Origin: Cyanobacteria bacterium FACHB-63
GTDB lineage: Bacteria; Cyanobacteriota; Cyanobacteriia; Leptolyngbyales; Leptolyngbyaceae
Length of the DNA: 64,000 nt
NCBI GenBank assembly: GCA_014695255.1
Contig: JACJNX010000010.1
Span: forward strand, 1-64,000
Direction of reading: 5' to 3'
The notes beneath the pieces are model-generated. The model had not been told where the DNA came from. It did not search any database and saw only the letters and a list, made by a program, of their open reading frames with translations. Positions 1 to 64,000 of the stretch are shown one piece after another. The translations under genes and the position numbers were made by a program. The first letter of the stretch is position 1. Every line of letters starts with the position of its first letter.

Positions 1-134
1 AGAAGAGATGAGAGCGTGAATCAAATCTAGGTCAGTAGTAACAATGGATTTGTGATCTAGAACTGTAGCTTATTTGCCCTCTATCCTTTGTCCAAGCTTT
101 CGGGTCCACCTCAGGATTCATTTCTGGTAGTTGT

Positions 135-380
135 TTGCTGAAGTTTTTTCCATTAGCTTTTTGGTTAGTATGGGATAAACCAGATTCATTTCCAATAAAT
201 GCTATAAAAATATCGAAGGACAAGTTTACAGGTTTGAATGAAACTTGTGAAGTAGTGCTTGACTTAAGAAACATACCGTCTCTTGATTATCCAGAAGCTC
301 CTGACGAGGGCAGGTACGTTATGTACTGTGATGACTCATCTTTTTTAGCACAACCAAAGAAACCTAGAGGATTTGGATAG
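135..380 (+). CDS. Small hypothetical protein, doubtful
   Basis: An 81-residue reading frame opening with a TTG codon and ending in a lysine/proline/glycine tail (PKKPRGFG). The amino-acid composition looks protein-like (mixed acidic and hydrophobic segments, NAIKISKDKF, YVMYCDDSSF), but I recognise no family. The frame is open upstream of the TTG back to about position 70, without an ATG or a clear ribosome site. It could therefore be the 3' end of a truncated gene rather than a complete one. It lies in a gene-poor stretch next to another decayed fragment (787-885), which favours a remnant. Confidence 0.3.
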   Translation: MLKFFPLAFWLVWDKPDSFPINAIKISKDKFTGLNETCEVVLDLRNIPSLDYPEAPDEGRYVMYCDDSSFLAQPKKPRGFG

Positions 381-786
381 CTTAGGTTTGATAATCTAAA
401 ATTCGAGTGTTGTTACGTCTATTTAAAGTAGGATATTCATTCTGTGTTTTGTGATCAGTCTGCCCTATAACAATCGCGCTGCAATAGACCGGAACATACT
501 AATCTATTTAGTTGAGTCGCCGAGGTTATCTGTGTCGGGTGAGCGCGAACGTTAATCTGCTTCTCGTTATAGAGATAAGACGGTACTCGAATCGTTGCTG
601 CTGTGTGTCGAGAGAGATCGCAGCAATACAGTCATACCACCAAATTTGTATCGACGATGCAAGCGGGAATATTCCTAGAAATGTAACTTCTTTAAGGTAC
701 AATTTTCCACGAATTGGGCTTACATCCAAATTTTCCTGGCGGAGGCAGATGTAAGCCCGATCGATAAACCCTATCGGCTGAGCACT
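381..786. other. Intergenic stretch with one inverted repeat
   Basis: I find no convincing gene here; the short open frames on both strands have no family resemblance and no ribosome sites. The only clear structure is an 11-bp perfect inverted repeat, GGGCTTACATC at 716-726 and its complement at 748-758, with a 21-base loop. It has no T-run, so it is not a typical intrinsic terminator. Confidence 0.5.
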
Positions 787-885
787 CTAACGCTTAAATT
801 CATTCAGCCACTCGCGCAACTGCTCACTCGCGACATCCCGACCGCCCAGACCAAACGCGATCGCAATCGCCACCGCGATCGCGCT
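787..885 (-). pseudogene. C-terminal remnant of a mechanosensitive-channel-like membrane protein
   Basis: The minus strand reads an alanine/isoleucine-rich helix followed by AFGLGGRDVASEQLREWL, NEFKR and a stop. This resembles the C-terminus of cyanobacterial small-conductance mechanosensitive channel proteins carrying the conserved TM-helix repeat, where an AFGLGGRD motif is followed by a short amphipathic tail. Only about 32 codons remain. An in-frame TAA sits immediately upstream, and the DNA beyond it does not encode a recognisable continuation. Two HIP1 palindromes lie inside the fragment. I infer that this is what is left of a deleted gene. The family assignment is from motif memory, not a search. 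Confidence 0.5.
857..882. repeat. HIP1 palindromes (example pair)
   Basis: Two copies of GCGATCGC, at 857-864 and 875-882. This octamer, the cyanobacterial highly iterated palindrome, and its GCGATCG/CGATCGC derivatives recur throughout the window inside and between genes. It is listed once as the clearest lineage signature in the raw sequence. Confidence 0.9.
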
Positions 886-985
886 TTACATTCCCCACAT
901 TGGTATCGATGTCTTCTGCGAATGGTCTGTTCCAGCCGCATAAACCGTTAAGCTGAAAAATAATTGTCACGCAAATCAGTTCTCC

Positions 986-2032
986 ATGCCTTCTTACTTT
1001 CGCTCTAGTGTTGATGCCATGACGGGTTACATTCCGGGTGAGCAACCAAAACCGGGAACTCCGATCATTAAGCTCAATACGAACGAGAATCCTTACCCCC
1101 CTTCACCCGATGCGATCGCGGTTCTACGCTCCCTCGATCCCGAATGGCTCAGACGCTACCCTGATCCGTATGCCAACGACTTTAGACAAGCGACCAGCGA
1201 AGCATTAGGCATTCCTAAAGATTGGATCTTGGTTGGGAATGGCAGTGATGATATTTTGAATGTAATTGTTCGCGCTTGTGCGGAACCTGGACGCAAAGTA
1301 GTTTATCCGATGCCAACTTATGTTCTGTATCGGACTTTGGTTGAGATGCAGGTTGCAGATCGCGTTGAGATTCCGTATGGAGATCGCTACGAATTTCCGA
1401 TAGAGCAACTCATTGCGGCTCAAGGTGCAATTACCTTTATCGCATCCCCGAACAGTCCTTCAGGTCACAGTGTTGCACTATCAGACCTAAGACAGCTTGC
1501 TAAACAATTGACAGGTGTTTTAGTAGTTGATGAGGCGTATGTTGATTTTGCCGAAGAAACCGCTTTACCGTTAGTGCGTGAGTTTGAGAATGTACTGATT
1601 CTGCGAACGCTCTCAAAAGGGTATTCTCTTGCAGGATTGCGACTTGGGTTTGCGATCGCACAGCCTCATCTATTAAGCGGATTGTTCAAAATCAAAGATA
1701 GCTATAACATTGACGCGATCGCAACCTTGGTCGGAACTGCTGCAATGCGCGATCAGAACTATAAAAATGAATGTGCAGCGAAGGTAAAACAATCCAGAGC
1801 AAAGTTAGCGATCGATCTTAAAAATCTTGGCTGGAAGGTCTGGGACTCTCAAACTAACTTTCTTCTCACTCAACCGCCGAACAATGCAGAGCAGATCTAT
1901 TTAGCATTAAAAGAGCGTGGAATCTTAGTTCGATACTTCAAACAATCCGGATTGGATGACAAGCTTAGAATTACAGTTGGAACTGATGAACAGAATCAAA
2001 CCTTGATTGAGGCATTGATGAGCATCATCTAA
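986..2032 (+). CDS. hisC: Histidinol-phosphate aminotransferase
   Basis: A PLP-dependent class I/II aminotransferase of 348 residues. It converts imidazole-acetol phosphate and glutamate to histidinol phosphate in histidine biosynthesis, in the cytoplasm. The sequence shows the family's N-terminal LNTNENPYPPSP segment, the GNGSDD cofactor-phosphate loop near residue 85, VVDEAYVDF (PLP-contacting Asp and Tyr) around 180, and the Schiff-base lysine in TLSKGYSLAGLRLG near 211. Length is normal for HisC. The ATG at 986 is the natural start, giving MPSYFRSSV. It is monocistronic and convergent with htpG. Cyanobacteria often carry two HisC-like enzymes, so a role with other aromatic keto acids cannot be excluded. 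Confidence 0.93.
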   Translation: MPSYFRSSVDAMTGYIPGEQPKPGTPIIKLNTNENPYPPSPDAIAVLRSLDPEWLRRYPDPYANDFRQATSEALGIPKDWILVGNGSDDILNVIVRACAEPGRKVVYPMPTYVLYRTLVEMQVADRVEIPYGDRYEFPIEQLIAAQGAITFIASPNSPSGHSVALSDLRQLAKQLTGVLVVDEAYVDFAEETALPLVREFENVLILRTLSKGYSLAGLRLGFAIAQPHLLSGLFKIKDSYNIDAIATLVGTAAMRDQNYKNECAAKVKQSRAKLAIDLKNLGWKVWDSQTNFLLTQPPNNAEQIYLALKERGILVRYFKQSGLDDKLRITVGTDEQNQTLIEALMSII

Positions 2033-2033
2033 C

Positions 2034-2076
2034 AAAAAAAGTCCACTGAGAAGAATAGTATCCTCACAGTGGACTT
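2034..2076 (-). terminator. Intrinsic terminator of htpG
   Basis: A 10-bp perfect stem (arms 2039-2048 and 2067-2076, AAGTCCACTG) with an 18-base loop. Read on the minus strand, it is followed by a run of seven T (2034-2040). The T-run orientation assigns it to htpG; hisC transcripts from the other side would meet the same hairpin without a T-run. Confidence 0.8.
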
Positions 2077-2093
2077 CGTCTAATTAGTAGTCA

Positions 2094-4088
2094 TTAACTT
2101 AAAGCACGATCGGTCAACTTCGTAAGAACCTGATTCGATCGCTCAACAAACGCTTTCATTCCATCAGCGTTAAAGCCTTTTTGCGCCATTAATGCTAAGT
2201 CATAAACATGATGACAGATCATGTTTGCAAGTTCAGCCGATGGAGAACTTGAAGCCCCTGTCACAATTGCACCTTGACTCAAACCGATCAGGTTCTGAAT
2301 CATTGGGTGTGAAGTGTTGACTAGCAGAATGTGTTCTTCGGGGAACTCGATCGCTTGTTGCTGCAACAATGCACTCATTTCTTGCATTCGGCGTAGATGC
2401 TCTGGCAGCAAAACCATTGCAGGAGGAGCGGCTGCATCTCCTTTGAGTGCTTCGGTGCGAATCGTTAACTTTGGTTTGCCTAACGCATTTTGGAACAGCG
2501 TTTTAACCTGTTCACTGCGCGTCTGATTCGTGGTTGGATCAACAATCTCGGACTTTTCCTTATCGATCAGCGTCTCATCAAGTTCTGCATCAACCCGCGA
2601 GAACTTAATGTGCGAGTATTCCCGCTCCAAGAAGCTGACAAAGTGACTATCAATGAATGAATCCATGAACAGCACTTCTAAGCCCTGACTGGTGTGCAAC
2701 TGGACATATGTTGCCTGTGTCACTTCATCGGTACAGTAGAACACTCGGTTCTCATGCCGCGCTTTGTTGCGTTCTAGATACTCTTGCAGGGTGGTGTAGG
2801 TCTTACCATCGATCGTGTTGCTTGATGCAGTCTCTTGCCAAACATCCCCTTCCTGGGTTTGCACTTCAACTTTTGGTTGATCATCGCCATTAAACGTGGT
2901 GCGATAGATCAGAATGTCCTCAACTTGCTTTTTGAACTTGTCATCGTTGAGAGAACCGAACTTCACAAACGTGCCTAAATCCTGCCAACTGCGAATGTAA
3001 GCTTCTCGATCGTCCCGATACAGTTCCTTCAGCCGATCGCCCACTTTCTTGGCAATGTAATCTGCAATGCGACGAACCGTGCGATCGTTCTGCAAAAAGC
3101 TACGAGACACATTCAGCGGAATGTCAATACTATCAATCACACCTTGTAGCGGCAGCAAAAATCGAGGAACAACTTCCTCACAGTTGTCGCTGACAAACAC
3201 TTGATTGCAGAACAGCTTGATCTGCCCTTTGGTTACATCAACATCCGGCTTGAGCTTGGGGAAGTAGAGAATACCATTCACCACAAATGGATAATCCGTG
3301 TTTAGATGTACCCACAGCAGTGGATCTTCTTGGAACGGATAGAGATAGCGATAGAACTCTAAATAGTCCTCTTTCGTTAGGTTGCTTGGGGATTCTTTCC
3401 AAGGTGCTTTCTGGCGGTTGATTTGCTCTGGTGCGGTCATTTCTTGACCTTCGGCTGCCAGAACTTCTAACTTAATCGGAAACGGTAGAAAATCGCAGTA
3501 GGTCTTCACTAACTGGCGAATCCGGTGCGATTCCAGGTATTCTAATTCCTCATCCTGTAGGGTTAGCTTAACGGTTGTACCTCGCGTTGCACGTTGTGAA
3601 TCCGAAAGACTAAATTCAGTGGAACCATCACATTTCCAGTGGACTGCCTGCGCCCCTTCCCGGTACGACAGCGTATCGATTTCGACCTGTTTCGCCACCA
3701 TGAACGACGAATAAAAGCCAAGACCAAAGTGACCGATAATTTGTTGATCACCGCTGGCTTTGTACTTCTCGACAAATTCTTCTGCGCTGGAGAACGCAAC
3801 TTGGTTGATGTATTTCTTCACTTCATCCGCAGTCATCCCGATCCCAGTATCTGAAATCGACAGCGCTTGATTGGATTTGTCGATCGTAATCACAATCTCC
3901 GATTCACCCAACTCCCCAGAAAACTCACCAGAGCGAGACACCATGCTGAGCTTCTGAAGCGCATCCACTGCGTTAGAAACTAATTCACGTAAGAAAATCT
4001 CGTGATCCGAGTACAGCCATTTTTTGATAATCGGGAAAATATTCTCAGTGTGAATTGAAATATTTCCCTGTTCTAAGATTGTCGTCAT
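2094..4088 (-). CDS. htpG: Molecular chaperone HtpG (Hsp90)
   Basis: A bacterial Hsp90 homologue, an ATP-dependent dimeric chaperone that in cyanobacteria helps with heat, light and oxidative stress and with phycobilisome and tetrapyrrole enzymes (family knowledge). The 664-residue length is typical. The N-terminal GHKL ATPase domain shows ELVSNAVDAL (N box), DTGIGMT (G1) and GHFGLGFYSSFMVA (lid/G2). The middle domain has the LNVSRSFLQ element with its conserved Arg, and the C-terminal dimerisation region follows. The ATG at 4088 starts MTTILEQGNISIHTENIF, matching homologues. It is transcribed alone, with a clear terminator downstream. Confidence 0.96.
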   Translation of the reverse strand: MTTILEQGNISIHTENIFPIIKKWLYSDHEIFLRELVSNAVDALQKLSMVSRSGEFSGELGESEIVITIDKSNQALSISDTGIGMTADEVKKYINQVAFSSAEEFVEKYKASGDQQIIGHFGLGFYSSFMVAKQVEIDTLSYREGAQAVHWKCDGSTEFSLSDSQRATRGTTVKLTLQDEELEYLESHRIRQLVKTYCDFLPFPIKLEVLAAEGQEMTAPEQINRQKAPWKESPSNLTKEDYLEFYRYLYPFQEDPLLWVHLNTDYPFVVNGILYFPKLKPDVDVTKGQIKLFCNQVFVSDNCEEVVPRFLLPLQGVIDSIDIPLNVSRSFLQNDRTVRRIADYIAKKVGDRLKELYRDDREAYIRSWQDLGTFVKFGSLNDDKFKKQVEDILIYRTTFNGDDQPKVEVQTQEGDVWQETASSNTIDGKTYTTLQEYLERNKARHENRVFYCTDEVTQATYVQLHTSQGLEVLFMDSFIDSHFVSFLEREYSHIKFSRVDAELDETLIDKEKSEIVDPTTNQTRSEQVKTLFQNALGKPKLTIRTEALKGDAAAPPAMVLLPEHLRRMQEMSALLQQQAIEFPEEHILLVNTSHPMIQNLIGLSQGAIVTGASSSPSAELANMICHHVYDLALMAQKGFNADGMKAFVERSNQVLTKLTDRALS

Positions 4089-4552
4089 AAGCCTCGTCCA
4101 GTGTTCTTAGAAGATGGAATGCACTTTATTGTGCGCCACGATCGCGCATTACGTCTCTATTTTGTTCAGTGAGGCTTGCCGTTCAGCGAGTGCGGGTTTC
4201 CCTACTTCGAGTCGATCGTCCCACAGAATTTGCCTTAACCGTTAGCTGGAGTTGAAACACGGCATCGATTGAAACTCACACCGGATCGTTATAGAAAACG
4301 GCAGAAGCCCCAGGAAAATGCGCTAACAAAACTTGGTCTTTACAAAATAGGGTTTGAGTTCTTAATCTCCCTCCGAGAAACTACTGAGATAGTACAGGAG
4401 ATTTTAGGGAAGTTTAAGGAATTTCCGGTGATCGAATTGGCGGAAAGTATGGTTTTTTATCAATGTGCTTAAGTTGCAACTGATTCAGTTGTCTCTCCTG
4501 AACAGGCGCGTTTTTGCTTGTGTTTTCCTGATCTTTTGGTTTGTGTGGTGTT
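4089..4552. other. Intergenic region between htpG and a sensor kinase gene
   Basis: About 460 bases between divergently transcribed genes. It should hold both promoters, but I could not pick out convincing -35/-10 pairs or a CIRCE-type inverted repeat. A 67-codon frame at 4269-4472 has no ribosome site or family resemblance and is not called. Confidence 0.5.
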
Positions 4553-5698
4553 ATGCGAGCTGTTGTTCCCCCTGTTCCTACTCGTGCGATCGCGCTGTCC
4601 TCAGCACAGACGATCGCACCTATTTCTACTGATTCTCCACTCCAGGCGTTCTGTCGCCTTCAAGTCGGACAAGTGCTTTCACAACTGCCGGATGCGGGAG
4701 TTCGCCTCGTTTACCAACCGCTAGAGCAATCGAAGCGCCAATCTCTTATGTTTGGGCGGGAGTGCTGGTCGATTTTAGATACTGAATCACAGGCGTATCT
4801 AGCTTCAGAGATTTGGTGGACAAAAAACCCGATCGGCTACCTCAAAAAAGTACAAGTCAAATCACCGGGGCGTTTTTATGTCTGTTCCCTAAGCCAAACT
4901 AAACCAGAATATCTTTTGATTGCAACCACAAAGCTGCTTACAACCGATCAAAAGCGGTTTATCGGGAACACAGCAACGCTTCTAAATTATCATCTTTCAA
5001 CCGTAAGAGAATTGCATAAACAACGCCAAACGCAACATCAACTTGAGCACAAAAATCATCAAATTGAACACCAAGTTAAAAGCCCGATCGCACTGATCCA
5101 AATCTACACAGAGATGCTGTTATCGACTGTCTTAGAGCAGCAATCGCGATCGCATCTTGAGTCGATTCAATCTTCGCTCCAAGACATTCATCGCCACTTA
5201 AAGCAGTTATCGACTCAGCAAAAACCCCTGCGAATCGAGCCGCACGACCTAAGCCAAATTCTGACCCAGAGTATTAATCAGCTACAGCCTTGGTTAACGG
5301 AGAAACGCATTACGGTTCACTATTCCCGCTCTCCGATGCTGCTTGATGTGGATGCGTGGCAGCTTAAACAAGTGTTCGATAATCTGATCACAAATGCTAT
5401 CTACTTTAGTCCCGATCGCAGCACGATTCATTGCACCTGGCGGATCATGCAGCAAGAGATTCTAATTGAGGTGTCAGACCAGGGCACAGGACTGTCTGAA
5501 GCTGATTTAGAGCAGGTCTTCACGCCGTTCTATTCTCGTCGCCCCGAAGGAACTGGACTAGGACTCTCGATCGCTCAAAAAATCATTCAGGCGCATCAAG
5601 GGCGCATCTGGGTCAGTAACTTGCCGACCGGAGGCGCGAAATTTTCGTTTACCTTACCCCGACAGCAACCCAAGCTCTCGATCGTCCCAGCCCTTTAG
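4553..5698 (+). CDS. Sensor histidine kinase (soluble)
   Basis: A two-component sensor kinase of about 381 residues without membrane segments. The first ~160 residues form an uncharacterised, GAF-like input region. A Gln/His-rich coiled stretch (HKQRQTQHQLEHKNHQIEHQ) leads to an H box of the cyanobacterial type, EHQVKSPIALIQIYTEML, whose His is the predicted phosphorylation site. The HATPase domain has QVFDNLITNAIYFSP (N box), VSDQGTGLSE (G1), QVFTPFYSRRPEGTGLGLSI (F/G2). I chose the ATG at 4553 rather than the TTG 12 bases upstream. The LuxR-type regulator gene starts 22 bases after the stop, so the two are very likely a cognate pair in one operon. The signal is unknown. Confidence 0.85.
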   Translation: MRAVVPPVPTRAIALSSAQTIAPISTDSPLQAFCRLQVGQVLSQLPDAGVRLVYQPLEQSKRQSLMFGRECWSILDTESQAYLASEIWWTKNPIGYLKKVQVKSPGRFYVCSLSQTKPEYLLIATTKLLTTDQKRFIGNTATLLNYHLSTVRELHKQRQTQHQLEHKNHQIEHQVKSPIALIQIYTEMLLSTVLEQQSRSHLESIQSSLQDIHRHLKQLSTQQKPLRIEPHDLSQILTQSINQLQPWLTEKRITVHYSRSPMLLDVDAWQLKQVFDNLITNAIYFSPDRSTIHCTWRIMQQEILIEVSDQGTGLSEADLEQVFTPFYSRRPEGTGLGLSIAQKIIQAHQGRIWVSNLPTGGAKFSFTLPRQQPKLSIVPAL

Positions 5699-5720
5699 AA
5701 TTTCATTTTTTGAGTTCATC

Positions 5721-6422
5721 ATGCTTTCTTCTGCTCAAGTTCCTGTACTACTGGTTGACGACGACTCTAAATTCCGTCAAGGTCTGCAAACGCTGCTTCA
5801 GTTTTACAGCAGCCATCGCGCTGCCTCTGGCACATCTGAAACCCGCACCTTCACGGTCGTGGCTGAAGCGACCTCCTCGGAGCAGGCGGTACAACTCGCA
5901 ACCGAGCAGCATCCGAGCTTGATCCTTCTTGACATGGAATTAGCACATGGCGATGGAATTTCGACGCTGACGGAACTCTCGAAGCTGGAACATCGATCGA
6001 AGATCCTAGTCGTTTCGGGACATCAGGAAGAGGAGTGGGTGTTCCGAGCAATGCAAGCAGGCGCAAATGGCTATGTGGTTAAAGATGAACTGGCAACGGA
6101 ATTGTTTAGTGCAATTACCACTGTCTTGAACGATCAGATCTATCTTTCTCCGGCGTTAGCGACTCGGTTTTTTCAGATGTTCTGGTTTTACAGCGGGAAA
6201 GTGCTAGAGAACAAAGCAAAATTGCATTTAACCGATCGCGAACAGGAGGTGCTGTATTGGTTAGTGCAGGGGGCTTCTAATGATGAAATTGCATCTCGGC
6301 TGTATATTTCGATCGCAACTGTGAAGGCGCATTTAACGGCGATTTTCCATAAATTGGAGGTGACTAGCCGCACCCAGGCAATTATTCGCGCTTTGAAAAT
6401 GGGGTTAGTTAGCGGAGGATGA
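5721..6422 (+). CDS. NarL/LuxR-family response regulator
   Basis: A DNA-binding response regulator of 233 residues. The receiver domain (about 5-135) carries the acidic pocket LVDDDS (13-15), phosphoacceptor Asp71 in LILLDMELAHGDG, the Ser of VVSGH and the Lys of YVVKDE. A LuxR-type helix-turn-helix follows at about 165-225 (LTDREQEVLYWLVQGASNDE, then TVKAHLTAIFHKL). It is the expected phosphotransfer partner of the kinase immediately upstream. A 20-residue insert between the first strand/helix and the next strand (around SHRAASGTSETRT) is longer than usual. Targets are unknown. Confidence 0.88.
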   Translation: MLSSAQVPVLLVDDDSKFRQGLQTLLQFYSSHRAASGTSETRTFTVVAEATSSEQAVQLATEQHPSLILLDMELAHGDGISTLTELSKLEHRSKILVVSGHQEEEWVFRAMQAGANGYVVKDELATELFSAITTVLNDQIYLSPALATRFFQMFWFYSGKVLENKAKLHLTDREQEVLYWLVQGASNDEIASRLYISIATVKAHLTAIFHKLEVTSRTQAIIRALKMGLVSGG

Positions 6423-6470
6423 TGCCCCAATTTAAAAAACAAATTCGGCAAATTACCAATTCGTTCCATC

Positions 6471-6530
6471 CGTGATTTTTGCGACGCGATTAATCGCGTC
6501 TCTACCATTAACCGCGTCGCAAAAATCACG
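6471..6530. terminator. Long inverted repeat / bidirectional terminator between convergent genes
   Basis: Perfect 18-bp arms at 6471-6488 and 6513-6530 (CGTGATTTTTGCGACGCG). A second perfect palindrome, GACGCGATTAATCGCGTC, occupies 6483-6500 and overlaps the left arm. The block lies between the convergent response-regulator and amidase genes. The T5 and A5 tracts within the arms allow termination in either direction. The inner palindrome with flanking TCTCTACC resembles short interspersed intergenic repeats common in filamentous cyanobacteria (recollection, not a search). Confidence 0.65.
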
Positions 6531-6571
6531 CAACGACCTATAACGTGCTACAATCACAAATCAAATTGATA

Positions 6572-7972
6572 TTACGTTTGCGCCATTGCGGGTCGAATTC
6601 CCCTCCAAGGCTGTGCCTGCTCGATTTGTGCAGCCAAGGCTAAAATCGTCGCCTCATCTGCGGGTCGTCCCACAAGCTGAACCCCGATCGGTACTCCATT
6701 TGCATCAAATCCAGCCGGAACACTAATCCCCGGTTGCCCTGTGACGTTAAACGCGGGACAAGGCGCGATCCACCGGATAATTTGCTCGATCGTGCTTGCC
6801 GGACTTAACTTTGCCCATTCTCCCACTCGGATCGTCGGATGCATATAAGTTGGAGTCAGTAGCGCATCAAAACGATCGCACACTTCCACCACTTTACGAG
6901 CAAAGATTTGAAGCTGTTGGCGCGATTTCGCATACCGTCCCGCAGACGTAAACTTCGCCCGCCACCAGAGCCAGCGATTGACCTTCTCCAACAGAAACGG
7001 CGGAACTCCTACATCCGTTTGAGTCCGCCAAATCAGCGTAAACGGCTCAATCATTTCTTCAAGATCAAGAGTTAGAGGCTCGATCGTATGCCCCATCGAC
7101 TCAAGCAGATGCGCGATTTTTTCGACCGCTTGCACACAAGTTGGATCAGCCTTACCGATCGGCGCAATTTCAGTGACTAAACCAATTCGCAACGGCTCAA
7201 GTTGCCTCTGGGTCGCCTCTAGAAAAGAAGTCTCAGGAGCAGGAAGCCAATACGGATCGCCTGTGACATACCCTGCGGTCACATCCAAAAATGCCGCCGC
7301 ATCTGCAACCGTGTGCGCTAATGCTCCATTCACCGCAAATCCACCCAGCGCCTCACCGATCGGAGCCATCGAAATCCGACCCCGCGAGGGTTTGAGTCCC
7401 ACCAGTCCACAACACGCCGCCGGGCCTCGCACTGAGCCACCTCCATCGCTGCCCTGCGCGATCGCACAAAGCCCCGCTGCTACTGCCGCAGACGACCCAC
7501 CGCTTGAGCCACCCGGCGTATACTCTAAATTCCAAGGATTGCGAGCGGGGGGAAATCCAGGCGCTTCCGTGTAAGGAAAGGAAGCAAGCTGAGAAGTCGC
7601 AGTTTTACCCAGAATGATGAATCCCGCTTGTTTGAGCTTGGTGACAATGAGATCATCCTGCGCTGCAATCTGTTTTCGCGCTACTTTCAAGCCATACGAA
7701 CATGGAACACCCTCGACCGGATTGAGATCTTTAATCGCGATCGGCACTCCAAAAAAAGGCGGTAACTCTGTCTCTGATAGACGTTCAGCTTTGGCTTGAG
7801 CATCGGCGATCGCTCGTTCTGCGGTCACGGTGTAAAAGCTACCCACCTGGGGATCAAGCTGTGCGATGCGATCGAGGTAAAGCTGCGTAAGTTCAACTGG
7901 AGAAATCTCTTTTGTCCGAATCAGACGCGCCTGTTCGAGCGCTGACGTAAAAGCTAAATCTACAGGATTCAT
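6572..7972 (-). CDS. Amidase (amidase-signature family)
   Basis: A 466-residue amidase-signature hydrolase, related to GatA and aliphatic/aryl amidases, that cleaves a carboxamide. The Ser-cisSer-Lys triad is visible: Lys81 (AIKDLN), cis-Ser156 (GGSSGGS) and nucleophile Ser180 (GSDGGGSVRGPAA), with the usual 24-residue spacing between the serines. No signal peptide, so cytoplasmic. It stands alone rather than with gatB or gatC, and the C-terminal third (PTYMHPTIRVGEW, FNVTGQPGISVPAG) is that of stand-alone amidases. It is more likely a catabolic amidase than the tRNA amidotransferase subunit. The substrate cannot be deduced. Confidence 0.85.
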   Translation of the reverse strand: MNPVDLAFTSALEQARLIRTKEISPVELTQLYLDRIAQLDPQVGSFYTVTAERAIADAQAKAERLSETELPPFFGVPIAIKDLNPVEGVPCSYGLKVARKQIAAQDDLIVTKLKQAGFIILGKTATSQLASFPYTEAPGFPPARNPWNLEYTPGGSSGGSSAAVAAGLCAIAQGSDGGGSVRGPAACCGLVGLKPSRGRISMAPIGEALGGFAVNGALAHTVADAAAFLDVTAGYVTGDPYWLPAPETSFLEATQRQLEPLRIGLVTEIAPIGKADPTCVQAVEKIAHLLESMGHTIEPLTLDLEEMIEPFTLIWRTQTDVGVPPFLLEKVNRWLWWRAKFTSAGRYAKSRQQLQIFARKVVEVCDRFDALLTPTYMHPTIRVGEWAKLSPASTIEQIIRWIAPCPAFNVTGQPGISVPAGFDANGVPIGVQLVGRPADEATILALAAQIEQAQPWRGIRPAMAQT

Positions 7973-8132
7973 AAATGTGTCCCTAGAGGCAGAGTATTTT
8001 TTAGATGATGTAACAAATACTTATACGAAAGTCATGCTCTGACACGATCGCACCCAGTTTTTCCCGGACGATCAATTAGACATTAGGTGACATGATAGTC
8101 GAGATACGTTTTGTGATGTCCCGACGCAGGTT

Positions 8133-9587
8133 ATGGATTGTACGAGGTCAGCAGTGGATTTAGCGCCAATTACACCTTCTCCTACCCACATTATCGAATC
8201 CCCTGAGCCAATTACGGGCAGTGAGCCTGTATTTTCGCTTGCGGCTCAGCCCGAATCGAAGTTCTCCAAAGCCGACATCCGAACGAGCCTCCGCGCTTCG
8301 ACGATCGATGGCGTGTTTGCGACCATTTTTTCCAACATCGCAGGCGGCGTTTTGTTGAGCAACTTTCTGGTAGAACTTCACGCCAGCCCGGTTGAAATTG
8401 GACTCTCAGCCTCGATTCCAATGATGGCGAACTTGATTCAGCCGATCGGGGCAATTTTAGGCGATCGTACTCGCAGCCGCCACCATTACTGCCTCGCTAT
8501 CTATACGCCATCGCGCCTGATTTGGCTGCTATTGCTGGGCGCGATCGCCGCATTCCACTGGGGCAAAATTACTGAGGATGCGATGGTGCTGTGGACGCTT
8601 GCGATCCTCACGGTTACGCACTTTCTGGGAGCGCTAGGCGGTGCTGCTTGGGTATCTTGGCTGGCGGCGTTAGTGCCAAAAAAGCTGCGCGGGCGGTATT
8701 TCAGTATTCGGAATAGTGCTGCAAATTTAACCTGCTTGCTCTGTGTCCCGCTAGCGGGGTTTGTGGTGTCCCGGTTTGGGGAAGGTTCGATCGTGGGCTA
8801 TGGCATCGTTCTGCTAATTGGGATCGTAGCGGGATTGATCAGTCTCGGATTTCAGTGGTTTATGAAAGACGTAAATCCACAAGAACAGCAGAAATTTTTA
8901 CCCGCGTCCGCAGAAACCTCGATCGCGTCTGTGCTGCAAGATGCCAACTTCGTGCGATTTCTGATTTACTTCAGCGTCTGGATGTTTGCGGTCAATCTGA
9001 GTGCGCCGTTTTTTAACCTGTACCTGCTGGATAACTTGGGGCTAGATGTCAGTTGGGTGACGATCTATAGTAGTCTTTCTTCGGCAGCAAACCTATTGAT
9101 GCTAATCGTCTGGGGTAAACTTGCTGATCGCGTCGGAAATCGATTTCTGCTGCTGACCGTCGGTGTTTTGGTGGCGTTGACCCCAATTTTCTGGCTGGGA
9201 ACTGGAACCGATGCCCTATCGCTCTGGGTCTGGTTGCCGCTGCTGCACATCCTTGGCGGGGGAACTTGGGCAGCGATCGACCTCTGCAACAACAATATTC
9301 AACTGGGCATCGCCCCGATTCGGAATCAATCGACTTATTTTGCTCTCGCAGCCGCGATCGCCGGAGTGAGTGGTGCTTTGGGAACGACCGCAGGCGGATT
9401 TCTGGCTCAGTTAGTACAGTATGGGGGCTTGCCGGGACTGTTTGCGTTATCTACAGTTGTGAGATTGGCGGCGCTGATTCCGCTAATTTGGGTGCATGAA
9501 GCGGGGAGCCGATCGGTACGCCAATCATTGAAATCGCTGTTTACAACCAAAGCAGAAATCGACCTCCAACTGCCTCAAGAGCAATGA
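8133..9587 (+). CDS. Major facilitator superfamily transporter
   Basis: A 484-residue integral membrane protein with about 12 predicted hydrophobic helices after a hydrophilic N-terminus of some 50 residues. The MFS loop 2-3 motif appears in degenerate form (GAILGDRTRSRHHY), and the central loop has LRGRYFSIRNSAANL. The second half repeats the pattern (VWGKLADRVGNRFLLL). This is a cytoplasmic-membrane secondary transporter. The substrate is unknown; family relatives are often annotated only as MFS permeases. Its 3' end overlaps the convergent RsbW-like gene by 13 bases. Confidence 0.82.
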   Translation: MDCTRSAVDLAPITPSPTHIIESPEPITGSEPVFSLAAQPESKFSKADIRTSLRASTIDGVFATIFSNIAGGVLLSNFLVELHASPVEIGLSASIPMMANLIQPIGAILGDRTRSRHHYCLAIYTPSRLIWLLLLGAIAAFHWGKITEDAMVLWTLAILTVTHFLGALGGAAWVSWLAALVPKKLRGRYFSIRNSAANLTCLLCVPLAGFVVSRFGEGSIVGYGIVLLIGIVAGLISLGFQWFMKDVNPQEQQKFLPASAETSIASVLQDANFVRFLIYFSVWMFAVNLSAPFFNLYLLDNLGLDVSWVTIYSSLSSAANLLMLIVWGKLADRVGNRFLLLTVGVLVALTPIFWLGTGTDALSLWVWLPLLHILGGGTWAAIDLCNNNIQLGIAPIRNQSTYFALAAAIAGVSGALGTTAGGFLAQLVQYGGLPGLFALSTVVRLAALIPLIWVHEAGSRSVRQSLKSLFTTKAEIDLQLPQEQ

Positions 9588-10021
9588 GAGCGCTGAGTCG
9601 AGTAGTCTTCCATCAAATTCGCTTGCAGCCTCAAACAGTTGCGACCGTTCACCTGTAGCTGATATTCCACTCGATCCATCAGCCGATTTAGAATCAGCCA
9701 GCCATAGCCATGCTCCTGCATCGCCTCGGGCGAGGGTGCAAGATAAGTCGAGAGGTCATACCCCTGTCCGTGATCCCAAATCTCGATCGCCAAATCCCGC
9801 CCTTTCAACTCCAAACGCAAAATCACAGGCAGATCAGGTCGGTTGTAGTGTGCGTGTCTCACTACGTTCGAGTAGGCTTCAACGAGCGCCAACCGCAGCC
9901 GATTCGACTGGCGCGACCAATCTATCTGATCGCCAACCTCCGCTTCCAAAGTATCGAGCAGCCACCGCTCAACCACTCCCAAAAACTTTAAGTCGCTCGG
10001 AACATGAAGCTCAGTTCGCAT
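9575..10021 (-). CDS. RsbW-like serine kinase / anti-sigma-type ATPase
   Basis: A compact GHKL ATPase of about 148 residues. It shows the N box ALVEAYSNVVRHAHYNRP, the G1 motif WDHGQGYD and a G2-like HGYGWLILNRLMD, with no dimerisation/His domain. This is the architecture of RsbW/SpoIIAB-type kinases, which sequester a regulator and phosphorylate a STAS antagonist. I placed the start at the ATG (MRTELHVPSDLKF), two bases after the stop of the upstream phosphatase gene. A longer in-frame extension would overlap that gene. The pairing suggests one partner-switching unit, but no STAS protein or sigma factor lies in the window. Confidence 0.82.
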   Translation of the reverse strand: MRTELHVPSDLKFLGVVERWLLDTLEAEVGDQIDWSRQSNRLRLALVEAYSNVVRHAHYNRPDLPVILRLELKGRDLAIEIWDHGQGYDLSTYLAPSPEAMQEHGYGWLILNRLMDRVEYQLQVNGRNCLRLQANLMEDYSTQRSHCS

Positions 10022-10023
10022 GG

Positions 10024-11673
10024 TCACAAAACCTCCAGGGAGAGAATCGTCTGGTCGTCTTCTTGAATTGAGTTGTGAGCTTGAACTTGAGCTAGAAGCT
10101 GTTTGAGATCTAGGCACTCTCCGGCTTGTTGGAGTAACTTCCAAAGTCCGGTTTGGCACAACATCGCACCGACTGACGCGATCGAGGAGTTCGATGAATC
10201 GTCCGATCGAATTGTGGCTTCGGTAATGCCGTCACTGGTGAGCAGCAACACTTCGCCACTCGTTAGCGTTAACTGTCCTGCGGGAGCCTTCCAATCTGGC
10301 AAAATTCCCAGAGGGACACCCCGCACTTTGAGATAAGTCGGGTCGCAATGGGATTCGATCGTCTGCTTTGACCAAACTACGGGATAAATATGTCCCGCAT
10401 TAGCGTAGACAAGCTGATGATTATCAGGCGTGTATCTGGCTAAAACCATTGTGATAAAGCAATTTGTCCCCATCAAATCCTCTGAAAGAATATTGTTTAA
10501 ATTTCGCATCACTTGATCAGGATCAGGAGGGGGTTCCTGAGACAGTTCTCGCCGCAGCACTGAAATGGCGCTTGCCATAAACAGAGCAGCAGGAACGCCT
10601 TTGCCAGAAACATCACCCACGGCTAACCACAGGTCGCCTTGGGGATGCTGATAGACCTCGAAAAAGTCGCCCCCCACCTCGCGAGCAGGGTGGCAACAGG
10701 CTTGCACTTTCAGCTTGTCTGAGCTTGGCAAAGTCTGCCGCAGCAGGTTCGTTTGAATCTGACGGGCAACGGCTAACTCGGCGCGAATTTGCTCGGCTTG
10801 CTGTTGGGTACGGCGATAGAGCCGCGCTTGAGAAATCGCTAGAGCAACTTGCTCTGCCACGACTTGAATCAGTTCGATGTCTTCGCTCGACCACATCGGT
10901 TTTGCGATCGCTCGATGCAGCGACAAAATCGCTAGCAGTTCTTGCTGATAAGTCAGCGGTAAGACGAGATGGGGCGAATGCTCGACTTCGAGCCGGATAT
11001 CCCGATTGCGAAAGACTTCCTGCACCGGTTTGGAATCGCGATCATCGTGATAAGTATCATCCGCAATATTCTCAGCGCAGTACATGGCGGATTGCGATCG
11101 AAACACATCGCCTTCAACCGGATGCAAAATACAGCAGCTTGCTTCAAAGGTGATTCCGATCGTTTCGACGATCGTTTGCAGCATGTTTTGATAGTCAAGC
11201 GATTCGCGAATGGCAGTAGTGATGGCATTAAACGAAGATTCTCGACGAAGGGCGCGGCGGAGATCGGCAGTGCGCTGCTTCAGAACGCAGTAAGTTTCTG
11301 CGGCCTGCTCGACGACGACTTGCAGTTGCTGAGGCTTCCAGGGCTTGGTGATGTACTTGAACACTTTGCCCGAATTAATGGCATCGACGAGATCCTCTAC
11401 ATCGGTATATCCTGTCAGCACGATCCGGATCGTATCGGGGAAGCGATCGGCGGCGCGGCTGAGAAATTCAGTCCCCAGCATTTCGGGCATTCGCTGGTCT
11501 GAGATAATGATGGCGACTTCGCCCTGCTGATCTAGAACTTTGAGCGCTTCGATCGCGCTTCTTGCCCGAATCACCTCGAAATTCCGCCGGAAGGTACGGT
11601 AAAGCAAGTCGAGATTATCTGGCTCATCGTCCACGATTAACAGTTTGAGCTTGGGGTTTAATTCCCGCCTCAT
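10024..11673 (-). CDS. Response regulator-GAF-PP2C phosphatase (RsbU/SpoIIE type)
   Basis: A 549-residue three-domain protein phosphatase. Residues ~10-125 are a receiver (IVDDEP, phosphoacceptor Asp59 in ISDQRMP, Lys in ITKPW). Residues ~150-290 look like a GAF sensor (FEASCCILHP, LVLPLTYQQELLAILSLHRA). A coiled linker (ELAVARQIQTNLLRQTLP) leads to a SpoIIE/PP2C domain with metal-binding acids in REVGGDFFEVY, VGDVSGKGVPAALFMA, ANAGHIYPV and LTSDGITEA. By family, phosphorylation of the receiver would switch the phosphatase, which dephosphorylates a STAS anti-anti-sigma protein. The RsbW-like kinase follows two bases later in the same operon. Confidence 0.9.
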   Translation of the reverse strand: MRRELNPKLKLLIVDDEPDNLDLLYRTFRRNFEVIRARSAIEALKVLDQQGEVAIIISDQRMPEMLGTEFLSRAADRFPDTIRIVLTGYTDVEDLVDAINSGKVFKYITKPWKPQQLQVVVEQAAETYCVLKQRTADLRRALRRESSFNAITTAIRESLDYQNMLQTIVETIGITFEASCCILHPVEGDVFRSQSAMYCAENIADDTYHDDRDSKPVQEVFRNRDIRLEVEHSPHLVLPLTYQQELLAILSLHRAIAKPMWSSEDIELIQVVAEQVALAISQARLYRRTQQQAEQIRAELAVARQIQTNLLRQTLPSSDKLKVQACCHPAREVGGDFFEVYQHPQGDLWLAVGDVSGKGVPAALFMASAISVLRRELSQEPPPDPDQVMRNLNNILSEDLMGTNCFITMVLARYTPDNHQLVYANAGHIYPVVWSKQTIESHCDPTYLKVRGVPLGILPDWKAPAGQLTLTSGEVLLLTSDGITEATIRSDDSSNSSIASVGAMLCQTGLWKLLQQAGECLDLKQLLAQVQAHNSIQEDDQTILSLEVL

Positions 11674-11758
11674 GCAACTCCTCAGAAGCCCGTATAAAAG
11701 TCTTTAGGAAACGTACCCGCACGCCTCAGGAAAACTAACAGAAGCTCAATCTATCCCT

Positions 11759-12532
11759 CTATCGTAATAAATTCCAGGCTTGAATGATGGTTTTGAGCGA
11801 TCGCGGTAGTTTGTCTTGGGCAATATCAGCGTATTCAACGGTTCCCATTGGGCTACTCAGTCGCACCACGAAAAAGTCAGCCGCTCCTGCGGTGGCAGGA
11901 TAGGTTTTGTGATTAAAGCTTTGAAACTGTTCGCGCTCTAGGATCTGACGAAACTGCTGGACTTTCTCAGGCGAAACGCGCCAAGTCCGAACAGGGGCGT
12001 TTTTACCACCGACAAAGATAATCTTCTGCTGCATCCGACCATCTGTGAACAGTACAGTTTCATAATTCTGTCCGGCAAATCCGCCGGAGGACTGCGATCG
12101 AAAGATGACGTTGCGCGGCAGGGGACGATCGTCGGACTCTAGCCGTAGCGATTGCCCTTGAGCATCTGTGTGGTAGACCCATTGTTGCTGTCCATGCGCG
12201 ATCACAATCCGCCACCCTTCGACTAATTGCTGCGTACAGAATTCATCAGGGGCAGAGAGTTCGAGACAGCCATCCTTCCAGGTTTGGCGCTGGGCTTCAG
12301 TAACGCGCAGGTCTTTAGCCGGAACGCCGATGCGTCGAGCGAGGTCACGCCGGACTCGCCAATTCAGCGATTTGGGGGAGGCATAATCCAGCAGTTCGGT
12401 GGTAGCGCGTGTGGGAGCGGCGGAGGCTTGTAGCAGGGGGATGCCAGTCATCAACGACAGGGCGCTAATTAGGGCGATCGAGGAAATCAGCTTTAAGGGA
12501 GAGCGCATAAGAGAATAGAGTTTTTTATTCAT
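11759..12532 (-). CDS. Secreted hypothetical protein
   Basis: A 257-residue protein with a classical signal peptide: basic N-terminus, a hydrophobic core (ISSIALISALSLMTGIPLL) and a likely cleavage after QASAAP or thereabouts. It is therefore predicted to be periplasmic or exported. The mature part contains two segments: one around RRIGVPAKDLRVTEAQRQTW with two cysteines (GCLELSAPDEFC), and a C-terminal region beginning near FAGQNYETVLFTDGRM. I recognise it as the kind of conserved cyanobacterial exported protein with no assigned function. An internal ATG at codon 9 could be the real start. It lies downstream on the same strand as nothing obvious and is probably transcribed on its own. Confidence 0.7.
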   Translation of the reverse strand: MNKKLYSLMRSPLKLISSIALISALSLMTGIPLLQASAAPTRATTELLDYASPKSLNWRVRRDLARRIGVPAKDLRVTEAQRQTWKDGCLELSAPDEFCTQQLVEGWRIVIAHGQQQWVYHTDAQGQSLRLESDDRPLPRNVIFRSQSSGGFAGQNYETVLFTDGRMQQKIIFVGGKNAPVRTWRVSPEKVQQFRQILEREQFQSFNHKTYPATAGAADFFVVRLSSPMGTVEYADIAQDKLPRSLKTIIQAWNLLR

Positions 12533-12912
12533 GACGGAAGCGCATACTCGAAGGGTTCCAGACTACCTCTGATCCTATCTTTGTTGTTTCTGGAGTGGGA
12601 TCATGGTGAGAATTTAGCCCTCCAGACCCCCGAACCCTGATCAAATCGGGAATCAGGCGATCGCGCTATCAAAAGTGATACACGGGATCAAGGGGTGACT
12701 TCGGAGCGACGCATCGCAAAAATTTTGCAGCGTGAATGATTGGGTGAAAAACTCTGCGATTAGATTAGGAGAGCAGGCAAGAGAATTTTTTCTAAAAGCT
12801 TATTTCTAATCAGAATCGCTCTTATGACAGATTTGGTGATCTACCGTTGTATAGACAATAATCAGAGTCCGGTACATTCGTGCCGCCGATCTTTTGACTA
12901 AGGATCGTCAGC
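12533..12912. other. Divergent promoter region
   Basis: About 380 bases between the secreted protein (-) and the large hybrid kinase (+). I see no gene, no strong -35/-10 pair and no long repeat. Confidence 0.5.
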
Positions 12913-15900
12913 ATGAGATCTAGGCGGACAGAGGTTAAATTGACGATGATGCCCGAATCTTGCTCCGAGTTGTCCGCTCGGATTTTTCCGGGAAAAACCC
13001 AGATGGCACAGTTAATGCGATCGCACAACTGGGCGGAAACACCATTAGGTGCGATCGAGCAATGGTCATCAAATCTGCGGACAGCTGTAAGTATTTGTTT
13101 AAACTCCCGCTTCCCGATGGTGATTTGGTGGGGCAAGGAATTAATTTTGCTCTACAACGACGCTTGGCGGGCAGTGTTAGGAAATCGACATCCGAAAGCA
13201 TTGGGCAGTCCAGGAGAAGACATTTTTTCCGAAAGTTGGCACATTGTTGGGCCGCAGTTGTACAGCGTATTAGAGACGGGAATTGCAACCTGGGCAGATG
13301 ACTTGCTGGTTCCAGTTTTGCGTTCTGACTATCTAGAAGAAGCTTACTATACTTACTCTTACAGTCCCATTCTGGCGGAAACAGGCGAGGTCGAAGGCGT
13401 ATTTACGGCGGTCGCAGAGACGACTGAGCGCGTAATCGGAGAACGCCGACTAGCAACACTGCGAGATTTAGCAGCACAGGCAGGAAAAGCAAAAACTATC
13501 GCTCAAGCGTGCCAATCAACGATCGACACTTTAGGAAATAATCTAGCGGACATTCCCTTTGCTGCAATTTATACGATCGAGGCTGAGGGTGCCGTGCTAC
13601 AAGCGCAGACGGAAACAGCCCCGCCGCTGCCGATCAATGCTCAGTCTGACTCGTTCTGGCGCTTAGAAGCCGCGATTAGCCAGCGTCAGCCGCAATGGGT
13701 TGAGAATCTAGCTGAACAAATTGAAGCAATTCCGGTGGGAGTGTTAGCCATTCCGCTTCAGCAGGCGCTCGTTTTACCGCTGTGGGCATCGGGGCAGAAA
13801 GCCCTCAGCGGACTGTTGGTGGTTGGGATTAATCCGGGGCGGCGATGCGATAACGATTACCGGAATTTCTTCCGCATGGCAGCGGGGCATATCGAAACCG
13901 CGATCGCCAATGCCGATACTTACAAAATGGAGCGAAAGCGAGTCGAAGCCCTAGCCGAACTGGATCGCGTCAAAACCGAGTTTTTCAGCAATGTGTCTCA
14001 CGAATTTCGCACACCGCTGACCTTGATGCTAAATCCGCTCGAAGAAGTGTTGGGGCTGGATTCGCTAGAACATCGATCGCAGTTAGAAACCGTGCATCGG
14101 AATGGCTTAAGGCTATTAAAGCTGGTGAATACGCTGCTGGACTTCTCGCGGATTGAAGCGGGACGAATGCAGGCGACATACCATCCGATCAAGCTAGCGA
14201 CCTTTACCGCAGAGTTGGCGAGTGTGTTTCGCACCACGATCGAGCGTGGGGGACTGCGGCTCATCGTCCAGTGTGAAGGCGAAGATCAGGTGTATGTCGA
14301 TCGGGAAATGTGGGAGAAGATTGTGCTCAATCTGATCTCAAACGCATTTAAGTTTACGTTTGAGGGTGAGATCGAAGTATCGCTGCGTCGCGTGGGTGAA
14401 TCTATTGTATTCAGCGTTCGCGATACGGGTGTAGGAATTCCTCCAGAAGCGTTGCCGCAATTGTTTGAGCGATTTCAGCGGGTGAGTGGAACGCGATCGC
14501 GCAGTTATGAAGGTTCAGGAATTGGACTGGCTCTAGTGAAAGAGTTAGTCGAGCAGCATGGAGGCACGATCTCGGTATCGAGTCGGGTGAATATTGGAAC
14601 AACCTTTACGGTGGAGCTCCCGCTGGGTTATGCTCATTTACCCGAAGAACAAGTTAGAAATCAACCTCCCCAATCCACCACTGTTCGAGCCGATGCGTTT
14701 GTGCAGGAAGCATTGCGTTGGACTATCGAAACCGAGATTGAAGATGATAGCTTTGCAATTTCTGAATCTGAAGCTTCGAGTGATTCCGTTCGCATTCTCG
14801 TTGTGGATGACAATGCTGATCTCAGGGACTATCTAAAAGGCTTGCTGATTCAGTTTTATTCGGTTGAAACTGCGATCGATGGCAGAGACGCGCTCAATCG
14901 GATTCGCCGCTCTGCGCCGGATCTGGTTCTGAGTGACGTGATGATGCCGAACTTAGACGGTTTCGGACTGCTCCGAGAACTACGATCGCAGCCGCAAACC
15001 CAGGATGTTCCGATTATTTTGCTGTCGGCACGGGCGGGTGAAGAAGCTCGCGTCGAGGGCTTGGGAGCCGGAGCCGATGATTATTTGGTGAAACCCTTTT
15101 CCGCGCGGGAACTGATGGCGCGAGTTGAATCAGCGCTGAGGCTGTCGCGCTTACGCCAAGAAACGACCGATCGCGAACGATCACTGCGATCTCAAGCCGA
15201 AGTTGCTCAAGCTCAGGTTGAAACCATTCTAGGCAGCATTCGGGATGGGTTTATTGTGCTTGACCAAGATTGGCGATATGTCTACAACAACCAAGCCTCA
15301 CTGGATCTTGCTGGACTGACCCAAGACGCTTTTCTAGGTCGCTGTATCTGGGAGATGTTCCCTGATTTGGTGGGGAGTGAAATGTATCATTGCTACCACC
15401 AAGCAATGCAAGATCAGCAGGTTGCAGAATTTGAGTTCTTCTACCCTAGCTGGAATTGCTGGTTCCAACATCGAGTTTATCCAACTCCCGCAGGCGTTTC
15501 AGCATTTATTGCTGACATTACTGAGCAAAAGCAGACTGAAATTGCCCTCAAGCAAAGTGAAGAACGATTAAAAGGGGCGCTCTCTGCGGGTCGAATGGTG
15601 GCATGGCATTGGGATGCTCAAACCGATGAAGCGGTGCAATCGAGTAATGCAACTGAGATTTTGGGCATTGCGCCTGAGGATCTCATTGCCACAAGCCAAA
15701 TGGCACGATCGCTGATTCATCCTGAAGATTTGCCCAATCATCTCGCAGTTGTCAAGGCAGCTATCACTCAGGAGGACGGAAACTATGTGTCGCGCTTTCG
15801 GCTGATTCGCCCCGATAATCAGGAGATTCTTTGGGTTGAAGACCGTGGAACTGCCTATGGCGATGCCTCCGGCGCATTAATCAGAATTAGCGGCATGGTG

Positions 15901-17127
15901 ATGGACATTTCCGATCGCGTCCGACTCGAACAAGAGCGCGATCGAATTCTGCTGAAAGAACAGCTTGCTCGCCAAGAGGCAGAACGTGCGAATCGCCTCA
16001 AAGATGAGTTTCTGGCGGTGTTGTCTCACGAGTTGCGAACGCCGCTGAATCCGATTTTGGGCTGGGTCAGCTTGCTGCGATCGGGTAAATGTAATTCGAA
16101 TCAAACCCAGAAGGCGCTCGAAACCATTGAACGCAATGCCAAGCTGCAAACTCAACTGATTGGCGATTTGCTCGATGTCTCGCGGATTTTGCAAGGGAAG
16201 CTAAGCCTGGCACAAGAGGCGATCGATTTGGTCGAAACCATTTCTGCTGCGATCGAAACCGTTCAACTTGCGGCGGATGCAAAATCTCTGAAAATTGAAA
16301 CCACAATTGATGCGGTAAAACCTGTGATTGGTGATGCCGGACGGCTCCAGCAGATTGTGTGGAACCTGCTTTCGAATGCGGTGAAATTTACGCCTGCAAA
16401 TGGCTCGATCGTCGTTTCGCTCACGGCGGTAGATGGCTTTGCTCAGCTTCAAGTCCGTGATACTGGAAGAGGCATTCAATCCAGTTTTCTGCCGTTTGTG
16501 TTTGACTATTTCCGCCAACAAGATAGCTCTTCGACGCGATCGTTTGGGGGGTTGGGCTTGGGATTGGCGATCGTGCGCTATTTAACGGAGCTACACGGCG
16601 GAGTTGTCAGCGCCTACAGTGCGGGTGAAGGGCAAGGCGCAACGTTTACGGTAAAACTGCCCGTTGTCGATCGAGCGCTTGATCCAACCCAGCCCTCCAG
16701 CCCAATCGAACTTTCGCTGCAAGGCTATCGCATTCTTGTAGTAGACGACGATCGCGACTCTAACGCCCTAGCCACCTTTGTTCTACAAGCAGCAGGAGCC
16801 TCAGTTTTCAGTGCTTCTTCTGGCAAAGAAGCTTTACAACAACTCAGCAACCTTCAGATTGATTTGTTGGTGAGTGACATTGGGATGCCAGAAATAGATG
16901 GATATGAACTGCTGCGCCAGATTCGGGCACGGTCGATTGAAGTTCCTGCGATCGCGTTAACGGCGTATGCAGGCGGAACTGACCGAAAATGTGCTGCTGA
17001 TGCTGGATTTGCAGCCCACTTAGCAAAGCCGATCGAGCCAGAGCACTTATTAGCGATCGCCTCGACTTTACTGAGAAAGACGGTCGAATCTGCACCCCAA
17101 TCGCTACAATCGAGTATGCTGTCTTAG
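12913..17127 (+). CDS. Hybrid sensor histidine kinase with two kinase cores and two receivers
   Basis: A 1404-residue soluble signalling protein. Order from the N-terminus: PAS-like domain (~40-180), GAF-like domain (~200-340), first HisKA with SHEFRTPL near residue 363, HATPase (EKIVLNLISNAFKFT, GSGIGLALVKELVEQ), receiver 1 (ILVVDDN, phosphoacceptor in LVLSDVMMP near 674), PAS domains (~760-1000), second HisKA with [10 protein letters not shown] near 1038, second HATPase (QQIVWNLLSNAVKFT, LGLGLAIVRYL), and receiver 2 (phosphoacceptor in LLVSDIGMPEIDGY near 1321). All catalytic motifs look intact, so the protein could run two phosphorylation circuits. No output domain or membrane segment is visible. 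An ATG 33 bases downstream of the chosen start is also possible. Confidence 0.9.
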   Translation: MRSRRTEVKLTMMPESCSELSARIFPGKTQMAQLMRSHNWAETPLGAIEQWSSNLRTAVSICLNSRFPMVIWWGKELILLYNDAWRAVLGNRHPKALGSPGEDIFSESWHIVGPQLYSVLETGIATWADDLLVPVLRSDYLEEAYYTYSYSPILAETGEVEGVFTAVAETTERVIGERRLATLRDLAAQAGKAKTIAQACQSTIDTLGNNLADIPFAAIYTIEAEGAVLQAQTETAPPLPINAQSDSFWRLEAAISQRQPQWVENLAEQIEAIPVGVLAIPLQQALVLPLWASGQKALSGLLVVGINPGRRCDNDYRNFFRMAAGHIETAIANADTYKMERKRVEALAELDRVKTEFFSNVSHEFRTPLTLMLNPLEEVLGLDSLEHRSQLETVHRNGLRLLKLVNTLLDFSRIEAGRMQATYHPIKLATFTAELASVFRTTIERGGLRLIVQCEGEDQVYVDREMWEKIVLNLISNAFKFTFEGEIEVSLRRVGESIVFSVRDTGVGIPPEALPQLFERFQRVSGTRSRSYEGSGIGLALVKELVEQHGGTISVSSRVNIGTTFTVELPLGYAHLPEEQVRNQPPQSTTVRADAFVQEALRWTIETEIEDDSFAISESEASSDSVRILVVDDNADLRDYLKGLLIQFYSVETAIDGRDALNRIRRSAPDLVLSDVMMPNLDGFGLLRELRSQPQTQDVPIILLSARAGEEARVEGLGAGADDYLVKPFSARELMARVESALRLSRLRQETTDRERSLRSQAEVAQAQVETILGSIRDGFIVLDQDWRYVYNNQASLDLAGLTQDAFLGRCIWEMFPDLVGSEMYHCYHQAMQDQQVAEFEFFYPSWNCWFQHRVYPTPAGVSAFIADITEQKQTEIALKQSEERLKGALSAGRMVAWHWDAQTDEAVQSSNATEILGIAPEDLIATSQMARSLIHPEDLPNHLAVVKAAITQEDGNYVSRFRLIRPDNQEILWVEDRGTAYGDASGALIRISGMVMDISDRVRLEQERDRILLKEQLARQEAERANRLKDEFLAVLSHELRTPLNPILGWVSLLRSGKCNSNQTQKALETIERNAKLQTQLIGDLLDVSRILQGKLSLAQEAIDLVETISAAIETVQLAADAKSLKIETTIDAVKPVIGDAGRLQQIVWNLLSNAVKFTPANGSIVVSLTAVDGFAQLQVRDTGRGIQSSFLPFVFDYFRQQDSSSTRSFGGLGLGLAIVRYLTELHGGVVSAYSAGEGQGATFTVKLPVVDRALDPTQPSSPIELSLQGYRILVVDDDRDSNALATFVLQAAGASVFSASSGKEALQQLSNLQIDLLVSDIGMPEIDGYELLRQIRARSIEVPAIALTAYAGGTDRKCAADAGFAAHLAKPIEPEHLLAIASTLLRKTVESAPQSLQSSMLS

Positions 17128-17138
17128 TTGCAAACGGT

Positions 17139-18252
17139 ATGGATACTGCCTCGCTTAAACGGGATGTCGAACTGCTCACGTCGCGCCTGGGTAAAACCCA
17201 GGACTATCTTTGACGTTCCTGCCCTGACCGCTAAAATTCAAGACCTAGAACAAGTTGCGTCTCAACCTGATTTTTGGGACGACCAAACCAACGCACAAAG
17301 CACGTTACAAGAATTAAACGAATACAAATCGCACCTCGAACAGTTCGATCGCTGGAAATCGGATCTTGAAGATGCTGAAGCGACGATCGAACTCCTTGAA
17401 CTTGATTATGATCAATCTCTGCTCGAAGAAGCCGAAGCCAAAACCGATCAGCTAAAGCGCGATCTAGATCAGTGGGAACTCCAGCAAATGCTGTCTGGAA
17501 CCTACGACACCAAGGGCGCAGTTCTAACCATCAATGCAGGTGCAGGTGGAACGGATGCTCAAGACTGGGCGGAAATGCTGCTGCGAATGTATACCCGCTG
17601 GGGTGAAGCTCACGGCTACAAAGTTCACCTGATGGAAATGTCTGAAGGTGACGAAGCTGGCATCAAATCTGCGACGCTTGAAATTGATGGGCGGTATGCT
17701 TACGGCTATCTGAAGATGGAGAAAGGCACTCACCGCTTAGTCAGAATTTCCCCGTTTAACGCGAACGATAAACGGCAAACCAGCTTTGCTGGAGTGGAAG
17801 TGATGCCAATGATTGATTTATCGGTGCATCTAGATATTCCGGAGAAAGACTTGGAAATCACTACTTCACGCGCTGGCGGTAAAGGGGGGCAAAACGTTAA
17901 CAAAGTGGAGACGGCGGTGCGAATTGTGCATAAGCCGACGGGTTTAGCGGTGCGCTGTACTGAAGAACGATCGCAGCTTCAAAACAAAGAAAAAGCCCTG
18001 GCTATTCTTAAAGCCAAGTTGTTAATTATTGCTGAGGAACAACGCGCTAAAGAAATTGCTGAAATCAGGGGCGATATGGTCGAGGCAGCCTGGGGAATGC
18101 AGATCCGGAACTATGTGTTCCATCCGTATCAAATGGTGAAAGATCTGCGAACCAATGTAGAGACAACTGCGGTACAAGACGTGATGAACGGAGAGATTGA
18201 TCCATTCATTGAAGCTTGTTTACGGCAGGAGAATCAATTAGTCGAGGCATAG
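17139..18252 (+). CDS. prfB: Peptide chain release factor 2, with programmed +1 frameshift
   Basis: RF2 recognises UGA/UAA stop codons and triggers peptide release. Translation begins at ATG 17139, giving [20 protein letters not shown] then QDYL, and meets an in-frame TGA at 17211-17213. The ribosome must slip +1 at CTT-TGA-C to continue as [14 protein letters not shown]. This is the classical autoregulatory arrangement: low RF2 favours slippage. The main body carries the SPF codon-recognition tripeptide ([11 protein letters not shown]) and the GGQ hydrolysis motif ([17 protein letters not shown]). Length after frameshifting is about 370 residues, normal for RF2. A single-frame reading from 17128 gives an aberrant N-terminus and should not be used. 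Confidence 0.95.
17200..17214 (+). promoter_or_regulatory. prfB: RF2 recoding (frameshift) site
   Basis: The slippery CTT codon precedes TGA C (17208-17214). An AGGA at 17200-17203, four bases before the CTT, can act as the internal Shine-Dalgarno-like stimulator. This reproduces the known prfB recoding signal in arrangement, although the stimulator is shorter than in E. coli. Confidence 0.9.
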
Positions 18253-18260
18253 TTGCTCTG

Positions 18261-18302
18261 CTAGATGCGATTCAATGTTAGGCAGACGACGATCGCATCT
18301 AG
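18261..18302 (+). terminator. Possible prfB terminator hairpin
   Basis: An 11-bp perfect inverted repeat, CTAGATGCGAT at 18261-18271 and its complement at 18292-18302, lies just after prfB. There is no T-run, so the terminator role is tentative. Confidence 0.35.
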
Positions 18303-18448
18303 GGAACAGCCTGTATGTTGTTGGGATCGATGCCTTGAGAAGTGACTGCTTTGATGTGCAATTCATTCAAGCTTTTTAACACGAAATCAGATGCGCTCTG
18401 ATTGTATCCCTTCTTGAACGATCGAACTCTTCAACAACGAGGAAGATT

Positions 18449-19297
18449 ATGCCATTTGTATTAATTAAAGGAACGTTTGATCCGACCAGTGGCCAGCCTG
18501 ATGGCGACTCGGTTCGGTTTCAGGCAGAGGACGATACATTATTTGACAGACTAGAGGGGAGAGTCGAATTCAAGGGTGGCGGACAAGTTCAACTTCGATA
18601 CGAGGCAATTGATGCCCTCGAAAAAGCGGCGATTCGGCCCTTCTCTTCAGACGCAACGAAACAGAATATCAAGTTACTCGGCGGCGATAAATCTGGATTG
18701 CCCGGATATATTTTATCTAGAAATGCAGACGGCAATGGACGACCTGTGTGTTTTGTCTTTACGGGCAATCCGCCAGATTGGGACAACGACGGCAGAGGGA
18801 ATGAACTTGACGTTAACTTGCTGCGTCAAAGCGTCAATTATCAATTGCTTCAAGAGGGTTATGTCTACCCGATGTTCTATGACACGCTTTATAAAGAGTT
18901 GCGCGATGAGATGGTCGCTGCAACTCAAAAGGCAAGAGCCGCAAAGCTAGGAATCTGGACTGCCGATCGCTCAACCGATGGATTTCAAGTCGATGTTCCG
19001 CCTAACCTTGCAGAATTGCCTCCGATCTTTCCGAAACTCTGGCGGCGGTTGCAGTCGTTTTATCGACGTCCATCTAATCGCGAGAAAGGACTTGATGTGT
19101 TTATGCGAGAGTTATCGAGAGGAAAAGATCGGCTTTTTACCATTCCTGATCAGCGATCGATCAAGTTTTCGACTGTATTAAAAGTAAGCGGCAACAAGAT
19201 CACAATGCGCTACAAGCCCAAAGAGATGGTGTTTGAGTCAGATGTTCGCTTAGAACGCTTGGCTACGAGCGTTGCGGTGTCTTCTCTCTTCGCATGA
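18449..19297 (+). CDS. Staphylococcal-nuclease-like (SNase) domain protein
   Basis: A 282-residue protein whose first ~170 residues resemble the SNase/thermonuclease fold. It has an early GDSVRF strand (metal-binding Asp equivalent), LRYEAIDALE in the place of the family's LRGIDAPE (the Arg and Glu are kept), and a C-terminal helix EMVAATQKARAAKLGIWTAD typical of SNase domains. The region between is longer than usual and includes GNPPDWDNDGRGNELDVN. There is no signal peptide, unlike secreted thermonucleases, so it is probably cytoplasmic. The last ~100 residues (from about WRRLQSFYRR) are not recognised. Nuclease activity is inferred, not certain. The gene is monocistronic and ends at a strong terminator. 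Confidence 0.65.
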   Translation: MPFVLIKGTFDPTSGQPDGDSVRFQAEDDTLFDRLEGRVEFKGGGQVQLRYEAIDALEKAAIRPFSSDATKQNIKLLGGDKSGLPGYILSRNADGNGRPVCFVFTGNPPDWDNDGRGNELDVNLLRQSVNYQLLQEGYVYPMFYDTLYKELRDEMVAATQKARAAKLGIWTADRSTDGFQVDVPPNLAELPPIFPKLWRRLQSFYRRPSNREKGLDVFMRELSRGKDRLFTIPDQRSIKFSTVLKVSGNKITMRYKPKEMVFESDVRLERLATSVAVSSLFA

Positions 19298-19362
19298 CTT
19301 TCGTCGGGTTAATTCTATGTACTAGCTTGAAAGCTTTTGGATAACCCGCACTACCTTAAAAG

Positions 19363-19411
19363 AGCAGACAGCAACCGATGCCAGTAAGGATAGTTGCTGC
19401 CTGCTGTTTTT

Positions 19412-19413
<2 letters not shown>
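19363..19413 (+). terminator. Intrinsic terminator between convergent SNase-like gene and gyrB
   Basis: A 13-bp stem with one mismatch (arms 19363-19375 and 19393-19405, AGCAGACAGCAAC) followed by G and seven T at 19407-19413. The T-run overlaps the gyrB stop codon. On the reverse strand the stem is followed by CTTTT, so weak termination of gyrB is also possible. Confidence 0.85.
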
Positions 19414-21346
<1,933 letters not shown>

Positions 21347-21489
21347 TTAGGGCGAGGTGTAGCAGAAGAGCGGGACAAAATCAAACTGAGGAGCGAAACT
21401 GAACTTGAGAAGGCAAATTCTTCCAAAATTATAGCACAAATGCCTTGTGAGCGGTTTCAGCGCGATTATAGACGAATTTTGAAAGTGGG

Positions 21490-22443
21490 ATGGATCGGTC
21501 TATTTTGACTCAGAATTTTCAGAATGAATCAAAAATATTTAAGAATACACCTGTACTTATTATAATCGCTGGAGCTACGGCGACGGGGAAATCAGGAGTC
21601 GCGATCGAACTTGCCGAACGCTTAGAGTCGATCGTCCTCAGCGCAGATTCGCGGCAAGTGTATCGAGAGTTTACCATTGGAACGGCAAAACCGACGCTGC
21701 AAGAGCAAAATCGAGTGCCACATTATTTGATTGATATTTGCGATCCAATAGAAACGCTCACTGTGGCGGAATATCAGATGCAGGTGCGGGAAATTCTAAA
21801 TCAAGGTGGTCTGCAATTTCTCGTTGGTGGAACGGGGCTATATATTAAAGCGATCGCGCGCGGGATGAAGATTCCTAGAGTCGCACCGCAACCGGAATTA
21901 CGATCGCAGCTTGAGCAGTTAGGGCAAAAAACGCTGTATGCGATGTTGCAGCAAGTCGATGCGATCGCGGCAGGTCGGATTCATGCCAATGATCAGGTGC
22001 GGACGTTGAGAGCGTTGGAAGTCTTTTACGTGACGGGTCGCCCGATTTCTGAGCAGCAAGGGGAAGAGCCGCCGAAGTTTCCGATTTTGCAGATTGGATT
22101 GGAGAGCGATCGATTGGAGCAACGGATCGCGAAACGCACCGGACAAATGATTGAAATGGGATTTGTCGCGGAAGTCGAAACGCTATGTAATAAGTATGGT
22201 GAAGCGTTGCCGTTGTTAAATACTCTGGGCTATGCAGAGATGCGGCAGTATTTACGGGGTGAGATTTCGCTGGGTGAAGCTGAGCGGTTAACGGTGTTGC
22301 ATACGCGGCAGTTTGCAAAGCGGCAACGAACTTGGTTTCGAGCAGTTCCGGAGATTGAATGGTTTGATTCGGATGCGGGGGATTTGGTCGATCGTCTCTG
22401 GACGCGAATTGAGGAATTTCGTGAGGATGTAAGACGTGACTAG
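21490..22443 (+). CDS. miaA: tRNA dimethylallyltransferase
   Basis: Transfers a dimethylallyl group to N6 of A37 in tRNAs reading U-starting codons. The 317-residue protein has the P-loop GATATGKSG (28-36), the ADSRQVYREFTIGTAKP tRNA/metal motif, VGGTGLYIKA, and near the C-terminus LNTLGYAEM and TRQFAKRQRTWFR. The N-terminus before the P-loop is about 15 residues longer than in many homologues, so the start could lie a little further in. Its 3' end overlaps the next gene by 8 bases, suggesting translational coupling. Confidence 0.94.
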   Translation: MDRSILTQNFQNESKIFKNTPVLIIIAGATATGKSGVAIELAERLESIVLSADSRQVYREFTIGTAKPTLQEQNRVPHYLIDICDPIETLTVAEYQMQVREILNQGGLQFLVGGTGLYIKAIARGMKIPRVAPQPELRSQLEQLGQKTLYAMLQQVDAIAAGRIHANDQVRTLRALEVFYVTGRPISEQQGEEPPKFPILQIGLESDRLEQRIAKRTGQMIEMGFVAEVETLCNKYGEALPLLNTLGYAEMRQYLRGEISLGEAERLTVLHTRQFAKRQRTWFRAVPEIEWFDSDAGDLVDRLWTRIEEFREDVRRD

Positions 22444-23326
22444 AACACCTCACGATCAGTTTGCAAAGCTTTGTCTCGCTGGATTTCTAGAGCCATTTGG
22501 CACTGCGGAAATTGGGCGCGAACTCACTAGCGAAGTGCGACAAGTTGATCTTTGGTTTGATCCTGACCCTGCCAGACTCGACTCTCAAGCCGCATTAGGG
22601 TTACTGGGTCAGATGGTCAGGTTGCCTTGTTTGCTCGAACCCTTTCGCAATGCGATTCAAGCAGGGCATATTCTCGATTGCCAAAGCAAACTGAATGAGG
22701 TTCGGCTTGAATTACTGCGTAAAGCGAAGAGTCAGAAGATTCGATCGTCCCAAGTGACATTGCCGCGATTATGGATGATTTCTCCAACCGTTTCTCTAAA
22801 AGTTCTTGAGGAGTTTGGTGCGATCGAGAAATCAGACTGGCTACCTGGAGTTTACTTTTTGCCAGAGGGACAGCGAGCTGCGATCGTTGCCATCAATCAG
22901 CTTCCAGTAACACCAGAAACACTCTGGTTACGCTTGTTAGGGCGTGAAACTGTTCAAGCGCAGGCAGTTTCAGAGTTAATGATGCTTCCTGAAAATCATC
23001 CTTTTCGCACTCATACGTTAAAACAATTGATGAACTTGCGAAAGACCTTAGAAGCACGTCAGAATTTGAATAGAGATGAACGAGGACTAATTATGAGTTT
23101 GTCACCGATATACGAGCGCTGGGAAGAAGAAATACTTCAGCGAGGACGGCGAGAAGGACGGCAAGAAGGACGGCAAGAAGAGCGCCAGGAGCTATTATCG
23201 CGTGTTGTTCCTACTCTCTTAAGGAGTGGTCTTACAATCGAACAAATCGCAGAACAGCTTCAAGTCGATGTGAGTGAAATTCAAAGAGTATTAGAGTTGC
23301 GATCGTCGAATGAAAATCAATCGTAG
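22436..23326 (+). CDS. Rpn-family PD-(D/E)XK nuclease / putative transposase-like protein
   Basis: A 296-residue protein opening with a GTG inside miaA. The N-terminal half resembles the cyanobacterial recombination-promoting-nuclease (Rpn) group of PD-(D/E)XK proteins, with HDQFAKLCLAGFLEPFG and EVRQVDLWFDP. The C-terminal part has the family's charged tandem (GRREGRQEGRQEERQEL) followed by a small helix-turn-helix-like tail (GLTIEQIAEQLQVDVSEIQ). The canonical catalytic acids are not obvious in this divergent copy, so activity is uncertain. Such genes are numerous in filamentous cyanobacteria and behave as semi-mobile. The coupling to miaA is probably incidental. Confidence 0.7.
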   Translation: MTRTPHDQFAKLCLAGFLEPFGTAEIGRELTSEVRQVDLWFDPDPARLDSQAALGLLGQMVRLPCLLEPFRNAIQAGHILDCQSKLNEVRLELLRKAKSQKIRSSQVTLPRLWMISPTVSLKVLEEFGAIEKSDWLPGVYFLPEGQRAAIVAINQLPVTPETLWLRLLGRETVQAQAVSELMMLPENHPFRTHTLKQLMNLRKTLEARQNLNRDERGLIMSLSPIYERWEEEILQRGRREGRQEGRQEERQELLSRVVPTLLRSGLTIEQIAEQLQVDVSEIQRVLELRSSNENQS

Positions 23327-23414
23327 CCTTACCTAATGGGAATGAGTGTTTGAAGCGTGAGAGAGTGCGATCGTGCAGAATGAGACGATCGGGGGGCGCG
23401 ATCGCGCTTTTGAT

Positions 23415-23798
23415 TTAGGATCTTCTGAGCGTAGCGGTAGCCGCAGTTTGACGCTGTGGGCGTTTGCGGTCTGACTTTCTGGTGTAGCCGATGGCTTCGA
23501 TTTCATTTGCATCTGCGCCATATTGAGCCAGGACTGATTTCTTCATGCTGAGGACTGCATTGTGAAATTCCCATTCCAGCTTTTGGGCAGCGTCGCTGGC
23601 GCTTCGGTATAAGGCTTTTGCCTGAATTTCGGCTTCTTGTGCTAACCGCATCTTTTCTTCGAGGTCACATAGGGTTGAAATCTTCGCTTCGGGGCGAAGC
23701 GCAATGTAATCCTTGAAGCCTTTGGCTCCTTGAAGGGCTTTTACGTCGTCTTGAATCACAGCATCTCGCAGACGCTTACTCATATCGACACCTGCCAT
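23415..23798 (-). CDS. Helical protein of unknown function
   Basis: A 127-residue protein with a good ribosome site (AGGAG about 7 bases before the ATG, MAGVDMSKRLRDAV). The centre is predicted helical, probably a coiled coil (LEEKMRLAQEAEIQAKALYR). It is followed by WEFHNAVLSMKKSVLAQYG, DANEIEAIGYTRKSD and a basic tail RKRPQRQ. The C-terminal pattern (xYG.DS.E...G..KKSE.KRP) is one I associate with small conserved bacterial proteins of unknown function. It may bind nucleic acid through the basic tail, but that is a guess. A seven-unit tandem repeat lies immediately upstream of its promoter region. Confidence 0.65.
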   Translation of the reverse strand: MAGVDMSKRLRDAVIQDDVKALQGAKGFKDYIALRPEAKISTLCDLEEKMRLAQEAEIQAKALYRSASDAAQKLEWEFHNAVLSMKKSVLAQYGADANEIEAIGYTRKSDRKRPQRQTAATATLRRS

Positions 23799-23890
23799 TC
23801 GTTTTCTCCTTTTTTAGTGTGGTTGGAATAGCAGTTTTAATATTCCCGATAAAGCGAAAATGGGTACAGGAACTCGAATTCCCATCTTTG

Positions 23891-24032
23891 TTTTAGAGAA
23901 ATAACTTTGGTTTTAGAGAAATTAGTTTGGGAATCAAGAAATCAATTTTTGTCTTAGAAAAATTCAGTTAGGAATTGAGAAATTAAGTTGGGAATTGAAG
24001 AATCAATTTTGGAGTTGAGAAATTAAGTTGAG
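23891..24032. repeat. Seven imperfect tandem repeats of 20-21 bp
   Basis: Seven consecutive units start at 23891, 23911, 23932, 23952, 23973, 23993 and 24013. They follow the pattern (A/T)NTTGAGAAATNAANTTGG, with the central AGAAAT and the terminal TTGG best kept. The unit length of two helical turns places the A/T tracts on one face of the DNA, so the block may be intrinsically bent. It lies upstream of the minus-strand gene at 23415-23798 and between that gene and the methyltransferase scar. Confidence 0.85.
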
Positions 24033-24123
24033 AGAGCAGGAATACGATCGCACATTAGAATTTCGGGTTGAGTAGAAGGATTTGCGGTAAAACAGTCAAA
24101 GTTCTAATTTGACGATCGCTCCT

Positions 24124-24400
24124 ATGCCCTCAACCCCGGAATCGCTGCAAAAGTTTGTTTCATTTGTTCAACAACATATCAAAGGCGATGAGAAAGGAGA
24201 AGCGCAGAATTTTCTCGATCGCTCCCACTAGTCAACTCTACAAACTCCACGTCAGACTAGACAGCCTTGTGCTTCAAGCTTACGGCTTCACCGAGCGCGA
24301 TGACCTCCTCGAAAAACTGCTCACCCTCAATCTCGAACTTGCCGAAAAAGAAAAGCGCGGCGAGAAAATCATTGGCGCATGGGCAATCGATCGACCCTAA
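24124..24400 (+). pseudogene. Deletion remnant of a large DNA methyltransferase / type IIG enzyme
   Basis: Two out-of-frame pieces of one family are joined. From ATG 24124 the frame reads MPSTPESLQKFVSFVQQHIK then GDEKGEAQNFLDR before a stop. This is the standard N-terminus of large N6-adenine DNA methylases of the BREX/type IIG kind (..HI.GDEKGEAQ.FLDRFF..). In a second frame from about 24235 the sequence reads LYKLHVRLDSLVLQAYG, then LLEKLLTLNLELAEKEKRGE and KIIGAWAIDR, the usual C-terminus (LH..LD..V..AYG...LLxLNLExA). The roughly 900 intervening codons are missing, apparently deleted around the CTCGATCGC at 24226. The protein is certainly not functional as a methylase. Confidence 0.75.
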
Positions 24401-24448
24401 TACAGCAGATTGCATATCATAGACTTAACCTGATCTAAGCAAGCCATC

Positions 24449-24667
24449 ATGTCAGACACAGAAATCTTAGAAAGCCTGAAACAACTGCCTGACTCGCTTC
24501 AGCAAGAAGTATTACACTATATCGAATTTCTCAAATCTCGATACGCAACTCCAGAGCCTCAACCCACTCCGCCGAAAAAACGTCAAGCACTAGGCGCATG
24601 GAAAGGCAAAATTACTATGGCAGAGGATTTCGACGAGCCGCTAGAAGACCTAAAAGATTATATGTAG
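24449..24667 (+). CDS. DUF2281-type antitoxin (VapB-like)
   Basis: A 72-residue protein with the DUF2281 pattern: MSDTEILESLKQLPDSLQQE, EVLHYIEFLKSRY, then a proline-rich linker and a C-terminal acidic segment (AEDFDEPLEDLKDYM). The C-terminal acidic tail is the likely toxin-neutralising part. It is followed 16 bases later by a PIN-domain gene, the usual order for this toxin-antitoxin type. The pair probably autoregulates. Confidence 0.82.
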   Translation: MSDTEILESLKQLPDSLQQEVLHYIEFLKSRYATPEPQPTPPKKRQALGAWKGKITMAEDFDEPLEDLKDYM

Positions 24668-24683
24668 AGTTTGCCATAGTACG

Positions 24684-25070
24684 ATGAATTTACTTCTCGA
24701 TACACACGCTTTCTTGTGGTATCTACAAAACGACCCTAAGCTGAGTGCTACCGTTGCTGAAATTCTTGAATCCAGTGAAAACAGACTCTATTTGAGCATC
24801 ATTAGCCTATGGGAAATCGCAATCAAAATTGGACTCAGCAAGTTAAGCCTTCAATATTCATTGGAGGAACTTTGTGATGCTCTAGTTCAATTCGACATTG
24901 AGATTTTGCCTATTGCATATGAAGAAATAAGACAGTATCTAAATCTTCCACTACATCATCGCGATCCCTTCGATCGAATGCTCGTTGCCCAAGCCTTAAC
25001 GCATTCTCTAGTCTTGGTGAGTCGAGATGCAATTCTAGATGCTTATCCCATTGAGCGAATCTGGGATTGA
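24684..25070 (+). CDS. PIN-domain toxin (VapC-like ribonuclease)
   Basis: A 128-residue PIN-domain protein. The conserved acids are visible: Asp6 in LLLDTHAFLWYL, Glu in SLWEIAIKIGLSKL around residue 43, Asp in LPLHHRDPFDRMLVAQAL around 95, and Asp in LVLVSRDAIL. VapC-type toxins cleave tRNA or rRNA in a Mg-dependent way; the target here is unknown. It forms a pair with the DUF2281 antitoxin upstream and is convergent with folB, 11 bases away. Confidence 0.88.
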   Translation: MNLLLDTHAFLWYLQNDPKLSATVAEILESSENRLYLSIISLWEIAIKIGLSKLSLQYSLEELCDALVQFDIEILPIAYEEIRQYLNLPLHHRDPFDRMLVAQALTHSLVLVSRDAILDAYPIERIWD

Positions 25071-25081
25071 ATTTACAAACA

Positions 25082-25453
25082 TTAGAAGGAATGGTTTGAT
25101 TTCTTTCTCACAATATCGATCGTAATCCTCCCCCCAAAATCCGGTATCGGAGCCGCAGGTTTCGTCAGCCTTACCTGCACTTGAGCAACTTGATCAAACT
25201 GCAATACTGCTTGTGCAATCTCAGTTGCCAACTTCTCTAGCAAGTTAAATCGTGATGTCTTAATCAACTTTTGAGTCACTTCGATCGCATCGCAATAATT
25301 CAAAGTATCGGTTAAACGATCGCTCTCTCCCGCCGCCGCCAAATCCAACCAGAGCGTCAAATCCACTTCAAACCACTGCCCTAAAACTTGTTCCTCTGGC
25401 AGTGCGCCTGTATATCCGTACCCTCGAATTTGAGTTAAATGTATGCAGTCCAT
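25082..25453 (-). CDS. folB: Dihydroneopterin aldolase
   Basis: Cleaves 7,8-dihydroneopterin to 6-hydroxymethyl-dihydropterin and glycolaldehyde in folate biosynthesis. The 123-residue length is standard. It shows the N-terminal IHLTQIRGYGYTGALPEEQ with the family's Gly-Glu region, FEVDLTLWLDL, LTDTLNYCDAI, FNLLEKLATEIAQ and a C-terminal VRLTKPAAPIP with the catalytic Lys. It lies on the same strand as, and about 110 bases downstream of, the GT39 gene. Confidence 0.92.
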   Translation of the reverse strand: MDCIHLTQIRGYGYTGALPEEQVLGQWFEVDLTLWLDLAAAGESDRLTDTLNYCDAIEVTQKLIKTSRFNLLEKLATEIAQAVLQFDQVAQVQVRLTKPAAPIPDFGGRITIDIVRKKSNHSF

Positions 25454-25529
25454 CGGAAGGTGTTTGAAAAGTTATCATTTGTTGCATAGACCGCCCTGAA
25501 ATCAATTTCGGGCGAGAGAGCATCGAAGC

Positions 25530-25558
25530 GAAAAGGCTTTTTATACTTTTTAAGCCTT
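25530..25558 (-). terminator. Weak hairpin after the GT39 gene
   Basis: On the minus strand, AAGGCTT and AAGCCTT arms flank an A-rich loop and are followed by a short TTTTCG. The short stem and T-run make this only a possible terminator. Confidence 0.35.
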
Positions 25559-25561
25559 CTC

Positions 25562-27007
25562 CTAGGGCTTAAAGTTATAACCTTTGCGAACGTAGTAGTT
25601 TTTAATCCAAACTCCAAAGCGTTTTACCGGAACAGTCACAGCTTTGGAAGTTCGATCGAACTTCGAGAGTACCATCAATTCAGCCGGATACCAATCATCC
25701 GAAACAATCACCGCATCTTTACCCTGCAAAGATTTCGAGTCGCGATACCAAAAATCAAATTGATCAATCCGATCGCTCACTGCAATCACATTCCGATTGT
25801 TCAATTCATAAGCTAATGCTGATGCAGATCGATAGTCAGAAGTCATCAATAACGGATTGTTCAGCGCTTGAGATTCGGACTGAACGATCGCTGCAACTTC
25901 TCGCCAACCAAACAACATTCGAGAATCTGGATCAACATCTTTGCTAATCAATGCAGTGAGGGGTAGCACTGTGTAGTGAATGACTAGCAACGTTGAAATG
26001 ATTAATCCATAAACTGCATGAGAATTGGGCTTCTTTAGCACAAACGGTAGTAAAGGAAATAGCAGTAAGTATGCTGTGATATTCCAGTAATATAATGCTG
26101 CCGAAATTAGAGAAATGATTGTGAGTACGATCGATGAAATCGCAAACACCCAGAACGCAACGATCGGATAAACTGAATTGATCGGTAAGCGAGTTTTCAG
26201 TAAGCGGTAAAATCCAATCCAGCAAAAGGGCGAAATCACAAAAAACGAAACTAGGGTAAATCCGAGAAACGCGCCAATTTTAATCCCAGGAACAACTGGA
26301 TTGACGCTACGTTGAACATAATATTGAAACGATTGGAAGTCATTAGAAAGATTCCAAATCAGAATCGGAATCAGAGCAGTTAGAGAGATCGCAATTGCAA
26401 TATAAAGCCGTCGATCGCGAAACAACAAACGCAATCGACCATTGGTAATCAGCGTCGCGAAAAAACCAGCCGCAACAAACACCGCATTATATTTAGAAAG
26501 TATTGCCAAAGAAAGCGCGATCGCGCTCCCATACAGTCGCCAAGTTTCGCCGCGTCCATCTGCAAGGTAGCGATCGAGAAATCGAATCAACAAATATGCT
26601 GAAATCAACGAAAACGTAATCAGCAAATGATCATGCCACGCAAATCCTAAAAATATAAAATAGAGCGGAGATGCCAACACAAACAGCACCACAACCCGAA
26701 TATTTAGATCCTGATGAAGATACCGTACAATCAGATAGTAAGTGTAAAAGAATGCAATGCTGCTGAATAAATTCGGCAATCTCAAAATAAAAGACGATCG
26801 CCCAAACATTGCCGAGAAAATACCTTGCACCCAAGCTTCTAGCGGCGGATGATCATAATAAGACCAATCTAAGTGCTGACCCCACAGCCAATAATAAGCC
26901 TCATCTGAATTTGGAAACGCTGTAAACCAGAAGACAAGCCGCAGCAGCAAAAAAGCCAGGAAAAAAAGCATCATTAGACAGCAAGGGAGGCAAACGCGCA
27001 ATTTCAT
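25562..27007 (-). CDS. GT39/ArnT-like membrane glycosyltransferase
   Basis: A 481-residue polytopic membrane protein of the dolichyl-phosphate-mannose/ArnT (GT-C) superfamily. After the first membrane helix comes a periplasmic loop with the catalytic-type Asp motif AFPNSDEAYYWLWGQHLDWS and YYDHPPLEAWVQ, the hallmark of the PMT_2 family. About ten further hydrophobic helices follow, then a soluble C-terminal region (~360-481). It would use a polyprenyl-phosphate sugar donor to glycosylate an extracytoplasmic acceptor. The acceptor is unknown. No polysaccharide genes are adjacent. Confidence 0.82.
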   Translation of the reverse strand: MKLRVCLPCCLMMLFFLAFLLLRLVFWFTAFPNSDEAYYWLWGQHLDWSYYDHPPLEAWVQGIFSAMFGRSSFILRLPNLFSSIAFFYTYYLIVRYLHQDLNIRVVVLFVLASPLYFIFLGFAWHDHLLITFSLISAYLLIRFLDRYLADGRGETWRLYGSAIALSLAILSKYNAVFVAAGFFATLITNGRLRLLFRDRRLYIAIAISLTALIPILIWNLSNDFQSFQYYVQRSVNPVVPGIKIGAFLGFTLVSFFVISPFCWIGFYRLLKTRLPINSVYPIVAFWVFAISSIVLTIISLISAALYYWNITAYLLLFPLLPFVLKKPNSHAVYGLIISTLLVIHYTVLPLTALISKDVDPDSRMLFGWREVAAIVQSESQALNNPLLMTSDYRSASALAYELNNRNVIAVSDRIDQFDFWYRDSKSLQGKDAVIVSDDWYPAELMVLSKFDRTSKAVTVPVKRFGVWIKNYYVRKGYNFKP

Positions 27008-27098
27008 GATTATCGATGATTGCGCCGTTCAATTTGTGCCAAACTCCCCCATCCATCCTCAGAATTGCCAATATAGAGAGAAGTGAAGAGGTGAAAGA

Positions 27099-28841
27099 AT
27101 GCAGCCGGTTGATTACACGACGCTGATGGCGATTTGTGCAGAACTACGATCGCAATGGCTCCCCGCCCGATTTGAGCAAGCCTATCAGCGCGATCGCTAC
27201 ACCGTTCTACTAGCCTTACGAACCCTAAAAAAACGCGGCTGGCTCGCGTTGTCTTGGCATCCCCAAGCCGCCCGAATTCACTCCAGCGATCCGCCCCCTC
27301 GCGATCCAGATACCTTCACCTTTAGTCAGCAGTTGCGACATCAGTTAGGCGGATTGGCACTCGTCGCGATCGAGCCTGTTTCACCCTGGGAAAGAGCGAT
27401 CGATCTCCAGTTTGCCCATCGTCCGGGTGAGCCTGCTTTATGGCATCTGTATGTCGAAGTCATGGGTCAATATAGCAATGCGATTTTAGTCAATCAAGAC
27501 AACGCGATCGTCACCGCAGCCCATCAAGTCAGTTCTAATCAATCGAGTGTGCGCCCGATTCAAACCGGACAACCGTATGAACTTCCCCCGGCTCGACTCG
27601 ATCCGGCTCCAAACGCAGCAGAAGCAATTGATCGATGGCGATCACGCATTAGTCTTGTCCCTGGCGCAATTCGCAAAAATCTAGTGAAGTCCTATCGCGG
27701 GTTAAGTTCTGCGCTCGTCTTATCAATGTTGCAAGCGGCAGAACTTGATCCGGATCGATCAACCGATGCACTAACAGACTCAGAATGGCAGCGCTTATTC
27801 GATTGCTGGCAGTTTTGGCTAAAAGCGATCGACACCGATCAATTCCAGCCTGGATTCACACCGCAAGGCTATACCGTAATTTGGGGACACGATCAAATTG
27901 GTGTGCAGCCAATGATCGATCGCTATTACCGCGATCAACTCAATCAGCAGGAATTTACTCAACTCCGTCATCAAATCACTCAAAAGTTAAACAACGTTCT
28001 TGGCAAACTGCGAACGAAAGCGGCAGGATTTGAAAGTCGATTAGATCGATCCGATCGCGCAGACCAAGCGAAGCAGCAAGCCGATCTCCTGATGGCAAAC
28101 CTGCACCAGTGGGAACCGGGAATGAAATCGATCGAGCTTGCCGACTTCGAGACAGAAAAGCCCGTCACCATTCCGCTTGATCCTGAGAAAAACGCTGTGC
28201 TCAACGCCCAAGCCCTTTACAAGCAGCACCAGAAATTAAAGCGGACTCGTGCCGCGATCGAACCCCTACTCGAAGCCGTCCAAGCAGAAATCTCTTATTT
28301 AGAAGAGATCGAAACTGCGATCGCCCAGTTTGAGAAATACGAAACTCCAGACGACCTGAAAGGACTGGAAGAAATCCGCGATGAACTGGTTCAAGAAGGC
28401 TACCTCGAAGGCTCCGAATATCGTAAAGCCGTTACCCAACAAGATTCCGAAATTCAGCCGCACCGCTACACAACGCCCAGCGGATTTGAACTCCTAATCG
28501 GACGCAACAATCGCCAAAACGACCAGCTCACCTTCCGAACTGCCACCGAGTACGATTTGTGGTTCCATACTCAAGAAATTCCTGGCAGTCACGTTCTGTT
28601 GAGGCTGGAGCCGGGAGCGATCGCCGACGAAAAAGATCTTCAGTTCACAGCAAATTTAGCCGCTTATTACAGTCGCGCCCGTCAAAGCGAACAAGTCCCC
28701 GTCATATACACAGAGCCAAAACACGTCTATAAACCCAAAGGTGCAAAGCCTGGAACCGTGATCTACAAACAGGAGCGGGTCATTTGGGGACAACCACAGC
28801 AAGGTAGAGAAATTGTGGCGATCGCTAAACCTATCAGTTAA
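27099..28841 (+). CDS. rqcH: Rqc2/NFACT family protein (RqcH-like, fibronectin-binding-like)
   Basis: A 580-residue NFACT protein. The NFACT-N domain starts MQPVDYTTLMAICAELRSQW and includes the DPDTFTFSQQLRHQLGG region. A central coiled-coil pair spans ~290-440 (KLNNVLGKLRTKAAGFESRL, KLKRTRAAIEPLLEAVQAEI). The NFACT-R domain follows, with SGFELLIGRNNRQNDQLTFR, DLWFHTQEIPGSHVLLR and HVYKPKGAKPGTVIY. In bacteria RqcH binds obstructed 50S subunits and recruits tRNA-Ala to add alanine tails to stalled peptides; older annotations call it fibronectin-binding protein. The quality-control role is family knowledge. It is transcribed alone, divergent from the GT39 gene. Confidence 0.88.
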   Translation: MQPVDYTTLMAICAELRSQWLPARFEQAYQRDRYTVLLALRTLKKRGWLALSWHPQAARIHSSDPPPRDPDTFTFSQQLRHQLGGLALVAIEPVSPWERAIDLQFAHRPGEPALWHLYVEVMGQYSNAILVNQDNAIVTAAHQVSSNQSSVRPIQTGQPYELPPARLDPAPNAAEAIDRWRSRISLVPGAIRKNLVKSYRGLSSALVLSMLQAAELDPDRSTDALTDSEWQRLFDCWQFWLKAIDTDQFQPGFTPQGYTVIWGHDQIGVQPMIDRYYRDQLNQQEFTQLRHQITQKLNNVLGKLRTKAAGFESRLDRSDRADQAKQQADLLMANLHQWEPGMKSIELADFETEKPVTIPLDPEKNAVLNAQALYKQHQKLKRTRAAIEPLLEAVQAEISYLEEIETAIAQFEKYETPDDLKGLEEIRDELVQEGYLEGSEYRKAVTQQDSEIQPHRYTTPSGFELLIGRNNRQNDQLTFRTATEYDLWFHTQEIPGSHVLLRLEPGAIADEKDLQFTANLAAYYSRARQSEQVPVIYTEPKHVYKPKGAKPGTVIYKQERVIWGQPQQGREIVAIAKPIS

Positions 28842-28901
28842 TCTTTTGCTCAGCCAAATCCACCATTAGTTAGAAATATGTCAGGAAGTCATAAAGATTC
28901 G

Positions 28902-28931
28902 TGACAAAAGATTTGTGTATGTTGTTACAAT
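28902..28931 (+). promoter_or_regulatory. Promoter of the Yfr2-like RNA
   Basis: TGACAA at 28902-28907 and TACAAT at 28926-28931, with an 18-base spacer, placing a transcription start near 28938. This fits the hairpin and terminator that follow. Confidence 0.55.
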
Positions 28932-28937
28932 GTTCAA

Positions 28938-29062
28938 CAGATAGGGATTATTACTCCTATGGAACCCCTGCAAGTTTGGGAAACACGCAGAAGGGTTTTC
29001 TCCAATGTGAAACGACAACAGGTTAATCCGGAGCCAGCTTTTAACGAAGTTGGCTTTTTTAT
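28938..29062 (+). ncRNA. yfr2: Yfr2-family (Cyano-1) small RNA candidate
   Basis: An approximately 125-nt transcript is bounded by the promoter at 28902-28931 and a strong intrinsic terminator (9-bp stem AGCCAGCTT at 29032-29040 with 29047-29055, then six T). The 5' part folds as a hairpin, AACCC/CTGC (28963-28971) against GCAG/GGGTT (28987-28997). Its 15-base loop contains GGAAACA (28979-28985). An unpaired GGAAACA motif is the signature of the abundant cyanobacterial Yfr2 RNAs. A 57-codon frame through the region reads across the terminator and looks fortuitous. Regulatory targets are unknown. Confidence 0.65.
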
Positions 29063-29240
29063 TTATTCTTACTTGCATTGCTTAGTGCTGATTGTAGCGC
29101 ATCAAACAAAGAAGAGAATTCTTCCACCCTAAAGACATCATAAAGAGACTTCATACCACCATTCAGCTAAATTAACCCCGTAAATCGAGTTAATAATGCT
29201 ACTTGTTGCTTAGGGCGAAGACGATCGTAAACGAGTAAAA

Positions 29241-29255
29241 TGAGACTCATTCTCA
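29241..29255. promoter_or_regulatory. Putative Zur box upstream of znuA
   Basis: TGAGACT-C-ATTCTCA is a 7-1-7 near-palindrome with one mismatch between its halves. It fits the general cyanobacterial/proteobacterial Zur pattern TGANAAT-N-ATTNTCA. It sits 43-57 bases before the znuA start, where a repressor could cover the promoter. I infer zinc-dependent repression of the znu operon. Confidence 0.65.
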
Positions 29256-29297
29256 ATGTAGGATGAAAACAGTCCTTTCACTCGGTTCGTCTTCCAC

Positions 29298-30278
29298 ATG
29301 AGCAGGAACCCAAGTCGCTCTCGATCAGTTAAACTCCTCGCTGCCTTGCTGCTCCTGTCTGGAACTGCGCTACTGGGTAGCTGTACTCAGTCCCCGTCAT
29401 CGCAAGCAGATGGAACCGTACAGCCCTCTCCCGCTGCAAACTCAGAGAAAAAACTGCGGGTCGTCGCAACGTTTCTGCCTGTTTACTTATTTACGAAAGC
29501 GGTTGCAGGAGATGCGGCTCAAGTGGATATCCTGATCAAGCCGGGAACCGAAATCCACGAATATCAATCCACCCCTGCGGATGTCCAGGCTTTAGCCCAA
29601 GTCGATGTTGTGGTTAAAAACGGTATGGGAATCGAAGAATTTCTAGAAAGTACGATTAAAAGCGCACAAAATTCAAAGCTCAAAATCGTCGATGCCAGTA
29701 AAGGCATTCAATCGATAGACCAGCTTTCTCAAGTCGTCGAAACCGGAAAAGAACACAGTCACGCTCATGCTGCTGGCAATCCTCACGTTTGGCTTGATCC
29801 AGTCTTAGCCAAACAGCAAGTTGAAAATATTCGTGATGGGCTGATTGCTGCTGATCCAGAAAACAAAGCCAAATATGAAGCAAACGCCACCGCTTATCTA
29901 CAACAATTGGCAGCTTTGAACGCTGAGTTTGAACAACGCTTAGGCAAATTTCGCGATCGCACCTTCATTACCTTTCACGATGCCTTCCCCTACCTCGCAA
30001 AGCGCTACGACTTGAGGCAAGTTGCTGTCGTGGAAATTCCTGAAGATCAACTGTCTCCGGCAGATGTCAAAGAAACAATCGATGCCGTAAAACAATTTCA
30101 AGCCAAAGCTCTATTCAGCGAACCCGGAGTCGATAACAAACTCCTCGACGGGCTTTCAAAAGATCTCAATCTCAAACTGCGCCCTCTTGATTCCCTCGAA
30201 GCTGGAGACACGAATCCCCAATATTACTTCACCGCCATGCGATCGAACTTACAAACCTTAGAAGCCGCGTTCAAGTGA
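29298..30278 (+). CDS. znuA: Zinc ABC transporter substrate-binding lipoprotein
   Basis: The extracytoplasmic metal-binding component of a high-affinity importer, 326 residues. The N-terminus has a basic stretch, a hydrophobic core and the lipobox LGSC (Cys29). The cluster A-I fold is shown by VVATFLPVYLFTKAV, the first His in IKPGTEIHEYQSTP, a short His-rich loop (EHSHAHAAGNPHVWLDP, ~152-168), FITFHDAFPYLAKRY, and an acidic C-terminal ligand region (ALFSEPGVDNK). The His-rich loop and the Zur-like box favour zinc over manganese. The stop overlaps the ATPase start as GTGA. Confidence 0.9.
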   Translation: MSRNPSRSRSVKLLAALLLLSGTALLGSCTQSPSSQADGTVQPSPAANSEKKLRVVATFLPVYLFTKAVAGDAAQVDILIKPGTEIHEYQSTPADVQALAQVDVVVKNGMGIEEFLESTIKSAQNSKLKIVDASKGIQSIDQLSQVVETGKEHSHAHAAGNPHVWLDPVLAKQQVENIRDGLIAADPENKAKYEANATAYLQQLAALNAEFEQRLGKFRDRTFITFHDAFPYLAKRYDLRQVAVVEIPEDQLSPADVKETIDAVKQFQAKALFSEPGVDNKLLDGLSKDLNLKLRPLDSLEAGDTNPQYYFTAMRSNLQTLEAAFK

Positions 30279-30997
30279 TTAATCCAATTCTCAAAGTTGA
30301 AGGGTTAACCGTTCTGCGGGGACGGTACACCGCTCTAGAAAATGTCTCGTTTGAGATTCCCGCGGGAAGTTCTGCCGCGATCGTAGGTCCAAACGGCTCT
30401 GGAAAAAGCACCCTCGTTCAAGCGGTGCTGGATTTAGTGCCTAAAGTTTCTGGAACGATCGAATTATTTGGTCGCCCTATTCGCCGCCTCGGAAATTTGC
30501 GATCGCAAATCGGTTACATGCCGCAGAATTTTATCTTCGATCGCAGCTTCCCAATCTCAGTGAGCGAACTCGTCGCACTCGGTCAGAGCGGTCGAACTCA
30601 AAAAGCAGCGATCACTCAAGCATTACGACGAGTGAATGCGCTGCATTTACGCGATCAAGCGATCGGAACCTTGAGCGGCGGTGAACTGAAGCGTGTTCTA
30701 CTAGCGTATTGTCTTGTCACGCCGCGTAAATTACTGGTTTTAGATGAAGCCTTTGCCGAAGTAGACGTGCAGGGTGAAGCAGAATTTTTCAGCTTATTGA
30801 ATGAACTCCAGCGCGAGGAAGATTGGACGGTATTGCAGGTTTCGCATGATCTCGATATGGTAAATCGACATTGTGACTATGTTTTGTGTCTCAATCGATC
30901 GCTGATTTGCACAGGTAAACCAGAGATTGCTTTATCCCGCGACAATTTGCTGCAAACTTATGGATCTGGTTTTAGCCGTTACCGACATCACCACTAA
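30275..30997 (+). CDS. znuC: Zinc ABC transporter ATP-binding protein
   Basis: The 240-residue ATPase of the importer. Walker A is GPNGSGKST (38-46), the Q-loop is YMPQNF, the signature is LSGGELKRVLLAY near 138, Walker B is LLVLDEAFAEVD and the switch His is in QVSHDLDMV. The start is a GTG overlapping the znuA stop by 4 bases. The permease ATG lies inside the 3' end of this gene, so all three genes are translationally linked. Confidence 0.92.
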   Translation: MINPILKVEGLTVLRGRYTALENVSFEIPAGSSAAIVGPNGSGKSTLVQAVLDLVPKVSGTIELFGRPIRRLGNLRSQIGYMPQNFIFDRSFPISVSELVALGQSGRTQKAAITQALRRVNALHLRDQAIGTLSGGELKRVLLAYCLVTPRKLLVLDEAFAEVDVQGEAEFFSLLNELQREEDWTVLQVSHDLDMVNRHCDYVLCLNRSLICTGKPEIALSRDNLLQTYGSGFSRYRHHH

Positions 30998-31838
30998 TTT
31001 AGTCAGTCTGTTGCAGTATCCCTTCATGCAGCGAGCGATCGTCGCTGGGATTCTAATGGGATTGCTGTGCGGGTTTTTAGGCAGTTTTGTTGCACTGCGT
31101 CAGTTGTCGTTTTTTTCTCATGCGGTTGGACATGCGGCGCTCGTCGGGACTGCGATCGGTGTTTTGATTCAAGTTGATCCCACTTGGACGCTGCTTCCGT
31201 TCACGCTAGCCTTTGGAGTAGCGGTACTTTATTTGATCGATCAAACGGATCTCTGGAGTGACAGCGTTCTTAATATTGTGCTCTCCGGTGCATTAGCGAT
31301 CGGTGTCATTCTGACCACGTTTATTCAAGGGTATCGTGGCAATTTAATGAATCTTCTGTTTGGTGATATTCTTGCGGTCACTTGGACGGATATTTCGCTG
31401 ACCGGTTTGCTATTAATTGTTAGCGTCTCCATTCTGCTTGCAACATTGCGCCAACAAATTCTTCTCACCCTCAATCAAGCGGTTGCGAAAGTTCAAGGCG
31501 TTTCAATTCAGTTTCACCGTTACTTATTTGTGGTGCTTTTATCGTTAACGGTGGCAGTGGCGATTAAGGCGATCGGCATTCTTTTAGTGAATGCGTTTTT
31601 GGTTATTCCAGCTGCAACCGCAAAATTATTAAGTCATCAATTTAAGCCCTATTTAGGATGGTCGGTCGCGATCGGTGCATTGAGCAGTATCGCGGGTATG
31701 GTTGTTTCTGCTGCGCTGAATTTTCCGTCAGGACCCAGCATCGTTTTAGTTCAATTCTGCTTGTTTCTCATTGTCTTTATAGCCGTAAAACTGTATGCTC
31801 GATTCGGTTCAGTCAATCTAAGGAATCAGCGTTCCTGA
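30960..31838 (+). CDS. znuB: Zinc ABC transporter permease
   Basis: An ABC-3 family membrane subunit of about 292 residues with some eight hydrophobic helices, including MQRAIVAGILMGLLCGFLGS, FVALRQLSFFSHAVGHAALV (typical of ZnuB/MntB permeases) and IGILLVNAFLVIPAATAKLL. I use the ATG at 30960, which gives MDLVLAVTDITTN. An upstream in-frame codon would lengthen the overlap with the ATPase gene without adding conserved sequence. The overlap is 38 bases. It completes the znuACB operon. Confidence 0.9.
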   Translation: MDLVLAVTDITTNLVSLLQYPFMQRAIVAGILMGLLCGFLGSFVALRQLSFFSHAVGHAALVGTAIGVLIQVDPTWTLLPFTLAFGVAVLYLIDQTDLWSDSVLNIVLSGALAIGVILTTFIQGYRGNLMNLLFGDILAVTWTDISLTGLLLIVSVSILLATLRQQILLTLNQAVAKVQGVSIQFHRYLFVVLLSLTVAVAIKAIGILLVNAFLVIPAATAKLLSHQFKPYLGWSVAIGALSSIAGMVVSAALNFPSGPSIVLVQFCLFLIVFIAVKLYARFGSVNLRNQRS

Positions 31839-31872
31839 TAAAATTTGTGCGTGATATCAAAGAAGCTCCGCT

Positions 31873-33021
31873 GTGAAATTAAAGTATGCGCTGGTGCATG
31901 AGTGGCTTACTCCAGAAGCAACGGGTGGATCAGAACTCGTAGTTCAAGAAATCTTGAAGCATATTGATGCGGATTTGTACGCCCTGATCGATTTTGAATC
32001 GGTGAACCCGAAAAGCTATTTATATCAGCGGAAAATTGGCACAACGTTTTTACAAAATTTCCCTTTTGCGCGAAACGGAGTACAGAAATATCTGCCATTT
32101 TTGCCGATCGCGATCGAACAACTCGACCTACGGAATTACGACATCATTCTCTCTTCGTATCACGCAGTTGCTAAAGGCGTTCTGACTTCACCTCAACAAC
32201 TCCACATTTGCTACTGTCATGCACCGATGCGATATGTATGGGATATGACGTTCGATTATCTCCGCGATAGTCGTGCAGGTCGCGGAATTTCAGGAATTCT
32301 GACTCGATATTTGCTGCATCAATTAAGACAATGGGATGTCATTTCATCGAATCGCGTCGATTATTTTATTGCCAATTCTCAGCATACCGCTCGTAGAATT
32401 TGGCGCTGTTATCGACGATCGGCAGAAGTAATTTACCCGCCTGTGAATGTCGATCGCTTCTCATTTGCATCCGAAAAACAAGACTTTTATCTAACCGTTT
32501 CACGACTTGTTGGTTATAAGAAAATATCGTTAATTGTTCATGCCTTCAATCAGCTAAACCTTCCTTTAGTTGTGATCGGTAGTGGCGCGGAGCTGAAGCA
32601 AATTCAAAAAATCGCTAAGCCAAACATTCAGGTTTTAGGATGGCAACCGGATCACGTTGTCGAGCAATATATGCAGCAAGCAAAGGCATTTATTTATGCA
32701 GCCTATGAGGATTTCGGTATCGCTCCAGTCGAAGCACAAGCCTGTGGAACCCCAGTTATCGCTTACGGTGCAGGTGGAACATCCGAAACTGTGAGAGACT
32801 TACGAACAACCGGCTCACAAGGCACTGGAATTCTATTTCCCGCGCAAACAGAAGCTGCGATCGTCGAAGCAGTTCACGCTTTCGAGCAACATCGATCTTT
32901 GTTTCAGCCCGAAATTGCTCGATCCCACGCGCTCAAATTTCACCCGGAAGTGTTTCAAGAACGGTATCTTAATTTTATCGATCGAGCTTATCAAGACTTT
33001 CAAACCCGACTGCAAATCTGA
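31873..33021 (+). CDS. GT4 family glycosyltransferase
   Basis: A 382-residue retaining glycosyltransferase of the GT-B fold. The N-terminal domain begins KLKYALVHEWLTPEATGGSE, with HICYCHAPMRYVWDM as a conserved acceptor-side segment. The C-terminal domain has the donor-binding FIYAAYEDFGIAPVEAQACG stretch with the E-x7-E motif, then TPVIAYGAGGTSETV. Translation starts at GTG 31873. It stands 34 bases after znuB but functionally belongs with the polysaccharide genes that follow. Homologues are often annotated as mannosyltransferases, which would suit the neighbouring GDP-mannose pathway; the donor is inferred. Confidence 0.87.
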   Translation: MKLKYALVHEWLTPEATGGSELVVQEILKHIDADLYALIDFESVNPKSYLYQRKIGTTFLQNFPFARNGVQKYLPFLPIAIEQLDLRNYDIILSSYHAVAKGVLTSPQQLHICYCHAPMRYVWDMTFDYLRDSRAGRGISGILTRYLLHQLRQWDVISSNRVDYFIANSQHTARRIWRCYRRSAEVIYPPVNVDRFSFASEKQDFYLTVSRLVGYKKISLIVHAFNQLNLPLVVIGSGAELKQIQKIAKPNIQVLGWQPDHVVEQYMQQAKAFIYAAYEDFGIAPVEAQACGTPVIAYGAGGTSETVRDLRTTGSQGTGILFPAQTEAAIVEAVHAFEQHRSLFQPEIARSHALKFHPEVFQERYLNFIDRAYQDFQTRLQI

Positions 33022-33125
33022 CTCAATTCGCTAAAATCCTCCTGAACAGGGAGCAAAACTGACGTTAAACGAGTCGATGGCTTTATGATCAGGACTGTGT
33101 GTGGTGTGGAATAGTAAGGAGTAAG

Positions 33126-33836
33126 ATGACTGCCGATAGCCAATTGATTTCCGGCAAGCGGATTCGGTCGATCTTCAAGCGTCGCAAACCTTTGATTTTC
33201 AGAAGCTGGGACGCGCTTGATAGCGATCTTGTCAAACGCCTTTTCGATATTGCGTTTTCGCTCTCCGTTCTCGTTCTTTTTTCCCCTGTATATTTGATTC
33301 TGGCGTTACTAATCGCCCTGAGTTCTCCAGGTCCAATTTTTTACGTTCAAGAACGAGTGGGGAAAAATTTCAAACGATTCGGCTGTATCAAGTTTAGAAC
33401 AATGGTACGAAACGCCGACGAGATGCTGAGCGACCTAATCAGTGCCTCTCCTCAAATGCGCCAAGAGTTTGAAACCAATTTCAAGCTAAAGTACGATCCC
33501 CGCATTACTTGGATCGGTCGCTTTTTGCGGATTACTAGCTTAGATGAGTTTCCCCAATTTTGGAATGTTTTAATTGGCGATATGAGCGTCGTGGGTCCAC
33601 GTCCGCTCGTCGTTGAAGAACTTCCTAAATACGGAACCCATATCGAAACGGTACTCACGATCCGTCCCGGAATTACAGGCTTATGGCAAGTTTCAGGGCG
33701 CAACGATATTCCCTATCCTCAGCGCATCCGCATTGATGTGTACTATGCCAGCTTCCGTAATTTTTGGCTGGATCTGTGGATTATCGTCAAAACGATCGGT
33801 GTCGTCATCTTTCCCAGAAATAACGGAGCTTATTAA
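33126..33836 (+). CDS. Polyprenyl-phosphate sugar-1-phosphate transferase (priming enzyme)
   Basis: A bacterial sugar transferase (WbaP/EpsE-type) of about 236 residues that places the first sugar-1-phosphate on a lipid carrier at the inner membrane. It has one hydrophobic reentrant helix (FSLSVLVLFSPVYLILALLI), GPIFYVQERVG, FGCIKFRTM, the catalytic Asp-Glu in TSLDEFPQFWNVL, and IGDMSVVGPRPLV with RPGITGLWQVSGRNDI. It lacks the multi-helix N-terminal extension of WbaP. The ATG at 33126 is preceded by AAGGAG and is preferred over an upstream GTG. Context: exopolysaccharide assembly with the GT4 gene. Confidence 0.92.
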   Translation: MTADSQLISGKRIRSIFKRRKPLIFRSWDALDSDLVKRLFDIAFSLSVLVLFSPVYLILALLIALSSPGPIFYVQERVGKNFKRFGCIKFRTMVRNADEMLSDLISASPQMRQEFETNFKLKYDPRITWIGRFLRITSLDEFPQFWNVLIGDMSVVGPRPLVVEELPKYGTHIETVLTIRPGITGLWQVSGRNDIPYPQRIRIDVYYASFRNFWLDLWIIVKTIGVVIFPRNNGAY

Positions 33837-34207
33837 ATTCACACAGATATTTAGATTTGGTGAGCGATCCGGATGCCTTCGATCGAGGTCGTAAGGGTTA
33901 GCAGTTTGTCAGATTAATTTCGCGTTTCTGGCTCGGTGCAGAAACCGATTTGATCTGTGATGGAACACTTTAGGCTGCTGTAGAAGTGGAAGTTTGTCCG
34001 ATTCACTAGGCAAAACTTTTTCTAGCTTCACGGTTTTCTAACAGACAGACGGCAACGATCGCGGTAATGTTGGTGTTATTTGTGTTGCACTTAGGGTTAA
34101 CTAGGTACAGCTTGTTTCAGATGACCAAACTGCGGCTTTAATGAAACAACTCAGCACTAAAAAGTGTCCAACCGTCTGGTTTAAATTGCAGGTGAGGAAA
34201 GCAAAGA
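33837..34207. other. Intergenic region before gmd
   Basis: About 370 bases with no supportable gene. It contains AT-rich stretches and a ribosome site (GAGGAAAG) just before gmd. A separate promoter for gmd-fcl is plausible, but I could not pinpoint it. Confidence 0.5.
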
Positions 34208-35284
34208 ATGACGCAACGTAAACGCGCACTATTAACGGGTATCACAGGTCAAGACGGCTCTTACTTAGGAGAACTGTTACTAGAACAAGGGTATGAGGTT
34301 CACGGCATCATTCGTCGAACCTCGACCTTCAATACCGATCGCATTGACCACATTTATGAAGACCCGCATGTTGAAGGTGCGCGGTTATTTCTACATTACG
34401 GCGATCTTACCGATGGGACGACGCTGCGACGAATTCTCGAACAAGTTCAGCCCGCAGAAATCTACAACTTAGGCGCTCAGTCTCACGTCCGCGTCAGCTT
34501 CGACGCACCAGAGTACACTGCGGACGCTGTTGGTATGGGTGCACTGAGAATTCTCGAAGCTGCCCGCGACTATCAACAACGCACCGGAAACGAGATTCGC
34601 TATTATCAAGCGGGTTCTTCTGAAATGTATGGGAAGGTTCAGGCGGTGCCCCAAACTGAAGAAACTCCTTTCTATCCCCGCAGTCCTTACGCCTGCGCGA
34701 AGGTGTTCGCACACTGGCAGACTGTAAATTACCGCGAATCTTACGATATGTTCGCGTGTAACGGAATTCTGTTTAACCACGAATCTCCCCGTCGCGGTGA
34801 AACCTTTGTTACCCGCAAAATCACTCGCGCTATTGCTCGCATCGTTGCCGGACAGCAGAAGAAGCTCTACATGGGTAATCTCGATGCCAAGCGCGACTGG
34901 GGCTATGCTAAGGATTACGTCCGCGCCATGTGGTTGATGTTGCAGCAGGAACAGCCTGATGATTATGTCGTTGCAACTGGTGAAACACATTCGGTACACG
35001 AGTTTCTTGATATTGCTTTTGGACGGGTCAATCTCGATTGGCAGGACTATGTGGAATTCGACGAGCGCTATCTCCGTCCCGCTGAGGTGGATCTGCTCAT
35101 TGGCGATCCCGCAAAAGCTAAGGAGAAATTGGGATGGGAACCTTCGGTGACGTTTGAGCAGTTGGTGCATCTGATGGTAGATGCTGACCTGCAAGCTATG
35201 GGAATTAGCTCCGCTGCGAATGGGCACTCTAAGGTCGAGGATTACGCAACCATTCGTCAAAGCTTGATTGGGGTGTCCTTCTAG
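34208..35284 (+). CDS. gmd: GDP-mannose 4,6-dehydratase
   Basis: An extended short-chain dehydrogenase of 358 residues that converts GDP-D-mannose to GDP-4-keto-6-deoxymannose. It shows the NADP-binding [14 protein letters not shown], the [18 protein letters not shown] segment specific to Gmd, AGSSEMYG, the YxxxK catalytic pair in [10 protein letters not shown], and [19 protein letters not shown]. This is the first committed step to GDP-L-fucose. The next gene, 23 bases on, encodes the second enzyme. Confidence 0.96.
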
Positions 35285-35298
35285 GAAAACTTACGTAG

Positions 35299-36258
<960 letters not shown>

Positions 36259-36280
36259 AGTTGTTGCTTGAATGTATGAG

Positions 36281-36306
36281 GGGCGTTCTTCGGAATGCCC
36301 TTTTTT
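36281..36306 (+). terminator. Intrinsic terminator of gmd-fcl
   Basis: An 8-bp stem GGGCGTTC / GAATGCCC with a stable TTCG tetraloop and a run of six T (36301-36306). The T-run ends inside the stop codon of the convergent gene. Confidence 0.9.
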
Positions 36307-37729
36307 AGTTGGGAAGGCAGACGTTTGGAGCGCAAAGATTAGGAAACTCGATCGTCGTCATCTCTAATGTTGTTAGATTCAATTTCCGAATTACATGGTT
36401 ATTGGCATCAGCGATAAATAAATGTGTTGCTGTTGCGCTAATTCCAGAAGGTTCATCGAGCGAATCTGCCGCGATCGTGTGACAAAATCCATTTGCGTCA
36501 ATCCGCTTAATTTTGTGATTATAGGTATCCGCAATCCAGAAATTTTCGCGATATTCAATGCCTAAACAATGTTGCAATTTAGCCGTTTCTCCGACTCCAT
36601 CAATATCTCCGAAACTATATAAATTACCACTGCCGCAAATTGTTGTAACTTGATTTGTTTCTAGATTAATCGATCGAATTGAACTGGTTTCACTATCCGC
36701 AATAAACAGATTCTTTCCATTTGAAGTAATGCCACTGGGTTGGGCAAATGCAGCTTCTTGAATTGCACCATCGAAACTGGCTTCGGCCCCAGTTCCCGCA
36801 AACGTTTCAATTTTATCGCCTTGCATTTCCCAGATTTGATGTGCACCGGCCATCGCGATAAATAGACGATCGCCAACTTTTTCTAAATCCCAGGGTGAAT
36901 TTAAATCGACTTCTAAAGCCTTACCACCGTGCGGATAAATTACTCTGCTTTGCTTTCCGGTTCCTGCGATCGTACGAACTGTTCTAGTTTGCAAATCAAT
37001 ACAGCGAATTGCATGATTTCCAGTATCCGCAACGTAGAGTAATTGACTTACACGATCGAATGTCATTCCTTGCGGTGCTGAAAATTGAGCTTGAGCAAAT
37101 CCACCATCAAGTAGTTCTGAACTTCCATTTCCAATAATGTGAAGAACCTCGCCTTCGATCGAACTTATCACGATTCGATGATGTCCAGTATCTGAGATAA
37201 ATAAGTAATCGTTAGCCAAGACTTTGCCAGGAAACGCAAGCGGAGAGAGCGGAAATTCCTCAAGCTCAAACGAAATTAATTGAGATTCGATCGCATTATT
37301 TTCGATTAATTCCTGAATTATTTGATCTAAGAAATCACGCCTTCCTTCACCTGCGATCGATTTCGCAATATATCCTTTCGGATTGAGCAAAACAAAAGTT
37401 GGATAAGCTCGAATTGCATAAGATTGCCAAACTTTGAAATCTTGATCGACTAAAACAGGATGCGTAATTCCGTATCGAAGAATCGCTTGTCGAATATTTT
37501 CGATCGCGCCCTCATTCTCGAATTTTGCTGAGTGAATGCTGAGGATGGTTAAACGATCGCTGTATTTCTGCTCCAAATATTTCAAATCCGGCAAGCTGTG
37601 AATGCAATTAATACAGCCATATGTCCAAAAATCCAGCAAAACAATGCGTCCCCGAAACTCTTTGAGAGACAGGGGACGATGAACATTTAGCCACGCTAAA
37701 TCTTTCGGAAACTCTGGCGCACGAACCAT
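36305..37729 (-). CDS. Thioredoxin-like / NHL-repeat protein (NHLRC2-like)
   Basis: A 474-residue protein. Residues ~20-145 form a thioredoxin/TlpA-like domain with the redox motif CINC (LDFWTYGCINCIHSLPDL) and a cis-Pro segment (AYPTFVLLNPKGYI). Residues ~170-470 form an NHL beta-propeller with repeated DxxNHxI/DTGNHAIR elements (LYVADTGNHAIRCIDL, FIADSETSSIRSINL, WIADTYNHKIKRID, FIADANNHVIRKLNL). This domain pair is that of NHLRC2 and its bacterial relatives, whose function is poorly defined. No signal peptide is visible, so it is presumably cytoplasmic. It begins 9 bases after the stop of the exported protein gene and is probably co-transcribed with it. Confidence 0.85.
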   Translation of the reverse strand: MVRAPEFPKDLAWLNVHRPLSLKEFRGRIVLLDFWTYGCINCIHSLPDLKYLEQKYSDRLTILSIHSAKFENEGAIENIRQAILRYGITHPVLVDQDFKVWQSYAIRAYPTFVLLNPKGYIAKSIAGEGRRDFLDQIIQELIENNAIESQLISFELEEFPLSPLAFPGKVLANDYLFISDTGHHRIVISSIEGEVLHIIGNGSSELLDGGFAQAQFSAPQGMTFDRVSQLLYVADTGNHAIRCIDLQTRTVRTIAGTGKQSRVIYPHGGKALEVDLNSPWDLEKVGDRLFIAMAGAHQIWEMQGDKIETFAGTGAEASFDGAIQEAAFAQPSGITSNGKNLFIADSETSSIRSINLETNQVTTICGSGNLYSFGDIDGVGETAKLQHCLGIEYRENFWIADTYNHKIKRIDANGFCHTIAADSLDEPSGISATATHLFIADANNHVIRKLNLTTLEMTTIEFPNLCAPNVCLPN

Positions 37730-37738
37730 GAAACTCTG

Positions 37739-39688
37739 CTACTCAGCACTCTCCGAAGATAGCGCAGGCTGTGGATTAACAGGAGGCTGAGAAATACGGG
37801 GTTTAAGCGGCATTCCCAATCGTCGTTCGAGTTCAGTTTGTGGCTCAAACTCAGAGGGCGTTGCTTCAGATTCAACAGGCTCTTGAACTACGGGCGGCTT
37901 TGCCTCTTGCGTCGGGATTTCAATAGGCTTGGGTCTTCCCTCTGCTTCAGTCGGTTTTGTCTCTATCGGCGCTGCCACTTCTGGAGCAGATAGATCATCG
38001 GGAATCGGGGTGGGAGAAGGTAAGACAAGCTCAGGTTTCGACTCAGACCGCTTGAATCGGTCAAAGAATCCGCCCTTCGGTGCTTCCTTCACCACTGGAG
38101 CGACTGGAGCGGGCTTGATTTCAATCTGTTCTGGTTCAGCAGGCTCCGTTTCCACAGGTTCAGCAGCTTCCGGCGCAGTCAGATCCTCAGGAACTGGAGC
38201 TGGAGACGGGAGAACGACTGTAGGCTTTGATTCTGAACGCTTGAAACGATCGAAGAATCCGCCCTTCGGTGCTTCCTTCACTTCTGAAACAGGCTGAATT
38301 GGCTCTGGGGTTTTCTCCGCTTCTGGCTCTATGACTGATGTTTCAGGTATAAATACTTCAGGTTGTTCAATCTTTTCTGGCTCTGTTGTTACTTCAGGTT
38401 CAGGGCTTGGCGCAATAACAGGCGCAGCCGGACGCTTAAAGCGATTAAAAAAGCCACCTTGAGGCTTTTCTTTCGGGACTACAGGCGCAACGATTTCAGG
38501 CGCTTCTGGTTCAGGTGCAGGACTTACAGGAAGCTCAATTACTTTTTCCGGCTCAGGTACGATCGTTTTTTCCGGTTCAGGCGATGCCTCTGGACTGGGT
38601 ACAACGCTCGGTTTCGGTTCCGATCGTTTGAAGCGGTTAAAGAATCCCCCTTGCGGTTTTGGAGCTTCAGCAGATTTTGGAGCTGCTTCGATGGGTTGCG
38701 GGACTTCTTTTACCTCTGGATCGGTTGGAGTTTTTTCAACGGCTGGTGCAACTGGAACTGGACTCGGTTCGGGCGCTGAAGGTTCGGCAGTCGGCTTGTA
38801 ATTGGGATCAACGATCGACACCGCTTGATCAAACGGAATTTCACCCCGAACTAATCTTGACAGCGTATCCTGTCCGTTCGGCTCGTAGTTAAAGATCCGC
38901 GCAGTGTTGTTGTAGACGTTCTGAACTGGGTTGCCCTTATCATCTACGTATTCAAGCTGCACCCAGTTTTTACCCGATTTGAAGCCCTTTAAGTAAATCG
39001 GTTGCCAGCGATCGAGCATAAAACTATCGCCATTCACCGTCACTTTCACGCGCCAATCCGCAACCTCATCTTTACTATCCTCCTGCGCGACAATGTGTAA
39101 CGGCGCATTCGTCAAATAGAAATCTAGTAGAATAGGTTCTGCCCCGTAAGTTGCCTGTGGGCGACTGTAAGTAAGTAGCGGCAGTTTTGGATCGGGACTA
39201 TTGTTTGGCGTTTTTGTAAAGACATGAAACGTTGTCTGAGCATATGCCCCATCATTCTTAAAGCTTTCGTGCCAGGGACGACCTGCAAACGCACGAATTG
39301 TGTGAGTTCCTGCTGCTAAATCCTTAAGAACAAGCGGCTGACTCACATCATAAACAGCTTGATACGGTTGATCGTCTAGAAATACATGCAGATGCGGTCC
39401 TAAACCCAGCTTTGCGTCCTTATATAACGGCAGATCTTTAACATTAAATTTGACAGAAACAGTATTATCGTCTATCGCCTCGTCTTGGCGTGGAGAAACG
39501 ATCGACACTTGTGGTTGATACTTATCCAGCAAGGGCTTTAACTGCTGAATCACTTCTGGCGGTGACGCTTCTGAAATCTTCCCTGCTTTTTTCGGGGCTG
39601 CCCAACCGGGTGCAACCGCGCTCAAATTTAGCAGCATTGCCAAGACTAACGAGACTGAAAGAGTTCTAGCCGTTCCGTGCCAGCGCAT
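37739..39688 (-). CDS. Exported proline/glutamate-rich protein with four GGFF(N/D)RFKR motifs
   Basis: About 649 residues from the ATG giving MRWHGTARTLSVSLVLAMLL, a signal peptide ending near GWAAP; an upstream TTG-type start would bury it. Residues ~25-290 are a folded region with beta-rich segments (VSIVSPRQDEAIDDNTVSVK, GPHLHVFLDDQPY, GTHTIRAFAGRPWHES). The remainder is low-complexity Pro/Glu/Ala/Val sequence interrupted by four near-identical motifs, PQGGFFNRFKRSE, PQGGFFNRFKRPA and two of PKGGFFDRFKRSESKP, spaced roughly 60 residues apart. The repeats are conserved in DNA as well. It lies just upstream of the thioredoxin-NHL gene. The motifs look like short linear docking sites in a disordered tail; function unknown. 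Confidence 0.75.
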   Translation of the reverse strand: MRWHGTARTLSVSLVLAMLLNLSAVAPGWAAPKKAGKISEASPPEVIQQLKPLLDKYQPQVSIVSPRQDEAIDDNTVSVKFNVKDLPLYKDAKLGLGPHLHVFLDDQPYQAVYDVSQPLVLKDLAAGTHTIRAFAGRPWHESFKNDGAYAQTTFHVFTKTPNNSPDPKLPLLTYSRPQATYGAEPILLDFYLTNAPLHIVAQEDSKDEVADWRVKVTVNGDSFMLDRWQPIYLKGFKSGKNWVQLEYVDDKGNPVQNVYNNTARIFNYEPNGQDTLSRLVRGEIPFDQAVSIVDPNYKPTAEPSAPEPSPVPVAPAVEKTPTDPEVKEVPQPIEAAPKSAEAPKPQGGFFNRFKRSEPKPSVVPSPEASPEPEKTIVPEPEKVIELPVSPAPEPEAPEIVAPVVPKEKPQGGFFNRFKRPAAPVIAPSPEPEVTTEPEKIEQPEVFIPETSVIEPEAEKTPEPIQPVSEVKEAPKGGFFDRFKRSESKPTVVLPSPAPVPEDLTAPEAAEPVETEPAEPEQIEIKPAPVAPVVKEAPKGGFFDRFKRSESKPELVLPSPTPIPDDLSAPEVAAPIETKPTEAEGRPKPIEIPTQEAKPPVVQEPVESEATPSEFEPQTELERRLGMPLKPRISQPPVNPQPALSSESAE

Positions 39689-39858
39689 GATCCCAAACAC
39701 TAGATATTTCTCCCCATCAAACACACTTTCTAACAGCAAATCGCTGTCCCTTCGGCACTATAGCGGAAAATCCAGGACAGAGGAGCGCGATCGCAATAAA
39801 TCCCCGCACTTTGACAAACAATTTTGACAGACAATATGGATGTGTATTGGAGTAAGCG

Positions 39859-40371
39859 GTGATGAGTAATCCTGTCCCGATCTCGACGCTTTTTATTGGA
39901 CTCAATGGATTGATTGCCTTTGTGCTGTCTTACATCGTCGTCATGGAAAGGACAAGCACAAGAGTCTGGCACGGAGAAACACGATCGGAGGTTTCGAATC
40001 AGCCGAATTATCTTGAAAACCCTGGAAAATGGGCAGCATTTGTCGAGACCTACACTCAAAAGTCAGTTGCAACAAAAGATAAAGAGGACGGTCTTCTACA
40101 GCGCAAAGTTAGAGCCCATGGAAATTTTGTCGAGTACGTGCCGTTAGCATTGCTGCTCATCCTGACGCTTGAACTGATGAACGCATACGTTGGGTCGCTT
40201 TGGCTGCTGGGAGGTTCGCTTACTGTCGGTCGAATTGCTCACGCTTGGGGCTTGATCAAAACTTACGGACCGTCACCGGGTCGTGCGATCGGCTTTTTCC
40301 TGACTTGGTTTACCTATCTCGTCGGTGCGGGCGCTTGTATCTATTACGGCACTATTGGAGTCCTCCAATAG
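39859..40371 (+). CDS. MAPEG-family membrane protein
   Basis: A 170-residue member of the MAPEG family (membrane-associated proteins in eicosanoid and glutathione metabolism). Four hydrophobic helices are visible, with the family motif QRKVRAHGNFVEYVPLALLL and a C-terminal GRIAHAWGLIKTYGPSPGR. Bacterial relatives include glutathione-transferase/peroxidase-like proteins; a role in glutathione-dependent detoxification is inferred. An insert between helices 1 and 2 (RSEVSNQPNYLENPGKWAAF and on) makes it a little longer than usual. GTG 39859 is followed by ATG at 39862, and either could start. Confidence 0.8.
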   Translation: MMSNPVPISTLFIGLNGLIAFVLSYIVVMERTSTRVWHGETRSEVSNQPNYLENPGKWAAFVETYTQKSVATKDKEDGLLQRKVRAHGNFVEYVPLALLLILTLELMNAYVGSLWLLGGSLTVGRIAHAWGLIKTYGPSPGRAIGFFLTWFTYLVGAGACIYYGTIGVLQ

Positions 40372-40849
40372 AAAAAAGGCATAAAAATCTGGAGATCAAC
40401 GGCTCGATCGCCCATATTCAGCAGCTTTTACAACGTTTTATTAATAGGAAGCGCAGGAAATATCAGTTGTGCTCGATTGATTTGATTACAAATTCCAATC
40501 CTTTAGCAATGTAAAGTTAAGCGACAAACTCTTGACTTTTCATTTCCGTTTAGAGCCTGAGACCCAAGCAGCGTCAAGAAATCCAGAACTTTGAATTATT
40601 GTAAATTACGTTCGGAAACGTTTTCATGAAAGCCCTATAATGACCCATTGAGAACCCACGAAGGCACACATCCCGAATTCACGGGAATTCTGGAACCTCA
40701 AACCAAGCTCGAAGCCTGCATTACCGCGACAACGCAACTAGGTCTTATCAACCTCAGTCATTCCGCAGCTAGAGCTTAACAGAAGGGTTTGAGACCAGTC
40801 GCCGGATAGGGGGATAACTCGTTCCTTGTCTAGAGAGAGGAGAGTCTCA
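40372..40849. other. psaA upstream and 5' leader region
   Basis: About 480 bases. A TATAAT at 40636-40641 suggests a start near 40648 and a leader of about 200 nt. The leader carries a GAATTC inverted repeat (40674-40690 region) and a purine-rich ribosome site (GAGAGAGGAGAG) before the psaA ATG. Long psaA leaders are usual in cyanobacteria. I see no gene. Confidence 0.55.
40636..40641 (+). promoter_or_regulatory. -10 element of psaAB promoter (candidate)
   Basis: A consensus TATAAT about 210 bases before psaA. No good -35 hexamer lies 17 bases upstream (CGGAAA), which suggests activator dependence. A clear HLR1/RpaB site was not found, only a half-site-like TTTACAAT on the minus strand near 40600. 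Confidence 0.45.
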
Positions 40850-43105
40850 ATGACAATTAGCCCACCGGAGCGCGAGGCGAAGGCACGGGTGGTCGTTGAT
40901 AAAGATCCCGTTCCCACTTCTTTTGAGAGATGGGGTCAGCCGGGACACTTCGATCGCACCCTAGCTAAGGGTCCCAAAACCACCACCTGGATTTGGAACC
41001 TCCACGCTAACGCTCACGATTTCGATAGCCATACAAGCGACTTAGAAGACGTTTCTCGCAAAATTTTTAGCGCACACTTCGGTCACTTAGCCGTTGTGTT
41101 CATTTGGTTGAGTGGAATGTACTTCCACGGCGCTAAGTTTTCAAACTATGAAGCATGGCTCGCCAACCCCACTGGAGTTAAACCCAGTGCTCAGGTTGTG
41201 TGGGACATCTTCGGTCAAGAAATTCTTAACGCGGATGTCGGCGGCGGCTTCCACGGGATTCAGATCACTTCTGGATTCTTCCAACTGTGGAGAGCGGCTG
41301 GTTTTACAAACACCTTCCAGCTTTATGTCACCGCGATCGGCGGTTTGGTTATGGCTGGTTTGATGTTGTTTGCAGGCTGGTTCCACTACCACAAGCGCGC
41401 TCCCAAACTGGAATGGTTCCAGAACGTGGAGTCGATGCTGAACCACCACTTGTCGGGTCTGTTCGGACTCGGTTCGCTCGCATGGGCTGGTCACCAGATC
41501 CACGTCGCGCTGCCAATTAACGAACTCCTTGACCGTGGAGTCCCTGCGGACAAGATTCCTCTGCCTCATGAGTTCATTCTGAACACCCAATTGATGGCAG
41601 ATATCTACCCCAGCTTCGCTAAAGGTCTGATTCCTTTCTTCACCCTGAACTGGGGCGAGTACGCAGACTTCCTCACCTTCAAAGGTGGACTAAACCCTGT
41701 TACAGGCGGACTCTGGCTGACGGATAGCGCACATCACCACTTGGCGATCGCGGTCATCTTCCTGATTGCTGGACACCAGTACCGCACCAACTGGGGTATC
41801 GGTCACAGCATCAAGGAAATCCTTGAAGCTCACAAAGGTCCGTTTACCGGAGAAGGTCACAAAGGTCTCTATGAGAACCTCACGACCTCCTGGCACGCGC
41901 AACTGGCAATTAACCTGGCAATGGTTGGCTCCTTGAGCATCATCGTTGCACAGCATATGTATGCGATGCCGCCTTACCCCTACCTCGCAACTGACTACGC
42001 AACTCAGTTGTCGATCTTCACGCACCATATGTGGATCGGTGGATTCTTCATCGTCGGTGGTGCGGCTCACGCGGCCATCTTCATGGTGCGCGACTACGAT
42101 CCAGTTGTGAACCAAAACAACAACCTCGATCGCGTTCTGCGTCACCGGGATGCCATCATTTCCCACTTGAACTGGGTTTGTATCTTCTTGGGCTTCCATA
42201 GCTTCGGTCTATACGTGCACAACGACACGATGCGTGCTCTGGGTCGTCCTCAAGATATGTTCTCGGATACCGCAATTCAACTCCAGCCTGTGTTCGCACA
42301 GTGGATTCAAAACCTCCACACGCTGGCTCCGGGTGGAACCGCTCCCAACGCTCTGGCTCCTGCTAGCTATGCGTTTGGTGGTGGAACGATCGCTGTCGGT
42401 GGCAAAGTTGCCATGATGCCGATTGCACTGGGTACGGCGGACTTCATGGTTCACCATATCCACGCCTTCACGATTCACGTCACGGTATTGATCCTCTTGA
42501 AGGGCGTATTGTTTGCACGTAGCTCACGCTTGATTCCTGATAAAGCCAACCTTGGTTTCCGCTTCCCGTGCGATGGTCCGGGTCGTGGCGGTACCTGCCA
42601 AGTGTCTGGTTGGGATCACGTCTTCCTTGGTTTGTTCTGGATGTACAACTCCCTTTCGATCGCAATCTTCCACTTCTCGTGGAAAATGCAGTCCGATGTC
42701 TGGGGTACAGTTGCACCGGATGGAACAGTTGATCACGTAACGGGCGGTAACTTCGCTCAAAGTGCAATCACAATCAACGGATGGTTGCGCGACTTCCTGT
42801 GGGCACAAGCGGCGCAAGTGATTGGATCTTACGGTTCAGCACTGTCGGCTTATGGACTTCTCTTCTTGGGCGCTCACTTCGTTTGGGCATTCAGCTTGAT
42901 GTTCCTGTTTAGCGGACGTGGCTACTGGCAAGAACTGATCGAATCGATCGTTTGGGCACACAACAAGCTCAAAGTTGCACCTGCGATTCAACCGCGTGCA
43001 TTGAGCATTATTCAAGGACGGGCTGTGGGCGTGGCTCACTACCTATTAGGCGGAATTGTCACCACATGGGCATTCTTCCTAGCTCGATCGATTTCCATCG
43101 GATGA
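40850..43105 (+). CDS. psaA: Photosystem I P700 apoprotein A1
   Basis: The larger reaction-centre subunit of photosystem I, in thylakoid membranes. It binds P700, most antenna chlorophylls and, with PsaB, the Fx iron-sulfur cluster. The ATG at 40850 gives the standard [20 protein letters not shown] and a length of 751 residues; an upstream in-frame codon is not used. There are about eleven hydrophobic helices with many conserved His ligands ([35 protein letters not shown]). The Fx cysteine motif is [12 protein letters not shown], and the C-terminus is [20 protein letters not shown]. psaB follows 23 bases later in the same operon. Confidence 0.98.
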
Positions 43106-43128
43106 TGAGCGAGGATTAAAAAACAGCT

Positions 43129-45330
43129 ATGGCAACTAAGTTCCCAAAATTTAGTCAAGACCTTGCCCAAGATCCTACAACTCGTCGGATTTGGTACGGA
43201 ATCGCTACTGCTCACGACTTTGAGAGCCACGACGGAATGACAGAAGAAAAGCTTTACCAAAAGCTTTTTGCAACTCACTTCGGACACCTGGCAATCATCT
43301 TCCTCTGGGCATCTGGTAGTCTCTTTCACGTTGCTTGGCAAGGCAACTTCCCTCAGTGGATCAAAGATCCTCTAAATGTCCGCCCGATCGCTCACGCGAT
43401 TTGGGACCCTCAATTCGGTAAGCCCGCTGTCGAAGCGTTTACGCAAGGCGGCGCGAACTATCCGGTTGATATTTCCTACTCTGGTCTGTACCACTGGTGG
43501 TACACGATCGGCATGAGAACGAATGCTGATCTCTATCAAGGTTCGATCTTCTTGCTGATCCTGTCCGCAGTTCTCCTGTTTGCAGGTTGGCTGCACCTCC
43601 AGCCGAAATTCCGTCCGAGCTTGGCTTGGTTCAAGAACGCTGAATCGCGCCTGAACCACCACTTGGCTGGATTGTTCGGAGTCAGTTCGCTGGCTTGGGC
43701 AGGCCACTTGATTCACGTCGCAATTCCCGAGTCTCGCGGTCAGCACGTCGGCTGGGATAACTTCCTGTCTACGATGCCGCACCCCGCAGGTCTTGCACCG
43801 TTCTTTACAGGTAACTGGAGCGTGTACGCAGGAAATCCTGATACCGCAAACCACATCTTCGGAACGGCTCAAGGTTCGGGAACTGCAATCTTGACTTTCC
43901 TCGGTGGATTCCATCCGCAAACCGAATCGCTGTGGTTGACCGACATGGCTCACCACCACCTCGCGATCGCGGTGATCTTCATCGTGGCGGGTCATATGTA
44001 CCGCACCAACTTCGGGATCGGTCACAGCATCAGAGACATCTTGAACGCGCACATCCCCCCTGCGGGTGCATTGGGCGAAGGTCATAGAGGTCTGTATGAC
44101 ACCGTGAACAACTCCTTGCACTTCCAATTGGGTCTTGCCCTGGGTGCTTTGGGTACGGTGACTTCACTGGTGGCACAGCACATGTACTCGATGCCGCCGT
44201 ATGCCTTCATGTCGAAGGACTTCACCACACAAGCCGCGCTGTACACCCATCACCAGTACATTGCAGGCTTCCTGATGGTTGGAGCTTTCGCACACGGCGC
44301 AATCTTCTGGGTTCGTGACTACGATCCAGATCAAAACAAGAACAACGTGCTTGCACGGATTCTTGGTCACAAAGAAGCGATCATCTCGCACCTGAGCTGG
44401 GTATCGCTGTTCCTTGGCTTCCACACGTTGGGTCTTTATGTCCATAACGATGTCGTGGTTGCTTTCGGAACGCCTGAAAAGCAAATCCTGATCGAGCCTG
44501 TGTTCGCTCAGTTCATCCAAGCCTCCCACGGCAAGGCACTGTATGGTTTCAACACCCTACTGTCGAACGCGGATAGCATTGCGTCTAACACTGGTGCAGC
44601 TTACCTGCCCGGCTGGTTGGATGGAATCAATAGCGGCGTGAACTCGCTGTTCTTGACCATTGGACCTGGTGACTTCTTGGTTCACCACGCGATCGCACTC
44701 GGTCTGCACACCACCACCTTGATCTTAGTTAAGGGCGCGTTGGATGCTCGTGGATCGAAGCTGATGCCCGATAAGAAAGACTTCGGCTACGCATTCCCTT
44801 GCGATGGTCCGGGTCGTGGCGGTACCTGCGATATCTCTGCATGGGACTCCTTCTATCTGGCGATGTTCTGGATGTTGAATACGATCGGTTGGGTTACGTT
44901 CTACTGGCACTGGAAGCATCTGGCGATCTGGTCTGGTAACGTCGCTCAGTTCAACGAAAGCTCGACCTATCTAATGGGTTGGCTGCGTGACTACCTGTGG
45001 CAGTATTCGGCTCCGCTGATCAACGGCTACAACCCGTATGGCATGAATAATCTGGCAGTTTGGGCTTGGATGTTCCTCTTTGGACACCTGGTTTGGGCGA
45101 CTGGATTCATGTTCTTGATCTCGTGGCGTGGTTACTGGCAAGAATTGATCGAAACCCTGGTGTGGGCGCATGAGCGCACGCCGTTGGCGAACTTGATTCG
45201 ATTCAAAGATAAGCCAGTTGCGCTGTCGATCGTTCAAGGTCGGTTAGTGGGTCTAGTTCACTTCGCAGCAGGCTATGTACTGACTTATGCAGCCTTCGTG
45301 ATTGCAGCGACTGCTGGTAAGTTCGGTTGA
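43129..45330 (+). CDS. psaB: Photosystem I P700 apoprotein A2
   Basis: The partner of PsaA in the photosystem I core, 733 residues. It begins [20 protein letters not shown] and shows the matching helices ([38 protein letters not shown]), the Fx cysteine motif [12 protein letters not shown] and the C-terminal [20 protein letters not shown]. Codon use is strongly biased toward C-ending codons, as in psaA, consistent with very high expression. A clean terminator follows. Confidence 0.98.
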
Positions 45331-45358
45331 TCGAACTGAATTGGTAGGTAACTAAGAA

Positions 45359-45387
45359 AATCCCTCACCCGAAGGTGAGGGATTTTT
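45359..45387 (+). terminator. Intrinsic terminator of psaAB
   Basis: An 11-bp perfect stem (AATCCCTCACC, arms 45359-45369 and 45374-45384) with a CGAA loop and a T-run. Confidence 0.92.
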
Positions 45388-45460
45388 GTTAGGCACTGAG
45401 AGAAGGAATAAATGAATAGAACAGGCAGTATTGAGACAAACGTACTATAAATTAAAATGA

Positions 45461-45964
45461 ATGGAGAAATGTCGATTCTGCTTAAACGATATGTCTTTGA
45501 GAAATGTGTTTCAGTTAATATTTAGTCCTAATCTACTTCTGAATGAGTCACTAGATGGCGCGCTCAAAAAGCGTTTACAAGAGATGGAGACAATGGGAGC
45601 TAATGAATCTGTTGATAGTAAAAATGCTGCGATTCTCAAACTTCATGGTTCGATGAGTACCGTAATTAAGGCTAAGAGAAAAGCTCTTGGGTTAGCAGCA
45701 CTTTGGATTCTTACGTCTTTTATACTCAGCTTCTCTATTGCTCAAGTAGTAAACCGTTTTCTGATAATTCCTAGTAGTGTGAAGATTGGAATCCGATTGC
45801 TCTCGCTGCTAATACTTGCATTTTCAACATTTAGTCGTTTAGGAGAGATCGCAACATTTGATGGTAACTCCTTGCCTGAAAGAACTAACGTGCTGTTATT
45901 CAAACTACTCTTCGTTTTTGGATTCTTTCTACAACTCACTATGCTTTTTCTAAAAGAGGAATGA
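45461..45964 (+). CDS. Small membrane protein of unknown function
   Basis: A 167-residue protein with an amphipathic N-terminal half and three predicted hydrophobic helices (LGLAALWILTSFILSFSIAQ, IGIRLLSLLILAFSTF, LLFKLLFVFGFFLQLTMLFL). The soluble part includes ALKKRLQEMETMGANESVDS. Base composition is more A/T-rich than the flanking genes, and there is no clear ribosome site before ATG 45461; an internal ATG at 45491 is an alternative start. It lies alone after the psaAB terminator. I do not recognise the family. The hydrophobic pattern makes it likely to be real. Confidence 0.55.
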   Translation: MEKCRFCLNDMSLRNVFQLIFSPNLLLNESLDGALKKRLQEMETMGANESVDSKNAAILKLHGSMSTVIKAKRKALGLAALWILTSFILSFSIAQVVNRFLIIPSSVKIGIRLLSLLILAFSTFSRLGEIATFDGNSLPERTNVLLFKLLFVFGFFLQLTMLFLKEE

Positions 45965-46090
45965 AATCAAGTTGTATCAATCCACTCACTCTATAACTAT
46001 TGTGTCTCAGGTTGGGAATTGTCGATTGCAAAGCTTTGTATGAAGATGTGAATCGAATAGGGCAAAAGGCTTATGTCAGCGATCGTCAAT

Positions 46091-47890
46091 TCAATTCGCT
46101 GCAATCATTACAGGCTCTTGATAGAGCGGAATGGTAAAAGTAACAGTTGATCCCAGACCCTCACCCATGCTGTAAAAATTTACGACACCTCCCATAGCCT
46201 CGACCAACTTTTGGGAAATTGCTAGCCCTAGCCCAGTGCCCCCATACTGCCGCGTCAACGAGCCATCCACCTGACTGAATGACTGAAAAAGCTTGTCTTG
46301 CTTATCCAGCGATACACCAATGCCAGTATCCGCAACTCGAATCTTCACCAGTCCAGGTAGTTCTTCGTCTTGAACAACAATCCGCTTTTTGATCACCTCT
46401 GCACTCACGGTAATGCCACCTTCGTTGGTGAACTTAATTGCATTACCCATTAAATTAAGTAGTACCTGAAGTAATCGCTGATAATTCCCAAACAGTACAA
46501 TTTCATCATGAGTTTGAGGTTTCTGCACCTCAAAGCTAAGATTCTTTTGGCGAATCTGAGTGCGAGTCATGTTCTCCACTTGATCTAGCAATTCTTGCAA
46601 GCTCACCGGGCTACATTCAATCTGCATTTTTCCGGCTTCGATTTTGGCGATGTCCAAAACATCGTTGATCACGTTAAACAGATGAATTGCCGATCGATGT
46701 GCTTCTTCAATAAATTCTCGCTGCTCTTGGGGATCTTCTGCCATCCCGTCGAGAATGAGCTTCAAAAAGCCGATCATCCCGTTTAGTGGCGTTCTCAGTT
46801 CATGCGACGTATTCGCCAAAAACTCGCTTTTGCGCCGGGATGCTTCTTCCGCTTGGTGTCGTGCTTCCTCTAATTCGCGGTGCTTTTGCATCAAACTATC
46901 GTTTGCTCGCTGAAGTTCGATCAGCAAAGCCGCATGAGCGATCGAAGTCCCGACCTGATCCGCTAACTCCTGAACGAACTCCAATTCCGCTTGAGTCCAA
47001 ACGCGATCGCGATCGCACTGATCAAGAATAATTACCCCGTTCGGCTGCTCCTGATAGTGCGTTGCCACTAGCAAGCGCGTTTGTGGAACGTCGGCTTCTG
47101 GCGGGGGACTCACCTCTTCGGGAACCTGCCGCACAGCTCGAATTGGCTTTAAGGTCGCCAAAGCTTTCTGAAGCAGCGGATCGTCTTGAAGCTGAAACAC
47201 CGTACCTTTCAGCGAACCCAGACAATCTTGGCGAAATTCCGCTACGGCTTCAATCCTCGATCGCTTCGGATCATATGGACAAATGACGCAGCGGCTGACA
47301 TCTAGCGCTGCTCCTAACCCGTCTACTGTTGCCTGCCAAATGGTTGGAAGCTCCAAATTCTGACGGGCGTTCCACACAATTTGAGTTAGAAGCTGCTGGT
47401 AACGATCGAGATTTGTTTCTCGCGAGACTTCTACCGCCTGTAATGGGGATTGCGCTTCGTCTAGGTCATTCACCTGCTCTCCGGTAACGACCACGAGCGC
47501 GGCTGTCCCATTAGGTAAAATCACTGGACTCATCACCAGATCAAGCAGAATCGTCCGATCGCCCCACTCAAACAAGCAGCGAAATTGCTCTGGCTTTTGA
47601 GAAGTCAGTACCCGCTTTAATCGCTCTAAATACGGCGCACAAGAAACTGGAGCAAATCCTGCACCCAGTGGCTTACCAACCCATTGTTTTGCCTCGGCTC
47701 CACTCACTTCACGCCAATGGAACGCCAGCAGCATTCCTGCTGCATCTTGCATCATCATCAGCTCTGAAATATCGGCGATCGCAATCGAATCAGAAGACAC
47801 GGACGAGTCAATCGAGTCAGACGAATCAGACAAAGAGCTAGAAAGATTCACGGAAGTGACCATTTGACCGGGAAAAAAAGCAGACATCAA
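46091..47890 (-). CDS. PAS/GAF sensor histidine kinase
   Basis: A 599-residue soluble kinase. A Ser/Asp-rich N-terminus ([18 protein letters not shown]) is followed by a PAS-like domain (~40-150) and a GAF domain (~175-325, containing [11 protein letters not shown] and [14 protein letters not shown]). A coiled segment leads to HisKA with [20 protein letters not shown] near residue 365 and HATPase with [37 protein letters not shown] and [20 protein letters not shown]. There is no receiver or transmembrane segment, and no regulator gene is adjacent, so it is an orphan kinase. The DSSDS-type N-terminal run is low complexity and may be poorly structured. Confidence 0.88.
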
Positions 47891-47917
47891 GCAAGAGTCG
47901 CGCCTAGATTACAACAC

Positions 47918-48145
47918 CTAATCGTTCCACTCGCCCCTTGGAGGAAGAGGCGGGTTTCTCGGCAAGGTGCGGGCATTATCCTCATCGCGGTAAAGTTCGC
48001 TTCTCAGCCATTGCCGCAATGCCACTTCAACCACCTTGCTTGGATCGTTCGTCAGATGTTGAATTTGCTCCAACAAATCAGAATCAATCTGAATTGCAAG
48101 CTCGGTTTTGTATCGATCGGGCGTTTGAAGTTTAGGATCGTTCAT
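47918..48145 (-). CDS. Small ribbon-helix-helix-like protein
   Basis: A protein of about 75 residues. The pattern YKTELAIQIDSDLLEQIQHL-TNDPSKVVEVALRQWL fits a ribbon-helix-helix (CopG/Arc-type) DNA-binding fold: a polar beta strand, helix 1, a turn, helix 2. The tail is proline-rich (TLPRNPPLPPRGEWND). The ATG at 48145 (MNDPKLQTPDRY) is preferred to the upstream TTG. Such proteins can be autorepressors or antitoxins, but no toxin-like partner is present. It lies 27 bases upstream of the kinase gene on the same strand and could be co-transcribed with it. Confidence 0.7.
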   Translation of the reverse strand: MNDPKLQTPDRYKTELAIQIDSDLLEQIQHLTNDPSKVVEVALRQWLRSELYRDEDNARTLPRNPPLPPRGEWND

Positions 48146-48500
48146 AGTGTCGGTCAACCTTCAGCATGAAGGTCAGTGGCTAAATCTGAATCTGAAAAGG
48201 AATGAGATCGAGAGTTGAAATTCATCCGCGCTTTGGGAAATCCTGCCTGTAAACTATGGATGTACCGTTTTTGCATCGATTCAACAAAGTTTTAACATTT
48301 TTTCACAGATAAGTTTGAGCAAGCTGAATTTCGTTCTGTCCAAAATTGGGACATTTCTTCTTCTTAGCGTCTCAGACTCTCGAACTCTGTGAAGAAAGGT
48401 TTAAAATATCTTAAGCGTTCTGATTCAGAAATCTATCCTCATCAAGAGTCAGATTTCTGAGAATGCCTGTCCTAGAGTGCCGCCAATCCCCCTGAAGTTT
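48146..48500. other. Divergent promoter region before lepA
   Basis: About 355 bases with no supportable gene. It is A/T-rich between 48290 and 48440, where promoters are likely, but no convincing -35/-10 pair stands out. An in-frame GTG at 48477 could extend LepA by 8 residues but is not conserved-looking. Confidence 0.5.
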
Positions 48501-50318
48501 ATGACTGACGTACCCGTCAACCGCATCCGAAATTTTTCCATCATTGCTCACATCGATCACGGCAAATCCACGCTTGCCGACCGTTTACTTCAAGAGACGG
48601 GAACCGTGACTGCGCGGGACATGAAAGAACAGTTCCTCGACAATATGGATCTAGAGCGGGAGCGCGGGATCACTATTAAGCTCCAAGCGGCTCGAATGAA
48701 TTACACCGCAAAAGACGGGCAGCAATATGTACTAAATTTAATTGACACTCCTGGTCACGTCGATTTTTCCTACGAGGTGTCGCGATCGCTCGCTGCGTGT
48801 GAAGGCGCGTTGCTAGTTGTCGATGCCTCCCAAGGTGTCGAAGCGCAAACGCTGGCTAACGTTTATCTGGCACTCGAACACGATCTCGAAATTATTCCAG
48901 TCCTGAACAAAATTGATCTGCCGGGTGCAGAACCTGAGCGCGTCAAGCAGGAAATCGAAGAGGTGATTGGTCTCGATTGCTCTGAAGCGATTATGGCATC
49001 GGCAAAAGAAGGAATTGGCGTGCCGGATATTTTGGAATCGATCGTTAAACGAGTCCCGCCGCCCAAAGACACGACTCAAGAACCGCTACGAGCGCTAATT
49101 TTCGATAGCTACTATGACGCTTATCGCGGTGTGATCGTCTACTTCCGAGTGATGGATGGGCAGGTAAAGCGGGGCGATAAAGTTTACCTGATGGCATCCG
49201 GCAAGGAATATCAAGTCGATGAGCTTGGCGTTCTCTCTCCTACTCAAGTCCAAGTCGAATCCCTACACGCTGGCGAAGTGGGATACTTTGCTGCGTCGAT
49301 TAAAGCCGTAGAGGATGCACGGGTCGGAGACACGATCACGCTATCTGCCAAAAAAGCTCCTGACCCCTTACCGGGCTACATCGAAGCGAAACCGATGGTC
49401 TTCTGCGGTATGTTCCCGACCGATGCCGACCAATTCCCGGAACTGCGCGAAGCCCTCGATCGATTAAAGCTTAACGATGCTGCCCTCAATTTCGAGCCAG
49501 AAACCTCAAGCGCGATGGGATTCGGGTTCCGCTGTGGCTTCTTGGGCTTGCTGCATATGGAAATTGTGCAAGAACGGCTAGAGCGGGAATACAATCTTGA
49601 CCTGATTATTACCGCTCCTTCCGTGGTGTATCGAGTCACAACCATAAAAGGCGAGACTCTGCTGATTGATAACCCTGGTAAGCTGCCTTCTCCCACAGAG
49701 CGCGAAAAAATCGAAGAACCCTATGTTCAAGTCGATATCATCACGCCCGAAACCTATGTTGGGACGCTGATGGAACTCTGTCAAAACCGCCGTGGTGTCT
49801 TCAAAGATATGAAGTACCTCACGCCCGGACGCACCACGCTAATTTATGAACTACCGCTGGCAGAAGTTGTCACCGATTTCTTTGATCAAATGAAGTCGCG
49901 ATCGCGCGGTTACGCCAGTATGGAGTATCAACTGATCGGCTACCGCGAAAATGCTCTAGTGAAACTGGATGTTCTAATTAACGGCGATCCCGTCGATTCA
50001 CTTGCTACGATCGTTCACCGCGACAAAGCTTATGGAGTCGGTCGTGCCCTCACTGAAAAGCTACGCGAATTAATTCCCCGTCATCAGTTTAAGATTCCGA
50101 TTCAAGCCGCGATCGGTAGCAAGGTAATCGCTAGCGAACATATTCCCGCTTTGCGGAAAGATGTCTTGGCAAAATGCTACGGCGGCGACATCTCCCGGAA
50201 GAAAAAACTGCTGCAAAAGCAAGCAAAAGGTAAAAAGCGGATGAAGGCGATCGGAACCGTTGATGTTCCTCAAGAAGCGTTCATGGCAGTTTTACGGTTG
50301 TCAAACGAGCAGAGCTAA
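48501..50318 (+). CDS. lepA: Elongation factor 4 (LepA), ribosomal back-translocase GTPase
   Basis: A 605-residue translational GTPase that acts on stalled or mis-translocated ribosomes. G1 is AHIDHGKST (16-24), switch/G2 is RERGITIK, G3 is DTPGHVDF, G4 is LNKIDLPGA and G5 is SAKEGIG. The EF-G-like domains follow, with the LepA-specific C-terminus ([38 protein letters not shown]). The ATG at 48501 ([20 protein letters not shown]) matches homologues. Monocistronic, with a strong terminator. Confidence 0.96.
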
Positions 50319-50338
50319 GCGTTTCAGTAAAATCTCGG

Positions 50339-50370
50339 ATTGCCCCTACGCAAAAATAGGGGCAATTTTT
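50339..50370 (+). terminator. Intrinsic terminator of lepA
   Basis: A 10-bp perfect stem ATTGCCCCTA (arms 50339-50348 and 50357-50366) with an A-rich loop, followed by TTTT. Confidence 0.9.
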
Positions 50371-50609
50371 GTTTGAACGGTTGAAGATTCAATGAACTCT
50401 ATCTAACAAAGCGTGCCATCTCGAAAGTTTCTGTTATCTTTCTGGGAAAAGCCCGGATGTAGCTTCCCCCCTTCCAGTCCGGATTGCTGTCGTGCTGCCT
50501 GTTAATTTAGTGGGTACACTTCTGGCAAACGGGGGCTTGCTCAACTCATCTTTTGAGTAACAGCTACTCCTACCCTTGCTCGTTTGCAATTTACGCGAAT
50601 TTTGGACTT

Positions 50610-51584
50610 ATGCGAATTCTTGTTACTGGTGGTGCGGGCTTCATCGGCTCCCACTTGATCGATCGTCTAATGAATACGGGGCATGAAGTCCTCTGTCTTG
50701 ATAACTTCTACACCGGACACAAACGCAATATTCAACACTGGTTAGGAAATCCTAATTTTGAACTGATTCGCCACGACATTACAGAGCCGCTTCGGCTTGA
50801 AGTCGATCAGATTTATCACCTTGCCTGTCCCGCATCACCCGTACACTATCAGTACAATCCCGTTAAAACGATCAAAATCAACGTGATGGGAACGCTGAAT
50901 ATGCTCGGTCTTGCCAAACGAGTCAAAGCCAGATTCCTTCTCGCCTCAACCTCTGAAGTATATGGCGATCCCGAAGTCCATCCCCAATCTGAAGAATATC
51001 GGGGCAACGTCAACCCGATCGGAATCCGTAGTTGCTACGACGAGGGCAAGCGAGTAGCTGAAACCCTCGCGTTTGACTATCACCGCCAAAACGATGTCGA
51101 TATTCGCGTTGCTCGCATCTTTAACACCTACGGCCCGCGAATGCTCGAAAACGATGGTCGCGTAGTTAGCAACTTTGTCGTGCAAGCACTCAAAGGTCAC
51201 CCCCTAACGGTATACGGTGATGGTTCTCAAACGCGAAGTTTCTGCTATGTTTCTGACTTAGTTGACGGTCTCTATCGCTTAATGAACGGCGATTTTATCG
51301 GCCCAGTCAACTTAGGGAATCCCGGAGAATACACCATTCTGCAACTGGCTCAAGCCGTGCAAGAAATGGTCAACCCTGATGCAGCTTTGAAATTTGAACC
51401 CCTGCCCCAAGACGATCCCCGCCGTCGCAAACCCGACATCACTCGTGCGCAAACGCACCTCGGCTGGCAACCCACGATTCCATTGAAGGAAGGACTAGAG
51501 CGAACGATCGCTGATTTTAGCAGTCGGATGGAAGTGCCTGAAGCCCAGTCGGAATCGACGCGGAGCGCGGTGCAAGCATCGTGA
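50610..51584 (+). CDS. UDP-glucuronate decarboxylase (UDP-xylose synthase)
   Basis: An extended SDR enzyme of about 324 residues. It shows the NAD-binding [14 protein letters not shown], the family's [40 protein letters not shown], and the catalytic Tyr/Lys in [11 protein letters not shown], a signature that separates UXS from other UDP-sugar epimerases. It converts UDP-glucuronic acid to UDP-xylose. The ATG at 50610 ([11 protein letters not shown]) is chosen; upstream sequence in frame adds an unrelated 19-residue extension. The next gene supplies its substrate, so the two probably form an operon. Confidence 0.92.
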
Positions 51585-51678
51585 CGCATTAGATAAGGGC
51601 ATTGCACATGGGAATGCTAAACGAAAGGCAGAATATTCGAGTCCGGTTACAAGTTGTTTGATCGAGGAGTTTAAGACT

Positions 51679-53091
51679 ATGCGTGTCTGCGTTATCGGAA
51701 CAGGTTACGTTGGTTTGGTCACGGGTGCTTGCCTCTCTCACATTGGTCATCATGTGATTTGCGTCGATAATAACGAAGCAAAGGTGAAGTTGATGCAGGC
51801 TGGACAATCGCCGATTTTTGAACCGGGCTTGTCTGAAATCATGCAGTCTTCGATTCAAGCGGGACGACTGGAGTTCACCACCGATCTAGCGGCCGGAGTC
51901 GAGCACGGTCAAATTCTATTTATCGCGGTTGGAACGCCTGCACTGCCGACCGGGGAAAGTGATACCCGCTATGTTGAAGCCGTGGCACGGGGAATCGGTG
52001 CCAACCTCAAAGGCGGCTATAAAGTGATTGTGAATAAATCGACCGTTCCCATTGGATCTGGCGATTGGGTGAGAATGCTCGTTCTCGATGGTATTGCAGA
52101 GCGTCAACGCGCTGAAGCACAGCCTGTTCTCGCTGGAGTCGGTGGCAGTGAGGAAATTCCGGCAAAAGCTTTGACGATCGATTACGATTTCGATGTCGTC
52201 AGCAATCCAGAGTTTCTGCGCGAAGGATCTGCCGTGTTCGATACGTTCAACCCGGATCGCATCGTCGTGGGCAGCAACAATAGCGATCGTCCGATCAAGC
52301 TGATGCAGGAACTCTACAGCCCGATCGTCGAGCGTCAGTTTGCCGAAGATAAATCCGCACCTCCAGTTCCAGTATTGGTTACTGACCTAAGTTCGGCGGA
52401 GATGATCAAATATGCCGCGAACGCATTTTTGGCAACGAAGATTAGCTTTATCAACGAAGTCGCAAACATCTGCGATCGCGTGGGTGCTGATGTGATGCAA
52501 GTGGCAAAAGGGATTGGTCTTGATTCCCGGATTGGCGGCAAGTTTCTACAAGCGGGTCTTGGCTGGGGCGGTTCCTGCTTCCCGAAAGATGTCTCGGCTC
52601 TGATTCACACGGCAGACGATTACGGCTACGAAACGCAATTGCTTAAATCAGCCGTCAGCGTCAATGAGCGTCAGCGCCTGATTGTGGTTGAAAAACTTCA
52701 GCAAGCGCTCAAGATCCTCAAAGGAAAAACGATCGGGCTTTTAGGTTTGACGTTCAAACCTGATACCGATGATTTACGGGATGCGCCAGCGCTGAATGTA
52801 ATCGAGAACTTGACTCGTTTGGGCGCGAAAGTGAAAGCTTACGATCCCATCATTTCTCAAAGCGGAATGCGCGATGGTATTTCAGATGTGATTGTTGAAA
52901 CTGATGCAGAACGTTTAGCAGATGGCTGCGATGCACTGGTATTGGTAACGGAATGGTCGCAGTTCCTCACTCTCGACTACATCAAGATGGCGAAATTGAT
53001 GAATGCTCCTATCCTGATCGATGGTCGGAACTTCCTCAACCAACCCGTGTTAGAAGAAGCAGGCTTCCGCTATATTGGCATCGGTCGTTAA
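51679..53091 (+). CDS. ugd: UDP-glucose 6-dehydrogenase
   Basis: Oxidises UDP-glucose to UDP-glucuronic acid with two NAD. About 470 residues from the ATG giving MRVCVIGTGYVGLVTGACLS. It has the central SNPEFLREGSAV segment, the conserved Lys in AEMIKYAANAFLATKISFIN, the catalytic Cys300 in GWGGSCFPKDV, and GLTFKPDTDDLRDAPAL in the second domain. A longer insert near residue 160 (RAEAQPVLAGVGGSEEIPAK) is present. It feeds the decarboxylase encoded just upstream, giving UDP-xylose for polysaccharide or glycan synthesis. Confidence 0.95.
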   Translation: MRVCVIGTGYVGLVTGACLSHIGHHVICVDNNEAKVKLMQAGQSPIFEPGLSEIMQSSIQAGRLEFTTDLAAGVEHGQILFIAVGTPALPTGESDTRYVEAVARGIGANLKGGYKVIVNKSTVPIGSGDWVRMLVLDGIAERQRAEAQPVLAGVGGSEEIPAKALTIDYDFDVVSNPEFLREGSAVFDTFNPDRIVVGSNNSDRPIKLMQELYSPIVERQFAEDKSAPPVPVLVTDLSSAEMIKYAANAFLATKISFINEVANICDRVGADVMQVAKGIGLDSRIGGKFLQAGLGWGGSCFPKDVSALIHTADDYGYETQLLKSAVSVNERQRLIVVEKLQQALKILKGKTIGLLGLTFKPDTDDLRDAPALNVIENLTRLGAKVKAYDPIISQSGMRDGISDVIVETDAERLADGCDALVLVTEWSQFLTLDYIKMAKLMNAPILIDGRNFLNQPVLEEAGFRYIGIGR

Positions 53092-53104
53092 TTTCACTCA
53101 CAAA

Positions 53105-53150
53105 AGAGCCAAAAAAGAGACGCTGTGGATCACGTCTCTTTTTTGGCTCT
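53105..53150. terminator. Bidirectional terminator between ugd and plsC-like gene
   Basis: Perfect 18-bp arms (53105-53122 and 53133-53150, AGAGCCAAAAAAGAGACG). The internal A6/T6 tract provides a T-run for a shorter GAGACG/CGTCTC hairpin in each direction. Confidence 0.88.
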
Positions 53151-53994
53151 AAACGGAATGCGATCGCAGAACTCGCTCCAGATCTGCGGTTAATCGTTTT
53201 GCTCCCTGCTTCGGCTGCTCCGAAACATATTCAGCTACAGGAATCGGATTACAAACGTGAATTTTGACAGCAGTGCGCCAAGGAACGAGAGGCTTGCTGT
53301 ATTGAATTGAAATTGGCACAATCTGAACGTTTAATCCAGGTTGACTTGCTTCTGCCTGCAGCGCTAATCGTGCCAGTCCAGGCTTCAGAGCCGCCGCTTG
53401 ACGGTAGATATTTCCTTCAGGAAATATCACTAATGCTTCACTCTGCTGGAGTAGCTCGATGCTGTAACGCAGCGCCGCGATCGTCGGATGCCGTGTGTTG
53501 ATTGGAAATCCACCTAAGCGTCGAATAAACCACCCTTGAATTCCTTTAATCTCGTCTGCCGTCACCATGAACCGCAGCACTCGACCCGTGATGTCTTGAC
53601 CCACTGCATAAGGTACGAGCAACGCATCCCACCGAGATCGATGGGTTGCAGCAATAATGATCGGACCCACAGTAGGGAAATGCTCTCGACCCGTGACTTC
53701 GATCTGTTGGAAATAGACGGGCAGAACCAAAGAACGCCCTAATGGATAAACAATTGAAGCGAGCCAAGGTAAACAACGCGATCGTACAGATTGAGAAGAA
53801 AGATTAGGGTTCTCCACAAGGGAATGAGCAGAGGAGGGTTTTTCTTTTAGCGAATCGGAAAACTCAGACGAAGAAGTCGGAGCACAGGGAGGAGTAGCGC
53901 CATCGTTTTTTCGAGTTTTTGGCGATAGCATGAAGTCGATCAGAAGCATGGAGTTAAAGACGCGAGCCTTTAGCGTGGGTAGACGGTATGCCAT
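53149..53994 (-). CDS. 1-acyl-glycerol-3-phosphate acyltransferase family protein (PlsC-like)
   Basis: A 281-residue acyltransferase that would acylate lysophosphatidate in membrane lipid synthesis. The catalytic H-x4-D is in AATHRSRWDALLVPYAVG, the acceptor-binding motif is VIFPEGNIYRQAA, and PVYFQQIEVTGREHFPTVGP precedes. The first ~70 residues are a Ser/Pro-rich, probably disordered extension (ATPPCAPTSSSEFSDSLKEK) not typical of PlsC; a start further in is possible. Cyanobacteria carry several PlsC paralogues, so the acyl specificity is unknown. Confidence 0.85.
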   Translation of the reverse strand: MAYRLPTLKARVFNSMLLIDFMLSPKTRKNDGATPPCAPTSSSEFSDSLKEKPSSAHSLVENPNLSSQSVRSRCLPWLASIVYPLGRSLVLPVYFQQIEVTGREHFPTVGPIIIAATHRSRWDALLVPYAVGQDITGRVLRFMVTADEIKGIQGWFIRRLGGFPINTRHPTIAALRYSIELLQQSEALVIFPEGNIYRQAAALKPGLARLALQAEASQPGLNVQIVPISIQYSKPLVPWRTAVKIHVCNPIPVAEYVSEQPKQGAKRLTADLERVLRSHSV

Positions 53995-54122
53995 TTACGG
54001 TAGTGGGTTTTGCGATCGCACGTCTCCCTCAAGGGACAGTTCTAGGGGTGGCTAATCCTTATGCCTTTTAGCTCGACACGATTCCTCAGTGACAACCCTG
54101 AAATTTAATTTGAATTTAGAGG

Positions 54123-54151
54123 TTGACATTCCCGATTCTGTCCGTTACATT
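54123..54151 (+). promoter_or_regulatory. Promoter of tRNA-Glu
   Basis: A consensus TTGACA at 54123-54128, a 17-base spacer and TACATT at 54146-54151. The predicted start is near 54158, about 37 bases before the tRNA. Confidence 0.75.
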
Positions 54152-54194
54152 AGTAAATGTCGATTGCAAAGCAGCAAACTTGACATCAGTGCCT

Positions 54195-54267
54195 GCCCCC
54201 ATCGTCTAGAGGCCTAGGACACCTCCCTTTCACGGAGGCGACAGGGATTCGAATTCCCTTGGGGGTA
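54195..54267 (+). tRNA. trnE: tRNA-Glu (anticodon TTC)
   Basis: A full cloverleaf. The acceptor is GCCCCCA pairing with TGGGGGT, the anticodon arm CCTCC-CTTTCAC-GGAGG carries TTC, and the T-arm has GGATTCGAATTCC-type sequence with discriminator A; CCA is not encoded. In cyanobacteria this tRNA also supplies glutamyl-tRNA for tetrapyrrole synthesis. A strong promoter precedes and a terminator follows. Confidence 0.96.
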
Positions 54268-54278
54268 TTATTAAAATC

Positions 54279-54316
54279 AAAAACAGGGGAGGATGACATA
54301 TTCTTCCCTGTTTTTT
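54279..54316 (+). terminator. Intrinsic terminator of tRNA-Glu
   Basis: Arms 54279-54293 and 54301-54315 (core CAGGGGAGGA with TTCTTCCCTG, two G-T pairs) and six T at 54311-54316, 11 bases after the tRNA. Confidence 0.8.
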
Positions 54317-54562
54317 GTGGAGACTTTTCTCAAACTGAGAGCAAGCAAGAGTATCACCTGAACGCTGAGCGCGTGAGCAGCTACCTCAGTGGTGATTTTG
54401 CAGCATTATCGCCTGATGATACTTTCACAAACGGAAACCAAACTGGTACACTCTTACACCAAGCAAAAGATTTCTGCCGAATTGTATGAGACGCTTGTGA
54501 AAGAACTCTTCTGAACTGCTACATTGAAGTTTCAAGAAGAGCGATGACAAAACACTACCGGA

Positions 54563-57244
54563 ATGCAACCCACAGACCCCAGCAAATTTACAGATAAAGC
54601 CTGGGAAGCGATCGTACAGGCACAGGATGTCGTGCGGCGCTATCGGCACCAGAATTTAGAAGTTGAACATTTAATCATTAGCTTGCTTGAGCAAGAGAAT
54701 GGCTTAGCATCAAAAATTTTAAGCAAAGCAGGCATCGAAGCGAATCGGTTCTGGCAGCAGGTAGACGAATTTACGCGCCGTCAGCCGAAAGTTGGCAGTG
54801 CAGATCAGCTTTATTTAGGACGATATCTCGATACGATGCTCGATCGCGCTGAAGAAAATCGCGCCTCGATGCAGGATGACTTTATCTCGATCGAGCATCT
54901 GATCCAAGCCTTTGCTAACGATCCGCGCCTCGGAGTGAAGCTGTTTCGCAGCTTTAATGTCGATACGGCTCGGCTTGATACTGCAATTCGAGACATTCGC
55001 GGTAGTCAAAAAGTCATGGATCAAGCACCAGAGTCGCGTTACTCAGCTCTCGAAAAATTCGGCTTAGATTTAACAGAACGTGCCAAAGCAGGCAAGATCG
55101 ATCCGGTGATCGGGCGAGATGGCGAAATTCGTCGGGTGGTTCAGGTGCTTTCACGTCGCACCAAAAATAATCCGGTTTTAATTGGAGAACCCGGAGTCGG
55201 AAAAACGGCGATCGCCGAAGGACTCGCTCAGCGGATCGTCAATGGGGATGTTCCCGAATCCTTGAAGAACCGCAAGCTGATCTCCCTAGATATGGGATCG
55301 CTGATTGCAGGCGCAAAATATCGCGGGGAATTCGAGGATCGACTCAGAGCAGTCCTGAAAGAAGTGATCGAATCCGATGGACAAATCGTTTTATTCATTG
55401 ACGAGTTGCATACCGTTGTGGGGGCAGGGGCAGCAGGTCAAGGCAACATGGATGCTGGAAATCTGCTGAAGCCGATGCTGGCGCGAGGAGAGCTACGGTG
55501 TATTGGGGCAACGACGATCGACGAGTACCGTAAGTACATCGAGAAAGATGCAGCACTCGAACGCCGATTTCAGCAGGTCGTAATCGATCAGCCTTCGGTT
55601 GAAGACACGATTTCGATTCTGCGCGGGTTGAAAGAACGCTACGAGGTTCACCACGGGGTTAATATTACTGATTCTGCTTTGGTTGCTGCTGCGACGTTAT
55701 CAAGCCGTTATATCAGCGATCGCTTCTTGCCCGACAAAGCGATCGACCTTGTAGACGAAGCGGCTGCTAAGCTCAGAATGGAAATTACCTCAAAACCGAC
55801 TGAGCTAGAACAAATCGAGCGCCGCTTGCGGCAGCTTGAAATGGAAAAGCTTTCGATTAAGAGCGAAGACAAGCTGACTGGAATTACAGGTCTTAGCCGC
55901 AATTCTAAGGATCGCCTCGAACGGCTCGAACAAGAAATTGCAGAACTTCAGCCGAAAAAAGACGAACTCGATTCACAATGGCAAAACGAAAAGCAGATCC
56001 TTGAAACGATTAAATTGCTCAAGGGGGAAGAAGACCAGCTTCGAGTGCAAATCGAGCAAGCCGAACGCGCTTACGACCTCAATACCGCAGCGCAGCTAAA
56101 ATACGGGCGGCTTGAAGCCTTGCAGCACGATCGCGAAAAGCAAGAAGCGCAATTGATGGAACTGCAAGCAGGCGGAACGGCTCTCCTGCGTGAACAAGTT
56201 ACCGAAGCAGACATCGCTGAAATCGTGGCGCGTTGGACAGGAATTCCAGTGACACGCTTGCTCGAATCAGAACGTCAGAAACTCTTAAATCTAGAGAAAC
56301 ACCTGCACCAGCGGGTGATTGGACAGCACGATGCAGTCGAAGCGGTGGCGGCGGCAATTCGTCGAGCACGATCGGGGATGAAAGACCCGAACCGTCCGAT
56401 CGGGTCATTCCTATTCATGGGACCAACCGGAGTCGGTAAAACGGAACTCGCACGAGCGTTGGCGCAATTTCTGTTTGATTCTGATGATGCGATCGTGCGT
56501 CTCGATATGTCGGAATACATGGAGAAGCACTCGGTTTCTCGTTTAGTCGGCGCACCTCCTGGATATGTGGGATATGACGAAGGTGGACAGCTCTCTGAAT
56601 CAATTCGCCGTAAACCTTATTCTGTAGTGTTGCTTGATGAAGTCGAGAAAGCGCATCCGGATGTGTTCAACATTCTGCTGCAAGTGCTTGATGACGGACG
56701 CATTACCGATTCTCAAGGTCGAACGGTTGATTTCCGCAACACAGTCATTGTGATGACGAGCAATATCGGCAGCGAACATATTCTCGATGTTGCAGGAGAT
56801 GATGCCCGTTACGAGGAAATGCAGAAACGAGTGATGACTGCACTTCGCAAACATTTCCGTCCTGAATTTCTCAATCGAATTGACGATACGATTCTGTTCC
56901 ATGCGTTGAATCGTGCGGAACTTGGCGAAATCGTTGGACTCCAGATCCAGCGAATTCAGGCGTTGCTGAGCGATCAGAAAATCATGCTGGAACTCTCGCC
57001 TGCTGCACAGAAATATGTGGCAGATGTGGGCTACGACCCGACATATGGGGCGCGTCCATTGAAGCGGGCAATTCAGCGAGAACTACAAAACCCAATCGCT
57101 ACCAAGCTACTCGAAAACGCTTTCGGAGAAGGGGATACGATTTCGATCGATTTAGTCGATGGCAAACTCAAATTCAGCAAGAAGGAACTGGTTGCCAATT
57201 CTCAGCCTGTAGCGGCGACTCCCGTAGCAGTGACGGAAAATTAG
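54563..57244 (+). CDS. clpB: ATP-dependent disaggregase ClpB
   Basis: A Hsp100 chaperone of 893 residues that dissolves protein aggregates together with DnaK. It has the N-terminal Clp repeat domain (ending near residue 145) and AAA-1 with Walker A GEPGVGKT near 208 and arginine-finger region LERRFQQVV. The middle coiled-coil domain (~400-520: [18 protein letters not shown]) distinguishes ClpB from ClpC. AAA-2 has Walker A GPTGVGKT near 620 and the pore loop [14 protein letters not shown]. It lacks the ClpP-binding tripeptide loop expected in ClpC/A. Cyanobacteria usually have two clpB genes; which paralogue this is cannot be told from sequence alone. Confidence 0.96.
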
Positions 57245-57280
57245 CTTGGACGCGATCAGACAATTTGATCGCGTCCAAGC
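57244..57280. terminator. Inverted repeat after clpB
   Basis: A 15-bp perfect inverted repeat GCTTGGACGCGATCA (57244-57258 and 57266-57280) with a 7-base loop, overlapping the last base of the clpB stop codon. It lacks a T-run but sits exactly at the convergent boundary. Confidence 0.6.
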
Positions 57281-57321
57281 GCTGTATCGAGTGTCCTAAT
57301 TGCTCACAAAGGCGATTTGGA

Positions 57322-58128
57322 CTAAATCTCGTTTGGCTCTACTCCCATCGATCGGAGTCGCTCAATCAGCCGTTCTGCTCGTTGCCGTTCTGCCTCTGCG
57401 CGCTCTTCTGCTTCGTCTGCGCGTTCTGCACCCGTGAGAATCACTCGCCCATCGCGATCGCACCAGCCGCGTCACGTCTTCCTCAAACTGTCCTGACCAA
57501 ATCGTGAGTCCTAATCCCACTTCCTCTAGCCACACATTTGCCCAATCTCACGGATTCCCTCAACGGAAGTCATTTCTGTACAGCGACCTGCGAAATTCGA
57601 CCAAATCCGTAGTAACGCTCCGTTCATCTCGGTTTGACCTTGAATTTGTTGCAACGGATCAAACACCACATAATACGGAATCCGAATTTGGGCATATAGA
57701 TCTTTTTTGGCGATCGTCTTCCCCTTCTGCTGTGACTTGCGGCTTAGAGTAAGTTCGTCACCTTCCGAGTTAGAGACAATTTCGATGCAAACTTCTGGCA
57801 ATTTGCCAAACTCCCACACGAAATAGGAGCAATTTTGTTTTTGGGAGAAGTCGTCTGCACACTGTACCCCCAGACTTAGCATCATGTCGGGAACGATCGG
57901 ATCGCTCTTGATTTTGTAGAACAGTCCGACATTCGCTGCTGCTAGAAACGGTGACGGAATTGGCTTAGAACTGTAGAGCGGTTCCACTAATAGCCGTTGT
58001 TTCTCAGATTGCAGGTTGTCCACGGGCGTATCGTCCTCGGTCACGTACCCGTGTGCCGGAGGCGACGTCAGATGGCTAATGTCTAGCTCAGTGACAATTC
58101 CTTCTGGATTGAGAAGTTGCTCAGTCAT
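57322..58128 (-). pseudogene. Uma2-family (DUF820) endonuclease gene with two frameshifts
   Basis: Uma2 proteins are PD-(D/E)XK restriction-like nucleases of unknown role, numerous in cyanobacteria. The first frame from ATG 58128 gives about 200 residues, including VPDMMLSLGV, LPEVCIEIVSNSEGDEL and IPYYVVFDP, and stops at 57526. The family's next segment continues in a second frame (WLEEVGLGLTIWSGQFEEDV) and the last in a third (CDRDGRVILTGAERADEAEE to the end, RLRSMGVEPNEI). The breaks fall near 57530-57545 and at about 57463. Each piece matches the usual Uma2 C-terminus in order, so this is one gene with two frameshifts. The catalytic core is upstream of the breaks, and residual activity is conceivable. 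Confidence 0.8.
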
Positions 58129-58251
58129 GGGGAGCGACCAAACTCGGATACTTCATTATCCTCGAATCCTTGGGCGCGATGAGGCATCTACAGTTTGAGA
58201 TCGGTATTTAATTGTGAAAGGTGCGATCGCTACTAGACACAAGACATCACT

Positions 58252-59403
58252 CTACAAAGAAGACATATCCCACTCAAGCGCGAGTTGCCCTGATAGCTTA
58301 CGCTGAGCATCTTCCCGCAGAGGATGATAGCGCGCGCCCTGCACATCACGAAACAATTTTTCCAGACCAAGTTTACGATAAAAGGCACATCCCCCCGCAA
58401 CTTCCATCGCTAAATCAGCAACGTTAAGTACGGCTCTAGCAACCAATGTCCGCCCTGTCATAATTTGATTCGTGGTTTCAAAACCAGGCTGACTCACGAT
58501 GGCAGTAGAAATCATGTGCTGAAGTGCCAATTTTGCAGCCATTAATTCGTTGTCTAATCCCCCCACCCTGTAGCAAAGATGCTCATCAGTGCAGCGTTTC
58601 TTTGCCAGTTGAATTGCACGATCGCGTGCCGCTTCTGCAACCCCAACGTACACAGAATAAACGATCGGAATTGCCACCATCGAGATCAGGTGAAAGATAA
58701 AATGCCACTTTCCTTGTTCTCGTCGTAAAGCAATTGCCGCATCCGGTACAAAAACATTCGATAACACAACATCATGAGAACCCGTTCCCCGCATCCCCAA
58801 TGCTTGCCAAGTAGATTCAATCTCCACACCCTGAGCAGTCATCGGAACCGCAAAATGCAATACCATAGCCCCTTTTTCTGGATCGTCATAAACAGCGCTC
58901 GTCATTAATAGATCAGCAACAGGCGCACCACTCGCAAAGACCTTGCGAGCTGTGATCAAAAATCCACCCTCGACCTTAATCGCTGTCCCACCACTCTGCA
59001 ACCAATCTGAGCCACCACTGCTCAGCATAATCAGTTGCTCGGTTGCCACTCGTTTAAGTAATCCATCCACTGGAGCCTTCTGATTGTGCCAGCGCCAAGT
59101 CGGTACCATCACCTGATGCGTGTGCATCGAAAACGCGAGCGCCGTTGAACTAGAATAGCGTCCTAAAATCCGCAGCACAGCGCAAAGATCAGCATAGCTA
59201 GCTCCGCCGCCCCCTAATTCGATCGGCACACCCGCTGTCGCCAATCCAGCCGCTTTCAACCTAGCAAGGTTATCCGCGACAAACAAATCGCTCTCATCCG
59301 CTTCAATTTCTCTTGCAGCAAATTGACTTCCCAAAGATTCTGCCAGAGAACACCAATCCATCTTTTCTGATTGGATAGTGGGTGCAGTTTGTTGTTCTAG
59401 CAT
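58252..59403 (-). CDS. Acyl-CoA dehydrogenase family flavoprotein
   Basis: A 383-residue protein with the acyl-CoA dehydrogenase fold. It has an N-terminal helical domain (LKAAGLATAGVPIELGGGGA), a middle beta domain (QSGGTAIKVEGGFLITARKV, RGTGSHDVVLSNVFVPDAAI) and a C-terminal helical domain (VEVAGGCAFYRKLGLEKLFR, DVQGARYHPLREDAQ). The C-terminal DVQGARYHPLR is typical of the SfnB/DszC-like subgroup of flavin-dependent monooxygenases and dehydrogenases. I cannot identify the catalytic Glu used by true acyl-CoA dehydrogenases, so oxidase/monooxygenase chemistry is possible. It is divergent from an HxlR regulator 105 bases away. Confidence 0.8.
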   Translation of the reverse strand: MLEQQTAPTIQSEKMDWCSLAESLGSQFAAREIEADESDLFVADNLARLKAAGLATAGVPIELGGGGASYADLCAVLRILGRYSSSTALAFSMHTHQVMVPTWRWHNQKAPVDGLLKRVATEQLIMLSSGGSDWLQSGGTAIKVEGGFLITARKVFASGAPVADLLMTSAVYDDPEKGAMVLHFAVPMTAQGVEIESTWQALGMRGTGSHDVVLSNVFVPDAAIALRREQGKWHFIFHLISMVAIPIVYSVYVGVAEAARDRAIQLAKKRCTDEHLCYRVGGLDNELMAAKLALQHMISTAIVSQPGFETTNQIMTGRTLVARAVLNVADLAMEVAGGCAFYRKLGLEKLFRDVQGARYHPLREDAQRKLSGQLALEWDMSSL

Positions 59404-59460
59404 TGAATAGTCTCCTTTAAGTCTTGTGATGCTCTTATTCTGATTTGCTAAAGAAGGTGA

Positions 59461-59490
59461 TACAAGTTCAATATCTGAACCTGATTTGTA
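59461..59490. promoter_or_regulatory. Candidate HxlR operator in the divergent promoter
   Basis: GTTCA-ATATC-TGAAC (59466-59480) is a perfect-arm inverted repeat nested between TACAA (59461-59465) and TTGTA (59486-59490). It lies midway between the acyl-CoA dehydrogenase gene and the HxlR gene, where a dimeric winged-helix regulator would bind. The assignment is by position and symmetry only. Confidence 0.45.
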
Positions 59491-59508
59491 CTCTCTTTAA
59501 AGTGAGCT

Positions 59509-60276
59509 ATGAGAAAGGGATATGGGCAATTCTGTCCGGTGGCAAAGGCTGCCGAAGTAATTGGCGATCGCTGGAACCCCTTAGTGCTGCGAGAAATGCT
59601 GTATGGCAATCGCCACTTCAATGACATTAGTCGAGGAGTGCCGCTCATGTCCCGCGCCCTCCTCGCTCAACGCCTTAAAGAACTTGAGAAATTAGGTGTG
59701 GTCATCAGCCATGAAAAGGAAACAGGGCAGGGGCATGAGTATCTTCTCACACCCGCTGGAGAAGCCCTGCGTCCCCTAATTGAAGCAATGGGAGTTTGGG
59801 CACAACAATGGGGAAGCGAACAAATTGCGCCAGAAGACTTAGACGATGCCTTATTAATGTGGGGCATGAGACGGCGAGTCAATCTTGAGACTGTGCCGCC
59901 ACAAAAAACAGTGCTTCAGTTTGATTTTCAAGGGCTAACCAGAGGGCGCAAAACTCAACGCAGTTGGTGGATGGTCATCGAGAATCAAGAAGTTGATGTG
60001 TGTCAAAAAAATCCAGGCTTTGAGGTGAACGTTTTAATCTCAGCTGATCTTAATGTGTTTACTCACGTCTGGATGGGATACACCACTTTGAATCTCGCAC
60101 TCCAGCAAGGCGCAGTTTGTTTTGAAGGCGATCGCAATCTTGTGCGTCAGGTACCAACCTGGCTATATCTCAATGGCGAATGGCGATATGGTATGGGGAT
60201 TGATCCCTCTACTGCCCAGCTAATGCAGGCTCACAAGCATGTCGCAGCAGAATGTAATAAAGCGTCTGGTACTTAG
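59509..60276 (+). CDS. HxlR-family transcriptional regulator with C-terminal SCP2-like domain
   Basis: A 255-residue protein. The N-terminal ~110 residues are a winged helix of the HxlR type (FCPVAKAAEVIGDRWNPLVL, REMLYGNRHFNDISRG, RLKELEKLGVV). The C-terminal half (~130-235) resembles the SCP2/sterol-carrier ligand fold seen in a subgroup of HxlR proteins, with a QQGAVCFEGDRNLVRQVPTW segment near its end. The extra domain probably binds a hydrophobic effector. It likely controls the divergent acyl-CoA dehydrogenase gene and itself. The single N-terminal Cys (Cys9) matches thiol-sensing HxlR proteins in position. Confidence 0.82.
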   Translation: MRKGYGQFCPVAKAAEVIGDRWNPLVLREMLYGNRHFNDISRGVPLMSRALLAQRLKELEKLGVVISHEKETGQGHEYLLTPAGEALRPLIEAMGVWAQQWGSEQIAPEDLDDALLMWGMRRRVNLETVPPQKTVLQFDFQGLTRGRKTQRSWWMVIENQEVDVCQKNPGFEVNVLISADLNVFTHVWMGYTTLNLALQQGAVCFEGDRNLVRQVPTWLYLNGEWRYGMGIDPSTAQLMQAHKHVAAECNKASGT

Positions 60277-60380
60277 TTCAATGTAACTTGTAGGGGCTGA
60301 ACGTAACCGTTAGCTTCTTCACAAAAAGCTTTTCTTGTACTGTCTCGATCGTCACCCTCACTTATCCCTGAACCCTTGCT

Positions 60381-60836
60381 CTAACCCAATTTCGCCTTGA
60401 CGATCGCTTGCACTTTCTTCCCGTCCGCCTTGCCTTTCAACTGCTGCATTGCGACACCCATGACTTTGCCCATATCTTTCGCCGAAGCCGCCCCGACTTG
60501 AGCAATAATCTGCGCGATCGCACTTTCAACTTCTTCATCAGACATCTGAGCCGGAAGAAACGTTTCAATAATTGCCAATTCTGCCGCTTCCTTATCGGCT
60601 AGATCCTGCCGCTTGGCGTTGGTGTATTGCTCGATCGAATCCCTGCGCTGCTTAGCGACTTGAGACAAGGCTTCAATCTCTTGCGCTTCGGTTAGCTCGC
60701 TCTGCCCAGAGGGACGCACACTCACTTCTTTTTCTAGCAGCACCTTTTTGATGCTCCGCAGCGTCTCTAACCGCACTTTATCCTGGGACTTCATCGCAGC
60801 TTTGATCTCTTCGGTGATGCGGTCTTTTAGGCTCAT
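60381..60836 (-). CDS. GatB/YqeY domain protein
   Basis: A 151-residue protein of the YqeY/GatB C-terminal-domain family, probably tRNA-binding, function not settled. It begins MSLKDRITEEIKAAMKSQDK and shows LETLRSIKKVLLEKEV, QRRDSIEQYTNAKRQDLADK, FLPAQMSDEEVESAI and KDMGKVMGVAMQQLKGKADG. The start at 60836 is chosen because everything upstream in frame is unrelated. Confidence 0.9.
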   Translation of the reverse strand: MSLKDRITEEIKAAMKSQDKVRLETLRSIKKVLLEKEVSVRPSGQSELTEAQEIEALSQVAKQRRDSIEQYTNAKRQDLADKEAAELAIIETFLPAQMSDEEVESAIAQIIAQVGAASAKDMGKVMGVAMQQLKGKADGKKVQAIVKAKLG

Positions 60837-61237
60837 AGCATCGTTCCTCGCGTCATTGAATTTTCCAGCATAGCTTAGCCTCATGCAAACCATTCCGTTC
60901 AAATCAGCTCTTTGTAACAGAGGTAACAAAACTACACAGGAAGTCAACGATCGACAACATTAGAAAATGGATTGCGAAGCGCGAATAAATTTGGCAAAAT
61001 AAGTTGCATTAAATACCGTTCGGCTGAACCCTGCTTGGAATTCATCTGTGATCCTCATCTCACCTGTCCAGATTGCGATCGTGCCGATCGCTCTTCTGTG
61101 TGCTACTTGTGGTTCAGTCTTAACAAATATTTCGCAAGTTTATTTGTCATTTACGAATACTTTAGATCCGCGAAACCAGGGACAATGAAAGAAAGTCCCA
61201 GTGTTAATATTGCGTTGAATGCGTTCGAGGACTTGAC
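60837..61237. other. Divergent promoter region before prs
   Basis: About 400 bases. An 89-codon frame at 60972-61241 overlaps the prs GTG start as GTGA, but it has no ribosome site or family and is not called. Promoters for both genes should lie here; I could not assign them. Confidence 0.5.
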
Positions 61238-62230
61238 GTGATCCGTTCTGCAACATTATCTCTTCCGTCTGCTCTGCCCTCAATCCCTGACAATAATCGC
61301 TTGCGCCTCTTGTCTGGTACGGCAAACGTACCCCTTTCCAAAGAGATTGCACGGTACTTGGGCATGGATTTGAGTCCGATGGTGCAAAAGCACTTTGCCG
61401 ATGGCGAGCTATATGTCCAAATCCAAGAGTCGATTCGTGGCTGTGATGTTTATTTGATTCAGCCGACCTGTCGCCCCGTGAACGACAATTTGATGGAATT
61501 GTTAATCATGATCGATGCTTGTCGGCGAGCATCGGCGCGACAAGTCACTGCCGTCCTGCCCTATTACGGGTATGCAAGAGCCGATCGTAAGACGGCTGGA
61601 CGAGAATCCATCACTGCCAAACTTGCCGCTAACCTGATTACGCAGGCGGGAGCGAATCGCATTCTAGCGATGGACTTACACGCTGCCCAGATCCAAGGCT
61701 ACTTCGATATTCCAATGGATCACGTTTACGGCTCTCCGACGCTGGTCGATTACATTGCTAGCAAACAGCTAGAAGATTTAGTCGTTGTCTCTCCAGATGT
61801 CGGGGGGGTCGCTAGAGCGAGAGCTTTGGCAAAACGCCTAAACGATGCGCCCCTTGCCATCATTGATAAACGGCGACAAGCTCACAACATTGCGGAAGTG
61901 ATGAACGTGATCGGAGATGTCAGAGGCAAAACGGCGGTTCTCGTCGATGACATGATCGATACGGCAGGGACGATTCTTGAAGGCGCGAAGATTCTTCGAC
62001 AAGAAGGAGCACGTCAAGTCTATGCTTGTGCGACTCATGCGGTCTTTTCACCGCCCGCGATCGAACGCCTGTCGAGCGGTCTCCTAGAAGAAGTAATCGT
62101 AACCAATACCATTCCGGTTGCAGAAGAACATCGCTTTCCACAGCTAAAAATTCTCTCCGTTGCCAGTGTGATCGGCGAAACGATTTGGCGAATCCATGAG
62201 GATAATTCAGTCAGTAGCCTATTCCGCTAA
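61238..62230 (+). CDS. prs: Ribose-phosphate pyrophosphokinase (PRPP synthetase)
   Basis: Makes PRPP from ribose 5-phosphate and ATP for nucleotide, His and Trp synthesis. The 330-residue protein has FADGELYVQIQESIRGCDVY, VLPYYGYARADRKTAGRESI, the catalytic Lys region VARARALAKRLNDAPLAIID-KRR and the PRPP-binding VLVDDMIDTAGT. Start at GTG 61238 (MIRSATLSLPSALPSIPDN) matches the cyanobacterial N-terminal extension. Confidence 0.96.
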   Translation: MIRSATLSLPSALPSIPDNNRLRLLSGTANVPLSKEIARYLGMDLSPMVQKHFADGELYVQIQESIRGCDVYLIQPTCRPVNDNLMELLIMIDACRRASARQVTAVLPYYGYARADRKTAGRESITAKLAANLITQAGANRILAMDLHAAQIQGYFDIPMDHVYGSPTLVDYIASKQLEDLVVVSPDVGGVARARALAKRLNDAPLAIIDKRRQAHNIAEVMNVIGDVRGKTAVLVDDMIDTAGTILEGAKILRQEGARQVYACATHAVFSPPAIERLSSGLLEEVIVTNTIPVAEEHRFPQLKILSVASVIGETIWRIHEDNSVSSLFR

Positions 62231-62247
62231 GTTCTGAACACATTACA

Positions 62248-62277
62248 CCCGTCGATCAAACACGATCGGCGGGTTTG
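62248..62277 (+). terminator. Intrinsic terminator of prs
   Basis: A 10-bp stem CCCGTCGATC (62248-62257) with GATCGGCGGG (62264-62273, one G-T pair) and an imperfect T-run (TTTGTTCTTT). Confidence 0.75.
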
Positions 62278-62406
62278 TTCTTTAAACTAAAAAGGGACAG
62301 ACCGATCGATCTGCCCACAAAGGAAATGTCTCACAAAGATGAAAATTATCAGTTCGCGGCTGATGATTTTCTCTACACGGCCTCAGTTCTCAATTCCTGA
62401 AATCTG

Positions 62407-62640
62407 ATGAAAAGCTTTGCCACTTTGATCACTGCCTGCATTATTGCGATTTGGATCGGCGCGATCGCCCTCGTCGCAATTCAAAATGCGGCTCCGATTT
62501 CGCTCAAGTTTCTCGCGTTTCAAACGATCGAATTGCCGTTTGGTCTACTGATTGCCTTCAGTGTAATTCTAGGCATCTTAGGAACCGCAATCTTGCAGCC
62601 CCTACTTGGACTTTCCCCTCAGAGCAACGATGATCTCTAG
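62407..62640 (+). CDS. LapA-like DUF1049 small membrane protein
   Basis: A 77-residue protein with two hydrophobic helices (LITACIIAIWIGAIALVAIQ and LPFGLLIAFSVILGILGTAI) and the family's central QNAAPISLKFLAF motif. LapA/DUF1049 proteins are small inner-membrane proteins linked in some bacteria to lipopolysaccharide control or envelope assembly; the role in cyanobacteria is unknown. Its stop codon overlaps that of the convergent HTH-protein gene at the palindrome CTAG. Confidence 0.85.
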   Translation: MKSFATLITACIIAIWIGAIALVAIQNAAPISLKFLAFQTIELPFGLLIAFSVILGILGTAILQPLLGLSPQSNDDL

Positions 62641-63515
62641 AGCGCGTAAACCTGCCCATCAATCAACAATCGCGTAATCCCCTTCGCTTGAAGATAAGGT
62701 GCAGCTTTCTGTAAAACTCGGCTATCTGGAATCTTGATGACCCGCTGGGTGCGAATGTTTGAGAACCGTTTCGCGACTCGATGATTGTCAAATACAGGTA
62801 AGGTTCTGGCTTCGACTTCTCCCGACGGAATTTGACCCAGTTCCGCGAATTCACTGAGCGGACGCGCAACTAACTCCGCAGCTCGATCAACCACGAGGTA
62901 ACAAGTCCGCGGAATTGCGGCTTCTGCAATTGGGAGTACCCGAATGAATTCTGCTGCGCTTAATTGAATCGATGGTAGAATCGCAGGCTCGTCATCATCT
63001 TCGTCTTCGAGGTCTTCATCTAGATTATCGAGATCGTCGAGGTCATCATCATCGTCCTCATCGTCCGCCATGCCATCTACGGTTGGGCTAAGATCGATCG
63101 CTTCAATCTGAGCCAGTTCAGGCGCTTCCTCAAGGAGCGCAGAAGTCGAGATAGGCGCTTCCTCAGATGTATTCGCTCGTCGTCGTACTCGGCGCGGCGG
63201 TGCAGGCTTTGAGGGTTCTTCGATAGATTCGACCACTTCTGGCTCTGGCAGAGTTGGTGCTTCTGGTTCGAGCAAGCTACCTTGAACCGGAGGTACCTCG
63301 GCTGCCACCGTTGTTGATCGCGCTCCGCCCCTTGAAGCGCTGCGCTTTTGCTGAATCAGACTGTCATACTCTTCCGCTGACAAACTGCTTTTCAAAATGC
63401 GGCTAATTGTCGTATTACTGACACCGTATCGCTCTGCGAGAGTTAAAGTTGTTTCTCCCGATTGGCGATACAGTTCAATAATTTGGCTTTTATCAGAATC
63501 AGACAGTCTGCTCAT
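62637..63515 (-). CDS. HTH protein with acidic linker and conserved C-terminal domain
   Basis: A 292-residue protein from the ATG giving MSRLSDSDKS. Residues ~5-45 form a helix-turn-helix (LTLAERYGVSNTTISRILKS) of the resolvase/transposase-regulator type. A Pro/Arg-rich region with a basic patch (PPRRVRRRAN) follows, then a run of about 25 mostly Asp/Glu residues around 155-180. The C-terminal ~110 residues (FIRVLPIAEAAIPRTCYLVV, RTQRVIKIPDSRVLQKAAPY) look folded and are unfamiliar to me except as a cyanobacterial conserved region. No recombinase active site is present, so a DNA-binding regulatory role is more likely. Confidence 0.75.
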   Translation of the reverse strand: MSRLSDSDKSQIIELYRQSGETTLTLAERYGVSNTTISRILKSSLSAEEYDSLIQQKRSASRGGARSTTVAAEVPPVQGSLLEPEAPTLPEPEVVESIEEPSKPAPPRRVRRRANTSEEAPISTSALLEEAPELAQIEAIDLSPTVDGMADDEDDDDDLDDLDNLDEDLEDEDDDEPAILPSIQLSAAEFIRVLPIAEAAIPRTCYLVVDRAAELVARPLSEFAELGQIPSGEVEARTLPVFDNHRVAKRFSNIRTQRVIKIPDSRVLQKAAPYLQAKGITRLLIDGQVYAL

Positions 63516-63593
63516 GAGAAACTCAGCGCGGGGCGGCAATTACTCATCTATTCTATGCTGAGCGTGATCGAATGCGGGATGCACGATAAATCT

Positions 63594-64000
63594 TCATGCT
63601 CGTCTGCGTGAATTCCCGCGCCGCGATCGGCTCAAATCATATTCCAAGGCGGCTCCGATGCCAAATAGAACGCCACTGAAGACCCAAAAGATTTCAATAA
63701 TCCCGCCGCTTTGGTAGTTCTCAAGACGAGTGGTTGCATACTTAAACCACATATCCGCGATGTAGAGCGAAAATGCTGCTGCTGCAATCATGCGCCAAGA
63801 CTGCGAGAATCGCCCACCCCAGAACGCCAAAAGCAACGTAGTCGCAATAATCAAGATAAATACGTCCGCCAGCACATAGAAATAGTCCAAAAATGGCTTA
63901 AGCGGCGCGAGCGTACTTTCGATCGTCGCAACCCATTCCGGCGCATCCTGCTTTTTCTGCTCCACGAGCTGCTTCTCCTCGATTGCAACAGGTTTCGGTG
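63594..64000 (-). CDS. Membrane protein of unknown function, start beyond the window
   Basis: Partial at its 5' end. The frame stays open to the window edge (PKPVAIEEKQLVEQKKQDAP and on), so the GTG near 63965 is probably not the true start. The visible part has a hydrophilic N-terminal segment, then about four hydrophobic helices (VLADVFILIIATTLLLAFWG, MIAAAAFSLYIADMWFKYA, IIEIFWVFSGVLFGIGAALE), and a basic C-terminus (SRSRRGNSRRR). I do not recognise the family. Confidence 0.65.
   Translation of the reverse strand, partial: PKPVAIEEKQLVEQKKQDAPEWVATIESTLAPLKPFLDYFYVLADVFILIIATTLLLAFWGGRFSQSWRMIAAAAFSLYIADMWFKYATTRLENYQSGGIIEIFWVFSGVLFGIGAALEYDLSRSRRGNSRRRA

Follow-up and report, generated by a model that had tools for sequence, protein, structure and literature searches.

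A cyanobacterial protein with repeated FFxRF motifs in a disordered tail belongs to an uncharacterised exported family often encoded beside psaA

Introduction

A 64,000-nucleotide stretch of DNA from Cyanobacteria bacterium FACHB-63 (contig JACJNX010000010.1, positions 1 to 64,000; hereafter the window) encodes a protein whose Pro/Glu-rich tail carries the motif GGFF(N/D)RFKR four times. What kind of protein is this, what keeps the four copies alike, and what could they bind? An earlier note on the sequence proposed that the motifs are recently duplicated docking or anchoring elements on a secreted scaffold. Our analysis finds such a role plausible and comes to a different view of the duplication; beyond the note, it adds a conserved domain, a lipobox in most relatives and a linkage to psaA.

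Results

Architecture of the protein and its family

Inspected by eye, the N-terminus of the 649-residue protein, MRWHGTARTLSVSLVLAMLLNLSAVAPGWAAPKK, resembles a Sec signal peptide, in agreement with the note's view that the protein is exported (Table 1). The window protein has no lipobox cysteine after the hydrophobic stretch; among its 113 complete and unique relatives, our own pattern detected a lipobox in 80. We considered that lipobox and motif might be alternatives to each other, and rejected this because the strict motif occurs in 38 of the 80 lipobox proteins and in 10 of the 33 others, showing no trade-off.

Table 1 Features of the tail-protein gene and its surroundings (window coordinates).
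Feature	Position	Strand	Basis or remark
Whole gene, predicted 649-aa exported protein	37739..39688	-	ATG start
Probable Sec signal peptide, residues about 1-31	39596..39688	-	AxA-type site, by eye
Conserved domain, residues about 43-300	38789..39562	-	family conservation and structure model
Disordered Pro/Glu-rich tail, residues about 300-649	37742..38791	-	composition and AlphaFold
Motif 1, GGFFNRFKR, residues 347-355	38624..38650	-	
Motif 2, GGFFNRFKR, residues 411-419	38432..38458	-	
Motif 3, GGFFDRFKR, residues 476-484	38237..38263	-	
Motif 4, GGFFDRFKR, residues 539-547	38048..38074	-	
Two 157-nt direct repeats, 37941-38097 and 38130-38286	37941..38286	-	motifs 4 and 3 with flanks
C-terminal TELERRLGMPLKPR, residues 618-631	37796..37837	-	core in 12/117 unique tails
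psaA and psaB, conserved divergent neighbours	40826..45330	+	
MAPEG gene, between tail-protein gene and psaA	39859-40371	+	

The note knew the arrangement from no named family, and searches of Pfam, NCBIfam and PDB sequences likewise gave no match to the window protein at threshold. The bacterial Ig domain Big_7 (PF17957) scores 14.8 bits against the whole protein and 17.4 bits against the domain alone, with a gathering cut-off of 24.1, and 28 of 30 family members match it weakly at E ≤ 0.1 (best E 1.2e-4). Weak matches were also found to DUF6130 (PF19625; 23/30 members, best E 2.1e-4) and DUF4399 (PF14347; 1/30, E 0.042), both titled by Pfam as of unknown function; the window domain itself matches neither at E ≤ 0.1, and none of the 30 members matched an NCBIfam model. 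The model of the domain (mean pLDDT 72.7) is confident at model residues about 11-110, that is, protein residues 41-140 since protein numbers are model numbers plus 30. An Ig/FN3-like beta-sandwich is predicted for the first half of the domain with good confidence; for the second half the confidence is low to middling. Model residues about 25-130 resemble in fold the FN3 modules of Clostridium thermocellum CbhA (3pdd, 3pdg, 3pe9) and CelAly B1 (9kvu), the best VIA match having Z 7.8 and rmsd 2.7 over 90 residues; with Z under 8, this likeness may reflect a common arrangement only, and the VIA and Foldseek comparisons of the domain model returned no family beyond the generic sandwich.

The tail is predicted to be disordered and has discrete motif units, in line with the note: AlphaFold block means stay at about 35-45 through nearly its whole length. 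The motifs themselves have pLDDT of about 35-45 in the full-length model and almost no helix, the one exception being a three-residue turn at motif 3. Docking of the motifs on the protein's own domain was considered and dropped, as it is not seen in this model. Away from the domain, pLDDT rises only in the TELERRLGMPLKPR region (block means 74 and 82), and the model lends weak support to the idea that this C-terminal TELERRLG stretch may dock on the protein's own domain.

Matches to the window protein were found in 54 of 58 genomes, its own included, and in a phylum-wide sample of 386 genomes a profile search detected the domain in 162. Judged from these comparisons, the family is a widespread and uncharacterised group of cyanobacterial exported proteins with a conserved, apparently Ig-like region of ~260 residues. 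Open-licence literature, searched by the motif, the psaA neighbour and DUF6130/DUF4399/Big_7, yielded nothing on the window protein in the excerpts available. Outside the class, one genome of the same phylum (G076) encodes a tail-less lipoprotein with the domain (L150:4186-4914), and the domain was found in none of the 17 class-mates searched; this copy could be ancestral, transferred or part of a contaminant contig (3% contamination). Its neighbours look by eye like DoxX and seryl-tRNA synthetase genes.

The motif protein sequence is held while silent sites diverge

FF[ND]RF[KR] occurs four times in the window protein and in none of 20,000 shuffles of its 351-residue tail, so that the motifs reported by the note are real. 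They are regularly spaced (63-65 residues) and gather 12 of the 14 aromatic residues and 8 of the 12 arginines of the tail. Together they have a net charge of +10, and the spacers, with 24.8% Pro and 18.4% Glu, one of -36.

The note held the copies to be nearly identical in both protein and DNA. The protein half of this stands, with 0-1 amino-acid changes in each of the six pairs, but in the DNA each pair has 4-8 differences over 27 bases, and almost all of these fall on third positions. Recent duplication was rejected as the explanation of copies 1 and 2, which differ at 7 of 9 third positions with no amino-acid change. A larger duplication is visible for copies 3 and 4 only (157 nt, 71% identity, 189 nt apart), and for this pair the recent-duplication reading can be kept in part. 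As a general cause of the likeness it is not supported: the copies have drifted apart at silent sites with the motif kept at the protein level, and the motif also occurs in other cyanobacterial lineages.

Comparison of the window strain (L001) with its closest relative (L002) gives the same picture. The motifs are identical at 36/36 residues and the spacers at 278/314, and among identical residues the share of changed codons is similar (6/36 and 33/278, respectively). Together with the silent differences between copies, this indicates that the protein motif is under selection; the unit was duplicated at some time, but it is selection that maintains the likeness. In six further genomes of the genus, identity was 72-89% at motif positions and 55-68% in spacers, in alignments blurred by gaps and shifted copies. 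The number of motifs varies between strains, a point the note had proposed to check: loose-form matches number 4, 4, 6, 5, 6, 5, 4 and 6 in the eight same-genus genomes L001-L008, the window strain included. The tail as a whole is the faster-evolving part, with a dN/dS of 0.25 between L001 and L002 as against 0.08 for the domain.

Within its own genome, the DNA pattern for FF[ND]RF[KR] has six matches. Four lie in the tail; the remaining pair run antisense to longer open reading frames and have no own-frame ORF of at least 80 aa. The strict motif was thus seen in no other protein of this genome, and the possibility that it is a general signal in other proteins was discarded. In the family, a wider pattern gave 56 matches in 42 genomes; 42 of the matches lie by eye at the orthologous locus, and the remaining 14, counted raw in any frame, compare with nine for a reversed-pattern control.

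Motifs recur across relatives in variable form and number

Across the relatives, 140 loci gave 117 unique domain sequences, and 113 of these genes were complete. There are 100 occurrences of FFxR[FRYL], spread over 48 of the 113 tails (0.05 expected), which leaves 65 without it; the looser [FYW][FYWL]x[RK] occurs 167 times in 75 tails, where 4.55 occurrences in 4.4 tails were expected. Even this loosest form is absent from 38 of the 113. The character of the motif is kept in variants such as FFNRFKR, FFGRFRR, FWERFRK, FLNRLRP, YYNRFR and FFNRR: FFNRFKR is the form of the window genus, FFNRFR that of Myxacorys, FFNRFRR/FFGRFRR those of Symplocastrum and Coleofasciculus, and GGFFNRR that of several Nostoc. 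The third aromatic is missing in many Nostocales. Two other tail motifs recur, LPPTLPEII (53 copies, 38/117 tails) and TELE(R/K)RLG(M/I)PL (12/117).

A scan for basic-aromatic nine-residue peaks reached p ≤ 0.05 in only 41 of the 113 tails, and the window protein's own tail was without significance (p = 0.21). Such hooks are therefore not universal, and a universal basic-aromatic hook was ruled out. Tails with one motif or none are common, short tails of 60-130 aa exist, and some motif-less relatives have by eye a basic, amphipathic-looking C-terminal segment instead.

The gene is often divergent from psaA

The gene has a conserved neighbour on one side only. Among the matches listed, psaA lies within 5 kb in 113 of the 140 genomes with both genes, divergently in all 113; in the other 27, the two are apart on one contig (18) or on different contigs (9). 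At the 80 named loci, psaA is the divergent upstream neighbour at 70. For six of the ten without an adjoining psaA, under 1.7 kb is available upstream; at the other four (L033, L066, L101 and L108), more than 5.7 kb contains no psaA. On the other flank, surveyed over up to 6 kb and sometimes less, the commonest gene family is found at only 30 of the 80 loci. A candidate HLR1-like site, which might mark a shared promoter, is present in the common intergenic stretch at 18/70 loci, as compared with 5/70 after shuffling. In the window, a MAPEG gene with a homologue at only one of the 80 named loci intervenes, and directly downstream on the same strand lies a gene for a thioredoxin-like and NHL-repeat protein (36305-37729, minus strand), which has a homologue downstream at 30 of the 80.

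Of the 386 phylum genomes, 182 have psaA (E ≤ 1e-100) and 158 have both psaA and the domain. Among 20 listed of the 204 genomes without psaA, 16 are kin outside the class, G076 being one of them. The 24 psaA genomes in which the domain was not detected at E ≤ 0.001 comprise G049, G286 (which we take to be Gloeomargarita) and 22 genomes of the f2 family of 1.6-1.9 Mb, presumably Prochlorococcus-like from their size. These 24 led us to reject the gene as a perfect marker of thylakoids. In G047, which we assume to be the thylakoid-less Gloeobacter violaceus PCC 7421, psaA is present and the domain is absent even at E ≤ 10.

The domain is retained in endosymbionts without photosystems

Three sampled genomes keep the gene and have no intact psaA (G196, G230 and G313). 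G196 corresponds to the spheroid body of the diatom Epithemia turgida (EtSB) and G230 to that of Rhopalodia gibberula (RgSB); the available excerpts of one report describe most photosystem genes as absent from EtSB and no functional ones as found in RgSB (PMC5638926). With a psaA query at E ≤ 0.001, G196 and a further genome, G466, gave no match, and G230 and G313 gave only stop-ridden psaA/psaB-like fragments. The dN/dS of the domain is 0.15 between G196 and G230 and 0.09 between G230 and G313; for G466 it is 0.14 with G230 and 0.10 with G313. By these ratios, the domain in the photosystem-less symbionts is under purifying selection. In EtSB (L147), an intact domain is followed by only 35 residues of tail, and pieces of the rest appear in other frames; the domain has thus outlived the tail.

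In the family of these symbionts, the domain is present in every one of the 50 genomes searched, split over two matches in G458 and G462. The family includes G437 and G438 (1.4-1.5 Mb), presumably UCYN-A, in which the gene and psaA are both kept, far apart. One of them (L204, in the 1.49-Mb genome of G437) has a tail of near-identical acidic repeats (...QLANEEEILPVSQLEEIITAENEKISEEIP...) with a Lys-rich hydrophobic end.

Because 24 of the 182 psaA genomes are without the gene and three genomes without an intact psaA keep it, gene content indicates that the gene is not simply a photosystem I factor. Thylakoids are described as persisting without photosystems in Epithemia diazoplasts in the excerpts available from another report (PMC11070190), which makes a possible role at the membrane attractive.

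Discussion

The reading that fits these observations best, which we put forward tentatively, is a membrane-anchored exported tether or scaffold, an acidic stalk with weak multivalent basic-aromatic hooks; a docking scaffold for a specific partner comes next. The N-terminal Ig-like region would be held at the membrane, in most relatives by lipid, the lipobox having been lost in the window lineage, and would be followed by the long acidic, disordered Pro/Glu-rich stalk with its several FFxRF(K/R) motifs. Each motif would insert two or three Phe side chains and pair its Arg/Lys with an acidic surface, and several weak motifs acting together could provide avidity, linking the domain to another surface, which could be the membrane leaflet opposite or a partner located on that leaflet. 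Binding by the motifs, its target and its compartment are inferred here, the thylakoid lumen and the periplasm being the candidates; lumenal proteins of unknown function are on record in proximity studies, as far as the excerpts available go (PMC9764255, PMC7880944). The strongly positive motifs in a strongly negative stalk (+10 in -36) and the motif protein sequence held through silent change speak for a tether, as do the export signal read by eye, the lipobox of most relatives, the predicted sandwich and disordered tail, the motif character kept across lineages, the motifs not being predicted to dock on their own domain, and the strict motif not being seen in other proteins of this genome; a copy number that varies within one genus fits the expectation for avidity elements. 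Against it stand the near absence of helix at the motifs in the model, the many tails without the motif and the basic-aromatic scan, significant in a minority of tails. The higher dN/dS of the tail and its decay in EtSB with the domain kept also count against it; they suggest that the work may be done by the domain, with the tail in an accessory role. TonB and TolA are envelope proteins with Pro-rich stalks. Like them, the window protein would be membrane-held with an extended Pro-rich linker that sets functional stretches at a distance; it differs in having several internal FFxRF motifs rather than one folded C-terminal domain, and the Pfam and NCBIfam scans of the window protein found no TonB/TolA C-terminal domain.

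The closest competitor, which we regard as somewhat unlikely, takes the motif for a short linear motif that a single specific protein partner would recognise through an FFxRF pocket; the protein would then be a scaffold for docking, not a tether to a membrane, and the copy number would tune occupancy. The strongly conserved F-F-x-R order (100 occurrences in 48/113 tails) and the 36/36 identical motif residues of L001 and L002 are what such a pocket would favour, and LPPTLPEII (38/117) and TELERRLGMPL (12/117) suggest several partner sites. However, the FF/FW/FL/YY exchanges and the lost third aromatic are looser than expected for a tight pocket, no other motif-bearing protein was seen in the window strain's genome, and psaAB is the sole conserved neighbour. 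If the motifs instead associated with each other through Phe-Phe and Arg-Phe contacts, as stickers on spacers, the protein could self-associate in the lumen or periplasm to give a loose phase or a mesh. The 63-65-residue spacing, the contrast in composition and the variable copy number agree with this idea, but tails with no sticker or only one are common, and we consider it rather improbable. It also seems improbable that the tail is just a flexible spacer through peptidoglycan or lumen, with motifs tolerated without binding and the domain doing all the work. Short (60-130 aa) or motif-less tails in some relatives, the cut and decaying EtSB tail beside an intact domain, and the tail-less homologue in G076 are all as such a spacer would have it; motifs better conserved than the spacers and recurring far above chance are not.

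A fourth rival starts from the neighbourhood instead of the tail: a factor that assembles or stabilises photosystem I from the lumenal side of PsaA/PsaB would explain the conserved divergent pair. It draws on the arrangement in 113/140 genomes (among the matches listed) and at 70/80 named loci, with the commonest family on the other side at only 30/80, but it has to account for the 24/182 psaA genomes that are missing the gene and for EtSB and RgSB, where the domain is intact (dN/dS 0.15) and psaA is absent or a stop-ridden relic. Retention in photosystem-less endosymbionts argues against an exclusive role in photosystem I, and we consider this explanation improbable.

Returning to the tether, a broader form of it, which we think unlikely as it stands, is that the family is a core cyanobacterial envelope or thylakoid tether, paired with psaAB over most of the lineage and serving the membrane itself rather than the photosystem; its retention in nitrogen-fixing endosymbionts that keep thylakoids after losing photosystems, and its absence from G047, presumably the thylakoid-less Gloeobacter violaceus, would be in line with this. 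Under this reading, the FFxRF hooks would represent a novel type of element for membrane spacing in the lumen or periplasm. The larger point lies beyond the motif tail, in an unstudied family paired with psaAB. This pairing, together with survival in symbiont genomes that lack photosystems and in others that are strongly reduced, makes the family a good candidate for a missing thylakoid or envelope part, and it raises the question of whether membrane and photosystem are co-regulated rather than joined in a shared complex. Elsewhere, the window has short tandem repeats at 23886-24029, their units being 20 and 41 nt long.
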